From Methanofervidicoccus abyssi (GTDB lineage Archaea > AGJL01 > Methanococci > Methanococcales > Methanococcaceae): DNA of 64,000 bases. Made by a program: the position numbers and the translations under genes. The first letter of the stretch is position 1; every line of letters starts with the position of its first letter. The stretch spans positions 124,001 to 188,000 of the forward strand of contig NZ_BFAX01000004.1 in assembly GCF_004310395.1 (NCBI RefSeq), written 5' to 3'. The notes beneath the pieces were generated by a model. The model did not search any database. It was not told where the DNA came from and was given only the letters and a program-made list of their open reading frames with translations. Positions 1 to 64,000 of the stretch are shown here, in pieces.

Positions 1-522
1 CTCCTTCAGGGACACCCTTCTATAAGCATACCAGGGGTTGAAGCCAGTACAGGATCCTTGGGACAGGGTTTCTCAGTAGCTGTAGGGATTGCCTTAGGAT
101 GTAAATTGGACGGATTGAATAATACCGTCTATGTTCTTCTTGGAGATGGAGAGTGCCAGGAGGGGCAGGTTTGGGAAGCTGCTATGGCAGCCTCCCACTA
201 TAAACTCGATAACTTAATAGGGTTTGTAGATAGAAATAGGCTTCAGATAGACGGTTGTACCGAAGATGTGATGCGCTTAGATGATTTAAAGGAGAAGTTT
301 AAAGCCTTTGGATGGGATGTATTTGAGATAGATGGACATAACTTCAAGGAGATAATCAATACAGTCAATACTGCTAAATCCTTAAAGAATGGTAGACCTA
401 AGATGATCATAGCAAATACTATTAAAGGTAAGGGAGTATCCTTTATGGAAGATAACATAGGATTTCATGGTAAGGCTCCAAATGAGGAACAGTTAGAAAA
501 GGCACTTAAAGAGCTCTCTTAA
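1..522 (+). CDS. Transketolase, N-terminal subunit (5'-truncated by window edge)
   Basis: This is the C-terminal part of the thiamine-diphosphate-binding half of a split archaeal transketolase. The frame is open from base 1 and runs to a TAA at 520-522, so the gene begins left of the window. The ThDP motif is visible as [15 protein letters not shown] near the start, followed by [15 protein letters not shown], both typical of transketolase subunit 1. The two-subunit enzyme interconverts sugar phosphates in the non-oxidative pentose phosphate route. The C-terminal subunit lies two genes downstream with ribulose-phosphate epimerase between them, so all three are probably co-transcribed. The methionine at base 58 is an internal TTG, not a start. 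Confidence 0.93.
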
Positions 523-560
523 TCACTCTTTTTTACAGCATAACAACAAAAGGAGAAAGT

Positions 561-1217
561 ATGGTGAAGATAGGAGCTTCTATACTCTCTGCAAACTACG
601 GATATCTAAAGGAGGAAATAAGAAAGGTAGAAGAAGCAGGTGTAGATCTTATCCATGTAGATATGATGGATGGACACTTTGTACCTAATATAAGTATGGG
701 TATTGGGATATCCAAGTATGTTAAGGACATAACTTCTCTACCCACTGAAGTTCATCTTATGGTAGAAAATCCTAACATGTTTATATCTGTCCTTGCAGGA
801 AATGTGGATATAATTTCCTTCCATATAGAAACCTGTAGATTCCCTTTCAGAACTATAAACCTAATAAAGGAAAAGGGCTCCAAACCTATAGTAGCCCTCA
901 ATCCCTCAACTCCTATAAACACTATAGAGTACATCCTAGACGAGGTTTATGGAGTGCTTGTAATGACTGTAGAGCCTGGATTCTCGGGACAGAAGTTTAT
1001 ACCTCAGATGCTCAAAAAGATAGATAGTTTAAAGAGACTTATAAACAAAGAAGGACATGATGTCCAGATCTTTGTAGATGGAGGTATTAATTTAGAAACT
1101 GCTCCAAAGGTGGTAGAAGCAGGTGCAGATGTACTTATTTCCTCTTCTGCAATATTCTGTCACGGTGATGTAGAAGAAGCTGTTAGAAGATTAAAAGAGG
1201 CGGTTAAATTTAGATAA
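561..1217 (+). CDS. rpe: Ribulose-phosphate 3-epimerase
   Basis: A 218-residue TIM-barrel enzyme that interconverts ribulose 5-phosphate and xylulose 5-phosphate. Family signatures are clear: GASILSANYG at the N-terminus, HVDMMDGHFVPNIS with metal and catalytic residues, EVHLMVENP, MTVEPGFSGQ, and the phosphate-binding VDGGINLETA with VISSSAIF-type end. The length matches the family (about 215-230). An AGGAG site precedes the ATG. It sits between the two halves of transketolase, which supply and use its product, so the three genes form one pentose-phosphate operon with short spacers. Confidence 0.95.
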   Translation: MVKIGASILSANYGYLKEEIRKVEEAGVDLIHVDMMDGHFVPNISMGIGISKYVKDITSLPTEVHLMVENPNMFISVLAGNVDIISFHIETCRFPFRTINLIKEKGSKPIVALNPSTPINTIEYILDEVYGVLVMTVEPGFSGQKFIPQMLKKIDSLKRLINKEGHDVQIFVDGGINLETAPKVVEAGADVLISSSAIFCHGDVEEAVRRLKEAVKFR

Positions 1218-1238
1218 CAAAGATCCAAAGGTGAATCT

Positions 1239-2192
1239 ATGAAGTACAAACTTGGTGAAAAAAAGGGCATGAGAACTGCCTACGGAGAGACCTTAGTTAA
1301 ATTAGGAAAGGAGCTTCCAAACCTTGTAGTCCTAGATGCAGATCTCTCTGGATCTACAAAGACCGCTATGTTTGCAAAGGCATTTCCAGATAGGTTCTTC
1401 AACGTAGGTATAGCAGAACAGAATATGATGAGTATGGCTGCTGGACTTGCTAAGACTGGAAAGATAGTATTTGCCTCCACCTTTGCCATGTTTGCAACTG
1501 GAAGGGCATGGGAACAGATAAGGAACTCCATAGCCTACCCAAATCTCAATGTAAAGATTGTTGCAACCCATAGTGGTATAACTGTAGGAGAAGATGGAGC
1601 TACTCATCAGATGACTGAAGATATTGCTATAATGAGATGTATTCCAAATATGAGGGTTATATCTCCAACAGATTATTACGAAACGAAGAGTGTAATAGAG
1701 TGGTGTGCGAGAAACGAGGGACCAGTTTATGTAAGGATGCCAAGGAGGGATACTGAGACTGTTTTCTCCAGTGAAGAGGATGCCAAATTTCAATTTGGAA
1801 AAGGCAGGATACTGGAGGAGGGTTCGGATCTAACAATTGTTGCCACTGGTGAGATGGTACCAGAGGCTATAAAAGCGCTGGAACTTCTAAAAGAGGATGA
1901 AATAGAGGGCCAACTGATATCTATGGCTACGATTAAACCTATAGATGAGGAGATGATAGTTAACTTTACTAACGATTTTATCATATCCATAGAGGATCAC
2001 AACATCATAGGGGGACTGGGAAGTGCAATAGCAGAAGTGATTGCTGATCATGGTCTAAATAAGAGACTTTTAAGGATAGGTATAAGAGATGTATTTGGTA
2101 TATCAGGAAGTGCCACAGATCTACTGAAGTATTACGGATTAGATGGAGAAGGTATATATAGAAGGATAAAAGAAGAACTTGAAAAACAATAA
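1239..2192 (+). CDS. Transketolase, C-terminal subunit
   Basis: A 317-residue protein with the pyrimidine-binding and C-terminal domains of transketolase. Visible motifs include the catalytic glutamate region GIAEQNMMSMAAGLA (about residues 63-77), the histidine segment ATHSGITVGEDGATHQ, and a C-terminal domain with SIEDHNIIGGLG. A GGTGA site lies before the ATG. It pairs with the subunit truncated at the left window edge. In methanogens without an oxidative pentose pathway this enzyme makes pentoses and erythrose 4-phosphate from hexose phosphates. Confidence 0.94.
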   Translation: MKYKLGEKKGMRTAYGETLVKLGKELPNLVVLDADLSGSTKTAMFAKAFPDRFFNVGIAEQNMMSMAAGLAKTGKIVFASTFAMFATGRAWEQIRNSIAYPNLNVKIVATHSGITVGEDGATHQMTEDIAIMRCIPNMRVISPTDYYETKSVIEWCARNEGPVYVRMPRRDTETVFSSEEDAKFQFGKGRILEEGSDLTIVATGEMVPEAIKALELLKEDEIEGQLISMATIKPIDEEMIVNFTNDFIISIEDHNIIGGLGSAIAEVIADHGLNKRLLRIGIRDVFGISGSATDLLKYYGLDGEGIYRRIKEELEKQ

Positions 2193-2202
2193 TGGGGTTT
2201 TC

Positions 2203-2994
2203 ATGAAGTTGAAAATTGGTATCCTTGAGGTGTTGGTAATAGTATCTATCCTAATAACTTCTGGGGCTCTGGTATATAAGTTTCTATTTTCATCAGGTGA
2301 TACCTACCAATTTGATGGAGATCAGATGTACAAATGTGCATGGGTTTCTGAAAAGATTCTATCTAAGGGTTTTCCCCTTTATGCAGATATCTACGGTAGA
2401 TGGACGAGTACTGGAAAAGAGTTTAACGGTACAGTCATTATAGTTGGGGCTCGGGGTGGAACCCTCTATGGAATATATAATAATCGATCTGTGACTATTG
2501 GAGGAGAGATGGCCTATAAGGAAAATATAGCTGCCGAGAAAGTTATTTTAAGACCTTTAGGAAACACAATAGTTTCATATCAGATATATCCTGTTGAAGG
2601 GTATTCTTTTAAGGATATAGAAGATAAAATAATGAATAGTGTGAAACCTTATAAGAAGTTGAATATTACAATACTTGGAATTTATATCACAGGAATTTTT
2701 GCTGTAGATTCAAAAACCTACACCCCCACTGAACAACAGTATATTAGAAATAAAATAGAAAATATAAACAATATAGGTGAAAAGGTAAATGTGCATTTTT
2801 TAGATAACGGATTAATTATAGGGGGAAGACAGAAGATAGAAACCTTAGAAATTTACGATAATTTGATAAAACCTAAGAAAATACTTACCTCTAAAATAAC
2901 CGTTTATTTAATTTTAAATAAGACGTTGGATAGATTACCTAAAAACATTACTTCATACAACAATATTACTAATATAATCACTTTAAAAAATTAA
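2203..2994 (+). CDS. Membrane-anchored protein of unknown function (possibly DUF4330-like)
   Basis: About 263 residues. It has one N-terminal hydrophobic helix (ILEVLVIVSILITSGALVY, about residues 5-24) after a short basic start, then a long soluble domain predicted to lie outside the cell. No catalytic motif is recognised. The layout (one anchor followed by a beta-rich region with a YQFDGDQMYKCAWVSE segment) recalls DUF4330-type proteins, but this is only a resemblance. I chose ATG 2203 over the in-frame TTG at 2179, because the TTG overlaps the transketolase end and lacks a binding site. The gene follows 10 bases after transketolase and precedes a polymerase-like membrane protein, suggesting a surface role. 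Confidence 0.7.
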   Translation: MKLKIGILEVLVIVSILITSGALVYKFLFSSGDTYQFDGDQMYKCAWVSEKILSKGFPLYADIYGRWTSTGKEFNGTVIIVGARGGTLYGIYNNRSVTIGGEMAYKENIAAEKVILRPLGNTIVSYQIYPVEGYSFKDIEDKIMNSVKPYKKLNITILGIYITGIFAVDSKTYTPTEQQYIRNKIENINNIGEKVNVHFLDNGLIIGGRQKIETLEIYDNLIKPKKILTSKITVYLILNKTLDRLPKNITSYNNITNIITLKN

Positions 2995-3026
2995 CTCTAA
3001 AATAATTATGAATATCATGGGTTATC

Positions 3027-4136
3027 ATGAACTGGTTGAGAAAACATTCAGATGAAAAATTAGAAGGACATTTCTTATTTTTGATACTAACTTCTATATT
3101 TATAATACTCACTAGTGTATCTTGCTCTACGTCTATTTTGGTACTCCTAAGTGCTTTAGTATTTTATATTTCTTTTGTTGTGGGCAAGAGACTTTACCAT
3201 GTTTTAGGTTTAGAGGATCTGTTGGATGAAAGTAGTTTGTTAAATTTAAAGAGTAAAGGAAAATATAAAATAGATTACTTAAAACACTATATCTTTGGAT
3301 TGACCCTAATGACTGTTGGACTGGTCTTTTTAGTTATAGACATTCTCTGGACAGGAGGTGTGCCTCTCTTTGATCTAACCTCTAAAAGGTTTTTAAGCCC
3401 TTTATATACAATGTTATCGCGTCTCTTAATCTTGGGATGGGCTATAGTAGTAGCATCTAAATTGTCTCTGGATAAAATAAGAGTGATAATATACTCTCTT
3501 ATTTTTTCAGGTGTTATAATGCTCCTAGGATATAGGACAAGTGTAATGGTGCTTTTAATGTCTACACTTTTTGTTCTCTACTATACAAATAAGATAAAAA
3601 ATAGGGAGTTATTACTTTTTATCTCTGGAATACTCGCCCTTCTACTACTTCTCTCTTTGATAAAACTGAAGATATTGGGTAGTGGAGGTATCCCCTTACT
3701 TTCCAGGATGGATCTAACCATGAGTGTGTTGGATATAATAGTGCATAACTTCAACGGTGTATTTAATGGCTATCTAACCTACAGTGCCATATACTCCTAC
3801 CTTGGAATGACTCCAGGTCCAAGGACTATTGTGGCTAACAGTTTAGGTATCTACGGCGTTACAATAACTCCAACGATATTTGGAGGGGTAATTGGAGACT
3901 ATGGAGTATTGGGTATTGTCCCATATTTTGGATTATTAGGCATATTTATGGGATTCCTCTACAGGATCGCCGAAAGTTTTAAAGGGATATACTTAGGAGT
4001 TTATGCTGTACTACTCTCATATCTATTAGTGTCTATTGAAACTGGCATCTTAGATTTAGATGTAATACTGTATTACATCTTTGGTTTCTTGCTATGTATC
4101 TACGTTATACTCAGGAAGTTTATGTGTAGATCTTAA
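3027..4136 (+). CDS. Oligosaccharide repeat unit polymerase-like membrane protein
   Basis: A 369-residue polytopic membrane protein with about 10 hydrophobic segments. A long loop carries GGVPLFDLTSKRFLSPLYTM and a later loop has YSYLGMTPGPRTIVANSLG. These, together with the size, fit the archaeal O-antigen polymerase/oligosaccharide repeat unit polymerase family (formerly DUF70). The expected role is joining glycan repeats on the outer face of the membrane for surface polysaccharide or glycoprotein, but no glycosyltransferase genes are adjacent to support this. It follows the anchored unknown by 32 bases. Its last 4 bases overlap the 3' end of the convergent gene at 4133. Confidence 0.72.
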   Translation: MNWLRKHSDEKLEGHFLFLILTSIFIILTSVSCSTSILVLLSALVFYISFVVGKRLYHVLGLEDLLDESSLLNLKSKGKYKIDYLKHYIFGLTLMTVGLVFLVIDILWTGGVPLFDLTSKRFLSPLYTMLSRLLILGWAIVVASKLSLDKIRVIIYSLIFSGVIMLLGYRTSVMVLLMSTLFVLYYTNKIKNRELLLFISGILALLLLLSLIKLKILGSGGIPLLSRMDLTMSVLDIIVHNFNGVFNGYLTYSAIYSYLGMTPGPRTIVANSLGIYGVTITPTIFGGVIGDYGVLGIVPYFGLLGIFMGFLYRIAESFKGIYLGVYAVLLSYLLVSIETGILDLDVILYYIFGFLLCIYVILRKFMCRS

Positions 4137-4498
4137 CTCTCTGATAACAACCTTTTCAGATAATAGTAATACTTTTCATCTTCTGCCAAGGCATGGATAA
4201 TACTCTGTCTAATTCCAAAGTTCGCCCCTATTTTTTTTGCAGAGGTTTTCTCCAACTCGATAGTTTCTTCTAAAATATCTATTATATTTTCCTTAGAATC
4301 TACTTCAAATTTTATATCAGGTCTCCCGTAGTGGATAAGATACTTCTCATATAATGTCTCAACACCTTCCATCTGAACCTCTGAAAAATCTTCCAATATA
4401 TCATTACGGTACTCCTCAATAGAGAGAAACTTTGCAAGCACTCCCATCTTTATCTTATTACATATAATTTTTAATATACACTCTTTTAGATTATCCAT
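4133..4498 (-). CDS. Conserved-looking hypothetical protein, 121 residues
   Basis: I do not recognise this protein. It is a soluble, acidic, mostly helical 121-residue polypeptide with two cysteines near the N-terminus (KECILKIICNK) and an aromatic stretch KYYYYLKRLL at the C-terminus. Codon use and amino-acid composition look genuine. It lies 67 bases downstream of the ferredoxin gene on the same strand and may be the last gene of the Hcp-cupin-ferredoxin group. Its 3' end overlaps the convergent polymerase-like gene by 4 bases. Confidence 0.65.
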   Translation of the reverse strand: MDNLKECILKIICNKIKMGVLAKFLSIEEYRNDILEDFSEVQMEGVETLYEKYLIHYGRPDIKFEVDSKENIIDILEETIELEKTSAKKIGANFGIRQSIIHALAEDEKYYYYLKRLLSES

Positions 4499-4565
4499 AA
4501 TTTCACTAACTGTTTATAATAATATTAATAATATTATTATAATAAAAATAAAAAAATTAAATATT

Positions 4566-4760
4566 TTACTCAAATTTTACCTTAACAGCACCTGTTGGAC
4601 AGACATCTTCACAGACACCACAACCTGTACACTCCTCTTCATTGGCTACAACTACTTTATCTCCCTCAATGGTAAAAACCTCCATTGGACAGTTATTATA
4701 ACACTCTCCACACTCCTTAGCACCTTTACATATTTGGTAATCTATTGTTACACTGGGCAT
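4566..4760 (-). CDS. 2[4Fe-4S] ferredoxin
   Basis: A 64-residue dicluster ferredoxin for electron transfer in the cytoplasm. The first cluster motif has wider spacing at the front (C-x5-C-x2-C-x3-CP: CKGAKECGECYNNCP) and the second is classical (CTGCGVCEDVCP). The extended first motif is known in several methanogen ferredoxins. A GGTGA site precedes the ATG. The gene lies 60 bases downstream of the cupin gene and on the same strand as hcp, so it could be an electron donor for Hcp; this is inferred from position only. Confidence 0.92.
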   Translation of the reverse strand: MPSVTIDYQICKGAKECGECYNNCPMEVFTIEGDKVVVANEEECTGCGVCEDVCPTGAVKVKFE

Positions 4761-4820
4761 CTATTTCACCATTTTTGTTTTTGATTAGGAATGTTAATAA
4801 TAGATATATAAACTTAACTA

Positions 4821-5174
4821 TTAATTGTCCACTTTAATAGGCTCTTCCGGCCCTCCGATCTTTGAAGGATGAGGAGCCTTGATTACGAAGAACTCCAAAA
4901 TATCTGAAGTTAAATTTTGAGCGATCATCTTTGTATTAAAAGGTATATATATTATCGTCCCAGCGGGATAAACCTTTGGTTCTTCATCTTCCAGCGTTAA
5001 GGTCATTTCCCCTCTTACAACTATAAGATGGACGTTAGAGTTAGTGTAGTGTTTAGGAGTACTTTCTCCCTTAGGAAATATCATATGGATAATCTGGACA
5101 TCTTCAGTGTTTACTATTTTCTCTACAACCTTGGTGTCAGACTCCCTTGTAAATTTATATACTTTCTCGATCAT
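4821..5174 (-). CDS. Cupin-domain protein
   Basis: A 117-residue single-domain cupin. The core runs from GESTPKHYTNSNVHLIVVRGEM to YPAGTIIYIPFNTKM, giving the glycine turns and beta strands of a small beta barrel. Motif 1 is atypical: the usual HxH pair is reduced to separated histidines (KHY...VHL), so metal binding is uncertain. A GGGG site lies before the ATG. It is 38 bases downstream of hcp on the same strand and probably in the same transcript. Substrate is unknown; many such small cupins sense or bind small ligands. Confidence 0.8.
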   Translation of the reverse strand: MIEKVYKFTRESDTKVVEKIVNTEDVQIIHMIFPKGESTPKHYTNSNVHLIVVRGEMTLTLEDEEPKVYPAGTIIYIPFNTKMIAQNLTSDILEFFVIKAPHPSKIGGPEEPIKVDN

Positions 5175-5212
5175 AGTATCCCCTATTAGTTATAAAAAAT
5201 TAATAAAAATTA

Positions 5213-6868
5213 TTATTTTTCATCGTATATTAACCTTTTAATATCCTCTTCTACAGTTGAAATAGTTCCTATTCCAAATTTATCTACAAGTACTTTTGTC
5301 ACGTTTGGAGACAAGAACGCCGGTAGTGTAGGTCCTAGGAGGATATTCTTAATCCCTAAATAGAGTAGTGCTAAGAGTACTGCCACTGCCTTCTGTTCAT
5401 ACCATGCTATGTTGTATACAATCGGTAGTTGATTTATGTCCTCTAAATTAAATGCCTCCTTTAACTTGAGAGCTACCACTACCAAGGAGTAGGAGTCATT
5501 ACACTGTCCAGCATCTAACACCCTTGGAATACCGTTTATATCTCCCAAATCCAATTTTATATACCTATACTTTGCACATCCTGCTGTAAGTATTACAGTA
5601 TCCTTTGGTAGAGCCTTTGCAAATTCAGTGTAGTAATCTCTACTACTGTGTCTTCCATCACACCCTGCCATTACAACAAACTTTCTTATAGCCCCAGATT
5701 TTACGGCCTCGACGATCTTGTCAGCCAATGATAACACCTGGTTATGGGCAAATCCTCCTACAATCTTCCCTCTCTCAAGTTCCTTTGGAGGAGCACACTT
5801 TTTAGCCTGTTCTATTATCTCCGAGAAGTCCTTATTACCATTCTCATCTTCAGGAATTCTCTTTACACCTGGATACGAGACACATCCTGTGGTGTATAGC
5901 CTGTTCTTATAACTATCCTTTGGAGGTACTAGACAGTTGGTAGTTATTATAATCGGCCCATTGAATGCTTCAAATTCCTCTCTCTGTCTGTGCCATGCAC
6001 TTCCATAATTACCTACAAAGTGATCATACTTCTTGAATGCAGGGTAGTAATGGGCAGGTAGCATCTCACAGTGGGTATATACATCTACACCAGTGCTCTT
6101 AGTTTGTTCTAAGAGTTGCTCTAAGGTTTTTAGGTCATGGCCACTTATCAATATACCTGGGTTATTCCTAACTCCAATATTTACCTCTGTTATTTTAGGG
6201 TGCCCATAAGTTTCTGTATGTGCTTTATCAAGTAGAGCCAAAGTATCTACAGCATACTTACCAGTTTCAAGTGCAAGGGCTAAGAGATCGTCCACAGATA
6301 AATTGTCGTCCATGGTAGATATAAGCGCCTTCTTTATAAACTTGTGGATATTTTCATCGTTGTACCCCAGTACCATTGCATGATGTAAGTAAGCTCCTAT
6401 CCCCTTAACTCCATAGGTGATCAGCTCCCTTAGGGATCTTATATCTTCATCTTCTGTAGCTAGGATAGATACCTCTTCTGAGTTAGCCTTTTTAACGATA
6501 TCTTCTTCATTCTCTGGTATCCATGTAGCACAGTCAGGCAATTCTACACCGTTAGGAAGCTCTTTTTTTAAATTCTCCCTAAGTTCAATGCCTCTCTTTA
6601 TCTTCTCTATTATATCCCTATCGTCAAAATTTACATTTGTTATTGTGGCAAATAGACTATCTACTATGTATCTGTCGATCTCTTTAGTAGATCTACCTAC
6701 CTTTTCACACACATAGGCTAACCCTTTTATAGTATATACTAAAAGATCTTGAAGATTGGCCACGTTATCCTTTTTACCACATACACCTACAACTGTACAA
6801 CCTGTATTCCTTGCGGTCTCCTGACACTGGTAGCAGAACATCTTTGTAGGCCTTTTCTTATATTTCAT
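5213..6868 (-). CDS. hcp: Hydroxylamine reductase / hybrid cluster protein (Hcp)
   Basis: About 551 residues, the length of the prismane-family hybrid cluster proteins. The N-terminal cysteines ([22 protein letters not shown]) bind the cubane cluster with the C-x2-C-x8-C-x5-C pattern of the short Hcp class. Downstream ligands of the hybrid Ni-free Fe-S-O cluster are visible as [48 protein letters not shown] and [10 protein letters not shown]. The family reduces hydroxylamine or nitric oxide and protects against nitrosative stress. I chose ATG 6868, preceded by GGTG with a 6-base gap, over the upstream GTG at 6877. The next genes downstream encode a cupin and a ferredoxin. Confidence 0.95.
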
Positions 6869-7174
6869 TTTATACACCTTTTTTAACTTTTCAGCAAAAG
6901 TGTTATTAGTGATATTATTGTATAAAAAAATTTTTGATAATAACCATTAGATTTTATACATAAAAATTAATACTCTTTAATGAAAGGATTGTTACATAAA
7001 TGATAATAATTATTATAAAAATAGTAATACTCATAAGTTAAAATATCATTCTATCTTTTAGAATTACTCTTAGCGATAAAAACAGTTTTAGAATTCTGTT
7101 AATCCTCCTCCTTTAGGTAGTTTTTATTAAATATTTTATAAATTATTAGGGATTTTGAATTAAAAATAAACCCC
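6869..7174. other. Intergenic region upstream of hcp
   Basis: About 306 AT-rich bases between the end of the NikR-like gene and hcp, both on the minus strand. It should hold the hcp promoter on the minus strand and the 3' end of the transporter operon. A GGAGGATTAACAG element on the minus strand (7090-7108) is the only distinctive sequence I see. No open reading frame of note. Confidence 0.6.
7044..7118 (-). repeat. Dispersed intergenic element, copy 1
   Basis: Read on the minus strand, 7108 to 7090 is GGAGGATTAACAGAATTCT, which matches the copy at 17009 almost exactly across about 20 bases and continues as ACTGTTTTTA against CTGCTTTTTA. The core contains the perfect palindrome AGAATTCT. It lies 67 bases past the stop of the NikR-like gene, in the same orientation as that gene. 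Boundaries are approximate. Confidence 0.45.
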
Positions 7175-7582
7175 CTAAAATACTATTATCTTATCATAAA
7201 TCTTTCCATCTAAGTTAGATACTTTACTGTAAAATTTAGATACTTCTTTAGAATTACCCTCTACGATAAATATCTCAACCTTTTTATTACATCCACAGGA
7301 TGTTCTAATGTAGGACTGATTTATAGACTTTACTATACTGTTGTGTTCAAAATAGGCCTTACTCATTTCCTCCATGGAATTTTTAGTTGGATTATATACT
7401 ACTATAATGATGGCATTAATTAGGTCTCTTTTACCCAGTTGATTATTCTCTAGGATATACTTTCTAACAGCATCCCTTATAAGTTCACTCCTACTGGAGT
7501 ATCCTTTCTTTTTTACTACTTCATCTATCTTCTCCAGGAGAAATTTATGAAATGATAAACTGATCCTCTCAACATTCACCAT
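7175..7582 (-). CDS. NikR-like ribbon-helix-helix regulator lacking canonical nickel ligands
   Basis: A 135-residue protein with a CopG/NikR ribbon-helix-helix DNA-binding domain (about residues 1-48, with SSRSELIRDAVRKYI) and a NikR-type ACT-like domain. The order and length match NikR. In E. coli NikR the nickel ligands are three histidines and a cysteine. Here the segment aligned with HxH reads QSY, and the residue aligned with the cysteine is lysine, while a new Cys-Gly-Cys lies just before it. Canonical nickel sensing is therefore doubtful; another metal or a thiol signal is possible. It is the last gene of the ABC transporter operon, 20 bases after the PhoU-like gene. Confidence 0.8.
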   Translation of the reverse strand: MVNVERISLSFHKFLLEKIDEVVKKKGYSSRSELIRDAVRKYILENNQLGKRDLINAIIIVVYNPTKNSMEEMSKAYFEHNSIVKSINQSYIRTSCGCNKKVEIFIVEGNSKEVSKFYSKVSNLDGKIYDKIIVF

Positions 7583-7602
7583 GGTGATACACCAGGTATT
7601 AT

Positions 7603-8436
7603 CTATTTTCTCGAATCTTCTCCTAATAGTCCATGATGGAACTCCCTCCCCGTCTCAAATATCTTTATACACCTATCTCCAAATCTCTCGATATCTTTCA
7701 GGAACATTCCAAATTGGATATAGTAATTTATATTTTTTGTTTTACACTCTTCCTTCTCAGATAGGACTTTCATAATTTTTTCTAATTTTCTATGAAGTTC
7801 TTCCTCTAAGTCATATATCTCAAAAGAGGCTTTACCATCTTTCACCATATCCATAGCAATGGAAAACATCTTCTTAGTTATATTAAATATTTCGTCTATG
7901 TCTTCATGGAGATACTCTTTTATATACAAACCCTTTGTAATCTCCTCTGCAATGTTTGACAGGTAATCTCCACATCTCTCAATATTAGAGGCTATCTTAG
8001 ATAGGAGTGCAGTCTGTTTAGAAGGCAGATACTTGAGATTATCCATCTTAAGAGTGATATTAACTTCTTCCTCTAACTTGTTGAGTGTGTAATCTTGAAA
8101 TATAACACTTTTTGCATCTTCTATATTCCTTGTCTTCAGTGCGTTATGGACCTTATCCAAGTTGTACAGTACGTTATTGCCCATCTTATCCAGTAGATCT
8201 ATAATATGAAATATGGGTTTTTCTATACTGTGATATATCTCCAACTTCGACAACTTCTCTATATCCACCACGTAGGGATGCATAACTATCTTTTTATCTA
8301 TCAGAGGTTTCAACAACTTTGCAACATACCTCCTACTTATGTTTAATTTTTTTGCTATTTCATCCTGGGTTTCAGGTTCCTCGTTTAGTATTGTTTCAAT
8401 GATAGCAGCCAATGTAGCATCTTTTCCTCTCAACAT
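7603..8436 (-). CDS. HTH-PhoU domain regulatory protein
   Basis: 277 residues with two parts. Residues 1-70 form a winged helix-turn-helix (TQDEIAKKLNISRRYVAKLLKPLIDKK) and about 75-270 form two three-helix PhoU repeats, with the acidic ERCGDYLSNIAEEI and ERFGDRCIKIFE segments typical of PhoU metal sites. PhoU proteins control phosphate transporters; fused to an HTH they are likely DNA-binding regulators in archaea. Here it follows an ATPase of the nitrate/sulfonate class rather than PstB, 12 bases downstream, so the signal it reads is uncertain. A GGGATAGG site precedes the ATG. Confidence 0.85.
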   Translation of the reverse strand: MLRGKDATLAAIIETILNEEPETQDEIAKKLNISRRYVAKLLKPLIDKKIVMHPYVVDIEKLSKLEIYHSIEKPIFHIIDLLDKMGNNVLYNLDKVHNALKTRNIEDAKSVIFQDYTLNKLEEEVNITLKMDNLKYLPSKQTALLSKIASNIERCGDYLSNIAEEITKGLYIKEYLHEDIDEIFNITKKMFSIAMDMVKDGKASFEIYDLEEELHRKLEKIMKVLSEKEECKTKNINYYIQFGMFLKDIERFGDRCIKIFETGREFHHGLLGEDSRK

Positions 8437-8448
8437 CCTATCCCATTT

Positions 8449-9240
8449 TTATACATTTTTTGAATAATTATACATATTATATGATTTAAGTACTTCATCC
8501 TTTAATATATTTGTTATCTTTCTCTTATACTCTATAAACTCCAAGGTATCCCTCTTCCTTGGTCTCTCCAGATCTATGGGGATAATATCCTTTATTTTTC
8601 CAGGTCTTGCAGTCATCACTATAACTCTATCTGAGAGGTAGATAGCCTCATCTACACTGTGGGTGACAAATATAACCGTCTTTTTCTCCTTTTCCCATAT
8701 CTTTAGAAGTTCATGCTGGAGTATAGTCCTAGTCTGGGTATCCAGGGCTCCAAAGGGTTCATCCATGAGTACTATCTTAGGGTCGTTAGCCAAAGTCCTT
8801 GCAATAGCCCCCCTCTGCTGCATCCCTCCACTGAGTTCATAAGGATAAGCCTCTTCAAATCCTTCTAACCCTATCATCTTGATGAACCTTTTGGCAATCT
8901 CATACCTCTCTTTTTTAGGTATACCTCTAATTTCCAGTCCAAATGCAACGTTGTCCAATACAGTTCTCCAAGGTAGTAAAGTGTACTGTTGAAATACCAG
9001 GCCTCTCTCTGCTCCAGGTCCTTCAATCCTCCTATTCTCCATTAGAATTTCTCCAGAAGTAGGTTTCTCAAGTCCTGCAATCATCCTCAACAGTGTGGAT
9101 TTACCACACCCACTGGGGCCGACAATAGATAAAAATTCATTGTATTTAACGTTAAAAGTTATGTTATCCACTGCGAGAATCTCCTTCTTCTTACTTACAA
9201 ACTTTTTACTTACATTTCTAATTTCCAGTATATTCTCCAT
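8449..9240 (-). CDS. ABC transporter ATP-binding protein (nitrate/sulfonate/taurine type)
   Basis: 263 residues. The Walker A is GPSGCGKST, the Q-loop FQQYTLLPW, the signature LSGGMQQR, the Walker B IVLMDEPFGALD and the switch histidine VTHSVDEA. The sequence around the Q-loop and the DEPFGALDTQTR segment place it with the SsuB/TauB/NrtD class that energises uptake of oxyanions or related solutes. It follows its permease by 9 bases. A GGTG site precedes the ATG. The substrate cannot be read from the sequence. Confidence 0.93.
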   Translation of the reverse strand: MENILEIRNVSKKFVSKKKEILAVDNITFNVKYNEFLSIVGPSGCGKSTLLRMIAGLEKPTSGEILMENRRIEGPGAERGLVFQQYTLLPWRTVLDNVAFGLEIRGIPKKERYEIAKRFIKMIGLEGFEEAYPYELSGGMQQRGAIARTLANDPKIVLMDEPFGALDTQTRTILQHELLKIWEKEKKTVIFVTHSVDEAIYLSDRVIVMTARPGKIKDIIPIDLERPRKRDTLEFIEYKRKITNILKDEVLKSYNMYNYSKNV

Positions 9241-9249
9241 AGAAACACC

Positions 9250-10008
9250 TTATTTTATTAGGTATCTCCATTTAAAGTATCTATCTTCTATATATCTCAA
9301 TCCTCTATCTAAGACAAGTCCTATTATACCTATTATTATCATAGATGCAATAACTACATCCATTCTACTTAAAGAGTAGGCATACATGATGAGATATCCT
9401 AAGCCTGCACTACTTCCTGGGAGCATCTCCGCCGCTACAACACACATCCACGCTATACCTGCTCCTATCCTCAATCCAGTTAGTATATGTGGAGAAGATG
9501 CTGGTATGACTACCTTTAATAGTATGTCTTTCTCACGGGCTCCAAGGGTTTGAGCAGTCTCTATAAGTATTTTGGGAACACTCTTAACTCCTGCAATGGT
9601 GTTGAGTAATATTGGAAAGAAGGCTCCTATGAATATTATAAACAACATAGAAGTCTCTCCTACACCAAACCATGCAAGGGCCAGTGGTACCCATGCAAGA
9701 GGAGGTATTGGTCTCAGAAGTTCTATAACAGTATCAAAGAGATCCATAACTGTAGGGAAATAGCCCATAAGTATTCCCAAAGGTACTCCAACAATACCTG
9801 CCACAATAAACCCTGAAAGTACCCTCTTTATACTTACTAAAGTATTCTCAACTAAAGTACCAGTTCCAAGGAGGGTTGTCTGAGGATTTATTAAAATTTT
9901 AATCACGTTCTCCACTGGAGGGAGTATTACAGGGTTGTTCAACCATATAGCTAAAAGTTCCCAGAGTACAAGACCCACTATAGGCATTATTACCTTCTTG
10001 ATATCCAT
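9250..10008 (-). CDS. ABC transporter permease (nitrate/sulfonate/taurine type)
   Basis: 252 residues with about six membrane helices and the EAA-loop motif ETAQTLGAREKDILLKVVIP that docks on the ATPase. Family similarity is to SsuC/TauC permeases (for example GLRIGAGIAWMCVVAAEMLPGSSAGLGYLI near residue 195). It is the first gene of a four-gene operon: permease, ATPase, HTH-PhoU, NikR-like. No periplasmic-type substrate-binding protein gene is present in the operon or next to it, so that component must be encoded elsewhere or supplied by another system. Confidence 0.93.
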   Translation of the reverse strand: MDIKKVIMPIVGLVLWELLAIWLNNPVILPPVENVIKILINPQTTLLGTGTLVENTLVSIKRVLSGFIVAGIVGVPLGILMGYFPTVMDLFDTVIELLRPIPPLAWVPLALAWFGVGETSMLFIIFIGAFFPILLNTIAGVKSVPKILIETAQTLGAREKDILLKVVIPASSPHILTGLRIGAGIAWMCVVAAEMLPGSSAGLGYLIMYAYSLSRMDVVIASMIIIGIIGLVLDRGLRYIEDRYFKWRYLIK

Positions 10009-10807
10009 ACTATCTCTCCATAAAGTATTTGAGATTTTATAGGTAGTGGTGTATTTTTATACTTTTAAAGTTAAAAGTGTTATAGAGTTATAAAATAATA
10101 CTAAATAATAATACTATAAATAATAATACTTTAGTTTTTTTAAAATATCAGTAAAAACCCTCGTTAAGGAAAGTACAATGACAAGTTGTAAATAATTTAA
10201 ATAATAATTTAAATCTTGAACAAAACTTTTATACAATAAATAACAATACCTGAATTCAATAAAATAAAAATTAGAAAATTTTCTAAAGTTGTTAAACGAT
10301 CTAAAAGGAATGAACAGATGAAAAATCCACTCTCTAAACGTTTCTGAGTATTGGAAGTAAAAAATAAGATCCTATCTTGTAATCAGACATAAACAGACTT
10401 GACAACAACTTCACTTGAAAGAGAATGAGAGATCTTAAAAAACCCTTAATCTCTTCAATTATAGTAATTTCCATATATTTAATGATATACGAGATAAAGA
10501 TTAGAAATTTATTCGTAATATAAACAGTTATAGGGGATATTCAGGATCGCCCTTTCTACCAATGTCCAAAGGTGGATATATATCTGTTTATACCTTATTT
10601 ATTTTTTTAAAGATTTATTTTGATTTTGGATTACTCCTAAATTTTTTCGATAATTATTCTTAATATTAGTATTGTAAAGTGGCTTTACTAATTTTTATGT
10701 GAAGTAAAAAGATATAAATAATACTTTATATAAACATACCATATGGCTATTTTTATCAATTTTTTGTAGATATGGTTTTGACAACTATTTTTTTTAAGGT
10801 GGAAAGT
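10009..10807. other. Long intergenic region between the transporter operon and pycB
   Basis: Nearly 800 bases between divergent operons, very AT-rich. It should contain promoters for both. Recognisable pieces are the pycB promoter near 10725, an inverted repeat at 10674-10688, and a slightly GC-richer stretch around 10534-10580 whose ends CCTTT and AAAGG could pair. No protein-coding frame with a ribosome binding site was found, and nothing tRNA-like. A small RNA is possible but not supported. Confidence 0.5.
10674..10734 (+). promoter_or_regulatory. pycB promoter with upstream inverted repeat
   Basis: A TATA-like box TTTATATAAA lies at 10725-10734, placing the start of transcription near 10757 and leaving a leader of about 50 bases. 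Some 37 bases upstream is the perfect inverted repeat GTAAAG-TGG-CTTTAC at 10674-10688, a candidate operator or activator site for pyruvate carboxylase. The regulator is unknown. The leader ends with AAGGTGG before the ATG at 10808. Confidence 0.5.
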
Positions 10808-12511
10808 ATGGTGAAGATAACAGATGTTACACTGAGGGATGGACATCAATCCCTTATGGCCACAAGGTTGAGAACTGAAGATATGATACCTATTTTGGAG
10901 AAGATGGATGAAGTGGGATTCTATTCCTTAGAGGTATGGGGTGGAGCTACCTTTGATGCCTGTATAAGATATTTAAATGAAGATCCCTGGGAGAGACTTA
11001 GAATAATAAGGAAGAGAGTGCAGAATACACCTCTTAAAATGTTGTTGAGAGGGCAGAATCTCGTAGGATACAGGCACTATCCAGATGACATTGTAGAGAA
11101 GTTTATAGAGAAGGCTTATGAAAACGGTATTGAGATATTCAGGATATTTGACGCCTTAAACGATATTAGAAATATGGAGTTCTCCATAAAAGTTGCAAAG
11201 AGGTTAGGCGCCCATGTACAGGGAGATATATGTTATACTGTAAGTCCAGTACATACCATAGATCAGTTTGTAGAACTCGCCAAGAAACTTGAGGAACTGG
11301 GCTGTGATTCTATAGGTATAAAGGACATGGCAGGACTACTTCTACCCTACGATGCTAAAGAACTTATCAAGAGGTTGAAGGAAGAAGTTTCCCTACCTAT
11401 ACATCTTCATAGCCACTGTACCAGTGGTATAGCTCCATTTACCTTCATGACAGCAATTGAAGCAGGGGTAGATGTGGTAGATTGTGCCATATCTCCCCTA
11501 GCAATGGGTGCTTCTCATCCACCTGTGGAGAGTGTAGTTGCTGCACTTAAGGGCACTCCCTACGATACAAAGTTAGATCTAGAACTTTTAAACGAAATTA
11601 GGGAGTACTTCGACAAGGTTAGGGAGAAGTACAAGTATCTCATAGATCCAATAGCAGAGAGAATAGATACAAGGATACTTGTGTATCAAATACCTGGAGG
11701 GATGCTCTCAAATCTCGTGTCCCAGTTGAAGGAGCAGGGGGCCTTAGATAAACTACAGGAGGTATTGGAGGAGATTCCAAGGGTAAGGGCAGATCTAGGT
11801 TATCCACCTTTAGTAACGCCGACATCCCAAATAGTAGGTACTCAGGCTGTTATGAACGTACTTACGGGGGAGAGGTATAAGATCATTACAAACGAGGTAA
11901 TAAACTATATAAAGGGACTTTATGGAAGGCCACCTGCTCCAATAAGTAAGGAACTTATGAAGAGGGCGTTAGAGGAAGGTGAAAAACCTATTACATGTAG
12001 ACCTGCAGATCTCTTAGAACCTGAGTACGAGAAGTTTAAGAAAGAGGCTGAGGAGAAAGGGATAGTATCAAAGGAGGAGGATATACTAACCTACGCTCTC
12101 TATCCACATGTCGCCCTTAAGTTCCTCAGAGGGGAGTTGAAACCAGAACCGATTCCAGAGGAGAAAGAGGTATCTAAATTCTTGGAGATACCAACTGAGT
12201 ATATTATTGAAGTAAACGGTGAAGCATACGAAGTTAAAATAAAGCCTAGGTATGGAACTGAGATGAACAAGAGAAGGGAAGAGATCACTGTAGAGACAGA
12301 GGGAGCAGTAACTTCTCCTCTCAGGGGTATGATTACCAAGATAAAGGTAAAAGAAGGAGATACTGTAAAGAAAGGGGATGTTATACTTATACTTGAGGCT
12401 ATGAAGATGGAGAACCCAGTTGAAAGTCCTGTAGATGGAAAGGTTGAGAAGATTCTTGTCCATGAAGGACAGACTGTGAATGTGGGAGATATCCTTATGA
12501 TAATAAAATAA
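10808..12511 (+). CDS. pycB: Pyruvate carboxylase subunit B (carboxyltransferase and biotin carrier)
   Basis: 567 residues. The N-terminal carboxyltransferase TIM barrel starts with TDVTLRDGHQSLMATRLRT and includes the GIKDMAGLL metal/lysine segment and HLHSHCTSG. The C-terminal 80 residues are a biotinyl domain with the lysine in LEAMKMENP. It transfers CO2 from carboxybiotin to pyruvate, making oxaloacetate for the incomplete TCA pathway of methanogens. I chose ATG 10808 (AAGGTGG, gap of 5) over an upstream in-frame start at 10772. It lies directly upstream of pycA, so both subunits of the two-part archaeal enzyme are made together. Confidence 0.95.
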   Translation: MVKITDVTLRDGHQSLMATRLRTEDMIPILEKMDEVGFYSLEVWGGATFDACIRYLNEDPWERLRIIRKRVQNTPLKMLLRGQNLVGYRHYPDDIVEKFIEKAYENGIEIFRIFDALNDIRNMEFSIKVAKRLGAHVQGDICYTVSPVHTIDQFVELAKKLEELGCDSIGIKDMAGLLLPYDAKELIKRLKEEVSLPIHLHSHCTSGIAPFTFMTAIEAGVDVVDCAISPLAMGASHPPVESVVAALKGTPYDTKLDLELLNEIREYFDKVREKYKYLIDPIAERIDTRILVYQIPGGMLSNLVSQLKEQGALDKLQEVLEEIPRVRADLGYPPLVTPTSQIVGTQAVMNVLTGERYKIITNEVINYIKGLYGRPPAPISKELMKRALEEGEKPITCRPADLLEPEYEKFKKEAEEKGIVSKEEDILTYALYPHVALKFLRGELKPEPIPEEKEVSKFLEIPTEYIIEVNGEAYEVKIKPRYGTEMNKRREEITVETEGAVTSPLRGMITKIKVKEGDTVKKGDVILILEAMKMENPVESPVDGKVEKILVHEGQTVNVGDILMIIK

Positions 12512-12551
12512 TATAAAATAATTATTATTTATCTTTTCATAAAGTGATACT

Positions 12552-14072
12552 ATGTTCAAGAAAATACTTATAGCTAACAGGGGGGAGATTGCTGTTAGGG
12601 TTATAAGAGCATGTCAGGAGTTAGGTATAAAAACTGTTGCTGTATATTCCCAGGCAGATGAGCATGCCTTATTTACATCCTTAGCAGATGAGAGTTACTG
12701 TATAGGACCTCCACAGGCATCTAAGAGTTATCTAAATATAGAGAGGATAATAAAGGTTGCGAAGAAAAGTGGTGCCGAGGCTATACATCCAGGTTATGGT
12801 TTCCTCGCTGAAAATCCAGAATTTACCAGAGCCTGTGAGGAAAATGATATAGTATTTATAGGCCCTCCTGTCAAAGCCATTGAGGCCATGGGTAGTAAGA
12901 TAAACGCAAAAAAGATTATGAAGAAGGCTGGAGTACCTGTACTCCCTGGTACAGATGGGCCTATTGAAGATATAAAGGATGCAGTGGCTATTGCAGAGGA
13001 GATAGGTTATCCTGTAGTGGTTAAGGCCTCCGCTGGAGGGGGAGGTATAGGAATGGCAGTGGCTCATAACGAGGAGGAGTTGATAGAGACTATAGAATCT
13101 ACACAATCCATAGCAAAGAGTGCCTTTGGAGATCCTACTATATTCCTAGAGAAATATCTAGAAAAACCAAGACATATAGAGATACAGATACTGGCAGATA
13201 AGTATGGGAATGTGGTATATCTTGGAGAGAGGGAGTGCTCTATACAGAGGAGACACCAGAAGTTAATTGAAGAGGCACCTTCACCTATTATGACTGAGGA
13301 GTTGAGAAAAAAGATGGGGGAGGCTGCAGTAAGGGCTGCAAAAGCTATAGATTATTGTAATGCAGGTACTGTGGAGTTTCTATACTATAATGGAGAGTTC
13401 TATTTCTTAGAAATGAATACAAGGATCCAGGTGGAACACCCAATAACTGAGATAGTTACAGGTATAGACATAGTAAAGGAACAGATAAAGATAGCATATG
13501 GAGAAAAACTCTCCTTCAGACAGGAAGATATAGAGATAAGAGGACATGCAATAGAATGTAGAATAAATGCAGAGGATCCATTAAGGGAGTTTGTACCATC
13601 TCCAGGGAAGATAAAGTACTACAGATCTCCAGGAGGACCTGGAGTTAGGATAGATAGTGGTGTCTGTAGTGGTGCAGAGATACCACCTTACTACGACTCT
13701 ATGATAGCAAAGTTGATAGCCTATGGTAGAGATAGAGAGGAGGCAATTGCAAGGATGAAAAGGGCACTTAAGGAGTATATAATATTAGGTGTAAACACAA
13801 ATATACCTTTCCACAGGGCTGTGATGGAGGAGGAGGATTTCAGAAAAGGAAATATATCCACTCATTACATAGAGGACCATAAGAAATATCTGAAGGAGAA
13901 GATAACTAAGTACGCTATAGAGACTATGGACCTTGAGAAACTCTTCAGGGAGAAGGTATTCTACGACAATAAGAAGATAGTTGCACTTGCAGGTGGTTTA
14001 AACGCCTATATTACAAGTGTTGTAAATAGAAATAAGTTAAATAAGAAATATTCAGAAGATTATGGGGATTAG
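12552..14072 (+). CDS. pycA: Pyruvate carboxylase subunit A (biotin carboxylase)
   Basis: 506 residues with the biotin carboxylase architecture: N-terminal [19 protein letters not shown], the ATP-grasp glycine-rich loop [11 protein letters not shown], the [13 protein letters not shown] segment, [11 protein letters not shown], and the catalytic [13 protein letters not shown] and ECRINAEDP motifs. It carboxylates the biotin on PycB using ATP and bicarbonate. It follows pycB by 40 bases with a GTGAT site. The C-terminal tail after about residue 450 is lysine-rich and variable, as usual in the archaeal subunit. Confidence 0.95.
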
Positions 14073-14316
14073 TATAACCCTATTTTTTCAATTATAAATA
14101 ATGTAAAATTAAAAAACTTTTAAAAAATTCCTCATCTTCTCTTTCCTTGAAAAGAGTGTTTCTTAGTAAGAGTGTAAAATTCAATCATTAATAAAGATCA
14201 ATCTTTTTTTATTTAATTAAGATTTATATACTAAAATAAAATTAGGATTTAGTGAAAAAAGATTCAGGATAATTTACCTTTAATAATCTATTTTTTAAGT
14301 TATTAAGGTGAATACA
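14073..14316 (+). other. Intergenic region pycA-gatA
   Basis: About 240 AT-rich bases. A short stem CTCTTT...AAAGAG at about 14137-14158 could form a hairpin after pycA. A T-run and TTTATATAC near 14224 offer a promoter for gatA. No gene seen. Confidence 0.4.
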
Positions 14317-15627
14317 ATGGGCCATATTGTAGAGAAAGTTCAGGAGTATCTCGAAAAGATAGAAAAATCTGATATAAATGCATACATACATGTAAATAGA
14401 GAAAAGGTACTTAAGGAGGCAGAAAATTTAGAAAAAAATGAGAAGTTAAAGAAGAAACCATTATATGGTAAAATTATTGCAGTAAAATCCAATATAAACA
14501 TCAGGGGATATTTAGTATCCTGTGCCTCGAAGACACTTGAGAATTATATAAGCCCCTACGATGCCACTGTAATTAAAAAGATAAAATCCCAGGGAGGTTT
14601 AATAATCGGTATGACAAATATGGATGAGTTCGCCTGTGGAAGTAGTGGGGAGACTTCCTACTATGGTCCTACAAATAACCCCAAGGCTGAGGGTAGGATA
14701 CCTGGAGGAAGTAGCTCTGGGAGTGCAGCTGCAGTATCAGCTGACCTCTGTGATATGGCATTGGGGAGCGATACAGGAGGAAGTATAAGAAATCCTGCCT
14801 CCCACTGTGGAATAGTTGGATTTAAACCGTCTTATGGAGTTGTAAGTAGGCAGGGATTGTGTGATCTAGCCATGAGTTTCGATCAGATAGGGCCATTGAC
14901 AAAGAACGCTAGAGATGCTCTATTATTGACTAATATAATTAAAGGTAAAGATATTTCAGATAGTACAACTGTAGATACTCCAGAGTTTAAGGTATGGAAC
15001 GGGGAGGAAATGAAAAACTATAGGATAGGAATTGTTAAGGAGTTTATGGAGGTTAGTGATGAGAAGATAAGAAAGAGAATTGAGATGGGAATTGAGGTTT
15101 TCAGAGATCTCAACTGGAAGGTGGTAGAGTTAAATTATAAATATAGAGATCTTGCCCTTCCTACATACTATCTTATAAACTACGTGGAATTCTTCTCTGC
15201 AACAAGGAGGTACGACGGTAGAAGGTATGGATATCCAATAGAGGAAGTGTGTGGGGAAGAAGTATTAAGGAGGATAATGATAGGGAAGCATATAAGTGAA
15301 AAAGAGTTCAGTGGGAAGTATTACAAGAGAGCACTACAGGCTAGGAAGATAATGAAGAAGGAGATGTTGAAACTCTTCAAGAATGTAGATGCCATAGTAT
15401 CTCCTACAGTGCCTAAACTTCCCCACAAACTGGGGGAGAAACTTACTCCGATGGAGATGTACGCCTACGATATCTTAACTGTGCCAGCAAACCTCTGTGG
15501 TATGTGTGCAGGTGTAGTTAGATGTGGAGATATAAACGGAATACCTGTGGGATTACAGATAATGGGGAAACCCTTTGATGACGAGAAGATATTAAATATT
15601 ATGATACAATTTGAGGAGAATTTCTAA
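14317..15627 (+). CDS. gatA: Glutamyl/aspartyl-tRNA amidotransferase subunit A
   Basis: 436 residues of the amidase-signature family. The Ser-cisSer-Lys triad is visible: lysine in IIAVKSNINI, and the serines in RIPGGSSSGSAAAVSA and GSDTGGSIRNPASHCG. It releases ammonia from glutamine for GatB, which converts mischarged Asp-tRNA(Asn), or Glu-tRNA(Gln), to the correct form. Archaea mostly use GatCAB for Asn-tRNA. I chose ATG 14317 with AAGGTGA immediately upstream over the GTG at 14308, which is part of that site. gatB is 24 kb away at 39547; no gatC was found in the window. Confidence 0.94.
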   Translation: MGHIVEKVQEYLEKIEKSDINAYIHVNREKVLKEAENLEKNEKLKKKPLYGKIIAVKSNINIRGYLVSCASKTLENYISPYDATVIKKIKSQGGLIIGMTNMDEFACGSSGETSYYGPTNNPKAEGRIPGGSSSGSAAAVSADLCDMALGSDTGGSIRNPASHCGIVGFKPSYGVVSRQGLCDLAMSFDQIGPLTKNARDALLLTNIIKGKDISDSTTVDTPEFKVWNGEEMKNYRIGIVKEFMEVSDEKIRKRIEMGIEVFRDLNWKVVELNYKYRDLALPTYYLINYVEFFSATRRYDGRRYGYPIEEVCGEEVLRRIMIGKHISEKEFSGKYYKRALQARKIMKKEMLKLFKNVDAIVSPTVPKLPHKLGEKLTPMEMYAYDILTVPANLCGMCAGVVRCGDINGIPVGLQIMGKPFDDEKILNIMIQFEENF

Positions 15628-15803
15628 AGAGATTTTTCTATTCTTCTACTATCTGGAGTTGTTAGAGAAAAATATTAATTTTTATTTTTATAGAGTTTAA
15701 CGTTTTGAAGATCTACTTTTTTATTTATTCTTATTTTTATTACTTTTTATGAACTAAGAATTTTATAATAATAACATTGTTAAAAGAAGATCGAAGGGAA
15801 AAT

Positions 15804-16967
15804 ATGGAAAAAGAAAGGGAAATCTTAGAAAAATTAAAAAAATACAGAGAAATGGACTTAAAATATGTGGATGGAAGGATATTGGGATCTATGTGTACTA
15901 AGCCTCATCCCATATCTAAAAAGATTGTTGAGATGTTCCTTGAGACAAACTTGGGAGATCCAGGTTTATTCCCAGGGACTAAAAATTTGGAAGAAGAAGT
16001 TATCAAGATGATAGGGGAGATGCTCCACAACAAAAATCCCTTCGGTTATATCATATCAGGAGGTACAGAGGCTAATATAACTGCTATGAGGGTTGTAAAA
16101 AAGATGTCGAGAGAGAAAGGAAGGAAAGAGGTAAATATCTTCATACCTGAGACTGCACATTTCTCCTTTGAGAAGGCTAGGGAAATGATGGATCTAAACT
16201 ATATTGTGGTACCTCTCGATAAGAAATACACCATGGATGTGAAGTATATAAAGGACTATATAGAAGACAACGTAGAGAAGGGCATAGATGGTATAGTAGC
16301 TATAGCAGGTTCCACTGAACTTGGTACTATAGATAATATTCCAGAGATTTCCAAGGTGGCCAAGGAGCACAACATATATATCCATGTAGATGCAGCATTT
16401 GGAGGTTTCGTCATACCTTTCTTAGAAGATAGATATAGGTTGGAGGGATACAACTACCATTTTGACTTCTCAGTGGATAATGTCATCTCCATTACAGTAG
16501 ATCCCCATAAGATGGGCCTTGCACCAATACCTGCAGGAGGTATAGTATTTAGAGACTCTTCCTTTAAGAGATACCTAGATGTGGAGACACCTTATCTAAC
16601 AGAAAGTTATCAGGCTACACTTATAGGGACGAGGAGTGGTATTGGGGTAGCTACAACCTGGGGCATAATGAAACTCTTAGGATATGAAGGGTATAGGAAA
16701 ATAGTATCCCAGTGTATGGAGAATACCTACTACCTGGTGAAGAGAATGAAAGAGTATAGTTTTGAGAAGGCAATAGATCCTGTTTTGAATATAGTGGCGA
16801 TAAGGGATGAAGATCCTGTAGGTACATCTCTAATACTCAGGAAGATGGGATGGTATCTTTCAACCTGTAGATGTGTAGATGCCCTGAGAGTTGTAGTAAT
16901 GCCCCACATTACAAAGGAGCATATAGACAGGTTTATCGAGACTCTTGCTCAGTGTAAGAAGTATTAA
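15804..16967 (+). CDS. mfnA: L-tyrosine/L-aspartate decarboxylase MfnA
   Basis: 387 residues, a PLP-dependent group II decarboxylase. The PLP lysine lies in [14 protein letters not shown], with the aspartate in [10 protein letters not shown] and the substrate loop [12 protein letters not shown]. In methanogens the enzyme makes tyramine for methanofuran and beta-alanine for coenzyme A. I chose ATG 15804 over a TTG at 15777, which would add nine poorly conserved residues. It stands alone between long spacers. Methanofuran is the carrier used by the Fwd enzyme encoded at 33-37 kb. Confidence 0.93.
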
Positions 16968-17788
16968 AAATAATAACAATACAGAAAAGAAGCAAAAACT
17001 TCTAAGAAGGAGGATTAACAGAAATTCTGTACTGCTTTTTAGTACTGATGTAGTCCGGAGAATAAGGGCTTATTTTTACTTTTTAATTTAGGCATTATTA
17101 AGATTATAGTATATTATTATAATTTTATTTGAGATTTCCATAGTTGTTGCTAATTTAATAAAAAATTTTTGTATTGATATAAATACTTGGTGCCATTCTC
17201 TCCTCTGGAGGGATAACAGAAGCAAAGATTTAGATATATACCAAGAAGAAAAATTACTATAAAACCGAAAAGATCAAGAACTTCTAAAAACTACCTAAGA
17301 TCTTATTATTTCTACAGTTTTGAGGATAAACTCCCAGATACTCTGAGCAATGGAGAAAAAGATAAAATCTTCATTATAAATCTTTAGTGGAAAAAAGAAA
17401 AGATAGATTTAATAGTAATTCTTTATATTTTTTTATTTTTTTAACTTCTATAAAATCGTTATTTTTAGATTATGGAGTGTAAAATGTTATACACCTGGTT
17501 AATTAGGATTACAAACCCTAGTTTTTATCAAAAATAATTATAATAATTACAAAAAATAAGAAAAGGTTTTTAAAATAAAAAATAATAAACTCAAATAAGA
17601 TTTTAAAGGAAATTGGAAAAATAATATTCTGAATATTTCCATACAACAGTTGGTATCACAGTAAGTTTTGAGATATTTAATGGTTTTATTCATTTTTATT
17701 AATTTATAATATTGTAATCCTTATTTTCAATTTTTAATCACTACTTTAATAAGAACTGAGGGTTGTAAATAATATATGTGGGATAATT
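16968..17788. other. Long intergenic region mfnA to UbiA gene
   Basis: About 820 bases without a credible gene. It holds two copies of the GGATTAACAGAA-type element (17009-17030 and 17207-17221), several T-runs and AT-rich filler. It may carry untranslated ends or a decayed gene; no conserved frame is recognisable. Confidence 0.5.
17001..17080 (+). repeat. Dispersed intergenic element, copy 2
   Basis: Starting 34 bases after the mfnA stop. 17009-17030 is GGAGGATTAACAGAAATTCTGT; its second half is the near-perfect dyad ACAGAA-A-TTCTGT. It is followed by CTGCTTTTTA, then AATAAGGGCTTATTTTTA, which resembles the ends of copies at 29476 and 48058. A shorter relative GGAGGGATAACAGAA is at 17207-17221. 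Same orientation as the preceding gene. Confidence 0.45.
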
Positions 17789-18637
17789 ATGGACATCAGG
17801 GATTATATGGATCTTATAAGAGTGAAAAACTGTTTAATCGCATCTTTTGGAACAGCTATCGCTGGGTTAATTGCCTCTAATTTTAACATCCACCTGTGGG
17901 ATAGAATACTTTTGGCATCTCTTGTTGTTTTTTTCATCTGTGGTTTTGGAAATGTTATAAACGATATATATGACATAGATATAGACAAGATAAACAAACC
18001 TTATCGTCCTCTACCATCGGGGAAGATATCTCTCAAAAGTGCAAAATTATTTGCCTGGATATTGGCTATATCTGGAATACTTCTCTCAGTTTTCAATTGG
18101 AAATGTTTTATCATAGCCTTGGTAAATACTACTATTCTATACCTTTATGCTAAGAGGTTTAAAAGGAACAAAATTATAGGTAATCCCTTAGTTGCGTATC
18201 TTACAGGCTCTGTGTTTCTCTTCGGTGGTGCTTCAGTTGATAACATTTTTATCACCTTCATATTGTTTCTCTGTGCCATGTTAACAACCTGGGGAAGGGA
18301 GATAGTGAAGGACTTTGAAGACATGGAGGGAGATAGAAGGAGTGGTGTTCTATCCTTTCCAATAAAGTATGGGAAGAGATCCCTCTACCTTGCACTTGGG
18401 TTGTTGATTTTGGCGGTAATCCTCAGTCCTTTACCCTACTTGTTAGGTATTTTCAGTTTTCTCTACCTTGCAGGAGTGCTATTTTGTGACATACTACTTC
18501 TTTACTCTATTGTGAAACTCTTAAAGAACCCTACAAAGGAGGAGGCGTATAGATGTGCTAAGAAGATTAAGATGGTTACAACTCTTATACTGATATCCTT
18601 TATATTAGGAGCTATATATAGGGACTTTATAACATAA
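17789..18637 (+). CDS. UbiA-family prenyltransferase, probable digeranylgeranylglyceryl phosphate synthase
   Basis: 282 residues with seven to nine membrane helices. The two aspartate-rich motifs of UbiA enzymes are present: NVINDIYDIDIDKINKPYRPLPSG (first) and GREIVKDFEDMEGDRRSG (second). The YRPLPSG extension and overall length match archaeal DGGGP synthase, which adds the second geranylgeranyl chain to GGGP in ether-lipid synthesis. A GGGAT site precedes the ATG. It is followed, after a 240-base spacer, by engB. Other UbiA substrates cannot be excluded from sequence alone. Confidence 0.9.
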   Translation: MDIRDYMDLIRVKNCLIASFGTAIAGLIASNFNIHLWDRILLASLVVFFICGFGNVINDIYDIDIDKINKPYRPLPSGKISLKSAKLFAWILAISGILLSVFNWKCFIIALVNTTILYLYAKRFKRNKIIGNPLVAYLTGSVFLFGGASVDNIFITFILFLCAMLTTWGREIVKDFEDMEGDRRSGVLSFPIKYGKRSLYLALGLLILAVILSPLPYLLGIFSFLYLAGVLFCDILLLYSIVKLLKNPTKEEAYRCAKKIKMVTTLILISFILGAIYRDFIT

Positions 18638-18881
18638 TGATTAATGTAAAAAAATAAAGAAATAATAAAAAAGGAAAGAACTCCAGAGGAAAGACTAACA
18701 TAAATCTAGCCTGTTTTTCAATATCCAGTATATAGTTCAGGGAAATATGGCAATTTTATGAATTTTTATTAGGTATTACGAGTTTTAAGTATCTTTATTA
18801 TTACATTATATAAGACCTTCGATGGTATTGTTATAATATCATTGTTTAATTTATATTAAAACTAAAAAGTACTATAAAAGC

Positions 18882-19559
18882 ATGGTGGATTTTAAAAAAG
18901 GGAAAAATATGAGGGAGTTAAAAGATATTAAAAAATTTAAAAAATTTATCAAAGAAGAAAAGATAGATAAGCCGGAGGTTATAGTTACTGGGAGGTCTAA
19001 CGTGGGAAAATCTACCTTAGTTAGGTTGATTACAAACAACAAAAATGTTAAAGTTGGAAAAAGACCAGGAGTTACCTTAAAAATAAACAAGTATCCCATG
19101 AAAAACTATATCTTAGTGGATTTTCCAGGATTTGGATTTATGAGTGGTGTAGATAGAAAGGTTCAGGAGTCTATAAAGGATAAGATAGTGTGGTATATAG
19201 AAGATAACTGTGAGAAGATAGCCTGCTCAATTTTGGTGATAGATGGAAAGGCCTTTTCCGAGATAGTAGAGAGATGGGATAGTAGAAATGAAATACCTAT
19301 AGATATTGAGATGTTCCAATTTTTAAAGGAGTTGAAATTAAATCCTATAGTCCTTATAAACAAGATGGACAAGATAAAGAGAAAAAATTGGGATGAACAG
19401 TTGAATAAGATAGTAAAGTTGTTTGGATATTCGCCTCCATGGAGACAGTGGTTAGATACCTTCGTAGTAGGTTCCCTGAAGAAAAATTTTGGATGGAATA
19501 GGTTATTAAGTATGGTCAACAGGTATGTTGAGGAGTATAGGAAAAAAAGAAGTAATTAG
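18882..19559 (+). CDS. engB: Probable GTP-binding protein EngB
   Basis: 225 residues, a TRAFAC GTPase of the EngB/YihA family. Motifs: G1 GRSNVGKST, G3 DFPGFGF, G4 NKMD, with a lysine-rich N-terminus. In bacteria the family acts in large ribosomal subunit assembly; the archaeal role is presumed similar. Start is uncertain: ATG 18882 lies about 25-30 bases after a TTTATATT box and could be leaderless, whereas ATG 18909 (MRELKD) has a weak AGGG upstream. The region between it and the UbiA gene carries a degenerate copy of the intergenic element near 18673-18740. Confidence 0.88.
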   Translation: MVDFKKGKNMRELKDIKKFKKFIKEEKIDKPEVIVTGRSNVGKSTLVRLITNNKNVKVGKRPGVTLKINKYPMKNYILVDFPGFGFMSGVDRKVQESIKDKIVWYIEDNCEKIACSILVIDGKAFSEIVERWDSRNEIPIDIEMFQFLKELKLNPIVLINKMDKIKRKNWDEQLNKIVKLFGYSPPWRQWLDTFVVGSLKKNFGWNRLLSMVNRYVEEYRKKRSN

Positions 19560-19765
19560 AAAGATTGTTATCTTCCAAAATAAAAAAATAAAAATAATAG
19601 AATCTAAAGTGGGAAGAACAATCCTCTTTTGTAGAGAGAGTATATTTAATAGTTCCAAATTCTAAATTTAATTTTTTAATTTATAATTATAATTTATATT
19701 ATATTGATTAATTATTTTATCTTTTAATCACCACTTTTTAATGAAAACTTGGAGTTAACAGTACC

Positions 19766-22438
19766 TTATGTCATCCCTTCTCTCCTAGACAGTACCTTGG
19801 TAAATATCTTGTCTAAATCCACAGCCTTTCCATGATCTGCCTTGGAAGGATCTACACCATCTTCTCCATAGGAGAACTGAACTATACGCCCCTTCGCGTC
19901 CCTAACTGTACCGTCGTATTCTACCTTTAAATCCTGTAAAGCGTTTATAAGTCTCCTCTGCATATATCCTGACTGGGCAGTTCTAACTGCCTGATCAACT
20001 AAACCTTCCCTACCCCCCATAGCGTGGAAGAAGAACTCGGTTGGAGATAAACCCCTCTTGTAGCAGCTTCTAACGAATCCATGGGATCTTGCAGATAGAC
20101 TACCTTTCTTAAAGTGTGGAAGTGTTCTCCCCCTGTATCCTCTGAATATTCTTCCCCCTCTTACAGACTGCTGACCTACACAGGCAGCCATCATAGTGAT
20201 GTTTAAGAGAGAACCTCTGGCACCAGTTCTAGCCATCAGTGCAGCGTGGTTGTTCTCACTTAGATACCTCTCTGCAACCTTACCTGCTTCATCCCTTGCC
20301 CTACCCAATACCTGCATAATGTAGGTTTCCCTGGATTCCTCTAAGTTCCTTCCAGGTAGAGGTTCAAGGGTGCCCTCTTCGTATGCCCTGATAATATTCT
20401 CTACCTCCTCTTCAGCCTTATCTAGTATTTTCTCTATCTCCTTTCTAGCTTCTTCTGGTATGTCCTCGTCGTCTATACCAGTGGTAAACCCTTTTATCAT
20501 AAGGGTTTCAATAGCCATTTTTGTGGATCTATCTAAGAAGTCCCTTGCAACCTCAGATCCATACTCTTTTACTATGGTGTTTAAGAGAACACCTGCCTCT
20601 GCACCGTATCCATTTTTATCTATCACTCCTTTTATAAGCTCTCCGTTCTTTATAATTACCTTAGCATCGTATGGACACTCCTCCTTACATTCATCACATT
20701 TTTTACAGATCTTTGCCTTGTACTTCAGATTGAGTCCCTTTGGTAGCACCTTACTGAAAAGTCTCTTTCCACTGTAGAGACCTACACCATCTTTAACCAT
20801 GTCAGGCTCTCCTAAATCTTCCTTTATACCTGCAGCCCTCAATATAAGGGCAGCTTCATCCTTTGTGAAGTAGGAACTTGTTAAGATGTATGCTCCAGAG
20901 ATGTAGTCATGGATAGCTCCTATAATAGGCCCTCCAAACCTTGGAGAGATGATATGTTTTTCTACTAACATTAAAATTTCAGCTTCTGCTCTTGCTTCTT
21001 CGTTCTGGGGGACATGGAGGTTCATCTCGTCTCCATCGAAATCTGCATTGTATGGTGGACATACACAGAGGTTATGCCTGAAGGTTCTGTAAGGCAGTAC
21101 TTTAACCTTATGAGCCATTATAGACATCCTGTGAAGGGATGGCTGTCTGTTATACAGTACTATATCTCCATCCATTAAATGTCTTTCAACTATCGTTCCT
21201 TCTTCGACTTTCTCTGCCCATAGATCCTTGTTCTTCTCGTTTATCTTTATCTTTACCTCTTCTTCCCTTCCATCTGCCAATCTTATCTTCTTTATTATAT
21301 AATTCACTCCAGGGTGTTTTCTTGAACCATTCTTTATAAGTCTTTTTATCCTCTCTATATTGTGTTTTGTTACCTTCTCAGGTACCGTCAGTTCCATCGC
21401 TATCTCTACAGGTACACCTACCTCGTTTATACTCAGTCTTGGATCTGGAGATATAACAGTCCTTGCAGAGAAATTTACCCTCTTACCTGCAAGGTTGTGT
21501 CTAAATCTTCCCTCTTTCCCTTTCAACCTCTGAGCTATGGTTCTAAGGGGCCTCCCACTTCTATGTTTGGCTGGAGGTATACCAGGAGCCTCGTTGTCAA
21601 AGTAGGTGTTTACATGGTATTGTAGAAGATCCCAAAGATCCTCAATAATTAAATTTGGAGCTCCTCCTTCAATATTCTCTTCTAACCTCTGATTTATCCT
21701 TATTATATCAACTAATTTATGAGTTAGATCGTCCTCACTCCTTTCCCCACTTTCAAGTGTAATAGATGGTCTCACCGTAACTGGAGGTACTGGTAATACA
21801 GTTAAAACCATCCATTCTGGCCTTGTAGTCTTTGGATTTATTCCTAACAATAGGCAATCTTCATCTGGTATCTTCTCCAATATCTCTCTAACCTCTGAAG
21901 GGGTCATTTGTTTCTCTGATTTACCATCTATCCTATAGTAAGTTGTAGGTTTAGAATATCTTATACTGTACTTTGTCTCCCCACAGTAAGGACATACCTC
22001 CTTCCCTGTAGCATCTTTAAATATCTCGTCTACCAGGCTCCATTTATCCCCTCCATCTTCCTCCAACTTTTTCATCTTCTTCAAGTACTCCTCCCTCTTT
22101 ACCTCGGAGAGTGTTACTCTCCCACAGTGGGGACATACAGCTTTAAGGATCTTGTATATTTCCTTTGCAAATCCTATATGTATTACAGGTTTTGCAAGTT
22201 CAATATGCCCAAAGTGTCCTGGACAGTTTCCTATTCTACCTCCACATGTTTTACATATTAACCCAGGATCTATAACTCCCAATCTAGTATCCATCAACCC
22301 TCCTTCTATAGGATAACCGTCATCGTCATAGGTATCTGCCGTTACAATTCTCGCTACAGATATCTTCCTAATATAATCAGGGGAGAGGAGTCCAAATACA
22401 ATCTCCCCAATCTCTTTTGGAATATCGTATTTATCCAT
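19766..22438 (-). CDS. rpoA1: DNA-directed RNA polymerase subunit A' (Rpo1N)
   Basis: 890 residues, the N-terminal portion of the archaeal largest subunit. Seen are zinc ligands CKTCGGRIGNCPGHFGH near residue 60, the active-site magnesium loop NADFDGDEMNLH near residue 465, and the bridge-helix region toward the end. There is no intein. A tetracysteine motif CKKCDECKEECP lies at about residues 577-588. The gene follows rpoB' and ends at TGACATAA-side position 19766; no rpoA'' follows, and the next gene is convergent engB. AGGTGA precedes the ATG. Confidence 0.97.
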   Translation of the reverse strand: MDKYDIPKEIGEIVFGLLSPDYIRKISVARIVTADTYDDDGYPIEGGLMDTRLGVIDPGLICKTCGGRIGNCPGHFGHIELAKPVIHIGFAKEIYKILKAVCPHCGRVTLSEVKREEYLKKMKKLEEDGGDKWSLVDEIFKDATGKEVCPYCGETKYSIRYSKPTTYYRIDGKSEKQMTPSEVREILEKIPDEDCLLLGINPKTTRPEWMVLTVLPVPPVTVRPSITLESGERSEDDLTHKLVDIIRINQRLEENIEGGAPNLIIEDLWDLLQYHVNTYFDNEAPGIPPAKHRSGRPLRTIAQRLKGKEGRFRHNLAGKRVNFSARTVISPDPRLSINEVGVPVEIAMELTVPEKVTKHNIERIKRLIKNGSRKHPGVNYIIKKIRLADGREEEVKIKINEKNKDLWAEKVEEGTIVERHLMDGDIVLYNRQPSLHRMSIMAHKVKVLPYRTFRHNLCVCPPYNADFDGDEMNLHVPQNEEARAEAEILMLVEKHIISPRFGGPIIGAIHDYISGAYILTSSYFTKDEAALILRAAGIKEDLGEPDMVKDGVGLYSGKRLFSKVLPKGLNLKYKAKICKKCDECKEECPYDAKVIIKNGELIKGVIDKNGYGAEAGVLLNTIVKEYGSEVARDFLDRSTKMAIETLMIKGFTTGIDDEDIPEEARKEIEKILDKAEEEVENIIRAYEEGTLEPLPGRNLEESRETYIMQVLGRARDEAGKVAERYLSENNHAALMARTGARGSLLNITMMAACVGQQSVRGGRIFRGYRGRTLPHFKKGSLSARSHGFVRSCYKRGLSPTEFFFHAMGGREGLVDQAVRTAQSGYMQRRLINALQDLKVEYDGTVRDAKGRIVQFSYGEDGVDPSKADHGKAVDLDKIFTKVLSRREGMT

Positions 22439-22547
22439 AGGACTTCACCTATCTTAACTATCAAAGGTGTTTTATTTATACTGAAGTAGTAGTGTCCTCA
22501 AAGGTAGATCCAACATTTTTGTATTTTTTGTATTTTTAGAAGATATA

Positions 22548-24383
22548 TTATATTCTATCCCTAATCTTCAACTTTGGATTTATACCCATACTCTTAAGTT
22601 CATCCAGGAGCAATTTAAATGCATAGGGCATTTTAACCTTTGGTATCTTTTTGTTACTTTGGGCATCTTCCATTTCTCCACATACTTGGCAGTACTTAAT
22701 ACCTTTCCTATGGTCGTATATTGCAATCTCTCCACAGTTTGAACAGATATAACACTCGTATGGATCGGATTCGTCAAATAATCTCTCCTTAAGAAGTAGG
22801 GCAGCACCATGTCCTATGAGCACATCTCTTTCCATCTCTCCGAATCTTAAACCACCTTCCCTAGCCCTACCTTCTGTAGGCTGTCTTGTAAGTACCTGAA
22901 TTGGTCCTCTACTTCTTGCATGGATCTTACCTGCAACAAGATGGTGCAGTTTCTGATAGTAAGCTATTCCAATGAATATCTCACATTCCAACTTCTTACC
23001 CGTCCTTCCACTGTACATAACTTCTTTTCCATGGTGTTTAAAACCGTACATCTCAAGGGTTTTCCTTAGATCCCACTCTTTCTCCCCACTGAATATAGTA
23101 CCATCTATTCTCCTACACTCCAAGGCTCCGACCTTTCCACCTATCATCTCTAGCAGTTGTCCTATGGTCATCCTAGATGGTATGGCATGGGGGTTTATTA
23201 TCAGATCTGGAACTATCCCACTTTCCGTAAATGGCATGTCTTCCTGGGGAACTATCAGTCCAACAACCCCTTTCTGCCCATGTCTGGAGGCGAACTTATC
23301 TCCCAACTCAGGTATTCTAAGATCCCTAACTTTCACCTTTACTAGTCTATTACCCTCTTTAGTCTCTGTAAGTATTACAGTATCTACTATTCCCCTCTCT
23401 TCGTGTCTCACTGTAACGGAAGTATCTCTCCTCTGGGATTTCGTCCTAAGAGATATATCCTGCTCCTCTAAGAATCTTGGTGGAGATGTTTTTCCAATTA
23501 TCACATCTCCAGAGTCCACTTCTGCCTCAACCCTTGCTATACCATCTTCTTCAAGGATCTTATATGCCTCATCCGATCTGTACCCCCTAACTCCTTTCTC
23601 AGGTATTTCAAATCTATCCATCTGCCCTCCTGGATATCTCTTTTCGTAACCTTCGTAGCATCTAAAGAAAGTACTTCTACCTAAACCTCTGTCGATGGAT
23701 GCTTTGTTCAATATAAATGCATCCTCCATGTTGTATCCTTCATAACTCATAATGGCTACGACGAAATTCTGTCCAGCAGGTCTTTTATCGAATCCTAAGA
23801 TATCTTGGTGTTTCGTCTTTACAATTGGTATCTGTGGATAGTGAAGGAGATGGCTCTTAGTATCCATCCTCTGTCTGATATTTGACATTGGAAAACCTAT
23901 AGATTGCTTTGCCATGGCGGCAGCCATGGTAATTCTCGGTGCAGAGTTGTGCTCAGGATATGGTGCCACACCTGCACCTACTCCCAATATAGACATTGGA
24001 TCTATCTCTAAATGGGTATGTTCTTCAGTTAGCTCCTCTTCATACACTGCAATATAGGCATTTTCCTCCTCTTCAGCATCTAAGTACTCTATAATCCCCT
24101 CCTTAACTAGATCTGAAAATGTTATTTCCCCTCTCTTTAACTTCTCAATGTGTTCTTTAGTTAATTTAGGTTTCCCATTCTCCACAACGATTAGAGGCCT
24201 TATAATCCTACCTCCATCTGTGGATATGTGGATGTCGTTACTCTCCTCGTTGTAGGATATTGAAGTATATGGTGATAACTCCCCCTTTCTTCTCTTCTCC
24301 CTCAGGTACTTTACAACCTCTTCTGGATTATCTACAGTACCTATTAACTTCCCGTTGATATAGAGATTTACCTCCTTTTTCAA
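22548..24383 (-). CDS. rpoB1: DNA-directed RNA polymerase subunit B' (Rpo2C)
   Basis: About 611 residues, the C-terminal part of the second-largest subunit. Hybrid-binding and clamp motifs are visible: [44 protein letters not shown], and the C-terminal zinc ribbon [10 protein letters not shown] with CQVCGEME. In the forward direction of the gene, AAAGGTGA sits so that the long ORF's GTG (24392) lies inside it; the TTG at 24383, five bases after the site, is the better start. Splitting of B into B'' and B' is typical of methanogens. Confidence 0.96.
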
Positions 24384-24421
24384 GGATTTCACCTTTAAGG
24401 TATTTTATACTTCACAACCCT

Positions 24422-25954
24422 TTAGGTGTTAGGAGGGGTTAGAAAATCCCTAACAGGGTTTATAGATATATCTTTTAAAACTTCCAGTATCTTTTTCTCT
24501 CCATCCGTCTCATCTGTGGTAACCTTACACATTATCGCAAGGTTCTTGACGAGACCACAGTTTGGACCCTCAGGTGTTTCAGAGGGACATATCTTACCCC
24601 ACTGAGTAGCATGGAGATCTCTTGCCTCGAAGTGTGGCTGGGATCTAGATAGTGGAGATACTACCCTTCTCAACTGGGAGAGAGTAGAGAGATAACTTGT
24701 CCTATCTAACAATTGACTTACTCCAGTTCTACCTCCTACCCAGTTTCCTGTAGCCATTGCATGCCTTATTCTCTCAGTCAAAACATCACTCCTTACTGCA
24801 GACTGTATAGATGGAGACCTCTTTCTAAGAACTTGCCTCTCCAACTGATATCTTATATCCTTAACTAACTGGTTGAAGGAGTATCTAAATAGATCCTCCA
24901 TCAACTCTCCCGCAAGTTTCAATCTCTTGTTTCCATAGTGATCCTTGTCATCCTCAACCCTGAGATCTAGGTATAGCTCTATGGCGTTTCTAGCCATCCT
25001 CCCCAAGAAGGCACATTTTCTAATAAAATCTTCTTTTCTAACGCCCATATGTGGTAGTAGGTAGTTGCAGAGTACAGTTTCCGCCCTCTTAAGTCTGTAA
25101 TCTTTTGGCTGCCCAGGTGCCACCTTCTTTCCAATGTACTCCAAAGCATCCTGCTGGGTAACTATGTTGTGTTCTTCTCTGATCTCCAGTATATTGGCGA
25201 TCAACTGCATAACTACCCTTTGATCATCAGAGATCATATTTATAATATCGCTATCACTCTCTGCTCCAAGTGCCTTCATAAGTATAATGAGAGGAATACT
25301 TCCAGGGAGTCCTGGGAAGGTTACATTTAACTTACCATCTTCATGTTTCTCAACGGTACATAGAGCCCTGAACCCATGTCTAGTTGAAAATACCTTGGCA
25401 ACATAAACCATCTTGTTGTTCCTTTCAGTCTTCTCACATAGTATTCTGTTTTGAACAAGATCCTCCTGGGCTACTAATACTCTTTCTGAACCGTTTATTA
25501 TAAAATAGCCAAAAGGATCTTCTGGATCCTCTCCCATCTCTATTAACTCCTTTCTACTTTTCTTGTGGAGATAGCAGGCTTTAGATCCAAGCATTATAGG
25601 TAGTTCCCCTATATATACCTCTACAGTTTCACCGGCAACTTCCTCTTCCTCCCCTTCCCCGATAATAGGTGTCATCTCTAGGTATACTGGAGCTGAGTAT
25701 GACAGGTTTCTTATTCTAGCCTCCATAGGAGTTATCTTTCTAATGGAACCATCTGCTTCCTTATTTATTGGCTTCTCTACCCTGATCTTCCCAAGTTTTA
25801 CCTTATACCCACCTTTAATTTCAGTCTCTATATATCCTACCTCATCTATTATCTTCTGTAGTTTGTAATCTAAAAATCTGTTGAAAGATTCTATCTGATG
25901 CTTTACTAAGTTGTTCTCTTTAAAAAAGGAATCTACTATTACCTGGGTTTCCAT
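24422..25954 (-). CDS. rpoB2: DNA-directed RNA polymerase subunit B'' (Rpo2N)
   Basis: About 510 residues, the N-terminal half of the second-largest subunit: protrusion and lobe with VKHQIESFNRFLD at the start, PFGYFIINGSERVLVAQEDL, the fork region GVSQLLDRTSYLSTLSQLRRVVSPL, and ATQWGKICPSETPEGPNCGL at the end. ATG 25954 follows GGGGAG by a few bases, whereas the upstream ATG at 25966 lacks a site, so I use the shorter form. rpoB' follows 38 bases later. Confidence 0.96.
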   Translation of the reverse strand: METQVIVDSFFKENNLVKHQIESFNRFLDYKLQKIIDEVGYIETEIKGGYKVKLGKIRVEKPINKEADGSIRKITPMEARIRNLSYSAPVYLEMTPIIGEGEEEEVAGETVEVYIGELPIMLGSKACYLHKKSRKELIEMGEDPEDPFGYFIINGSERVLVAQEDLVQNRILCEKTERNNKMVYVAKVFSTRHGFRALCTVEKHEDGKLNVTFPGLPGSIPLIILMKALGAESDSDIINMISDDQRVVMQLIANILEIREEHNIVTQQDALEYIGKKVAPGQPKDYRLKRAETVLCNYLLPHMGVRKEDFIRKCAFLGRMARNAIELYLDLRVEDDKDHYGNKRLKLAGELMEDLFRYSFNQLVKDIRYQLERQVLRKRSPSIQSAVRSDVLTERIRHAMATGNWVGGRTGVSQLLDRTSYLSTLSQLRRVVSPLSRSQPHFEARDLHATQWGKICPSETPEGPNCGLVKNLAIMCKVTTDETDGEKKILEVLKDISINPVRDFLTPPNT

Positions 25955-26019
25955 AGTTCTCCCCATATCGATAATAATTTTAGTATAACGATCATTATAA
26001 ACATAAAAATAATAAAAAA

Positions 26020-26256
26020 TTACACAGTCTTTTTAATAACCAACCTGTAATATACACTCTTCCCAGCTGTAGGGCTCTCCCTCGTTATTTTAATAACATC
26101 CCCTGGTTTTGCTCCTATCTCTTCAACAACTGGATCGGTGTCAAATATCTTAGGTAACTGTTGTATTTTAATGTTATACTTTTTCAATAAGTTCTGCACC
26201 TCTTCTTCAGACATAATTTCATGTTTAGGTACCAACCTATGGGAGGTCACCTTCAC
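26020..26256 (-). CDS. rpoH: DNA-directed RNA polymerase subunit H (Rpo5)
   Basis: 78 residues, the archaeal RpoH/Rpb5 C-terminal domain. Recognisable segments are [35 protein letters not shown] and [14 protein letters not shown]. The longest frame begins at ATG 26271, but GTG 26256 follows a GGAGG that lies inside that extension, and the resulting MKVT start and 78-residue length match what I recall of the family. It opens the operon rpoH-rpoB''-rpoB'-rpoA', the usual archaeal order. Confidence 0.94.
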
Positions 26257-26294
26257 ACTCTTAGCCTCCATAAAAATAGTTTAGTATAATATTT

Positions 26295-26337
26295 TCTGAT
26301 GTGCATCATGAGAAGTATTTTTTACTAATATATATCT
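26295..26337 (-). promoter_or_regulatory. Promoter of the RNA polymerase operon
   Basis: On the minus strand a TATA-like GATATATATT occupies 26336-26327. About 25 bases downstream, where transcription should begin, lies the 12-base palindrome TGATGTGCATCA (26297-26308; 5-bp arms around a 2-base centre). It could be an operator; no regulator is known to me. Confidence 0.4.
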
Positions 26338-26444
26338 TTTTCGGTGAGTGGGTATTTCAGTGATAAAAAGTTTTAAATAACCTTCATCAATAAAAGATAC
26401 TAGTAAAAATTTTAAAATCTTAGAGAAACTTCTGAGGAAGAAAT

Positions 26445-26993
26445 ATGGCCAAGATACATATAGACTGTGAGGATAAAGCAGGGCGGGAGATATACCATAG
26501 GATTATTCAAAGTGCTTTGATGGATGTGGTTATTGGTAAATCTCTGATTAAGGTAGTCATGATATGTAGAGAAAAAGATCCTTACTTTATTATTGGAGTC
26601 CTTCCAAGATCTACCTCCAAACCTGTAAAACTTAGAGATGTTGCAACTGTGGAGGAAAGTAAAAGGGAGGGAGACAGAACAATCACAAGGTTGAAGATAG
26701 AGGATGAAACATACGCTCCCCAGTTGTTAGAGAGATTAAATATCTTAGATCAGCCTTCAAGGTTTGAAATTGTTACAGACACTCCCATAGATCCGGATAT
26801 GGTTATATATGATGCAAAGGAGGAGTTCATATCTAAGGTTTTAGACTTTATGAATAGAGTATTTCCAGAAGGTATGAGGATTAGGAAGACATTCTACGGA
26901 AAAAGTATAGTTATGATAGCATCTGAGAGACCATTCGAAGACGGATGGATAAAAAAGGCCCTCGAGTTGAAAGAGGAATTGGAAAGTGGATAA
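26445..26993 (+). CDS. Putative methanogenesis marker protein 17
   Basis: 182 residues, soluble. The pattern of an N-terminal CEDKAGREIYHRI, a DPYFIIGVLPRSTSKPVKLRD segment and a C-terminal VFPEGMRIRKTFYGKSIVMI region resembles the methanogen-specific family called methanogenesis marker 17, whose members are found in methanogens and linked to maturation or handling of methyl-coenzyme M reductase. I make this call from memory of the family, so it is moderate. GAGG precedes the ATG. It is divergent from rpoH with 173 bases between. Confidence 0.5.
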   Translation: MAKIHIDCEDKAGREIYHRIIQSALMDVVIGKSLIKVVMICREKDPYFIIGVLPRSTSKPVKLRDVATVEESKREGDRTITRLKIEDETYAPQLLERLNILDQPSRFEIVTDTPIDPDMVIYDAKEEFISKVLDFMNRVFPEGMRIRKTFYGKSIVMIASERPFEDGWIKKALELKEELESG

Positions 26994-27509
26994 TTTTTAA
27001 AAATCGATAACAATTATAACAAAAGAAAAGAGAGAAATCCCCTGTCAATAATTATATTGGAGCAATTATAAATAAAAAATACCCACTCCCATCAAAAAAG
27101 TTACAAATTATAAAATTAATTGTTATTATAAAAATAATTCAGGATAAAAATAATATAAAAATAATAAAAAAGTTGTTTGAAAAAATAAAAGACCCTAACT
27201 TCAAATATAAAATTTTATAAGGATAAATAGAGTATATATTTACTCCTGAGAATTGAGGAGAGGTAATCTTCTCTGAATATTTTTAATAACTGTTTGACGT
27301 TACAGCAGAGATCTTTAATGTTTATTATTTTATGTTAATTTTTTCATAGCTTGTTTATCATTATAAACTTAATATTATTATACTTATTCTTTATAATTAC
27401 TACTTCATAGAAGTCGGGGATTTATTATTTTATTAAATTTTATTATTTTTAAATTCCCACTCTGATCGGGAAACTATTCGAAATTTTTTATTTTATCTCA
27501 ATATTACTA
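26994..27509. other. Intergenic region before the PP-loop gene
   Basis: About 515 bases of AT-rich DNA. Two short potential hairpins: CTCCT...AGGAG at 27243-27260 and TTCCC...GGGAA near 27454-27472. A phrase CCCATCAAAAAA occurs here (near 27088) and again near 31667. No gene is supported. Confidence 0.45.
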
Positions 27510-28298
27510 ATGATGATATATATGTATCCAGAGGTAAGGGATATCAGATTAAAAATTTCAATGAAAAACTTAGAGAACTTCTACAGTAGTGGAGTGTTGG
27601 AGCCTCAAATTTACAATAAGTTAAAATTACTCCTATCACTTAGTAGGGATTTTAAAAAATTTCTAAAGTATATACTTGAAGAGGATAACGGTGAAAAAGA
27701 GAGAACTGTCGTGGCGTTCAGTGGAGGGGTAGATAGTACTGCATCTGCTTTAATCTCGAAGAAGGTCTTTCATGTAGTAGGTGTTACTATCTATTCACCG
27801 ATCATAATGGAGAAAAAAGATAAGGACAAAATATCATATTTGGTAGAGAAGTTGGGAATAACTCATAGATTTATAGAGGTAGATCTTGAGGATATAAAGT
27901 TAGGTGCATTGGAGGGAAGGTATCATCCTTGTGGTAGGTGTCACAAAAGGATAGAAAAGTGTATTTTAAACTACGCCAGAGTGGAAGACATTAGGTATGT
28001 AGTATATGGAGATATGTTATCAACTGGTTATCTATCTATCGTAAAAGAGGATGATGATATAATAAGAATAAACATGCCATCCTTCCTTTCCCTAACGAAG
28101 AACCAATGTAGAGAGATATTAGAGAGTATAGGTATAGAAATAAAACAGAGATACACCTGTCCCCTCCTAAGGATCGCCCATAGGTATGAGAGAAATAAAA
28201 AATTTACCATCCAGAGGATATTAAGGGAGGTTAGGGCCCAGGTAGTAGATAGCAAAGAGGGGTTAAAAAATATTTTAGAAGTGCTATATCAACATTAA
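27510..28298 (+). CDS. PP-loop ATP pyrophosphatase-like protein
   Basis: 262 residues with a classical PP-loop, VVAFSGGVDSTASAL (about residues 71-85), the signature of enzymes that adenylate a carbonyl or tRNA base (LarE, QueC, TtuA and relatives). Two cysteines in CGRCHKRIEKC and one in YTCPLLR may bind sulfur, metal or Fe-S. The LarE-like sacrificial sulfur transferase group is the nearest guess; target unknown. The upstream region lacks a ribosome binding site, and the mRNA may be leaderless. Its 3' end overlaps convergent cbiG by 4 bases. Confidence 0.75.
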   Translation: MMIYMYPEVRDIRLKISMKNLENFYSSGVLEPQIYNKLKLLLSLSRDFKKFLKYILEEDNGEKERTVVAFSGGVDSTASALISKKVFHVVGVTIYSPIIMEKKDKDKISYLVEKLGITHRFIEVDLEDIKLGALEGRYHPCGRCHKRIEKCILNYARVEDIRYVVYGDMLSTGYLSIVKEDDDIIRINMPSFLSLTKNQCREILESIGIEIKQRYTCPLLRIAHRYERNKKFTIQRILREVRAQVVDSKEGLKNILEVLYQH

Positions 28299-29281
28299 CC
28301 TGCACCTATAGAAACTGTAACTCCATTATTTTTAAACTTTTTAAGTATAAGAACCACATCTCGAGGATCGATATTTTCTCCTCTTAATTTAGATACTCCC
28401 AAAATAGAGACTGGTTCAGATACTCCGTAGACCCCTAAACTTTTAAATACAAAAGGAGATTTTTCTAGATCATTCCTTATCTTATATATTTTCATTATCT
28501 CCTTCTTTGTGAAGGTATAAAGTTTTCCCTTAAACTTCCTTACACTTTCCAAAATTCCATTTTCCCTTTCTTTTATATCTATAGTTGCGAATCCATCCAC
28601 TCTCCAGGGAGGTATATTTCTTATATAGAGTGCCTTTTTAACAGTCCAATATACCTTCCAGGTTTCAATCCCCTTTCTACATCCTAAACCTACTACAACG
28701 TACTTTTTAGGTAGTATTATATCATCCACTACTATGTAATCCCTGTTGTGATAGTGTACGTTGTAGGTGTTCTCTATCCTTCTATCAATCACTTTCCAAT
28801 TTCTTGGTAGATAGAGGTCTACCTTCTCCTCTAACACTTTTCTGTTTATCCTAAGTATATCTTTCTTTTTAGGAGTTTCCAAGAAGTACATTCTGGAGAG
28901 CTCATCTATACCAACTTTGTTGTTTGTATCAGTTGCCGTAGTTAGCACAGCCTTTCCTCCTAACTCCCCTTCTAATAACCTGGAAAAGTAGTTACCTCCA
29001 CCGAGATGGTTGGATAGTAGTGGGATGATATACTCCCCATTTTCATCTACAACTATTACAAAAGGATCTCTTGTTTTGTCATTCTTTATCTTATCTATAC
29101 ACTTTCTTATCACAATACCCACTGCCATTATAAAGATAAATCCCTTTTCTACCCCCTCTATCTGGAGATCCTTTAAGTGACAGGTAGAGGAGGAATATCT
29201 GTAGTATTTTAGGATATCTTCTATTTTTCTAGCTATGTTTTTTCCCTTTTCAGTGATATAAACTATTTTTATCATGTCCAT
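28295..29281 (-). CDS. cbiG: Cobalt-precorrin 5A hydrolase CbiG
   Basis: 328 residues. Family segments: GFIFIMAVGIVIRKCI, DPFVIVVDENGEYIIPLLSNHLGGGN, TTATDTNN and the C-terminal GLGCRKG / SIGAG. CbiG opens the delta-lactone ring of cobalt-precorrin 5A, releasing acetaldehyde, in anaerobic cobalamin (corrinoid) synthesis, which supplies the cofactor of methanogen methyltransferases. Start is ATG 29281 or 29275; neither has a strong site. The cobamide gene cbiC is in a different operon at 62.5 kb. Confidence 0.93.
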   Translation of the reverse strand: MDMIKIVYITEKGKNIARKIEDILKYYRYSSSTCHLKDLQIEGVEKGFIFIMAVGIVIRKCIDKIKNDKTRDPFVIVVDENGEYIIPLLSNHLGGGNYFSRLLEGELGGKAVLTTATDTNNKVGIDELSRMYFLETPKKKDILRINRKVLEEKVDLYLPRNWKVIDRRIENTYNVHYHNRDYIVVDDIILPKKYVVVGLGCRKGIETWKVYWTVKKALYIRNIPPWRVDGFATIDIKERENGILESVRKFKGKLYTFTKKEIMKIYKIRNDLEKSPFVFKSLGVYGVSEPVSILGVSKLRGENIDPRDVVLILKKFKNNGVTVSIGAG

Positions 29282-29599
29282 CCATTTTTGTAATTGTTCC
29301 CGTAAGGTTTTATTTTTATTGATAGTTTTTTCCTTTAGAGTTTTTTGTTATCTTTGTTATTATAATAATATATAATAATAAAAGTAAAAAACAGCAAAAG
29401 ATTAGTAAATAAAAAAGAGATAAAAAACTCTTAAAAAGAAGGATTATCAGAGATCTCGTTATACGTTTAGGATAGGGATTTATTTTTTGTTTTGACCTGT
29501 ATTTATCTATATACTTATATACTTATAGTTTATACTATTATTTTATTTTTATTATTATTTTATAATTCATAACTTTTTATCTTTTACCAGGATCTAACT
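29282..29599. other. Intergenic region with dispersed element
   Basis: About 318 bases upstream of cbiG and downstream of the stomatin-like gene. It holds a plus-strand element copy at 29437-29490 and T-rich tracts. No gene seen. Confidence 0.45.
29437..29494 (+). repeat. Dispersed intergenic element, copy 3
   Basis: 29441-29457 is GGATTATCAGAGATCTC, related to copies 1 and 2, with the palindrome GAGATCTC replacing AGAATTCT. It ends with GGATAGGGATTTATTTTTT, similar to GGGATATAGGATTTATT in copy 5 at 48054. Weaker match than copies 1 and 2. Confidence 0.4.
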
Positions 29600-30418
29600 C
29601 TATTTACTCTTCTCCTTACTCTTCAGTAGATTCTTGACAAGATCCAACACATTTTCAGATATGACAAACTTACTATTATCTTTTAGAACTATACTGGCTA
29701 CTTCGAGAGCCTTGTAGAGTTGAGCCTCATTTTTAAAGTACTGCTGTGCAGCCTCTGCAACTATTTTTATAGCCTTTGCCTGTCCTTCGGCTTCTATCCT
29801 TAGACTCTCGGCAACCCCTTCTGCCTTTAATATCTTACTCTGTTTCTCTCCTTCTGCCTCGAGGATTGCTGCCCTCTTTAACCTCTCAGCCTTCATCTGC
29901 TGAGTCATAGCATTTTTTATATCTTCTGGAGGGTCTATCTCCCTAAGTTCTACCTTCTCAACCCTGACACCCCAGGCATCTGTATCTCTATCTAAAGTCT
30001 CCAACAATTTCGAATTTATAAATTCTCTCCTATTAAGTACTTCATCTAATTCCAAACTACCTATGATAGCCCTAAGTGTTGTCTGGGCTAGATTTATTAT
30101 GGCGTATTCATAATCTTGAACTTCTAAAAGTGCTCTCTTTACATCTATAACCCTGTAGTAGACAATTGCATCTACTGAAACTGTTGCATTATCCTTTGTA
30201 ATCATCTCCTGAGGTGGTATATCTATAACCTTGGTTCTCATATCTACCTTTGCAGGGTACTCTATAAAAGGTATTATTATATTTACTCCAGGATGTAGTA
30301 ATCTAGATACTTTTCCTAGTCTAAATACTAATCCGGATTCATACTGGTTTATTATAACTACAGATTTTATAATTATATATAGAACAATTAGTCCTATTAT
30401 TAGCCAGAACCAGCTCAT
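29600..30418 (-). CDS. Slipin/stomatin-like SPFH protein
   Basis: 272 residues. One N-terminal membrane helix ([20 protein letters not shown]) is followed by the SPFH/band 7 domain ([59 protein letters not shown]) and a helical C-terminus rich in alanine and glutamate. The family makes membrane-associated oligomers and often sits beside an NfeD/STOPP protease that cleaves it; no such gene is adjacent here. The start is well placed after a GGTGA site. It is divergent from trm5. Confidence 0.93.
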
Positions 30419-30528
30419 TATTTCACCCTTGTTTTAGAGTAATTATTTATTATATATATTAATAGCTCTATTATTAATTATTAATTAATACTGTTATTAT
30501 GATCATATAATCAAAAATATGGGATCTT

Positions 30529-31560
30529 ATGTACTGCTGTAAGGTATATAGGAAGGAAGGGGAAAGGGTAAGAAAATATCTCTTAGATAGAGGGCTACTG
30601 AATAGAGAGTACAAGATAAAGAAAAAGGGGGATTTTTTATACATACCTCTTATTAGAAGGTTAGAACCTATATTGGAAGGGGAGTTAAGATCCTTGTTTA
30701 GTAATATAGAGTTTTTAGAGTTGGAGGAGGAGTTTCAAAGGAGAAGATGTGGTAAAAAGAAAATGAGTTTTAGAGATTATCTTCTTAAAAACTTCAAAGA
30801 AGAGATAGAAGAAGGATTGGTATCACTCTCATACGATGTGATAGGGAGTATAGTTATACTTCAGATTTCTGAAAAGATAGATATAGAGACTAGAAAGGAG
30901 ATTGGAAAAAATGCTTTAAAACTTATACCTTCTGTTAAAACTGTCTTCAGGAAAAAGGGAGGTATTGAAGGGGACTACAGAATCCGTAAGTTGGAGTTGT
31001 TAGCTGGAGTGTATAACACCCTTACACTCTACAAGGAGAATGGTTATAGATTGTGGGTAGATGTGGAAAAGGTGTATTTCTCCCCTCGTTTAAGTTGGGA
31101 GAGAAAGAGAATAAGGGAAATGGTATCTTCCAAAGATATTGTAGTGGATATGTTCTGTGGTGTTGGGCCCTTTTCCATAGCCTGTAGGAAAGCTAAGAAA
31201 GTGTATGCTATAGATATAAATCCCTATGCCATAGAATTACTTAAGAGAAATATAGAGTTAAACAAGGTTAAAGATAAGATTGTGCCTATACTGGACGATG
31301 TAAGGAATGTAGAGGTGTCTGGAAACAGAGTAATCATGAATCTCCCGAAGTATTCCTACAAATTTGTAGATAAGGCGTTGGATATTGTGGAGGATGGGGG
31401 TGTTATTCACTACTATACAATAGGTAAAGATTTTAAAGATGCAGAGAAGGTATTTGAGTCTAAATGTGATTACGAGATACTGGGGAGAAGGGTAGTGAAA
31501 TCCTACGCACCAAGGGAGTACGTTATAGTGCTGGATGTGAAGGTCAATAAACAAATCTGA
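30529..31560 (+). CDS. trm5: tRNA (guanine37-N1)-methyltransferase Trm5
   Basis: 343 residues. An N-terminal domain (D1-like) is followed by a class I SAM-dependent methyltransferase with VVDMFCGVGPFSIACRKAKKV (motif I), AIDINPYAIELLKRNIELNK, and the catalytic loop IMNLPKYSYKF. This arrangement matches archaeal Trm5, which methylates N1 of G37 and prevents frameshifting. The C-terminus is RREYVIVLDV-like with a predicted short lysine-rich end. ATG 30529 follows GGGAT. Confidence 0.93.
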   Translation: MYCCKVYRKEGERVRKYLLDRGLLNREYKIKKKGDFLYIPLIRRLEPILEGELRSLFSNIEFLELEEEFQRRRCGKKKMSFRDYLLKNFKEEIEEGLVSLSYDVIGSIVILQISEKIDIETRKEIGKNALKLIPSVKTVFRKKGGIEGDYRIRKLELLAGVYNTLTLYKENGYRLWVDVEKVYFSPRLSWERKRIREMVSSKDIVVDMFCGVGPFSIACRKAKKVYAIDINPYAIELLKRNIELNKVKDKIVPILDDVRNVEVSGNRVIMNLPKYSYKFVDKALDIVEDGGVIHYYTIGKDFKDAEKVFESKCDYEILGRRVVKSYAPREYVIVLDVKVNKQI

Positions 31561-32006
31561 ATAATAAAAGGGAACCACTTATTCTCACATATTCTATCCT
31601 AAATTTTTTTAATGTTTAAGCACTGGAGAAATAGAGTATGATCTTATCTACTATATTCTAATTCCCATCAAAAAACAATAAAATATATTATAATAATAAA
31701 AAGTGTAATAAAAATAATTTTTTATCTTAATGTTCAGAAAACATTACGAGGTAAAGATATTGTTTATAGTCGTTGAGATTTTTATAATATATTTTTTTAC
31801 TTTTTTACTATATTTTTAATTATTACTTTAATAGGAAGTAGATTATCCTCCTATTATTTTTATTGATAACAATTTTATCATTATTTTTAATTACAAAAAA
31901 GATTTATCATTATTTTTAATGAGCAAAAAGGCATATATATCAGTTTTTTCCACTTTATAGTTAAAGATTAAAATCATATGGTAAAAAAGGTGAAGAGGGT
32001 GATATT
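31561..32006. other. Intergenic region upstream of the 57-residue small gene
   Basis: About 446 bases. It includes a second-family element copy at 31721-31763 and, closer to the gene, a CATATATATCAG box near 31933-31944 and TTTATAG near 31960 that may act as promoter. No other gene. Confidence 0.45.
31721..31763 (+). repeat. Dispersed intergenic element, second half, copy 4
   Basis: The first 24 bases match 48027-48050 at 20 of 24 positions (TTTATCTtAaTGTTCAGaAAAcAT against TTTATCTcAgTGTTCAGgAAAgAT). It contains the stem AATGTT-CAGAA-AACATT (31729-31745), and the copy at 48 kb contains a different stem CAGGA-AAGA-TCCTG at about the same place, so pairing may matter more than sequence. Confidence 0.45.
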
Positions 32007-32180
32007 ATGAATGTAAAATTAGATATTGTAACCTTTAAAGATGATGAAAAAATTAAAGAAATTGATGAATTCTCAAAGGATCTAAAAAGGCCCTACAGAA
32101 TGGACAATAAAATAAAAATACTGGCCTATATATTTAGTATATTGATCGTAATATCAGCGTTGTTTAATATAGTGCATTAA
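32007..32180 (+). CDS. Small single-span membrane protein, 57 residues
   Basis: An open reading frame of 57 residues with a strong GGTGAT site four bases before its ATG. The first 34 residues are charged (acidic-basic mixed, KDDEKIKEIDEFSKDLKR) and residues 36-56 form one hydrophobic helix (IKILAYIFSILIVISALFNI), giving a C-terminally anchored or N-in/C-out topology. I do not recognise a family. It lies upstream of the HTH-ferredoxin regulator and the fwd operon, 279 bases away, and likely has its own promoter. Confidence 0.65.
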   Translation: MNVKLDIVTFKDDEKIKEIDEFSKDLKRPYRMDNKIKILAYIFSILIVISALFNIVH

Positions 32181-32459
32181 ATTAGGGTAGAAGAGTTAGA
32201 TGTTAATACAATAAAGGGGTCTTTTTTTTGGGTAAGATAAGTGGTTATCTAAAGGATTTATAATGAATAATCATGAAGGTTGTAGGGGATTAAATTAAGA
32301 ACATTATTAGTAGTGTACACTTATATCTATATATTTAAATACATAGATATATAGGATGTTAATATAGCTAACTCAAATATATAAAATTTACTATCAACTA
32401 TAGTTAAAAAAATATATAAAATATTAATAAAGAATGTTAGTTATACTAACACTGGATCG
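32181..32459 (+). other. Leader and promoter region of the regulator-fwd operon
   Basis: About 279 bases between the small membrane gene and the HTH-ferredoxin gene. GGGTCTTTTTTTTGGG (about 32218-32231) could end transcription of the small gene. The downstream half carries the paired palindromes and a TATA box described separately. Confidence 0.5.
32358..32450 (+). promoter_or_regulatory. Paired 15-bp inverted repeats in promoter of HTH-ferredoxin/fwd operon
   Basis: Two sites with the same layout GTTA-N7-TAAC: GTTAATATAGCTAAC at 32358-32372 and GTTAGTTATACTAAC at 32436-32450, 78 bases apart centre to centre. The second has fuller symmetry (GTTAGT-TAT-ACTAAC). Between them lies AACTATAGTT (32396-32405), and a TATA box AATATATAAA at 32411-32420 places the transcription start about 25 bases later, on or beside the second site. 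The arrangement suggests autoregulation by the adjacent HTH protein, by analogy only. Confidence 0.55.
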
Positions 32460-32942
32460 ATGTTAGTGACATCCATGCCAGAGCATATCCTATCAGGAAT
32501 CAAGGCCATAGTGGCAATGAAACTTAGAAGGGAGGGGAAATTACAGAAGGAAATAGCAGAATATCTAAATACAAATAGAGCTGAGATCTCCCACTATCTA
32601 CAGGGAAGGCATCCATCAAAAAGGGTCTTGAAAGTGTCTGAAGAGATCTTAAAATTACCTCCTCAGTATGCAGTAATGATTATAAACTCCCTCAGTAATG
32701 ATAAAGAAATCACATCGAGGATAATCAAGGTGTTATACAACACCAGGGTAGAGGTAGAAAAGGATAAGTGTATCTTCTGTGGAGAATGTTTAGAATGTCC
32801 CTACAAAGCTATAGAGAGGGACAGTAGTGGTACAGTTGTTGTTAATAGCAACAGATGTAGAGTATGTGGGAGATGTATATCTCTATGTCCAACAGATGCC
32901 TTGAAATTAGTATTTCTAAATAACAACAAATTGGGGGAATAA
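32460..32942 (+). CDS. HTH-ferredoxin regulator upstream of fwd
   Basis: 160 residues in two parts. Residues about 10-55 form a helix-turn-helix (KLQKEIAEYLNTNRAEISHYLQGRHPSKRV), and residues about 98-152 form a dicluster ferredoxin domain (CIFCGECLECPYKAIERD, then CRVCGRCISLCPTDAL). The first cluster motif is C-x2-C-x2-C-x2-CP, one residue shorter than usual before the fourth cysteine. A DNA-binding protein carrying Fe-S clusters could sense redox or metal status. One base separates its stop from fwdF. The start could be ATG 32475, which follows GTGA, rather than 32460. Confidence 0.82.
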   Translation: MLVTSMPEHILSGIKAIVAMKLRREGKLQKEIAEYLNTNRAEISHYLQGRHPSKRVLKVSEEILKLPPQYAVMIINSLSNDKEITSRIIKVLYNTRVEVEKDKCIFCGECLECPYKAIERDSSGTVVVNSNRCRVCGRCISLCPTDALKLVFLNNNKLGE

Positions 32943-32943
32943 A

Positions 32944-34029
32944 ATGACATTGGTAAAGAAAAAGTTTATTGAAGTAAAAAAGGAAAAATTAGGCAAAGAT
33001 TTTAAGATAATAAGGGAAGGATCTGTTGAAAAGAGAGTGCTCTACTGGAGTGATGACTACTGTGTTGGCTGTGGTATCTGTGAAGATATCTGTCCAGTTG
33101 GGGCTATAGAGATGGGTCCCTTAGGTGCTATCTTTAAAGGTGTAGTGGATGCTCCAAAGTTAGATGTGGATAGTTCAAAGTGTGTACTCTGTGGCATGTG
33201 TGCAGCTGTATGTCCTTTTAACGCTATGGACTTGGAGATAAACGGTACTTCCATAAAGAAACTTCCACAGTTTCCAAAGATTAAAAGGGATATCACTATA
33301 AATCAGGATGTATGTGTCCTATGTAAGCAGTGTGAAGTGGTATGTCCCCAAGCTACCATCCATGTTGAAAGAGAAGTTCCTGAGAGAAAAACCCTGGTTT
33401 TAGGGGAGATATCCATCAACAAAGATCTCTGTGTATTCTGTGGAATATGTGCAGATTATTGTCCAGCAGATGCTATAAAATTGATACCTAACGAGGAAAC
33501 CCCACTAACTTTGAACCCCTATAAGGATATAGTAATAGATACAGAAGTCTGTGTATACTGTAAGGTGTGTGAAAAAGCCTGTCCCCATGGAGCTATAGAA
33601 GTGATATGTTATAAGTGTCCCCTTGTAAAGAGGATAAAGACACCTGAGATACATAAAGAGATAAAAGGAAAAGTTGTTGTAGATAAAGACTTCTGTGTTG
33701 CCTGTAGTTGGTGTGAAAAGGTATGTCCAGTAGATGCTATAAAGGTGGAGAAGCCATTTGAAGGGAAGTTGATTATAAAAGAGGAACTTTGTAGTGGTTG
33801 TGGAGCATGTGTCGCTATATGTCCATGTAATGCATTGGCATTCCCAGAACCAAAGGAACAGGGGGAGAAGGTTCCGAAGTTGGTTGTAAATCAGGATGTA
33901 TGTATCCTCTGTGGTGCTTGTACCAAGGCATGTCCTGCAGGTGCATTGGAAGTTAAGAGAACAAAGGGAAATATGACAGATACCAAGATACTTGCATGGA
34001 AGAAGGCATTTGATAAGTTGTTAAATTAA
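32944..34029 (+). CDS. fwdF: Formylmethanofuran dehydrogenase subunit F (polyferredoxin)
   Basis: 361 residues with eight ferredoxin motifs of the C-x2-C-x2-C-x3-CP type, beginning at CVGCGICEDICP (about residue 40) and ending at CILCGACTKACP (about residue 320). In the tungsten/molybdenum formylmethanofuran dehydrogenase complex, FwdF forms an electron wire between catalytic units. GGGGG precedes the ATG. It follows the regulator gene by one base and precedes fwdG by 18, so translation is likely coupled. A further cysteine outside the motifs lies in YKCPLVKR. Confidence 0.95.
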   Translation: MTLVKKKFIEVKKEKLGKDFKIIREGSVEKRVLYWSDDYCVGCGICEDICPVGAIEMGPLGAIFKGVVDAPKLDVDSSKCVLCGMCAAVCPFNAMDLEINGTSIKKLPQFPKIKRDITINQDVCVLCKQCEVVCPQATIHVEREVPERKTLVLGEISINKDLCVFCGICADYCPADAIKLIPNEETPLTLNPYKDIVIDTEVCVYCKVCEKACPHGAIEVICYKCPLVKRIKTPEIHKEIKGKVVVDKDFCVACSWCEKVCPVDAIKVEKPFEGKLIIKEELCSGCGACVAICPCNALAFPEPKEQGEKVPKLVVNQDVCILCGACTKACPAGALEVKRTKGNMTDTKILAWKKAFDKLLN

Positions 34030-34047
34030 AAAGTCATAGGTGATCTT

Positions 34048-34287
34048 ATGTATAAGTTAGAGGTGTATCCGGAGAAATGCCACGGATGTGGAAACTGTGT
34101 TATAGCATGTCCTGTAAATGCCAGAGATCCCAACGTATTTGGAGGAAAAGGTCCAGAAGACGACAGTAAAGTTGTAATGAGGATTATAAATGGAGTTGTT
34201 ACCATTATCAACGGCGATCTATGTAAAGGATGTGGAGCATGTGTGGAAGCCTGTCCTGTAGATGCTATAAAACTTATAGTAGAGTAA
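34048..34287 (+). CDS. fwdG: Formylmethanofuran dehydrogenase subunit G (ferredoxin)
   Basis: 79 residues with two [4Fe-4S] motifs, CHGCGNCVIACPVNARD and CKGCGACVEACPVDAI. FwdG carries electrons into the catalytic subunit of the complex. GGTGAT precedes the ATG. It is followed by fwdD after 10 bases. Confidence 0.93.
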   Translation: MYKLEVYPEKCHGCGNCVIACPVNARDPNVFGGKGPEDDSKVVMRIINGVVTIINGDLCKGCGACVEACPVDAIKLIVE

Positions 34288-34297
34288 AGGTGATACG

Positions 34298-34690
34298 ATG
34301 AAGTTTATATTGAATACGGGAAGAACTATCTGGCAGGGGGAGGCCATAGAAGCAGGGAAAAACCTCGAGATGTACAGAAAGGCAGCAGCAGTTTGCTATA
34401 TAAATAAAGAGGATATGGAAAAGTTAGGCCTAAAAGATGGAGATACTGTAAAGGTAATATCAGAGTATGGAGACGTTGTAGTCTACGCAAAGGAAGCAAG
34501 TGAGCATATGCCTGAAGGTATGGTCTTTATACCTATGGGTCCTTGGGCAAATAGTGTAAGCTCACCTAAAACTGACAGTACTGGAATGCCATCTTTTAAG
34601 GATGTACCTGTTGAGATAGTAAAGGCTGAGGGGGAGAAGGTTCTCTCTATGAGTGAACTGATGAGAAAGAAGTACATAGAAAGGGATTAA
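34298..34690 (+). CDS. fwdD: Formylmethanofuran dehydrogenase subunit D
   Basis: 130 residues, the molybdopterin dinucleotide-binding beta-barrel domain that in formate dehydrogenases is the C-terminal part of the catalytic chain. Segments: INKEDMEKLGLKDGDTVKVISEYG and GMVFIPMGPWANSV. In the complex it completes the metallopterin site together with FwdB. GGTGAT precedes the ATG. Confidence 0.93.
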   Translation: MKFILNTGRTIWQGEAIEAGKNLEMYRKAAAVCYINKEDMEKLGLKDGDTVKVISEYGDVVVYAKEASEHMPEGMVFIPMGPWANSVSSPKTDSTGMPSFKDVPVEIVKAEGEKVLSMSELMRKKYIERD

Positions 34691-34706
34691 CTTTGAGGTG
34701 ATCTAG

Positions 34707-36410
34707 ATGGAATACATCATAAAGAATGGGATTGTATTTGATCCCTTAAATAGGATAGACGGAGAAAAGATGGACATCTGTATAAAGGACGGCGTAATTG
34801 TAGAATCTGTATCTAAGGATGCTAAAGAAATAGACGCCAGTGGATGTGTAGTAATGCCTGGAGGTATAGACTCCCATACTCACATTGCAGGACCTAAGGT
34901 AAATACTGGAAGATTGATGAGGCCAGAGGACAGTTATAGAGATATTTATTACAAAAAAGGGTTGAAACCAGGTACTGGGTTTTCCATCCCTTCAACCTAT
35001 AAAACAGGTTACCAATACTGTGAGATGGGATATACTACTGTAATAGAAGCTGCAATGCCTCCACTGAAGGCAAAACATGTCCATGATGAATTTGTAGATA
35101 CTCCCCAGATAGACAAAGGAGCGTTAACACTATTTGGTAATAACTGGATAGTTATGAAGTATCTTAAGGAGAAAGAATATGAACTATGTGCTGCCTACGT
35201 AGCTTGGGTTTTGAGGAATGTAAAGGGGTTTGCCATAAAGATAGTAAACCCAGCTGGAACTGAAGCCTGGGGATGGGGAAAAAACGTCCATGGTCTTGAT
35301 GATCCTGCCCCTTATTTCGGTATAACTGGAAGGGAGATAGTAAGAGGACTGTGTAAAGTAAATGAAATGTTGGGACTACCTCACTCCATCCATGTCCATC
35401 CAAATGACTTAGGACACCCTGGAAACTGGAGAACAACAATAGAAACCATGGGCTGTGTTAAGAATATGGAACCTAAACCAAAATATGGGAATAGAGAGAC
35501 CGTGTACTACAATACCCATGTCCAATTCCACTCCTACGGTGGAACATCCTGGAAGGACTTCGTAAGTAAGGGAGTTGAGATTGCAGAGTACGTTAATAAG
35601 GTAGATCATGTGATGATAGACGTAGGACAGATTACTTTAGATGAGACAACAACTATGACTGCAGATGGGCCTATGGAGTACGATCTTCACATGTCAACAG
35701 GTAACAAGTGGGCAAACTGTGACGTTGAATTGGAGACAGGTTCTGGAGTTGTGCCATTTTACTACTCTCCAAAGGGACCGGTATATTCTGTACAGTGGGC
35801 AATTGGTTTAGAAATATTCCTCAATACAGATCCTAGTAAAGTAATACTTGCCACAGATCATCCAAATGGGGGACCATTTACTAGGTTCCCAAGGATAATA
35901 GCCTGGTTGATGAGTAAGAAGTATAGGGACTACTGGTTAAATGAAAAGGTCCATAAATGGGCAAGGACAAGATCATCAGTTGGAGACAACGATAAGGAAT
36001 ACACCATGTACGAGATTGCTCAGATAACTAGGGCAAATCAGGCAAAAGTGTTAGGACTTAGTCCAGAGAGAGGGCACCTGGGAGTTGGAGCTATAGCTGA
36101 TATCGCCATTTACGAAATAGCACCTGAAGAGAAAGATCCAAAGATTATCGAGAGAGCATTTAGATACACTAAATACACATTCAAGAGAGGAGAGATAGTT
36201 GTTAAAGATGGAAACATAGTTAAGGAGATATTTGGAGATACCATATATGTAGATGTGAAGATAGATGAAACCTTAGAGAAGGAGATGATGAAGGACTTAG
36301 AGGAAGTATTTAAGAAAAACTACACTGTTCAGATAGAAAACTACAAAGTTTCTGATCATTTAGCTAACAGTTGGAAGGTTATCCAGATAGACAGCTCTGA
36401 GATCACTTAA
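34707..36410 (+). CDS. fwdA: Formylmethanofuran dehydrogenase subunit A
   Basis: 567 residues, a dihydroorotase-like amidohydrolase that condenses formate with methanofuran. The binuclear metal site is visible: HxH in GGIDSHTHI (His57 and His59), the carboxylated lysine in FAIKIVNPAG (Lys178), histidines in HSIHVHPNDLGHPG, and the aspartate in ATDHPNGGPFTR. The lysine falls at the same number as in the published Fwd structure. GGTGAT precedes the ATG. fwdC follows after 71 bases. Confidence 0.96.
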   Translation: MEYIIKNGIVFDPLNRIDGEKMDICIKDGVIVESVSKDAKEIDASGCVVMPGGIDSHTHIAGPKVNTGRLMRPEDSYRDIYYKKGLKPGTGFSIPSTYKTGYQYCEMGYTTVIEAAMPPLKAKHVHDEFVDTPQIDKGALTLFGNNWIVMKYLKEKEYELCAAYVAWVLRNVKGFAIKIVNPAGTEAWGWGKNVHGLDDPAPYFGITGREIVRGLCKVNEMLGLPHSIHVHPNDLGHPGNWRTTIETMGCVKNMEPKPKYGNRETVYYNTHVQFHSYGGTSWKDFVSKGVEIAEYVNKVDHVMIDVGQITLDETTTMTADGPMEYDLHMSTGNKWANCDVELETGSGVVPFYYSPKGPVYSVQWAIGLEIFLNTDPSKVILATDHPNGGPFTRFPRIIAWLMSKKYRDYWLNEKVHKWARTRSSVGDNDKEYTMYEIAQITRANQAKVLGLSPERGHLGVGAIADIAIYEIAPEEKDPKIIERAFRYTKYTFKRGEIVVKDGNIVKEIFGDTIYVDVKIDETLEKEMMKDLEEVFKKNYTVQIENYKVSDHLANSWKVIQIDSSEIT

Positions 36411-36481
36411 TTATTTTAAAAATTCAAAATTTTTATTATTTTAATAATTTTATTATTTAATAATAAAAATTAGGTGAGAGA

Positions 36482-37297
36482 ATGGAAATTATACTTACAC
36501 TTAAAGAAGATATAACAGTTCCAGTGGAGTTAGATGCACTACTTCCTGAAAAGATAGATAATATGGATGTGGAGGAAATCAAAAATATAAAGATACCACA
36601 GGGAAGGACAACTGTAAAGGTAGGGGAGTTATTCGATGTTGAGATAAGAGAAAGTGATACACCAAAGATGACAATAAAGAACTCCTCCATTAAGTTAAAG
36701 AGGGTTGGAGAAGGAATGACCACCGGGGAGATAGTAATAGAGGGAGATGTTGGTATGCATGTAGGCGCAGAGATGAAGGGAGGTAGGATAGTTGTAAATG
36801 GAAATGCAGATAACTGGGCTGGTAGGGGAATGAAAGGAGGAGAGTTAGTAATAAAAGGAAATGCGGGGAATTACGTAGGTTCTGCCTATAGAGGAGGATA
36901 CTGGGGAATGTCTGGAGGTACTATAGTGATAGAAGGAAACGCCGGCCATGAGATAGGAGAATACATGACTGGTGGTAAAATACATATCAAGGGAAATGTA
37001 GGGTACTTTGCGGGCATCCATGCAAAGGGAGGGCTTATAGTAATAGATGGGGATGTCCCTGGTAGGTTAGGCGCAGAGATGATAAAAGGGGCTATTGTTG
37101 TAAATGGTAAGGTCTCTGAAATACTACCTTCCTTTAAATACAAAGGTATAGTTGAAAATCCCGTTATAAAGATAAAGAAGAAAGATGAGGGAACTAAGAT
37201 AGAAGGAGTTTACCACATGTTTGCAGGAGACTATGTAAATAATAAACCTAAGGGACAGTTGTATATATCTGTAGATAGGAATCCCCATCTAGGATAA
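36482..37297 (+). CDS. fwdC: Formylmethanofuran dehydrogenase subunit C
   Basis: 271 residues. Most of the protein is a right-handed beta-helix of repeating GxxMxGGxIVIxGNAGxxVG units (residues about 75-215), related to the glutamate synthase GXGXG domain. It is a structural part of the complex. TTAGGTGAGAG precedes the ATG. A spacer of 71 bases from fwdA, with AT-rich sequence, may include a separate promoter. No fwdB gene follows; the next gene is convergent pcm. Confidence 0.95.
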   Translation: MEIILTLKEDITVPVELDALLPEKIDNMDVEEIKNIKIPQGRTTVKVGELFDVEIRESDTPKMTIKNSSIKLKRVGEGMTTGEIVIEGDVGMHVGAEMKGGRIVVNGNADNWAGRGMKGGELVIKGNAGNYVGSAYRGGYWGMSGGTIVIEGNAGHEIGEYMTGGKIHIKGNVGYFAGIHAKGGLIVIDGDVPGRLGAEMIKGAIVVNGKVSEILPSFKYKGIVENPVIKIKKKDEGTKIEGVYHMFAGDYVNNKPKGQLYISVDRNPHLG

Positions 37298-37394
37298 AAA
37301 GACATGATACTTAATTATCTATTTATATTTAAATGTAATGTAGAATGATAATTAAAATGATCAGAAATAAAAATAGTTAAAAAGATTGATAAAT

Positions 37395-37450
37395 AAAATA
37401 GTAGATAACAGAAACTCTTAGAAAAATTCTACTTATTTTCCTGGTATATA
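37395..37450 (+). repeat. Dispersed intergenic element, degenerate copy after fwdC
   Basis: GATAACAGAAACTCT at 37403-37417, followed about 25 bases later by GGTATATAGGATAATGATAA. It lies about 100 bases beyond the fwdC stop in the same orientation. The match is weaker than in copies 1 and 2. Confidence 0.3.
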
Positions 37451-37469
37451 GGATAATGATAATTTTTAA

Positions 37470-38117
37470 CTACTCTCTCCATCCTTCTTCTCCAATAAGA
37501 GGGACAAATGCAACCTCACACAACCTTTTCTCAAATACTTTGCATTCTCTTTTTTCCAAGAGTATCAACTCCTGAATTTTCCTACCTACGGGAGCTACTA
37601 TCTTTCCACCATCTTTCAACTGATCTATTAATGGTTTAGGTACCTTTGGACCTGCAGCTGTAATGTATATCCTGTCGTAGGGAGCGAGAGGTGGGTATCC
37701 CAAGGTACCATCTCCACATACAACTATAACGTTGTCATAACCCAACCTCTTAAGTACTTTCTTAGCCCTTTCAGCCAATTCAGGTATCCTCTCTATAGTC
37801 ACTACTACACCATCTTTTCCAACAATTTCAGCCACAACGGCAGCATGATATCCTGAACCTGTACCTACCTCTAAAACTTTCTGCCCTTCCTTTAGATCTA
37901 GGGCTTCACACATCATACCTACCATATGTATTGCAGATATGGTCTGGCCATACCCTATACTTAGAGGTGTATCTATATAAGCATACTCCTTCAACTCTTC
38001 TGGTAGGAATTCTTCCCTTGGAACTTTCAAAAGGGCCTGGATAACTTTTTCATTTCTTATATATCCTTCTCTCTTTAACCTTTCCACAACTGGAATCATC
38101 TCTTTTATAACCTGCAT
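37470..38117 (-). CDS. pcm: Protein-L-isoaspartate O-methyltransferase
   Basis: 215 residues. The PCMT signatures are present: [30 protein letters not shown] and the SAM-binding [19 protein letters not shown]. The enzyme repairs isoaspartyl residues in aged proteins. Its start overlaps the 3' end of the MFS gene by 13 bases, so the two are co-transcribed. A GGGA stretch precedes the ATG. Confidence 0.95.
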
Positions 38118-39352
38118 AATTTCCCTTTTTTTCTATTCAACAAATAGTTACATATACTTACAACAATTAATATAAGAGAAGATATTTTGTACATATTAGA
38201 TAGTCCAAAGACATCTGCAAGATATCCCAATACTACGGCACCCAGGAACATTCCAATATTTAAACTTGTGGTAAATACTCCCATGGCTGCTCCCTTTTCC
38301 TCCACACCTACTCTCTTCATGGCCTGGGAATTTACAGCGGGAAGGAACATGGCTCCACCTATGGCAACCAATTCCAAAGCTGAAAACATTTTAAGAATAG
38401 GAGGGAGAGTTGTTAAACACATGGGAAATATGGAAAGTAAGTAAAATCCAACTGCACTTAGGAGCAGTCCTCCACACACCAATAGAGTTTCATATTTACT
38501 ATCTCTATCGTATATCTCCCCAAATTTCTTTTGGAAGGCACCCATAGTTAAATTTGTAGCGGCTATTAAGGCCCCAATTTCATCTAATCCTATATAATTA
38601 CTAGCATATACTGCCAGGTAGGCAATAATACCTGTATTTACAACATAATATATTAAGTTTATAATATATGCAGAGAAAAAGTATCTATCCTTTAAAAACT
38701 TCATAAAAAAGAACCTTCTTTTAACAGGTGTCTCGTATTTTACTATAAGTTTCGAGACATATGTAATACTTCCATCCTTGTTTATCTTTATATTCTTCAA
38801 TTTAAAGAGACATATTAAGAAGGATAAAAAACTTAAAGCACCACAAAAGTAGAAGGGTGCTTCTATACCATACCACTTTGCAATTACACCCCCTACCAAA
38901 GGTCCCAGGGAGAAGCCTAAAGGTAGTGCAGAGTTGAATAGTCCCATATACTTACCAAGTTTTTCCTTAGGTGCTACTGTGGCAACATAGGCTCCAGCCA
39001 CAGGGTTTATAAGTGAAGAAGATATCCCGTTAAGTATTCTTAACACTATCAGATGTATCACAGAATTTGCAAAAGGATAGAGTATAGTGAAAAAACCATA
39101 AAAAAAAGTACCTATTAACAGAAATATCTTCTTACCATATTTATCTGAGAAATACCCTACAGGTATCTGTGCAAGGGTCCTTGCAAGTGCGAATGAACCA
39201 AAAATAATACCAATTTCAAAATTTGATGCCCCAAGTAGTTGGGCATACTTTGACATCAGTGGAGCTATTAGGCCTATTCCGATCATAGTTATAAAGGATA
39301 TAAACCACAGTATAATCACAACCTCTGTAGGATTGTACATCTCTTTCAACAT
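38105..39352 (-). CDS. Major facilitator superfamily transporter
   Basis: 415 residues with 12 predicted membrane helices and the MFS loop motif [12 protein letters not shown] between helices 2 and 3. Helix 5 contains [10 protein letters not shown], a proline-glycine motif common in drug-proton antiporters. Substrate unknown. GGTGA lies very close to the ATG at 39352, so MYNPTEV at 39340 is an alternative start. Co-transcribed with pcm. Confidence 0.9.
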
Positions 39353-39546
39353 TTCACCATTTTGAGTAAATATAGTAAATATCTTAAAATCTTATGATTG
39401 GAAATAAAATTTTTAATAGGAATATCTTAAAATATTCAAAATTTATAGTAAGTAGATAACAATTGAGAGAGATACATCACCTCGAACTTTTGGAATTGAT
39501 AGACTTAGTTAGGATAATAAAAAATTTATTTAAAAATAAAAGAATT

Positions 39547-40962
39547 TTACACCATAGTATCTAACTTCTCCTTCAATATCTTAACAACCTTCTTAGGTTC
39601 TGCCCTTCCCTTCGTTAACTTCATTACCTGGCCCATCAGGAAGTGTAGGGCTACTTTATTTCCATCTAAGTAATCCTTAACAGCTTTGGGATTGTTTTTG
39701 ATAGCTTCCTCACAGGCCTTTACAAGGACATCGTCTTCAGTGATTACAGTTAGTCCCATCTCCTCTACAATTTCCCTTGGGGACTTCTTTCCCCTATGTT
39801 CTACCATTATTTCGATAATCTTTTTACCGATCTTCTGACTTATAATGTTATCAGTGATCAGTCTTATAAGTTCCGTTAAATGTTCAGGTTTTAGGTTACT
39901 CTCCAGGAAGTCTATCTTGTTATACGCCAAAACCCTTTTTAACTCGTTCCTTATCCAGGTTACTGCAAGGTTTACATGTTTCTCATTCACTCCTAGATCC
40001 CGAACAACCTTCTCAAAGACTTCGGCAAGGGCTAAATCAGAGACTAAAACCTTAGCATCCTCTTCCTTTATCCCATACTCCCTTATAAACCTTTTCTCCT
40101 TCTCAAGAGGAGTCTCTGGCATCTGGGATTCTACTTCTTTAATCCATCTCTCATCTATTACAATAGGTTGGATGTCAGGATCTGGTATATACCTGTAGTC
40201 CTCTGCAGTTTCCTTTGTTCTCATTGCCCGTGTGATCATCTGGGATTCCATAAATGCCCTAGTCTCCCTCTTAACCTCGCCTCCCCTCTTCAGAATATTC
40301 TTCTGTCTTATAAACTCATACTTTAGAACCTTGTAAACTCCTTTGATAGAGTTGATGTTCTTTACCTCAACCCTATTTCCCTGAATGCCTCTGTAATTAA
40401 CGGAGATATTTACATCTGCCCTCATGGTACCTTCTCCCCTGAGATGTCCAATGTATCTAAACAACCTCATCAACTGTTTTAGAAACTCCCTAGCTTCTTC
40501 GGGAGATCTTATATCTGGTTCTGTGACAATCTCAATCAGCGGGATACCACTTCTGTTGAAATCTACAAGACCTAAATCAGGTTTGTACTGCCCAGGATCC
40601 TCTTCCAGGTGCACCTCCGCTATCCCAACATTTAAGAATCTTCCATTTACACCGATGGGGACAGTTGTTCTCTGATAACCACTTGGTAGATCTGGGTAAT
40701 CGTAGTGTTTCCTCTGGAAGTAGATATCTTTATCAAGTACTATCTCACAGTTCAACATCTTTGCTACCATGATGGCTATATCTATAGCCTTTTTATTGGG
40801 GGGCATAGGTCTTGCTCCAGGGAGTCCCATACATACAGGACATACGTTAGTATTTGGAGGTACCTCGTTGTAATTAGTTGGACATCTACAGAACAATTTA
40901 GACCTAGTTTCCACTTGGACGTGTATCTCTAAACCACACTTCATAGTAGTTTCTCCATCCAT
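39547..40962 (-). CDS. gatB: Aspartyl/glutamyl-tRNA amidotransferase subunit B
   Basis: 471 residues. N-terminal MKCGLEIHVQVETRSKLFCRCPT with zinc cysteines (CRCP, CPVC), HYDYPDLPSGYQ, and ADVNISV, then a helical and YqeY-like tail. GatB is the kinase and transamidase subunit of GatCAB. The long frame begins at 40995, but GGTGAT four bases before ATG 40962 fixes the start. Partner GatA is at 14317, in a separate transcript. Confidence 0.95.
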   Translation of the reverse strand: MDGETTMKCGLEIHVQVETRSKLFCRCPTNYNEVPPNTNVCPVCMGLPGARPMPPNKKAIDIAIMVAKMLNCEIVLDKDIYFQRKHYDYPDLPSGYQRTTVPIGVNGRFLNVGIAEVHLEEDPGQYKPDLGLVDFNRSGIPLIEIVTEPDIRSPEEAREFLKQLMRLFRYIGHLRGEGTMRADVNISVNYRGIQGNRVEVKNINSIKGVYKVLKYEFIRQKNILKRGGEVKRETRAFMESQMITRAMRTKETAEDYRYIPDPDIQPIVIDERWIKEVESQMPETPLEKEKRFIREYGIKEEDAKVLVSDLALAEVFEKVVRDLGVNEKHVNLAVTWIRNELKRVLAYNKIDFLESNLKPEHLTELIRLITDNIISQKIGKKIIEIMVEHRGKKSPREIVEEMGLTVITEDDVLVKACEEAIKNNPKAVKDYLDGNKVALHFLMGQVMKLTKGRAEPKKVVKILKEKLDTMV

Positions 40963-41279
40963 AAAAATCACCGTAGTATTTTTTATATATATCAAAAATC
41001 TAGTTAAATCTTAAAAAAATTATTGTTAATTAAAGTTGTTATTATTAACATTAGTCCACTAATAATAAAAATATAAAAACATATTAAAAAATTTAACCAG
41101 ACGATGAATAAATCCACCTAAGGTAAAGAAGTTGCTACCATATACATTACACTTTAACCTGTTATATAATACTTCTATGTTATTTAAAAAATAGATATTT
41201 TATTCCTATTTTAGGAACAAAAGTTAATACTTAATGTATTTATACTATAACATTACAAAAATATTATTGTGGTGATTCA
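40963..41279. other. Intergenic region between gatB and the TrmB-like gene
   Basis: About 317 AT-rich bases between divergent genes. It should hold both promoters. I see no repeat or gene. Confidence 0.45.
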
Positions 41280-41678
41280 ATGAATAAACCCCTATTTAAA
41301 TCACCTATCTCACCCTTAACCTTGGAAAATATAATGTGTTGTATATTTAATATAAAACCTTTAGATGTTGCTGTATATTTTACCCTCTTGAAAAAGGGAC
41401 CTTCCAAAGTGAGCGAAATTGCAGAGTTGTTAAATAGAGACAGAAGTACAATCCAGAGATCTGTACAGAATCTAATAAAGGCAGGTCTTGTGAAGAGGAA
41501 GCAGGTGAATCTTAGAAAGGGGGGTTATTTCTACAGATACGAGGCAATCTCCTTCAATGAGATGAAGTGTAAATTATTGAAAACTATGGAAGAGTGGTAT
41601 GACCAGGTTAGAAGATGGATAGGTGATATAGACAATATGAACTTGGAGGAGTATATCGGAGAACATGTTAAAAAATAA
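41280..41678 (+). CDS. Winged-helix regulator, TrmB-like
   Basis: 132 residues. A TrmB/MarR-type winged helix is visible (LKKGPSKVSEIAELLNRDRSTIQRSVQNLIKAGLVKRK, about residues 38-75). A short helical tail follows. There is no sugar-binding domain of full TrmB. GGTGAT precedes the ATG. It is 17 bases upstream of RNase Z, so likely in the same operon. Targets unknown; C-x0-C (CCIF) near residue 20 is the only pair of cysteines. Confidence 0.82.
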   Translation: MNKPLFKSPISPLTLENIMCCIFNIKPLDVAVYFTLLKKGPSKVSEIAELLNRDRSTIQRSVQNLIKAGLVKRKQVNLRKGGYFYRYEAISFNEMKCKLLKTMEEWYDQVRRWIGDIDNMNLEEYIGEHVKK

Positions 41679-41695
41679 TAAATAAGGAGGATATT

Positions 41696-42688
41696 ATGAA
41701 AATAGTATTCTTAGGAACAGGTTCTTCCATACCTACAAAGAAGAGAAACCAGCCTTCAATAGCACTTAAATACAACGGAGATGTGCTCCTCTTTGACTGT
41801 GGAGAAGGTACCCAGAGGCAGATAGTCCATACAGACATCTCTCCTATGAAGATAAAGCATATATTTATTTCACACCTCCATGGAGATCATATACTAGGTA
41901 TTTCAGGTCTTCTACAATCCATGGGGTTGAACAAGAGGAAAATCCCTATCCATATCTACGGTCCTCCAGAAACTGAGGAGGTAATAAGGAGTGTGATGAA
42001 ATTAGGTTTCCATACAACCTTCGATATATATATACACGAAATTTCCACTGATAGTCCCCAGTGTGTTTTAGATGGGGAGAAGTATCAGATATATTCCTAT
42101 CCTATGAAGCACTCAGTGCCTACATTAGGTTACATATTTAAGGAGAAGAAAAAACCACAGTTAGATATAAAGAGAGCAATGGAGTTAGGAGTAATGATGG
42201 GCCCAGATCTGAGAAGATTGAAAGAAGGTTACCCAGTGATATCCAAGGATGGTAAAAAGGTATATCCTGAGGACGTTCTACTTCCTCCAAAGAGAGGAAT
42301 ATCTATAGCCTACAGTGGAGATACCTTACCAGTTAAGGGCTTTGGGGAATTTATAAGGTCCTTGGATTGTAGAATACTGATTCACGAAGCTACCTTTGAC
42401 AGTACTAAAGAAGACCATGCCATTGAAACCATGCACTCCACGATAGAAGATGCTATAAACATTGGATGTATTGGAAAAGTGGAGAAACTTATACTCACCC
42501 ACCTTTCTGCAAGATATGATGATGAAACAGAGAATTATCTAAGAGAGTTTAAAACACTTAGGGAAGAGAAAGGTATAGATGCTATAGTTGCAGAAGATCT
42601 TATGGAGTATCCACTTATCTCTAAAGGGGGAGGGAACATAGGAGTTAACGTCAGTTGTCACCTAAAAGCCTCTAAGGTAATCCTCTAA
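41696..42688 (+). CDS. rnz: Ribonuclease Z (tRNA 3' processing endonuclease)
   Basis: 330 residues of the metallo-beta-lactamase fold. HLHGDHILG carries the zinc ligands; the exosite region is around KKRKIPIHIYGPPET; ILTHLSARY and EDLMEYPL end the conserved core. RNase Z cleaves the 3' trailer from tRNA precursors. A strong GGAGGATATT site precedes the ATG. A tail of about 20 residues beyond the usual end extends into convergent mre11 by 27 bases. Confidence 0.94.
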   Translation: MKIVFLGTGSSIPTKKRNQPSIALKYNGDVLLFDCGEGTQRQIVHTDISPMKIKHIFISHLHGDHILGISGLLQSMGLNKRKIPIHIYGPPETEEVIRSVMKLGFHTTFDIYIHEISTDSPQCVLDGEKYQIYSYPMKHSVPTLGYIFKEKKKPQLDIKRAMELGVMMGPDLRRLKEGYPVISKDGKKVYPEDVLLPPKRGISIAYSGDTLPVKGFGEFIRSLDCRILIHEATFDSTKEDHAIETMHSTIEDAINIGCIGKVEKLILTHLSARYDDETENYLREFKTLREEKGIDAIVAEDLMEYPLISKGGGNIGVNVSCHLKASKVIL

Positions 42689-43777
42689 ATATCTATACAG
42701 ATTCCCTCCTTTTATCACTTCATTGTAAATCCCATATACAAAATTTACGTCGTAATTTCTACTCTTCAAGAACTCCTTAAACACTTCATCAACATCTGTA
42801 TTAGCAATATTTAATATTTCTTCCTCAGTAATTCCATCTAAGTACGTTATCTTCTTATAGAGGATTTTCTTACTTTCCAGTGCTCTCTCCAACCTCTCAG
42901 ATAGATCTCTAAGAACGGAGCAGATAACCACAGGTTCATATTTAGATTCTAAATTTTCAAGGAATCTTTTAAAGGATTCCTCATCTATTATACATTTATC
43001 CACTACAAAATCTCTGCATTTTATATCTATTCTTTCTACGTCCCTTATATCAAAGTCTTTTCTACTAATATCTACTAAATAGAACCCTTTTCTATTTTTT
43101 TCATAATCTTCATATTCGTCGTATCTACATATCTCTGTAGAACCACTGTAGGCGAGGATTCCTTCTCCTACACATTTTAATATCCTCCGGTGTATATGTC
43201 CTCCAGCGTAATATTTAAATCCCCGGGGGAGATCTTCTAACTGTATCTCGTAGGTTGGAAAAGCTGAGTAAGAGTACAGGTCCTGGTGGAAGAGAAGTAT
43301 TCTATCCCTGTAGTCTTTAGAGGCTACTTCTATCATCTTGTAGATCTCATGAAGAGTATCTACTCTATTTCTCGGAGTATAATCACTACCTCCTATAAAC
43401 ACTTCCCTACCTTCTTTTTTAAATATATGGTACTTCTTTTTAAAGAACGTCTTAAAATGATCACCTAAGATTTTCTTGAGTACTGTAAAGGGAGATTTCT
43501 TAAAAGTCCTCCTAGGTATTTCGTGGTTTCCATGTATTATATAGATAGGTATTCCACTCTCTATCAATTTCTTGAAACCTTCTATTGCTGTATAGAGAGC
43601 GTTAACTGAAGGCTCCGAATTCTCAAAGAGATCTCCACTGTGCACAACAAAGTCTGGCTTTATCTCTATTATCTTATCTATACACTCCCCAAATGCTCTG
43701 TATATGTCTTTTTCTCTTTCATCTAAGTTGTACTGCCTATATCCAAGGTGATTATCTGCGATATGGACAAACTGCAA
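42662..43777 (-). CDS. mre11: DNA double-strand break repair nuclease Mre11
   Basis: 371 residues. The phosphodiesterase motifs are visible: HIADNHLGYRQY, VVHSGDLFE, IIHGNHEIPRR, LFHQDL and YYAGGHIHRR. Mre11 forms a complex with Rad50 in end resection. In many archaea rad50 follows directly; here the next gene downstream is convergent rnz, so Rad50 must be elsewhere. A GGTGATATCTTG stretch precedes the ATG. Confidence 0.95.
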   Translation of the reverse strand: MQFVHIADNHLGYRQYNLDEREKDIYRAFGECIDKIIEIKPDFVVHSGDLFENSEPSVNALYTAIEGFKKLIESGIPIYIIHGNHEIPRRTFKKSPFTVLKKILGDHFKTFFKKKYHIFKKEGREVFIGGSDYTPRNRVDTLHEIYKMIEVASKDYRDRILLFHQDLYSYSAFPTYEIQLEDLPRGFKYYAGGHIHRRILKCVGEGILAYSGSTEICRYDEYEDYEKNRKGFYLVDISRKDFDIRDVERIDIKCRDFVVDKCIIDEESFKRFLENLESKYEPVVICSVLRDLSERLERALESKKILYKKITYLDGITEEEILNIANTDVDEVFKEFLKSRNYDVNFVYGIYNEVIKGGNLYRYLEDYLRGF

Positions 43778-44021
43778 GATATCACCTGATATATTAATTC
43801 AGATATATTTTTTATTAAAATTATTTTTTTTATTATTATTTTTTATTGAAGTTATATGTAAATCAGATCATTTATGTTTTTAGAGTCTTCTCTGAATATA
43901 TTTATACTAATGTTATGCCTTTTTACTGCTACAACTCCCATAATATATTTTAACTCTTTATAGTTTTTTTGTAATAAATATTATATACCAAACTACAATA
44001 ATTAAAAACTCTGGGATTCTT

Positions 44022-44816
44022 ATGGAGTTAGGACTAAAAATAGAGGATGCTGTAAAGCTAAACCCGGAATTAAAAAAATACACCTACTACAAAAACGGAA
44101 AAATAAGAATAGATTTTAAGAGTAAAGAATCTCTCTACCTCTACAACAAAACTGTACTGAAATATGTATTTAACATAGATATGGATTTCCACAGAGATGC
44201 TCTAATACCAGCACCTATCAGTAGATACCTCTTTATAAAAAACCTATGTGAGAGTTTTAAAGAAGAAAACAAAAGGAGTATAGACGATGTACTGGAGATA
44301 GGAACAGGTTCAGGTATTCTTGCCATCATGATTGCAAAGTACTATAGGTGCAATGTCTACGCCACAGAAGTTGTAGAAGAGTATATAGAGTTGGCCAAGA
44401 ATAACGTTATTAGAAACAGCTTAGAGGATAGGATAAAAATAATAGACTCTAAGGGCAAGGTCATTGAAGGGATAACCAAAATTGAAGGTAAAAAGTTCGA
44501 TATAATCGTATCTTATCCCCCTTTCTACCCACCACATTCTGTACCATCTAAGAGGAGTTTTGGAGGAGCCTACGCCAGGAATGTAGAGTTAATTGGTGGG
44601 GGAAAATATGGAGAAGAATTTTCTTTAAGGATCCTCAGAGAAGGTATAAAGTATTTGAGAGAAGGAGGAATCATTGGACTTATGATGCCCCATAAACCTA
44701 AGGAGAGGAGAAAGATAATAGAGGAAGAAGTGGTTAATTTAGGATTAATTTTGGAGACAGATAAGATTAAAATTGGTAAAAGAATAAGACATATTATAAA
44801 GGGGTATCTCCTTTAA
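44022..44816 (+). CDS. RlmF/METTL16-like N6-adenine methyltransferase
   Basis: 264 residues. An N-terminal region with KKYTYYKNGKIRIDFKS precedes a Rossmann methyltransferase with DDVLEIGTGSGILAIMIAKYY (motif I) and IIVSYPPFYPPHS. The last aligns with the NPPF catalytic motif of RlmF/METTL16 N6-adenine methyltransferases, but the first position is tyrosine. An NPPF-to-YPPF change would weaken the usual amide contact, so activity is not assured. The next gene encodes an aCPSF2-like nuclease. GGGAT precedes the ATG. Confidence 0.78.
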   Translation: MELGLKIEDAVKLNPELKKYTYYKNGKIRIDFKSKESLYLYNKTVLKYVFNIDMDFHRDALIPAPISRYLFIKNLCESFKEENKRSIDDVLEIGTGSGILAIMIAKYYRCNVYATEVVEEYIELAKNNVIRNSLEDRIKIIDSKGKVIEGITKIEGKKFDIIVSYPPFYPPHSVPSKRSFGGAYARNVELIGGGKYGEEFSLRILREGIKYLREGGIIGLMMPHKPKERRKIIEEEVVNLGLILETDKIKIGKRIRHIIKGYLL

Positions 44817-45057
44817 AGGGTAATTTTAATTTTTTATCTTTATAATAGTTTTTTATTATTTATTATCTTAATATTGAGGGAGATCAAAATAAATTTTTTA
44901 AAATAATAAAAAAGAGAAAAATAGACACTACTGCCAACTTCCAACTTAAATGGTTCTTGGAACATCTATAATTATCCATAAACCTGTAAACTACTTCACT
45001 TTAAATAGTTATTAAAAACTACTATATATATTTTTACAAAATCAAAACGTGGAGATC

Positions 45058-46323
45058 ATGCCGGTAGTTAGGTTTCACGGAGGATGTCATCAAATAGGTA
45101 TGTCTTGTATAGAGATAGATACAAAAAAATCCAGAATACTTCTAGATTGTGGTATGGATCCTAACAAAAACACTGTACCAAATATAGATCCGAAGGATAT
45201 AGATGCTGTACTGGTATCTCATGCTCACTTAGATCACTGTGGAGCTATACCCTGTTTCAACTTCAAGAAAATATACTGTACAACACCTTCTGCAGATCTC
45301 ATGTATATACTCTGGAAGGATGTTTCAAAACTCTCGAAAATTTACGGTGAAAAGGAGATAAAAAGAGCCCTGGATGTTATAGAAACTGTAAATTACAGGG
45401 AGAAGAAGAAAATAACTGAAGATATCACCATGGAAATGTATGATGCTGGCCATATCCTTGGGAGTTCTTCTATATACTTAGATATAGATGGGAAGAAGGT
45501 GCTCTACACTGGAGATATAAACGAGAGGGAAACTAGAACGTTGAAACCTGCAGATACAGATATAGAAGAGATAGATACTCTTATAATAGAATCCACTTAC
45601 GGTTCACCTTTAGATATAAAACCTGCTAGGAAGACATTAGAGAGACAACTTATAGAGGAGATCTCAAGTACTATCGAGAAAAAGGGTAAGGTAATAATAC
45701 CTGTATTTGCAGTTGGAAGAGCCCAGGAAATAATGTGTGTAATATATCACTATATGAACAGTGGAGCCTTGGAGGAAGTACCTGTATATGTAGATGGTTC
45801 TATTATCCATACCACTGGAGTCTATCTAAGTTACTCTCACTGGCTGAATCCAAAGATGAAAAGGATTTTAGAATGTGGACAGAATCCCTTTGGATATGTA
45901 AAGAAAGCTGATAGCAGTGTCTTCAATGAGGATCCCTGTATTATAATATCCACCTCAGGGATGCTCCAGGGAGGTCCAGTACTCCAGTATTTAAAACTTC
46001 TCAAATATCCTACCAACAAGATTATCCTAACAGGATATCAGGCTGAGGATACCTTAGGAAGAGCATTGGAAGAAGGAGCAAAGGTAATCAAACCCTTCAA
46101 AAACGAGATACCTGTTAGAGGAGAGGTGGTTAAGATAGAGTTCTCCGCACATGGAGATTACAACTCCCTTATAAGATACCTGAAAAAGATACCCACTCCA
46201 AATAAGGTATTTGTGGTGCATGGGGAGAAGTATCAATCATTATCTCTGGCTATGACTATATGGAAATCCCTCAAGGTCCCCACCTTTGCACCTCCAGTGG
46301 GAAGTGTATTGCCTCTATTCTAA
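45058..46323 (+). CDS. aCPSF2-like beta-CASP ribonuclease
   Basis: 421 residues. The metallo-beta-lactamase motifs (SHAHLDHCGAIP, DAGHILGSS, YTGDINERETRTLK) and beta-CASP motifs (ESTYGSP, VIPVFAVGRAQE, ISTSGMLQGGP, FSAHGDYN, VVHGE) are all present. The absence of KH domains separates it from aCPSF1; the length fits archaeal aCPSF2 or RNase J. It would cleave RNA or degrade it 5' to 3'. GTG 45049 overlaps GGAGATC, so ATG 45058 is preferred. Last bases overlap the convergent UPF0148 gene by 9. Confidence 0.9.
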   Translation: MPVVRFHGGCHQIGMSCIEIDTKKSRILLDCGMDPNKNTVPNIDPKDIDAVLVSHAHLDHCGAIPCFNFKKIYCTTPSADLMYILWKDVSKLSKIYGEKEIKRALDVIETVNYREKKKITEDITMEMYDAGHILGSSSIYLDIDGKKVLYTGDINERETRTLKPADTDIEEIDTLIIESTYGSPLDIKPARKTLERQLIEEISSTIEKKGKVIIPVFAVGRAQEIMCVIYHYMNSGALEEVPVYVDGSIIHTTGVYLSYSHWLNPKMKRILECGQNPFGYVKKADSSVFNEDPCIIISTSGMLQGGPVLQYLKLLKYPTNKIILTGYQAEDTLGRALEEGAKVIKPFKNEIPVRGEVVKIEFSAHGDYNSLIRYLKKIPTPNKVFVVHGEKYQSLSLAMTIWKSLKVPTFAPPVGSVLPLF

Positions 46324-46695
46324 TTTAGACTTTAACTTTAGAAGAGCTTTGATGGCGTCGGTAATCTCCATTATTCTGGCGATATCGTATTCTTCATCTA
46401 ACTTTTTAAATAAGTAGTCTATTTTTCTCTCTAATATTTTTATGCCAGTATCTTTACTGTAGGGAGGCACTGTATCCTTCTTATCTTCTTTATTAATATC
46501 TGTTATATTGTTTCTCTCTTTCTCCTCCTTTTTCTTCACTACCTCGCAGTATACACAGTATTTATTTCCTCTGGTATCTTCGAATAGGGGAAAACCACAA
46601 ACTTTACAATGTTCTCCCAGCATCTTTGAACCTTTCAACATCTCCCTTGCAGCTATCTTTATAACATCCATCTCATTGTTTTCCACATCTTTCAT
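46315..46695 (-). CDS. UPF0148 protein (SSSCA1-like)
   Basis: 126 residues. A zinc-ribbon region near residues 30-52 (CKVCGFPLFEDTRGNKYCVYCE) and the helix MDVIKIAAREMLKGSKML mark the archaeal UPF0148/Sjogren's syndrome autoantigen 1 family. Function is unknown. The C-terminus is a charged helix. GTGAT precedes the ATG. It is divergent from nurA, whose promoter lies beside it. Confidence 0.85.
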   Translation of the reverse strand: MKDVENNEMDVIKIAAREMLKGSKMLGEHCKVCGFPLFEDTRGNKYCVYCEVVKKKEEKERNNITDINKEDKKDTVPPYSKDTGIKILERKIDYLFKKLDEEYDIARIMEITDAIKALLKLKSKLE

Positions 46696-46704
46696 AGTAT
46701 CACG

Positions 46705-46757
46705 CTTTAATTTTTAAAGATGGGTTTATATACTACTACTATAAAAACTATATATAA
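46705..46757 (+). promoter_or_regulatory. nurA promoter and divergent spacer palindrome
   Basis: A TATA-like TATATATAAG at about 46749-46757 would start transcription near 46775. The 24-base gap between the UPF0148 start (46695) and the long nurA ORF (46720) includes the perfect inverted repeat CTTTAA-TTT-TTAAAG (46705-46719). The promoter position argues that nurA begins downstream of 46720. Confidence 0.45.
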
Positions 46758-46821
46758 GAATATTAAAAGATTGATATTTAAGGATGTATTTAGATTTTTA
46801 ATAATTAATGAGGTGTCTCCT

Positions 46822-47940
46822 TTGAAGTATTATTATATTCTTAGTAAAAAGGAGGAGATCTCCAAGTTGATAAAGAGGATAAAGAGGGGGATCGACTATA
46901 ATAAACGGATAGTTTATAACAACAACAGTTGGATAAGTTGTAACTTCGAAGGTAATGGATGTGAATATACATTTGCTGGAGGAGATGGTAGTTTCAACAG
47001 GATAGATTATACCGATTTCTGTTTCTACGTGGTGGGATCTGTCTCCTATACTAACAGAGTAGGGGAGAAATTAGAGGATTCCATCTCTTCCTGGGAACCA
47101 GGTATTGTTATTCCCTACAAGTATATGGAGTATAGGCTTAAACTATACATGATCAACATGGAGTTGAAAACTGCACTCTGGAACTTTGAAAACAAGGATA
47201 TAGATTGCTACCTATTTGACGGTTCCCTCTATTCTCTAATTATACAGACCCATATATACGGAGGTAGGATTAACGGAGAAATTATAAAGAGTTATGAGGA
47301 GATAGTAGAGTATTATAAAAATTATAAAAAAGATATAAAAAATGAAATCTACGAAGATCTTAGTAATAATAAATTAACACCTCTTACAGATACTGTCAGG
47401 AATATTGAAGATAATAATCTTAGGGTTATACTGGAACAGGTTGAGTATATAGTACTACTAAGGGAGATTATTAAAAACTACGGGGATAAATTTGTAGGAA
47501 TATCAAAAACCTCTAAAATGAGCATATACTCTAAAAAATACAACGATGGAACTTCTATCTTTAAGACTCTTCCTGATATGGGGATCTTTTCAATAATAGA
47601 AGGTACTGGTTATTCTAAACCTGTTAATCTGGCAGATAAAAAAGAGGTGGATAACGACATCTACTACAATATACATTACTTAAAGAGATTCAATTTTGAT
47701 ATCAATGAGTTGTACTATCAGTTTGTAAGGTTGGATAGGAGGGGAGGAGTTCTAAATATCACATCCTTTAAAAAGTTAGACGAGAATTTTTTTATAAATC
47801 TAAGGGATATATCTATGAGAGGTTATCCACTCATACTTAAAAAGAGTCATGATGAGGTAAAGATCAGTGATAAAGATATGAAGAAATGTGCCAAATTGTT
47901 TAAGTTATACGACAGTAGAGATAGGGATAAAGTATTATAA
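46822..47940 (+). CDS. nurA: NurA-domain nuclease
   Basis: 372 residues from TTG 46822. NurA motifs are visible: an early aspartate in AGGDGSFNRIDY, DCYLFDGSLYSL, GISKTSKMSIYSKK and a C-terminal histidine/aspartate region (YNIHYLKRFN, YQFVRLDRR). NurA is a 5'-3' nuclease that works with the HerA ATPase in end processing. The frame is open from ATG 46720, but GAGGTG lies 6 bases before the TTG and the TATA box is inside the longer version, so I prefer the TTG. No herA is adjacent. It is three genes from mre11. Confidence 0.82.
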   Translation: MKYYYILSKKEEISKLIKRIKRGIDYNKRIVYNNNSWISCNFEGNGCEYTFAGGDGSFNRIDYTDFCFYVVGSVSYTNRVGEKLEDSISSWEPGIVIPYKYMEYRLKLYMINMELKTALWNFENKDIDCYLFDGSLYSLIIQTHIYGGRINGEIIKSYEEIVEYYKNYKKDIKNEIYEDLSNNKLTPLTDTVRNIEDNNLRVILEQVEYIVLLREIIKNYGDKFVGISKTSKMSIYSKKYNDGTSIFKTLPDMGIFSIIEGTGYSKPVNLADKKEVDNDIYYNIHYLKRFNFDINELYYQFVRLDRRGGVLNITSFKKLDENFFINLRDISMRGYPLILKKSHDEVKISDKDMKKCAKLFKLYDSRDRDKVL

Positions 47941-48203
47941 ATAGTTACCATCTAAGTGATAATTTAAAAATTATCAACAATAAATAATAAGAATGAATAG
48001 GATAATATAATAACAGAATTTTCCTCTTTATCTCAGTGTTCAGGAAAGATCCTGGGATATAGGATTTATTATCTCATTTTTTACTAATTGTTTTTATTGG
48101 GATTTTTATTATAACAATGTTATATTCTTTTTATTTAATGGAACTAAAATATATAAAACAAAAATAATAATAAAAATAATAATTAAAAAATTAGGGTGTG
48201 GTT
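47941..48203. other. Intergenic region nurA-PAC2 gene
   Basis: About 263 bases, with an element copy at 48010-48075 and AT-rich sequence holding the promoter of the PAC2 gene. No gene seen. Confidence 0.4.
48010..48075 (+). repeat. Dispersed intergenic element, copy 5 (most complete)
   Basis: It begins with ATAACAGAATTTTCC (48010-48024), continues with TTTATCTCAGTGTTCAGG, which matches the copy at 31721, then a stem CAGGA-AAGA-TCCTG, then GGGATATAGGATTTATT, which resembles 29476-29490. It therefore joins both halves and may show the full extent of the element, about 65 bases. It starts about 70 bases after the nurA stop in the same orientation. Confidence 0.45.
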
Positions 48204-48986
48204 ATGGTCGAAATTATAGAAAAGGTAATAAAAAAAGTTGAACCCCTAAAAGATGCAGTACTTATAGAAGGACTTCCTGGAATAGGACATGTTGGTAGGA
48301 TAGCAGCGGAGCATCTTATACAGGAGTTTCAGGGAGAGAAGATTATGGAGATCTACTGTGATGACTTTCCTCCTCAAGTGTTGGTAAATGATGATGGTAC
48401 TATGGAGTCTATGAATAACGAGATCTACATTATAAGGGAGCCTATTCCTATGGTGGTGGTCACTGGAAATACCCAGGCTCTATCTCCAATAGGGCAGTAT
48501 CAACTCTCCAAGAGATTGGTAGAGATTGGAATCAAATACGGTGCAAGAATAACTTATACCCTCGGTGGATTTGGTATAGGACGTATAAAGGAAGACCCTC
48601 TTGTCTACGTTGCTGCCACCTCAAAGGAACTTGCAGAGAAAATAAAGGCTCATGGAGCACTCTTTAGGGTAGATGGTGGAGGTATAGTAGGTGCTGCAGG
48701 TTTGATGTTAACATTCTCAAAGTTGATGGGAATTGAAGGAGCATGTCTCATGGGAGAGACTCCCGGCTATCTCATAGATCCAAAATCTGCAGGGAAAGTG
48801 TTGGGAGTACTCTCTAAGGTTCTCAATATTGAGATAGATATGAAGGAATTAGAGAAGAGAGCTAAAGAGATGGAGGCCTTCTTAGAGAAAATCAGAAGAT
48901 TCGAGAAACAGTTAGAACGGGAGCACCTTATGATTGGAGAGAAAGATAAAAGACAGAGGGACGAAGATTTAAGGTATATTGGATAA
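48204..48986 (+). CDS. PAC2-family (proteasome assembly chaperone-like) protein
   Basis: 260 residues. Signature segments are AVLIEGLPGIGHVGRIAAEHLIQEF, VLVNDDGTMES, TGNTQALSPIGQYQLSKRLVEIG, GGFGIGR and LMGETPGYLIDPKSA. The family resembles eukaryotic proteasome assembly chaperone PAC2; archaeal members have an uncertain role, perhaps with the proteasome or an ATP-grasp partner. The C-terminus is a charged coiled-coil-like helix. GGTG before ATG 48204 fixes the start; the GTG at 48198 is part of that site. Confidence 0.9.
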   Translation: MVEIIEKVIKKVEPLKDAVLIEGLPGIGHVGRIAAEHLIQEFQGEKIMEIYCDDFPPQVLVNDDGTMESMNNEIYIIREPIPMVVVTGNTQALSPIGQYQLSKRLVEIGIKYGARITYTLGGFGIGRIKEDPLVYVAATSKELAEKIKAHGALFRVDGGGIVGAAGLMLTFSKLMGIEGACLMGETPGYLIDPKSAGKVLGVLSKVLNIEIDMKELEKRAKEMEAFLEKIRRFEKQLEREHLMIGEKDKRQRDEDLRYIG

Positions 48987-49163
48987 CTTTTTTAAAATTA
49001 TATTTTATAATATTTATTTTAATGTTAAATATGGCTATTATTTTTATTATATTTATATTTTTATTAATTATTTACAGAAGTTAGATTTAATTATTAAGTT
49101 ATGTAAGATATTATTGATATTATTTCTGATTGCTAATTCATATTATATAAATAGGGATAGGTT

Positions 49164-51323
49164 ATGTTAGATGCTATCTTCAATCCAAAATCTGTTGCAG
49201 TAATTGGTGCTTCCAATATCGAGGGAAAGGTAGGTTATTCAATAATGAAGAATTTAAAAGCTTTTGTGGAATACAGCCCTGATAACAAGGTGTATCCTGT
49301 AAATCCAAAGTACAGTAAAGTGTTAGGTTTCAAATGCTACAGATCTATATTAGATATTCCAGAGGAAAGTATAGACTTGGCAGTTATAGCTGTACCTGCA
49401 GAGTATGTGCCTACAGTGTTGGAGGAGTGTGGAGAAAAGAGTGTAAAGGGAGCAGTTGTTATTTCAGCAGGTTTCTCAGAAGTGGGCAACTACCATTTAG
49501 AGGATGAAATAAGGACCATAGGTAGGAGATACAACATAAGAATAATCGGTCCAAACTGTCTCGGTATAATAAACATGTACAACAGGTTAAATGCATCCTT
49601 CAGTAAGGAGTACTTTAAAGAAGGCAACATTACATTTATATCCCAGAGTGGGGCTCTGATAACTGCTGTGTTAGATATAGCTCCTCTCTTAAATCTAGGA
49701 TTTTCTAAGATTGTAAGTTTAGGAAATAAAGTAGATGTACAGGAAAGTGATATACTGGAGTATCTTATACAGGACAACACCACAAAGGTAGTTGTACTCT
49801 ATATAGAGAGTATCAAAGATAAAAAATTTATAGACAGTGCAAGGAAGTTGGCAAAGGTTAAACCGATAATAACACTTAAGGGAGGTAGATCTGAAGAAGG
49901 AGTGAAGGCTATCTCCTCCCATACTGGAAGTTTAGCAGGAGATATGCAGATATACAGTGCAGTATTTAAAAAGGGAAAAGTTCTTACAGTGGAAACCTTC
50001 GAGGAGTTGGTAGATCTGATGCATCTATTTTCTACCCAACCTCTTATGGAGGGGAGTGGGTTGGGAATTGTTACAAATGCAGGGGGCTTTGGTGTGATGG
50101 CTGCAGACAGTTGTAGGAAGTATGATTTAACGCTCCCTGATTTTGAACCTTCAACAGTGGAAAAGTTGAGGAAGTATCTTCCACCTACATCATCTATATC
50201 CAATCCACTGGATCTCATAGGGGATGCAGATACCGACAGGTACCGACACGCCTTAGAAACCCTTATAGAAGATAAAAATATAAATGGAATACTTGTAATA
50301 CTGACACCTCAGGAGATGACAAAACCTTTAGAGGTTGCTGAAGTTGTGGTAGATATAAAGGAAGAGATAGAGAGGAGAAAATTGTCAAAGGTGATAGTTG
50401 CCTCCTTCGTTGGAGGAGTATCTATAAAAGGTTCAAAGAGTTATTTAAGGAAAAATGGAGTTCCTGCCTATATATCTCCAGAGAATGGTGTAGAAGTACT
50501 CTCCCGTTCTTATAAGTACAGTATTATGAAGGTACAGGAAGATGATTGTAGATACTTGGAAGATATAAGATCCCAGCTGATGGAGGTTAAGGAAGAGAAT
50601 TTGGATACTATAAAAGAACTCCTAAGCAATCCTAACGAGTACAACTCAAAGAGATTCTTAAAACTCCATGGTATAGAGGTGCCTAAAGGGTATTTAGTAA
50701 AAACCCTGGAAGAAGCTGAATACTACGGTAGTATCTTGGGAGATGTTGTGATGAAGATATGTTCTAGATACATACCTCATAAATCTGATATCGGTTGTGT
50801 TGTAGTAAAACCAGAGGATGTTGGGGAGACTTTTCACAGGATTATGGAAAGAGGAGAGAATTATCTAAAGGAGAGGGGAATTAAAGGCGAAATAGATGGT
50901 GTACTTATAGAAGAATACATCGAAGGGATGGAACTTATCGTAGGGGGGAAAAGGGATAAGGTATTCGGCCCAGTGATCATGGTAGGGTTAGGAGGAGTGT
51001 TTGTAGAGGTGATGAAGGACGTCTCCTTTGCAATCCATCCCATTACAAGGGAGTATGCCTTGGATACTTTAAGGGAGTTGAAATCTTACAAGGTATTAGA
51101 GGGGATAAGGGGACGTCCAAAGAGAGATATAGACTTTGTAGTAGATACTATGATGAGACTTGGTTTAATTATGGAGTTGTATCCAGAGATAAGAGAGATA
51201 GATATAAACCCTCTCTTTGTAAAAGAAGAGGGCAAAGGTGGATACGTAGGAGATGCACTGATAATCATTGAAGATGAGGGATATATTGGAACTGAGATGG
51301 GAAGCAGGAAATATAATAGATAA
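49164..51323 (+). CDS. Acyl-CoA synthetase (NDP-forming), fused alpha and beta subunits
   Basis: 719 residues. The CoA-binding domain ([22 protein letters not shown]), the ligase-CoA domain with phosphohistidine region [12 protein letters not shown], and a C-terminal ATP-grasp beta domain (from about residue 480, with [14 protein letters not shown] and PLFVKEEG) are on one chain. It makes ATP from acetyl-CoA or another acyl-CoA, or the reverse. Which acid is used is not evident. The next gene overlaps its end by about 50 bases, so arfB is coupled. Confidence 0.92.
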
Positions 51324-51954
51324 GAAGGTTCATGAGGTAGGCGTTATCGCCTTAGGTTCCTTCTTGGAGAATCACGGCTCTGCACTTCCCATAGATACAG
51401 ATGTAAAGATAGCATCCTATATATCCTTGATGGTTTCCTTGATAACAGGTGCCAAATTCTTAGGGATAGTGTTGCCTTCAACAGAGTACTCATATGTAAA
51501 ACACGGGATACACAACAAACCTGAAGAAATAGTAGATTACTTAAGATATATACTCTCCTGGAGTAGGAAGTTAGGTATTAAAAAGGTGTTGATAGTAAAC
51601 TGTCATGGAGGTAATATTCTTATCTCTAAGTATTTGGGCGATTTAGAGAAGGAGTTTAATCTAAAAATAGTAATGAAGAATATCACATTTATTCACGCTG
51701 GAACTGAAGAGGTATCCGTTGGAAGTGTTATAGGTATTGCAAGGGAGGATAAAATAGAAGATCACCATCCCAGTAAATATCCTGAAATAGGTATGGTAGG
51801 ATTGAAGGAGGCAAGGGAGAATAATAAGTTGATAGATAGAGATGCAAAGATCGTTGAGAAGTATGGAGTAAAAATAGATAGAAAACTCGGAGAGGAGATA
51901 CTTAATAGAGCTATAAAGGAGTGTGTAGAGTGCATTAGGGAGTTGATAGGTTAA
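51274..51954 (+). CDS. arfB: FAPy deformylase ArfB (creatininase family)
   Basis: About 226 residues. ArfB removes formate from the GTP-derived formylaminopyrimidine in the archaeal path to riboflavin/F420. The creatininase metal ligands are visible: [43 protein letters not shown] and [12 protein letters not shown]. The start at ATG 51274 overlaps the acyl-CoA synthetase gene; an upstream TTG at 51268 is also open. No ribosome binding site is evident, which suggests translational coupling. Confidence 0.9.
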
Positions 51955-52578
51955 TGTTTTTTATTATATAAAAAAGTGTAATTAAAATTGTTATAATGGA
52001 AATAATAGATTCCTAAAAAAATATAACAGAATATTAATAATATATTAATAATAACGAAACTAGGAGATATTAGGAGGTCTTCTTTTCCTCTAAATTTTAG
52101 AAGTGGGAAATATTATATCAATTATGAGTAGATATTTATTATTTTTAAAATCTATCTCCTCATTTTTTATCTTATTACTATCTCCAGAGTTTTGTAGATA
52201 TAAACTTTGTCTCCTTCAGGGTTTTTCAGTTCTCAGGATCACTCCAAAGAAGATAATAACAATAATTAAACACTCTTTATTTACATGATCCTTAACACTA
52301 GAAGAGAAGAAAAAATTTCGTTAACTACTTTTCTCCTTTTAACGTTTTCTTATCTTTTTTAATTATTTTTATATTTTATTTTATATTTTAACTATTACTT
52401 TTATTTGGAGATTAAGAATATTACAAGTTTTGAAATTAATGTTACGTGATTGAGTATAAAGATTATAAAAATTTTAAATTATCTAAATAGATGATTAAGA
52501 TGATCTAAACTTTAAAAAGGTGGTAGGCTTCTTACTTCTTACTATATCTGCTACAACTCTAAAAGTTATGTGATACTT
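51955..52578. other. Intergenic region arfB-cysS
   Basis: About 620 AT-rich bases. A short frame at 52103-52288 lacks a binding site. A GGAG-rich patch (52062-52110) and the TTCAGGGTTTTTCAG patch (52217-52240) are weakly like the dispersed elements. The cysS promoter should lie in the last 100 bases. Confidence 0.45.
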
Positions 52579-54003
52579 ATGAAGATCTACAACACACTAA
52601 CAAAGAAGAAAGAGGAGTTTAAACCTCTTGAGAAACTTGTAGTTAAGATGTATGTCTGTGGTCCTACAGTCTACGATGATGCTCATCTCGGACATGGTAG
52701 AACCTACATAGTGTTTGATCTCATAAGGAGATATTTAGAACATAGAAACTACATCGTAAAGTTTGTTATGAACTTCACAGATATAGACGACAAGATCATA
52801 GACCGTAGTAAGAAGGAAGGGGTATCTATAGAAGATCTTACCAACAGATATATTAAATCCTTCTTTGAAGACATGGAGAAGTTGAGAGTCAAAGGTGCAA
52901 ATGTCTATCCCAAAGTTTCTGAACATATAGACGATATAATCCAGTTTATAGATGTGTTAATAAAAAAGGGATACGCCTATATATCTAAAGATGGAATCTA
53001 CTTTCATGTTAGGAAGTTTAAAAATTATGGAAAATTAAGTAATGTAAAGTTAGATGAAAAAAAGGTACACAGGGTTAAAGATCTCAATAAAAGAGATCCT
53101 GCAGATTTTGCACTGTGGAAGTTTGTAAAACCTGGTGAACCATCCTGGGACAGTCCCTGGGGAAGAGGGAGACCTGGATGGCATATAGAATGCTCTACTA
53201 TGGCTATTAAGTACCTTGGAGAGTGTTTCGATATCCACGGAGGAGGTAGTGATCTCATATTTCCACATCATGAAAACGAAATAGCCCAAAGTGAGGCATA
53301 TACAGGTAAAAGTCCCTGGGTTAAATACTGGATACATACAGGTTTTGTAACTGTGAATGATGAGAAGATGAGTAAAAGTTTGGAAAACTATGTAACTCTT
53401 AAGGAGATCCTCAGAAGGTACGAACCTGAAGTTGTAAGGTTATTCCTACTTCAGAGACATTACAGATCTCCACTGGAGTACAGTGAGGAAGAATTAAGAG
53501 ATACAGCGAATGCCTTAGAGAGACTTTACAACACTTTGGAAAATATAGAAGCCATGCTTAGAGATGCTGAAGTGAAATACAGACTTGAGAAGGACGATAG
53601 GGAGGTTTACGATACTTTAACTAACTTCTGGGCTAAGTTCTACAGTGCTATGGATGAAGACTTCAATACCCCGGAGGCCCTTAAATGTGTGTTTGAAGTC
53701 TCTAGTTGTATTAACAGGTATATAACAGTATCTAACAGACCTACTAGAAGCACGTTGCTCCTTGCAAAGGATTTTTTCAAGGTAGTTGGTGAGATATTTG
53801 GTATATTCAACAAGTATTATGAGAGTTCTCAGGGCGAAGATGAAGAATTTAAACGTCTCGTTGATATGGTGGTGAATATACGTAATAAGTTAAGAAGGGA
53901 GAAGAATTACTCATTGGCAGATGAGATTAGAGAGATGTTAAAAAAGGTAGGTATCCAACTGGAGGATACACCAAAGGGCACCATCTGGAAGAAGATAGTA
54001 TGA
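52579..54003 (+). CDS. cysS: Cysteinyl-tRNA synthetase
   Basis: 474 residues, class I synthetase. Zinc and HIGH motifs in [19 protein letters not shown], the ECS zinc site in [22 protein letters not shown], and the KMSKS loop [12 protein letters not shown] are all present. It charges tRNA(Cys) directly. Some relatives lack this gene and use SepRS/SepCysS instead; its presence is therefore informative. I chose ATG 52579; GTG 52570 is part of a GTGAT site. Confidence 0.95.
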
Positions 54004-54159
54004 TTTGGAAATTATACGAAATAATGTGTAGATGGACCCTTTAATGATTAAATTCATTTTAACTCTATAATTTTAATATTAATAATTTTAATAATAATTA
54101 ATTAATATTAATATTGAATTCAATCGAACTTTTTGCTATACTATCAAAAGGGTGAGAGG

Positions 54160-55239
54160 TTGATAACGCCCTGGGAGGTTTCAGAAGATATAGATTATAA
54201 AGAGACGATGGAAAAATTTGGAATAAAACCGTTTAAAGACATACTAAATAAACTGGAGACCCCCCATCGTCTAATGAGAAGGGGAGTAATATTTGGCCAT
54301 AGGGACTTTGAGAATATAGTAGAGTGTATAAGAGGGGGTAAGAGGTTTGCAGTGGTTAGTGGTATGATGCCTTCTGGGAGGATGCACTTTGGACATAAGA
54401 TGGTGGTAGATCAACTTATATACTATCAAAATTACAATGCAGAGATATACATCCCAATAGCAGATCTAGAGGCCTACTGGGCTCGGGGAATAGATTTTGA
54501 AAGGATTAAGAAGTTGGCAGTTGAAGAGTATATTACTAATTATATAGCTCTAGGTCTCACCTTGAAGAATACCCGTATCTACCTACAATCTCAGAATAGT
54601 GTAGTTAAGGATCTAGCGCTGAAGTTGGCAAAGAGGGTAAATCTCAGTGAGATGAAAGCTATATATGGTTTTAGTGGAGAGACAAATATAGGACATATCT
54701 TCGCCCCTATAATTCAAGTTGCAGATATACTCCATCCTCAACTGGAAGAAAGAATGCCAGTCTTGGTTCCTGTGGGAATAGATCAAGATCCCCATATAAG
54801 GTTGACGAGGGATATTGCTGGAAGGTGTAAAGAATACAACTTTATACATCCATCTTCCACATACCACAGGTTTATGACAGGATTAACTGGAGGTAAGATG
54901 AGCTCCTCTAAGGAGGAAACTGCTATATTTCTAAGTGATAAACCCTCTGAAGAGCTTAGAAAGAAAGTAATGTCCTGTAAAACTGGAGGTAGGGAAACCT
55001 TGGAGGATCATAGAAAGTACGGAGGTGTGCCTGAAAAGTGTGTTGTATATGAACTCTATCTATACCATCTAGTAGATGATGATAGGGAACTTAGAGAGAT
55101 ATACGAGAGGTGTAGATCTGGAGATCTAACCTGTGGAAGGTGTAAAAAATTATGTTATGAGAAGTTGACGGAGTTCTTAAAAGATCTAAATGAAAGAAGA
55201 GAGGTTGCAAGGGAACAGGCCTGGGAAATTTTGAGGTAA
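54160..55239 (+). CDS. trpS: Tryptophanyl-tRNA synthetase
   Basis: 359 residues. The archaeal/eukaryotic-type TrpRS N-terminus (TPWEVSEDIDYKETMEKFGI), the HIGH-like MPSGRMHFGHKMV and the KMSSSKEETAIFLSD loop are visible. GGTGA at 54151-54155 lies just before TTG 54160; the earlier in-frame TTG at 54133 has no site. The start therefore reads TTG-ATA-ACG. A C-terminal zinc-like patch CRSGDLTCGRCKKLC is present. Its stop abuts the convergent maturation protease. Confidence 0.95.
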   Translation: MITPWEVSEDIDYKETMEKFGIKPFKDILNKLETPHRLMRRGVIFGHRDFENIVECIRGGKRFAVVSGMMPSGRMHFGHKMVVDQLIYYQNYNAEIYIPIADLEAYWARGIDFERIKKLAVEEYITNYIALGLTLKNTRIYLQSQNSVVKDLALKLAKRVNLSEMKAIYGFSGETNIGHIFAPIIQVADILHPQLEERMPVLVPVGIDQDPHIRLTRDIAGRCKEYNFIHPSSTYHRFMTGLTGGKMSSSKEETAIFLSDKPSEELRKKVMSCKTGGRETLEDHRKYGGVPEKCVVYELYLYHLVDDDRELREIYERCRSGDLTCGRCKKLCYEKLTEFLKDLNERREVAREQAWEILR

Positions 55240-55728
55240 CTATTTCTCTCTTTTAATTTCCTCTAAAACCATCTCAACAGCCTTTTCAATAGATCTTTCA
55301 ACCTCCTTAGAGAGCCCTATCTTTATATCTGGACAGGATATCTCCTTCCCCTGGCAACCTATTATCACCACCTCTATTCCTCTCTTATAGACATCTATAA
55401 GATAGGGCGCTAAGGGCACGTCATGGGCGTCAAAGTTGTACTTCTCAATCCTTGGAAGATCTTCGACTCTCAACTTTTTCAAAGTCCCTGGAGGTAAGTT
55501 GAAATCGATGATATCGACAACTATTAACTTCTTAACTGAAGATTCTTCATCCAACAGAGATATTATATAGTAGGCACTCCCAGCCCCTGCATCTATAACT
55601 CCTACGTTGTCTGGAAGATCCATCTCCTCCAATCTCTTAATTACCTCATATCCAAACCCATCATCTCCAAATAGGACATTTCCACATCCTATAACAAGTA
55701 TTTCTTTCCTTAGATAGGCCGGTATCAA
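55240..55728 (-). CDS. Hydrogenase maturation protease (FrhD/HycI family)
   Basis: 162 residues. Metal ligands of the nickel-dependent peptidase are visible: IGCGNVLFGDDGFGYEVI, VVDIIDFNLPPG and the histidine in FDAHDVPLAPYL. The protease trims the large subunit of [NiFe] hydrogenases such as F420-reducing hydrogenase once nickel is bound. AGGTGA precedes TTG 55728 by five bases, so I start there instead of the GTG at 55737, which is part of the site. Hydrogenase genes are not in the window. Confidence 0.88.
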   Translation of the reverse strand: MIPAYLRKEILVIGCGNVLFGDDGFGYEVIKRLEEMDLPDNVGVIDAGAGSAYYIISLLDEESSVKKLIVVDIIDFNLPPGTLKKLRVEDLPRIEKYNFDAHDVPLAPYLIDVYKRGIEVVIIGCQGKEISCPDIKIGLSKEVERSIEKAVEMVLEEIKREK

Positions 55729-55867
55729 CGTTTTCACCTGGAGTTAGTGTTAAGAGATTACTGTATATCTTCTTCGTTAATTATACGTAATGTATATATA
55801 TTAAAATAAAGTAGAAATAGGTATCTTTATTTTATAACGTTTTTTTAAAAATTTAGAGGGTGAAGGG

Positions 55868-56281
55868 ATGAGGGTGGTTAGTAACCGTGGGATAGCAATA
55901 ATTCCAGAGTATAGTGAAGGTAGTGTCAAATTGAAGATGGTAGATGAAAACGATAAAGAGATAGAATCAATAGAGATGGATCTTGAAAGTGCTTCTCTAC
56001 TCACAACTTTACTAGAATACGGGGCTATATCTGCAGAAAATATAACCAAGAATTTTAAAAAAGATGGTGTAATGCTAAGGAAGATAAAAGATGTTGGTAC
56101 ATGTTTTGCAGGTAATGGAAATAGAATATCCATAGCCATCCTCCCTGCCGATGAAAAGAGAAGCGCATCTGTACTTATAGGATTTCACAAGGGGAATAAA
56201 CACTCTTCGATAATACTAAAACCAAAGAAAGTTGCCTATCTAAGTAAGATACTGACAAAGTTAATAATTTCCAACATATAA
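55868..56281 (+). CDS. Hypothetical protein, 137 residues
   Basis: I do not recognise it. It is a soluble protein with beta-rich halves joined by a helical middle; segments such as FKKDGVMLRKIKDVGTCFAGNGNRISIAILP and KPKKVAYLSKILTKLI suggest a compact domain, perhaps nucleic-acid binding of the PC4/Whirly kind, but that is a guess. GGGTGAAGGG precedes the ATG, so it is a real gene. It stands between the divergent maturation protease and the permease pair. Confidence 0.65.
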   Translation: MRVVSNRGIAIIPEYSEGSVKLKMVDENDKEIESIEMDLESASLLTTLLEYGAISAENITKNFKKDGVMLRKIKDVGTCFAGNGNRISIAILPADEKRSASVLIGFHKGNKHSSIILKPKKVAYLSKILTKLIISNI

Positions 56282-56417
56282 AACAATAATATTTTTTTAC
56301 AGTCTTTTTATCCATATATTTAAATATTTTTAAAATAAATTTCAATGTATCAATTAATCGAAAGTAATAAATATAAGAATTTTCGGATTTAATGTTATAT
56401 AACTTAGAGGTGGTTCA

Positions 56418-57518
56418 ATGTATATCTCGGGATTACTTACCTATACCTTGAATATTATGATGAAAACAGTATTAGACTATCTAAGTGTCAATAGATTAAT
56501 AGCGTTAACATTTGCCTTCCTTATGGCAGGAGGTATTAGTACCATGATAAATAAAGAGTTCATACTGAAGTACTTCGGCCCAGATACGCCTAAAAGAATA
56601 TCCTACCTCGTTGCCGCTGTAAGTGGATGTATCCTTGCAGTGTGTTCCTGTACTATACTACCACTGGTTACCAGTCTCTACAAGAGGGGAGGAAGTATAG
56701 GACCTGTTACCACCTTACTATTCTCAGGACCTGCCATCAACATTCTTGCAATCTTCTACTCGGCAGCTGTTTTTGGATGGGATATTGGATTCCTAAGGGC
56801 TTTGTATGCTATAACCTTCTCTATAATTATAGGACTAGCTATGGAACTATTCTTTGGAAGGGAGGACAGAAAGAGAGTGGAGAGTAAAGGTATAAGGAGA
56901 AGTGTAAGAAGTATCACCTCTAAGCCTTGGTATCAAACTCTAATATTCTTCCTCATACAGTTGTTGATACTCCTCACAATAACAGCTTCTCCAAAGTTTG
57001 CACCTTTCTTGAACATACCTATCTATGGTGAAATACTCACTAAACATGTTATTACAGCTATCCTCATTGTAGTCTTGATTATAGTTGTAAAGAGATGGTA
57101 CAAACCTGAAGAGATAAAATCCTGGCTCTCCGAGAGTTATGTCCTAATTAAGATGATATTTCCTCTCCTTATAATAGGTGTAGCTATAGCAGGTCTAATA
57201 AGCGCATTCCTCCCACCTCAGTACATCAGTGAATACGTAGGTGGAAACTCCATATTTTCGAACTTCATCACGTCTTTATTAGGTGCCCTTATGTACTTCG
57301 CAACACTAACCGAGGTGCCTATTGTAAAAGCTTTGATGGATTTAGGGATGGGTGTTGGGCCTGCTATGGCTCTACTCTTAGCAGGACCAAGTTTAAGTAT
57401 CCCTACTGTACTTACAATCTCCAGGGTATTTGGAAGTAAAAAAGCTATTACCTACTTAGCCCTTGTAGTAATACTCTCCACATTTGCAGGATATATCACT
57501 GGTATCATATTACAATAA
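56418..57518 (+). CDS. DUF318/UPF0718-type permease (ArsP-like)
   Basis: 366 residues with eight or more membrane helices in two similar halves. The conserved cysteine-rich CSCTILPLVTSLYKRG with GPVTTLLFSGPAINIL in the first half and EVPIVKALMDLGMGVGPAMALLLAGP in the second mark the family of putative arsenical or metal efflux permeases. AGAGGTGGTTCA precedes the ATG. A thioredoxin-like gene follows by 64 bases, a pairing known around this family. Confidence 0.85.
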   Translation: MYISGLLTYTLNIMMKTVLDYLSVNRLIALTFAFLMAGGISTMINKEFILKYFGPDTPKRISYLVAAVSGCILAVCSCTILPLVTSLYKRGGSIGPVTTLLFSGPAINILAIFYSAAVFGWDIGFLRALYAITFSIIIGLAMELFFGREDRKRVESKGIRRSVRSITSKPWYQTLIFFLIQLLILLTITASPKFAPFLNIPIYGEILTKHVITAILIVVLIIVVKRWYKPEEIKSWLSESYVLIKMIFPLLIIGVAIAGLISAFLPPQYISEYVGGNSIFSNFITSLLGALMYFATLTEVPIVKALMDLGMGVGPAMALLLAGPSLSIPTVLTISRVFGSKKAITYLALVVILSTFAGYITGIILQ

Positions 57519-57582
57519 AAAAACTATAAAAATTTTGAGTGGTAAATAGATAGATAGTAAGTAAGAAAAATGAGGTGATAAT

Positions 57583-57831
57583 GTGATAATTAGAGTATTG
57601 GGAACAGGATGTCCCAAGTGTAAGAAGACCTATGAAAATGTTAAGAAAGCTGTAGAGGAGCTGGGTATAGATGCAGAGATCCTAAAAGTTGAAGATATAG
57701 ATAAAATATCTGAATGGATAATGCTCACTCCAGGAGTAGTTTTTGATAATGTTGTAGTATTTGAAGGGAAGGTACCAACTGTAGAGGAGATAAAGAGAGA
57801 ATTAAAGAAATATCTTGAGAAGAAAGATTAA
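57583..57831 (+). CDS. Thioredoxin-like redox-active disulfide protein
   Basis: 82 residues, a small thioredoxin fold with the CxxC motif in GTGCPKCKKTYENVKKAVEELG and a cis-proline region around TPGVVFDN and VFEGKVPTVEEIKRELKK. This is the redox-active disulfide protein 2 family. It starts at GTG 57583 following GAGGTGAT. Being next to the permease suggests that it reduces or delivers the permease's substrate. Confidence 0.9.
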   Translation: MIIRVLGTGCPKCKKTYENVKKAVEELGIDAEILKVEDIDKISEWIMLTPGVVFDNVVVFEGKVPTVEEIKRELKKYLEKKD

Positions 57832-58061
57832 AAAATTGTATGATTAATTAATTTTTTACTTTTATTTTTTTACTCTTTTTATAGTTTCGAACAAAGACTA
57901 TCTTTTAGGTGTCTATAGATATTTCAAAAAGAGATTAAATGTAGAAGAGTCTTATTACTCTGTATCTTTTTATCAATAGTTTTATTTATATTATTATTTT
58001 ATTTATATTATGATTATTATATTATTAAGAACTTATTTTACAACCCCTTAGGGGAGATATA

Positions 58062-59525
58062 ATGAGAAAGATTATAGGTACAACACTATCCATATGTCCA
58101 AGATGCTTTAAAAGGATCCCTGCCACCCTCTACGAAGAAGAAGGAAAAGTATTTATGGAAAAAACATGTCCTGAACATGGGGAATTTAGAGATATCTACT
58201 GGAGTGATGCTGAATTATACAGGAAGTTTAACAAATACCAGTATATCGGTAATATTGAGATAACCCAAAGCAAGATAGAGAAAGGCTGTCCTTACGACTG
58301 TGGGCTCTGCCCCAACCATAAAACTGCAACTGTACTTGCAAATATCGATTTAACCAACAGGTGTAACCTGAACTGTCCCATATGTTTTGCAAATGCAGGT
58401 AAAACTGGGATAGTTTATGAACCAACCTTCGAGGAAGTAAGAAAAATGATGGAAATCTTAAGAAGTGAAATTCCACCAACTCCAGCCATACAGTTTGCAG
58501 GAGGAGAACCTACATTGAGGAAGGATCTCTTCGATATTATAAAGTTAGCCAGAGAAATGGGATTTTTGCATGTTCAGTTGGCTACTAATGGTATAAGGTT
58601 GAGGGATAAAGATTATCTCAAGGGACTTAAAGAGGCTGGTTTATCTACAATATACCTCCAATTTGATGGGATATCAGAGAAACCTTACTTAATAGCCAGG
58701 GGAAAGAATCTCTTACCTATTAAGATGAAAGTAATCGAGAACTGTAGGAAGGTAGGTTTCAACAGTGTAGTTCTCGTCCCAACCTTGGTAAGGGGCGTTA
58801 ACGATGGAGAAGTTGGAGACATAATAAAATACACAGTTGAAAATTTTGACATTGTTAGAGGTGTTAACTTCCAGCCAGTTTCCTTTACTGGAAGAATAGA
58901 TGAAGAGAAGAGGTTAGAAGGTAGGATAACAATCCCCGACTTTATAAAGTTAGTTGAAGAGCAGACTAACGGAGAGATCGTGAAGGATGACTTCTATCCG
59001 GTACCATCCGTCGCCCCAATATCTTTATTTGTTGAAAATCTATCAGGTGAAAAAAAACCAATCCTGGGAGCCCATCAACATTGTGGGGTATCTACTTACA
59101 TTTTTGTTGAAGATGGAAAAATGATACCTATCACAAGATTCTTTGATGTTGAAGGCTTTTTAGAAATTATAAATGAAAAAAATGAAGAGTTGAAAGATAA
59201 AAAGAGAGGTAAAATTAGATCTGTTTTAGATCTAAGTATGAACGTATTGAAACTGATAGATAGAGAGAAGGCACCTAAAACCATTAATGTAAAAAATTTT
59301 GCCAACTTTATAGTGAATATACTGAGAGGTAATTACAGTTCACTTGCAAAACTACATCATAACGTTCTTATGATCAGTTGTATGCACTTTATGGATCCCT
59401 ATAACTTCGATGTAAAGAGATGTGAAAGATGTTGTATCCACTACGTCATTCCAGATGGAAGAGTTATACCTTTCTGTACCTTCAACACTATCCATAGACC
59501 TTCATTGACATCTGGTAAAAAATAA
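58062..59525 (+). CDS. Radical SAM protein, tetraether lipid synthase (Tes)-like
   Basis: 487 residues. The radical SAM cluster motif is CNLNCPICFA near residue 102, following GCPYDCGLCPNHKT, and N-terminal ICPRCFKRIP with TCPEHGEF. More cysteines lie near the C-terminus (CMHF, CERCCIHY, IPFCTF), so extra Fe-S clusters are likely. This layout matches the archaeal MJ0619-type family, which joins two archaeols tail to tail to make tetraether or macrocyclic lipids. GGGGAGAT precedes the ATG. It is convergent with a deoxyadenosine deaminase gene. Confidence 0.82.
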   Translation: MRKIIGTTLSICPRCFKRIPATLYEEEGKVFMEKTCPEHGEFRDIYWSDAELYRKFNKYQYIGNIEITQSKIEKGCPYDCGLCPNHKTATVLANIDLTNRCNLNCPICFANAGKTGIVYEPTFEEVRKMMEILRSEIPPTPAIQFAGGEPTLRKDLFDIIKLAREMGFLHVQLATNGIRLRDKDYLKGLKEAGLSTIYLQFDGISEKPYLIARGKNLLPIKMKVIENCRKVGFNSVVLVPTLVRGVNDGEVGDIIKYTVENFDIVRGVNFQPVSFTGRIDEEKRLEGRITIPDFIKLVEEQTNGEIVKDDFYPVPSVAPISLFVENLSGEKKPILGAHQHCGVSTYIFVEDGKMIPITRFFDVEGFLEIINEKNEELKDKKRGKIRSVLDLSMNVLKLIDREKAPKTINVKNFANFIVNILRGNYSSLAKLHHNVLMISCMHFMDPYNFDVKRCERCCIHYVIPDGRVIPFCTFNTIHRPSLTSGKK

Positions 59526-59561
59526 TAAATTAAAAATAATTAACTAGTAGTTCCAACAGGA

Positions 59562-60854
59562 TTAATTAAATTTTTTTATAATACTATTTACCTTATGGTA
59601 GATATTCCTTAGATATTTATCATCTATCTTAGAGAATTTTTTGTTCTCCAGTAATACCTCTCCTTCTACAATTACAGTATCTACGTCATTTCCATTTGCA
59701 GAATATACTATATTAGACTTTATATTATGAACAGGTCTTAGATGAGGGCTATTGAGATCCAAGAGTACTATATCCCTATTTTCAAATCCTATGGACTCAC
59801 TGTTGAAGGCCATACGTAAGACGGTATCTACATCTCCTACTGTAGGATCCCACCTGTGTGCCTTGTGAAGTAGTGCTGCTATTTTCATCTCTTCAAGTAT
59901 GTCTAAGTTGTTGTTGCTGGCAGGTCCATCTGTTCCAAGGGATAAGGATACTCCTTCCCTTAACATTTCCACAAGGGGCATAACTCCCCCACTGGCAAGT
60001 TTCATATTGCTTCCTGGACAGTGAACTACCTTTACCCTGTGCTTTGCAAGTATCTTTACTTCCTCCTTTGTAATCCATACGCAGTGAGCAGTTATAAGGT
60101 TATCCCCTAAAATCCCTATACTCTCTAAGTACTCTACAGGTCTCATCCCTATCTTGTTCTCCATCTCCACAACTTCATACCTTGTCTCAGATAGATGGGT
60201 GTGTAGAAGGACGTTGTACTCCTGGGATATCTCTCTACACTGGACATACGTATCTTTTGAACATGTGTAAGGGGCATGGGGTGCTACAACTGGGTTAATC
60301 TTCTCCTCTGCAATATACTCCTTTATAAATTTTTCACAGTTATTTAGGAGTTTATCCAAGTCCTTACATTGAGGTGTACCAAAGTCTATTATGGGAAAAC
60401 CTACAGTCCCCTTTATACCTACTTCCTTGGTAGCTCTAACTATCTCCTCGGGAAAAAAGTACATGTCGTTAAACGAAGTTATACCAAATCTCAACATCTC
60501 TAAACATCCAAGTAGTGCCCCATAATACACATCTTCTCCTGTAAGTCTCCCCTCGTTAGGCCATATCTTTTCCCTCAACCACTCCTGCAGTATCATATCA
60601 TCTGCTATTCCCCTCAGGAGTGTCATAGGTATATGGGTGTGGTTGTTGCTCAACCCAGGTAGTGCACATTTCTTATCCCCATCTATTATCTTCAGATCTT
60701 TTTTATCTAAGTTAGATTTTTCCAGGAGATTTCTACCTCTATCTATTGATATCTTTTTACTATCTTCGTCTCTCCTGATAAGTATATCTATATTCTTATA
60801 GACGTTTAAATTGATATCTACAGCGTAATCTAGATCCCTAATGAGTATATCCAT
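59562..60854 (-). CDS. 5'-deoxyadenosine/SAH deaminase (DadD/MtaD type)
   Basis: 430 residues of the amidohydrolase superfamily. Metal site: NHTHIPMTLLRG, HLSETRYEVVE, HCVWITKEE and SLGTDGPASNNNLD. The methanogen enzyme deaminates 5'-deoxyadenosine, with activity also on S-adenosylhomocysteine and methylthioadenosine, feeding SAM by-products back to purines. The start is good: GGTGG before the ATG. 37 bases separate its stop from the radical SAM gene, which would produce 5'-deoxyadenosine. Confidence 0.9.
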   Translation of the reverse strand: MDILIRDLDYAVDINLNVYKNIDILIRRDEDSKKISIDRGRNLLEKSNLDKKDLKIIDGDKKCALPGLSNNHTHIPMTLLRGIADDMILQEWLREKIWPNEGRLTGEDVYYGALLGCLEMLRFGITSFNDMYFFPEEIVRATKEVGIKGTVGFPIIDFGTPQCKDLDKLLNNCEKFIKEYIAEEKINPVVAPHAPYTCSKDTYVQCREISQEYNVLLHTHLSETRYEVVEMENKIGMRPVEYLESIGILGDNLITAHCVWITKEEVKILAKHRVKVVHCPGSNMKLASGGVMPLVEMLREGVSLSLGTDGPASNNNLDILEEMKIAALLHKAHRWDPTVGDVDTVLRMAFNSESIGFENRDIVLLDLNSPHLRPVHNIKSNIVYSANGNDVDTVIVEGEVLLENKKFSKIDDKYLRNIYHKVNSIIKKFN

Positions 60855-61201
60855 GATACCACCGTTGTATAGGTTCCAACGACTTCTTCTATTATTTATT
60901 ATTTTTTTTATCTTTTTTAATGGGAACTAAGATAATCCTAAACTATGTCTATATTTATAACAACAACATAAAAATAATAAAAGTAATAACCAAATTCCTA
61001 TATTAAAAATAATAATAAAATGATAAAAACTAGAAGTTTCCTAATACTGAGATAAGATAATAGAGTTTGACTGGAGGGAAAGATTTAACAGGATTTTTTT
61101 CTTTTATTTTATATAATATAATTAATAAAATTAAAAATATAATTAATATTATATTTAATGATTTTAAATTAAACTTTAACGATTCAAAGGTAGGAGGTAC
61201 T
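60855..61201. other. Intergenic region upstream of the 67-residue gene
   Basis: About 347 AT-rich bases between divergent genes. GACTGGAGGGAAAGATTTAACAGG near 61063-61090 is loosely like the dispersed element. No further gene. Confidence 0.4.
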
Positions 61202-61405
61202 ATGGATGAAAAAACAAAAGAAGCTCTACTAGTAGATATAGCTCCTTATATTGAAGATATAGAATTTTTTAAAGAACTTTTAGAGAATTCAAGGAATATT
61301 GAAGATTTAAAAAGGAAATTAAAGGAACTACTGAAAAAGGAGGAAAATATAACGAGGAAAACAGATATAAAGATAATACTAAACAAAATAGAGTCTACTC
61401 CTTAA
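61202..61405 (+). CDS. Small acidic/basic helical protein, 67 residues
   Basis: Strong GGAGG lies before ATG 61202, so the upstream part of the longer frame from 61067 is not coding. The 67 residues are mostly alpha-helical and highly charged (LKRKLKELLKKEENITRK). I do not recognise the family. Its last 11 bases overlap the end of convergent fdhD. The size and composition would suit a small cytoplasmic partner protein. Confidence 0.7.
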   Translation: MDEKTKEALLVDIAPYIEDIEFFKELLENSRNIEDLKRKLKELLKKEENITRKTDIKIILNKIESTP

Positions 61406-62090
61406 AGACTATTCTGTCATAACCGCTGTACACCGTAAATCTATCCCCTCTGGCAAATCCTATGAGGATTAAATTACTTCTCCTTGCAAGTTCTACCCCT
61501 CTATTCATAGGAGGAGACTTTGATATAATCACAGGTATTCCTGCATTCACCCCTTTATTTACCATCATGTAAGGTTGTCTACCGCTAGATACGAGGATCT
61601 TATCCTCTAGATCTATCTCTCTTAGTACACAGTAGCCTATTACCTTATCCACTGCGTTGTGTCTCCCTATGTCCTCGATGGAGATAATTTTCTTCCCATC
61701 TAAAGTATATATGGATGCCCAGTGAGTGCCTCCAGTTAACTCCCATACCTTTTTATCTCTTAACATGTCCTTTATAACCTTCAGAATAGTAGTTAGAGAC
61801 AACATTATCTCTTTTACAACCCTGCTGTTGCTATTTTCTTTATCTACCTGGCCATCTACAACTATTTTGTTATCTTCTACATAGGCGTCTTTAACATCCT
61901 TTTTCTTTAAATATCCTTGGGAAACAGTATATCCTACTCCCAACTCTCTCAAATACTCAGGAGATGCAGAAATTTCCTCTGCTATCTTCTTATCCTTTAT
62001 GTATATATCATAATCCCTTTCAATACATACGTAATCCTCTGTAATCTCTGGATTTCCCCTCCATATCAAAACATCCAACTTTTTTATCAT
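61395..62090 (-). CDS. FdhD-family protein without the usual loop cysteines
   Basis: 231 residues. The family core is clear: GGTHWASIYTLDGKKIISIEDIGRHNAVDKVIG and SSGRQPYMMVNKGVNAGIPVIISKSPP. FdhD transfers sulfur to the molybdenum or tungsten cofactor of formate dehydrogenases, using a CxxC loop. In this protein the equivalent loop (about residues 84-96) reads ENSNSRVVKEI, with no cysteine, and the only cysteines are in other places. GGAGAG precedes the ATG. It is last in an operon with YjbQ and CbiC. Confidence 0.83.
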   Translation of the reverse strand: MIKKLDVLIWRGNPEITEDYVCIERDYDIYIKDKKIAEEISASPEYLRELGVGYTVSQGYLKKKDVKDAYVEDNKIVVDGQVDKENSNSRVVKEIMLSLTTILKVIKDMLRDKKVWELTGGTHWASIYTLDGKKIISIEDIGRHNAVDKVIGYCVLREIDLEDKILVSSGRQPYMMVNKGVNAGIPVIISKSPPMNRGVELARRSNLILIGFARGDRFTVYSGYDRIVFKE

Positions 62091-62092
62091 AA

Positions 62093-62491
62093 CTACTCTC
62101 CTACAACCTTAACGTAGAACTTCCTAGTCCTGGGCCCATCAAATTCACAGAAGAATATCCCCTGCCAGGTTCCAAGGAGTAACTTTCCATTGGATACTAT
62201 GAGATTTAAGGAAACTCCCAAGAGAGAACTTTTTATATGGGCATCCGAATTGCCCTCAAGATGGGTATAAGGACCATCCTTAGGTATCATCCTCCTTAGA
62301 AATCCCAAGATATCTTCCTTAACTGATGGATCTGCATTTTCGTTTATCGTCAGGGCTGCAGTGGTATGAGGCGTATATACTACAACAATCCCATTCCTTA
62401 CTTTAGATTCTTTTACAGATTGAATCACATGCTCTGTAATATCTATAAACTCTTCTCTCTTACTAGTTTTTATAACGTACTCCTTTAACAT
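62093..62491 (-). CDS. YjbQ/UPF0047 family protein
   Basis: 132 residues. VYTPHTTAALTINENADPSVKEDI, LEGNSDAHIKSSLLG and GTWQGIFFCEFDGPR are the hallmarks of the YjbQ family, with the His/Asp/Glu metal site. Members show weak thiamine-phosphate synthase activity, but the true role is unclear. GTGAT precedes the ATG. Ten bases separate it from cbiC and two bases from fdhD, so it is inside a tight operon. Confidence 0.9.
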   Translation of the reverse strand: MLKEYVIKTSKREEFIDITEHVIQSVKESKVRNGIVVVYTPHTTAALTINENADPSVKEDILGFLRRMIPKDGPYTHLEGNSDAHIKSSLLGVSLNLIVSNGKLLLGTWQGIFFCEFDGPRTRKFYVKVVGE

Positions 62492-62501
62492 GGTATCACT
62501 G

Positions 62502-63140
62502 TTAAACCATCTTCCCTCTACTTAACTCCACTATACCGTTAGCTATAGACACTGCAACTGGAGTACCTCCTTTAGGTCCTTCAGTAGTTATAAAAGGAAC
62601 ATCTATACTATGTAGCAACTTCTTAGATTCACTTGCCTTAACAAATCCTACTGGAACTCCTATTACAAGTCTCGGCTCCACTTCCTCCTCTTCTATCAAC
62701 CTAACAACCTCGAAGAGTGCAGTGGGGGCATTACCAACTATAACGATACCCCCATGGATGTAAGATTTTGCAATTCTCATAGCAGCAGCAGCCCTTGTAA
62801 TTCCCTCCTCCTTGGCAATCTCATATACTTTTTTATCATTTATAAATGAAACTATATTGTTGTATCTTATACCTACCTTAACCATCTCTACATCCACTAC
62901 CATTGGACAGTTACTCTTTACACCTTCTATTCCTTTCTCGATAGGATGGTTTTTGAATCTTATCAGTTTTGCATACTCTACATCTGCAGTGGCATGGACT
63001 ACCCTCTCGATTATCTTCATCTCCCACTCTGAGTACTTATCTATATCTTTTCCTAGTACCTTCCTTATCTTTTCCCTAACTATCTCCCTGGATCTCCTGG
63101 CAATATCCAATCCATCTCTACTGATTGCACCCATGAACAT
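62502..63140 (-). CDS. cbiC: Cobalt-precorrin-8 methylmutase CbiC
   Basis: 212 residues. The catalytic histidine lies in VVHATADVEYAKLIRF. Other family parts are GAISRDGLDIARRSREI, CPMVVDVEMVKVGI and GVPVGFVKASESK. CbiC moves a methyl group from C-11 to C-12 to give cobyrinate, a late step of anaerobic cobamide synthesis. GGTG stands before the ATG. The preceding gene (DUF2097-like) ends 10 bases upstream. Confidence 0.93.
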   Translation of the reverse strand: MFMGAISRDGLDIARRSREIVREKIRKVLGKDIDKYSEWEMKIIERVVHATADVEYAKLIRFKNHPIEKGIEGVKSNCPMVVDVEMVKVGIRYNNIVSFINDKKVYEIAKEEGITRAAAAMRIAKSYIHGGIVIVGNAPTALFEVVRLIEEEEVEPRLVIGVPVGFVKASESKKLLHSIDVPFITTEGPKGGTPVAVSIANGIVELSRGKMV

Positions 63141-63150
63141 CTATCCACCT

Positions 63151-63426
63151 TTACTCGATTAACTTTAAAACCCTCCTTATACCATCAGATTTTGTATATG
63201 CAACCTCTATCAAATCAGGGAGTACCTTGGTAAGTTCAAAATCTACAATTCCCAGAAACTCCCTCTTTGTATCTAACTTGAAGAAAGTTTCATCCTTTAA
63301 AACTATGATGCCTTCTACATGGTATCTGCCGAAGTAAGCCTCGAAGTAGTCCCCTTCTTCTATATCTTCCAAGTATTTATAGAGTTCATCTTCACCGTTT
63401 AGTACTATCTCTATCTCTTTATTCAT
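63151..63426 (-). CDS. Small conserved-looking protein (possibly DUF2097)
   Basis: 91 residues, acidic, with segments DEETYKYLEDIEEGDYFEAYFGRYHVEG-like and LKDETFFKLDTKREFLGIVDFE. The size and pattern resemble DUF2097, a family described from methanogens, but I cannot confirm it. GGTGAATAG precedes the ATG. As the first gene of the operon with cbiC, yjbQ and fdhD, it may share their regulation. Confidence 0.6.
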   Translation of the reverse strand: MNKEIEIVLNGEDELYKYLEDIEEGDYFEAYFGRYHVEGIIVLKDETFFKLDTKREFLGIVDFELTKVLPDLIEVAYTKSDGIRRVLKLIE

Positions 63427-63932
63427 AGCTATTCACCTGTAGTTTTAATGAATAATAATGAAGAGTTATGTTATAAATATTTTAATCACCTTAATTCCAT
63501 ATAAAGTAGTAGTTATTTACTGTGATATAAGGTAAGAAGATAATAATATCCTTGAGAGACCATCTGTTTATACTTTCTTTTTAATAATATTATATTTTTA
63601 TCGTATTATATTGGTTTATAAAAGACTTTTTGAACAATAACTGTTAAAAAATAATAATTATAAACAGGGAATGAATTAAAATTAGAAATTACAAAATTAA
63701 AAATAGAAAATTTTAAACTCTGTCAATACCTTAAATAGAAATATAACAGGTAAAAAAGCAAAGTATACCTTTATCCTCTGGATCACAATCGAGTGTTCGA
63801 GAATTAGCAGGATTTCTGTCAGATCTTTTCTCAAGAGTTTTCTGCATCTTTTTCCTGTTTTTTGATTTATATTTTATTTTTTTTACTTTTATATAGATAA
63901 TTATTATATTTTTATATAATTTTTTTACAGTA
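63427..63932. other. Intergenic region at right end
   Basis: About 506 AT-rich bases. It holds the promoter of the DUF-cbiC operon and, at about 63769-63870, a patch whose minus strand reads GATCTGACAGAAATCCTG, close to the dispersed element. No gene. Confidence 0.45.
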
Positions 63933-64000
63933 TCAACTAATATCTACATAAATGTCCTTGTTCTTCTTCATCGCATCTAAAAGTTCCTTACCTATTTTAC
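63933..64000 (-). CDS. 3' end of a minus-strand gene cut by the window edge
   Basis: The minus strand of the last 68 bases encodes a peptide ending KELLDAMKKNKDIYVDIS before a TGA stop, which looks like a natural protein C-terminus. The rest is outside the window, so no family can be named. Confidence 0.45.
   Translation of the reverse strand, partial: KIGKELLDAMKKNKDIYVDIS

Follow-up and report, generated by a model that had tools for sequence, protein, structure and literature searches.

IscR and SufR are autoregulated Fe-S repressors. In methanogens, how the level of the CO2-capturing enzyme is controlled is largely unexplained. The tungsten formylmethanofuran dehydrogenase of Methanothermobacter is reported to be formed constitutively, its operon is fwdHFGDACB with FwdH listed as part of the enzyme, and no H2 sensor was found in this organism (PMC3087415). 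The same paper cites Tfx, a DNA-binding protein encoded beside fmdECB. Like the protein studied here, Tfx is a helix-turn-helix (HTH) protein whose gene lies next to a formylmethanofuran dehydrogenase operon that it is thought to control; by the description cited there it differs in belonging to the molybdenum operon, in binding downstream of the promoter, and in that tfx is repressed by tungstate. The open-access literature searched yielded no description of the present locus, of FwdH or of an HTH-ferredoxin regulator.

We identified a putative HTH-ferredoxin regulator (HTH-Fd) at the FwdH position of an fwd operon in a 64,000-nucleotide stretch of the Methanofervidicoccus abyssi genome (the window). 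As a sequence-only reading had claimed, the predicted protein combines a helix-turn-helix with two Fe-S motifs, and its gene (32475..32942, forward strand, 155 amino acids) is separated from fwdF by a single base (end at 32942, start at 32944). The start codon was reassigned from the ATG at 32460, which opens the reading frame, to the ATG at 32475 (MPEHILSG...) because of conservation in relatives. The HTH lies at about residues 20-45 and scores 22.5 bits with Pfam HTH_3, slightly under the curated cut-off of 23.0. Fer4 and Fer4_7 exceed their cut-offs, and the two 4Fe-4S motifs with 8 Cys correspond to a dicluster 2[4Fe-4S] ferredoxin domain, the first Cys motif being CX2CX2CX2C in most Methanococcales. 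Both the HTH signature and the 8 Cys are invariant in 75 of 75 relatives. The N-terminal domain is predicted to be helical (mean pLDDT 80.5), and a Foldseek search of the PDB was convincing for the ferredoxin half only, with every E-value at least 0.001. This half is similar to FwdF.

HTH-Fd resembles Xre/Cro-C1-type proteins (Pfam HTH_3) in its helical N-terminal domain, its recognition helix (R-S-x-I-S-H-Y-L-x-G-R) and its palindromic site with a 5-bp spacer, but it scores just below the family cut-off and carries a ferredoxin tail. With IscR and SufR it would share the plan of an HTH and Fe-S protein governing its own operon, whereas its 2[4Fe-4S] ferredoxin tail is another Fe-S fold; a profile search found no match to an Rrf2, DeoR-like or Crp-type domain at E 0.01, and no metal-binding domain other than Fe-S. 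The genes downstream, all on the forward strand, are fwdF (polyferredoxin, 32944..34029; NF042909, 467 bits versus a cut-off of 375), which is the first enzyme gene, a gene for an fwdG-type 2[4Fe-4S] ferredoxin (34048..34287; assigned from profiles, operon position and a match in relatives), fwdD (34298..34690; NF042908, above cut-off), fwdA (34707..36410; NF042911, 1038 bits versus a cut-off of 950) and fwdC (36482..37297; NF042910, above cut-off). The operon ends at fwdC and no fwdB follows. Like FwdH, HTH-Fd is encoded by the first gene, before fwdF, and a locus was also recovered in which the HTH-Fd gene is followed by F, G, D, A, C, B and then nifH. From gene order and homology, HTH-Fd of the window is most likely the orthologue of Methanothermobacter FwdH, with the difference that FwdH is listed with the enzyme and HTH-Fd is read here as a putative DNA-binding regulator with an operator pair. 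This suggests that FwdH, listed as an enzyme subunit, is a transcription factor.

Two matching inverted repeats had been claimed upstream of the gene, and both are present exactly (32358-32372, GTTAATATAGCTAAC; 32436-32450, GTTAGTTATACTAAC) and extend beyond these 15-bp cores to 17 bp. The first, candidate operator site 1 (32357..32373), is the palindrome TGTTAATATAGCTAACT and lies directly 5' of a TATA box; its position and symmetry are kept in relatives. Candidate site 2 (32435..32451), 78 bp downstream of site 1, is a perfect 6+6 bp palindrome (TGTTAG-N5-CTAACA). The TATA box of the earlier claim turned out to be two TATA-like boxes, of which the conserved one, TATA1 (32378..32385, forward strand, TATATAAA), follows just after site 1 at a fixed distance and is probably the main promoter, and the other, TATA2 (32413..32421, forward strand, TATATAAAA), is conserved less widely. 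Alignment of upstream regions identified between them a conserved middle element (32387..32407, TTTACTATCAACTATAGTTAA; consensus TTTCTA..N..TAGAA), a local inverted repeat that covers the transcription start predicted from TATA1.

The loose core GTTA-N7-TAAC occurs at 51 places in the genome, compared to 18 for the reversed control, and five of these lie in the window. With 51 places it was dropped as an operator definition and replaced by the refined motif GTTARTNNNRCTAAC, which has three places in the genome: site 1, site 2 and one (G000:C3:174133, followed after 94 bp by a looser match) that lies within a cobS-like coding sequence and was set aside as a chance match. The refined motif is almost confined to this locus in the genus of the window, and in ten Methanocaldococcaceae genomes 12 of its 13 places are at this locus.

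The arrangement is conserved across two orders. An HTH-Fd orthologue was found 5' of fwdF in all 36 Methanococcales genomes examined and in every Methanobacteriales locus examined; it directly precedes fwdF as the first gene of the operon, apart from a gap of 0.4-0.5 kb in three genomes. A gap of 4 bp separates site 1 from the TATA box in 54 of the 66 promoters compared. The two sites are spaced by 77 or 78 bp in 46 of 67 promoters, compared to a mean of 1.45 and a maximum of 6 in shuffles, which were scored with the motif learned from those same promoters. Within the palindrome, pairs 4-14 and 5-13 change in complementary fashion among relatives, in a symmetry test that ignores phylogeny. Site 1 is the better conserved of the two. 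A clear site 2 is absent from many Methanocaldococcaceae, only half of it is present in some Methanobrevibacter promoters, and the promoter sites are unrecognisable in genome L029 and weak in L036. Two outcomes that would speak against an operator, lack of conservation and occurrence at many unrelated promoters, were looked for, and for the refined motif neither was found. Because a symmetric operator pair is kept at fixed places in two orders, HTH-Fd very probably regulates its own operon.

Among the genomes examined, a second HTH-Fd gene is present in two Methanococcales genomes only, where the duplicate lies outside the main fwd operon. Perfect TGTGTA-N5-TACACA palindromes number 6 and 8 in these two genomes, the whole basis of this comparison, versus 0-1 in 11 others. 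They lie at promoters of extra fwd genes and of genes for CODH/ACS, kor, por, pyruvate carboxylase, purE and carbonic anhydrase, and one of the two genomes has a site with one mismatch at a TupA-like tungstate importer. These candidate targets suggest control of enzymes that use CO2, most of them dependent on ferredoxin, and together form a candidate inorganic-carbon regulon in the two genomes. Nearly all of the candidate sites lie directly 3' of TATA boxes, which is a repressor-like position. The second motif appears together with the regulator paralogue. On the evidence as a whole, the HTH-Fd family very probably consists of palindrome-binding regulators of CO2-fixing genes, with the copy in the window acting as an autoregulator.

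For the window itself, we consider it likely that HTH-Fd binds the palindromes and thereby regulates the fwd operon to which it belongs. HTH-Fd, probably as a dimer carrying the 2[4Fe-4S] ferredoxin tail, would bind the palindromes on both sides of the fwd promoter, site 1 directly before the TATA box and site 2 about 30 bp inside the transcript expected from TATA1, and one complex might bridge the two. DNA binding of this kind would result in autorepression and would set how much formylmethanofuran dehydrogenase is made, the enzyme through which CO2 enters methanogenesis. The earlier proposal of a DNA-binding ferredoxin that switches its own fwd operon through the palindromes is supported, as regards the operator link, by the conserved neighbourhood, the site pair, the symmetric arms, the near-unique motif and the motif of the paralogue; the tungsten or molybdenum signal it named is without direct support for the window copy. 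HTH-Fd is a concrete candidate regulator of the CO2-capturing enzyme in two orders, and the analysis supplies candidate operators base by base, together with natural variants useful for specificity studies.

Repression is the likelier sign of control. Activation, in which HTH-Fd at site 1 would recruit TFB/TBP next to TATA and site 2 would provide negative feedback, is doubtful, even though conservation is stronger at site 1 than at site 2 and a position 5' of TATA fits activation equally well. Site 1 also keeps a constant distance to TATA1, as is the case for known archaeal activators that bind adjacent to the BRE. The candidate sites of the paralogue, however, nearly all lie just after TATA, where a bound protein would block initiation, and a second site within the transcribed region also fits repression. 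Site 2 would be transcribed if TATA1 is used, and in Methanobacteriales it directly adjoins the GGTGA that precedes the ATG, as expected if it formed a leader hairpin beside the ribosome-binding site that controls translation. This is very improbable, as the same motif also occurs 5' of TATA1, at site 1, where transcription would not include it, the sites of the paralogue are at the initiation region, and arms of 5-6 bp, mostly A-U, would be weak for hyperthermophiles. It is also unlikely, though less so, that HTH-Fd is the electron-carrying subunit FwdH whose N-terminal helices bind the enzyme, the palindromes belonging to another regulator. Its gene sits in the fwd operon, its ferredoxin half resembles FwdF, and the tungsten enzyme is listed as including FwdH, the product of the first gene of fwdHFGDACB (PMC3087415). 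Yet the HTH signature is invariant (75/75), the motif travels with the gene, even with the duplicate outside the main operon, and no full-length match covering both HTH and ferredoxin halves was found in the PDB, which holds Fwd complexes such as 5t5i, 7bkb, 9sfi and 9sw6, although absence from structures is no proof of absence in vivo.

As to the signal perceived by the autoregulator, the ferredoxin tail might exchange electrons with the ferredoxin pool, in which case HTH-Fd would gauge how much reduced ferredoxin is supplied relative to CO2. Tentatively, this ferredoxin-tailed repressor family could sense a reduced ferredoxin pool, high when CO2 is short, and thereby derepress CO2 capture: fwd only in most Methanococcales and Methanobacteriales, and in two-copy species an inorganic-carbon regulon (second formylmethanofuran dehydrogenase, CODH/ACS, pyruvate and 2-oxoacid synthases, pyruvate carboxylase, carbonic anhydrase and tungstate uptake). 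A comparably tentative possibility is that HTH-Fd senses the supply of W/Mo or of cellular Fe-S clusters and not ferredoxin redox state; Fwd is itself a W/Fe-S enzyme, and one paralogue genome has the one-mismatch site at the tungstate importer. The profile search, on the other hand, revealed no metal-binding domain in HTH-Fd beyond Fe-S, the candidate targets pyruvate carboxylase, purE and carbonic anhydrase require neither W nor Fe-S, and for Methanothermobacter the tungsten enzyme is described as constitutive (PMC3087415). In a CO2-limitation transcriptome of a strain that may or may not carry HTH-Fd, neither Fwd nor carbonic anhydrase was raised (PMC12727201), a result counted neither for nor against.

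Single refined matches elsewhere (genomes L096-L098, L111 and L113) share no common gene context, and most of the further TGTGT-N7-ACACA places in Methanothermobacter-type genomes are inside coding sequence or beside unrelated genes; neither set was retained as a regulon. Also in favour of the regulator reading, an extra motif is present within the HTH-Fd gene itself in 12 Methanocaldococcaceae genomes, where the codons TGT, CTC and ACA are invariant.

One base separates the HTH-ferredoxin regulator gene (HTH-Fd; 32475..32942, plus strand) from fwdF, behind which come the genes for a FwdG-like ferredoxin, FwdD, FwdA and FwdC. The genes fwdF, fwdD, fwdA and fwdC exceed specific NCBIfam cut-offs, the small FwdG-like ferredoxin being the exception. 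The operon ends with fwdC, and fwdB is not directly behind it (window 37297 onward), so the gene for the catalytic subunit lies elsewhere. Conservation places the HTH-Fd start codon at ATG 32475 (MPEHILSG...), 15 bases 3' of the ATG that opens the ORF. Upstream lie site 1 (32357-32373), the palindrome TGTTAATATAGCTAACT, site 2 (32435-32451), the perfect palindrome TGTTAG-N5-CTAACA, and two TATA-like boxes at 32378-32385 (TATA1) and 32413-32421 (TATA2). A sequence-only reading had proposed that the HTH-ferredoxin switches its own fwd operon through paired GTTA-N7-TAAC palindromes, and a sequence check located palindromes, HTH-ferredoxin ORF and fwd genes where it had put them. A conserved, imperfectly palindromic TTTCTA..TAGAA element (32387-32407), found in the same place in relatives of both orders discussed below, covers the predicted initiation region of TATA1.

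A protein search identified a close full-length relative of HTH-Fd in all 36 Methanococcales genomes searched (own genome included). Among the more distant archaea sampled, this search identified relatives only in one other lineage, represented by named contigs of Methanobrevibacter, Methanovirga and other Methanobacteriaceae in a second collection. In that collection the nearest relative, 94% identical, is on a contig titled Methanothermococcus okinawensis. In a profile search of 394 genomes, full-length members were confined to these two groups, Methanococcales and Methanobacteriales; another profile search, of the class of the latter, matched 113 of 152 genomes (the match in genome G187 partial and weak). 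HTH-Fd is upstream of fwdF at every orthologous locus examined. At one Methanobacteriales locus (L137) the gene order is HTH-Fd, fwdF, G, D, A, C, B and then nifH, which matches the Methanothermobacter operon order fwdHFGDACB (PMC3087415) and puts HTH-Fd where FwdH stands.

All 75 relatives compared (75/75) carry the HTH signature together with eight cysteines. The predicted structure (mean pLDDT 80.5, pTM 0.61) consists of an all-helical N-terminal part (helices at residues 2-19, 24-30, 35-43, 49-59, 63-74 and 77-88) and a C-terminal ferredoxin-like part. A PDB search with the family profile matched Fwd-type chains over the ferredoxin half only and yielded no solved Fwd complex with an HTH-half chain. 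The first cluster motif (window 32769-32798 and orthologues) is CX2CX2CX2C in most Methanococcales versus CX2CX2CX3C in Methanobacteriales; an unusual or labile cluster 1 is possible.

Aligned upstream regions of both groups share one order of elements: palindrome, TATA box, TTTCTA...TAGAA, another stretch that is A/T-rich or TATA-like, palindrome and start codon. Using TGTKW-N7-WMACA with at least 8 of 10 positions matching, site pairs spaced 77 or 78 bp were found in 46 of 67 promoters (mean 1.45, maximum 6 in 200 local shuffles), and site 1 stands 4 bp from TATA in 54/66. The arms drift from GTTAG/CTAAC in the window's genus to GTGAG/CTCAC or CACAC, and GTGTA/TACAC in Methanobacteriales, and they stay complementary: positions 4-14 pair in 52 of the 58 distinct sites and positions 5-13 in 44, versus 35.8 and 25.8 expected with shuffled partners. 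These tests argue strongly that the palindromes are conserved in relatives as operators, but are not independent proof since the motif was learned from the same promoters and kinship was ignored.

The motif is nearly private to the HTH-Fd locus. Within the 64-kb window the site pair alone matches TGTTAR-N5-CTAACW exactly, and, of three occurrences of GTTARTNNNRCTAAC in the whole genome, two belong to the HTH-Fd promoter. Across nine genomes of the window's genus, 14 of the 17 distinct places with this motif are at the promoter, which answers the concern that the motif might occur at many unrelated promoters. For TGTGAG-N5-CWCACA, 12 of 13 distinct places in 10 Methanocaldococcaceae genomes are at the HTH-Fd locus, some of them 319 bp inside the gene (+319 from the start codon). 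The in-gene motif codons TGT (C108), CTC (L111) and ACA (T112) are invariant in 12 Methanocaldococcaceae genomes (L023-L034), while codon choice varies at the gene's other invariant Cys and Leu residues. One codon is kept in all 12 at 8 of 63 degenerate invariant-residue positions, three of the eight within the motif; this palindrome looks like a candidate operator within coding sequence. Separately, a methyltransferase-like gene with no relation to fwd has a conserved TGTGTATGAGACACACA palindrome right in front of it (L126 position 1501, with equivalents in Methanothermobacter-type genomes).

Two Methanococcales genomes, G009 and G012, encode a second full-length HTH-Fd with the recognition helix RTVITHYLAGR. 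Inspection of its neighbourhood revealed repeated TGTGTA-N5-TACACA palindromes. Genome-wide there are 6 in G009 and 8 in G012, whereas of 11 Methanococcales that lack the paralogue eight have none and three have one; the reversed motif is absent from every genome but one. In the paralogue genomes the sites lie just 3' of TATA-like boxes and 5' of genes: cdhB/cdhA (CODH/ACS), a kor cluster with a carbonic-anhydrase-like gene, an extra fwdF, fwdD2-fwdB2, a fwdA2-C-F-G operon, a gamma-carbonic-anhydrase-like gene, por, pyruvate carboxylase subunits B and A (pycBA, site about 300 bp upstream) and the purE operon. In G012 a TupA-like tungstate-binding gene (tupA) has a site with one mismatch in front of it; por alpha, TupA and carbonic anhydrase are among the assignments below the equivalog cut-off and hold at family level only. 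Almost every one of these enzymes works with CO2 or bicarbonate, and reduced ferredoxin is consumed by many of them as well. The perfect sites and the near match at tupA mark a candidate inorganic-carbon regulon of the second HTH-Fd (L133, G012:C1:1364000-1383000; L134, G009:C1:490000-509000; L166-L169) and, in these two genomes, tie the family to the motif class and to CO2 fixation by a route that does not depend on the fwd promoter.

The anatomy, its conservation, the symmetric drift of the arms, the near-uniqueness of the motif and the association of paralogue and motif uphold the core of the regulator interpretation, an operator-linked ferredoxin regulator of fwd. Autoregulating Fe-S HTH regulators are a known kind of system; among the open-access papers searched we found no description of a family that combines a ferredoxin tail with a pair of operators at the genes for the first methanogenic step. 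We infer dimeric binding by the HTH half, with each monomer on one half-site. The paralogue would be a repressor, because its sites fall between TATA and start. HTH-Fd of the window could block initiation or elongation from either site, as site 1 adjoins BRE/TATA and site 2 lies, by the expected starts, about 30 bp into the TATA1 transcript or across the start from TATA2; one complex might also bridge the two sites, 78 bp apart. Activation from site 1 is a conceivable alternative to such a block.

As to the signal, ferredoxin redox state or CO2 supply is a better guess than the tungsten or molybdenum supply, because of the ferredoxin tail, the use of CO2 and reduced ferredoxin by candidate targets, and the tungsten enzyme, whose synthesis is constitutive in Methanothermobacter (PMC3087415). 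Tungsten is still a live candidate, with a tungstate importer among the candidate targets. In M. maripaludis under H2 limitation, Fwd subunits changed little (log2 ratio 0.20-0.28; PMC2723118).

Genus g42, probably Methanosphaera, has fwdDBAC without HTH-Fd, the upstream motif or the usual fwdF (also L132, G187), so this genus either lost the regulator or never acquired it; in the ordinary second-group genera without HTH-Fd that were checked, fwdA is also missing or truncated in the assembly. In three genomes of genus g3 (L016, L017 and L022; also L135) a gap of about 0.4-0.5 kb, A/T-rich and apparently non-coding, lies between HTH-Fd and fwdF, which suggests a separate fwdF promoter.
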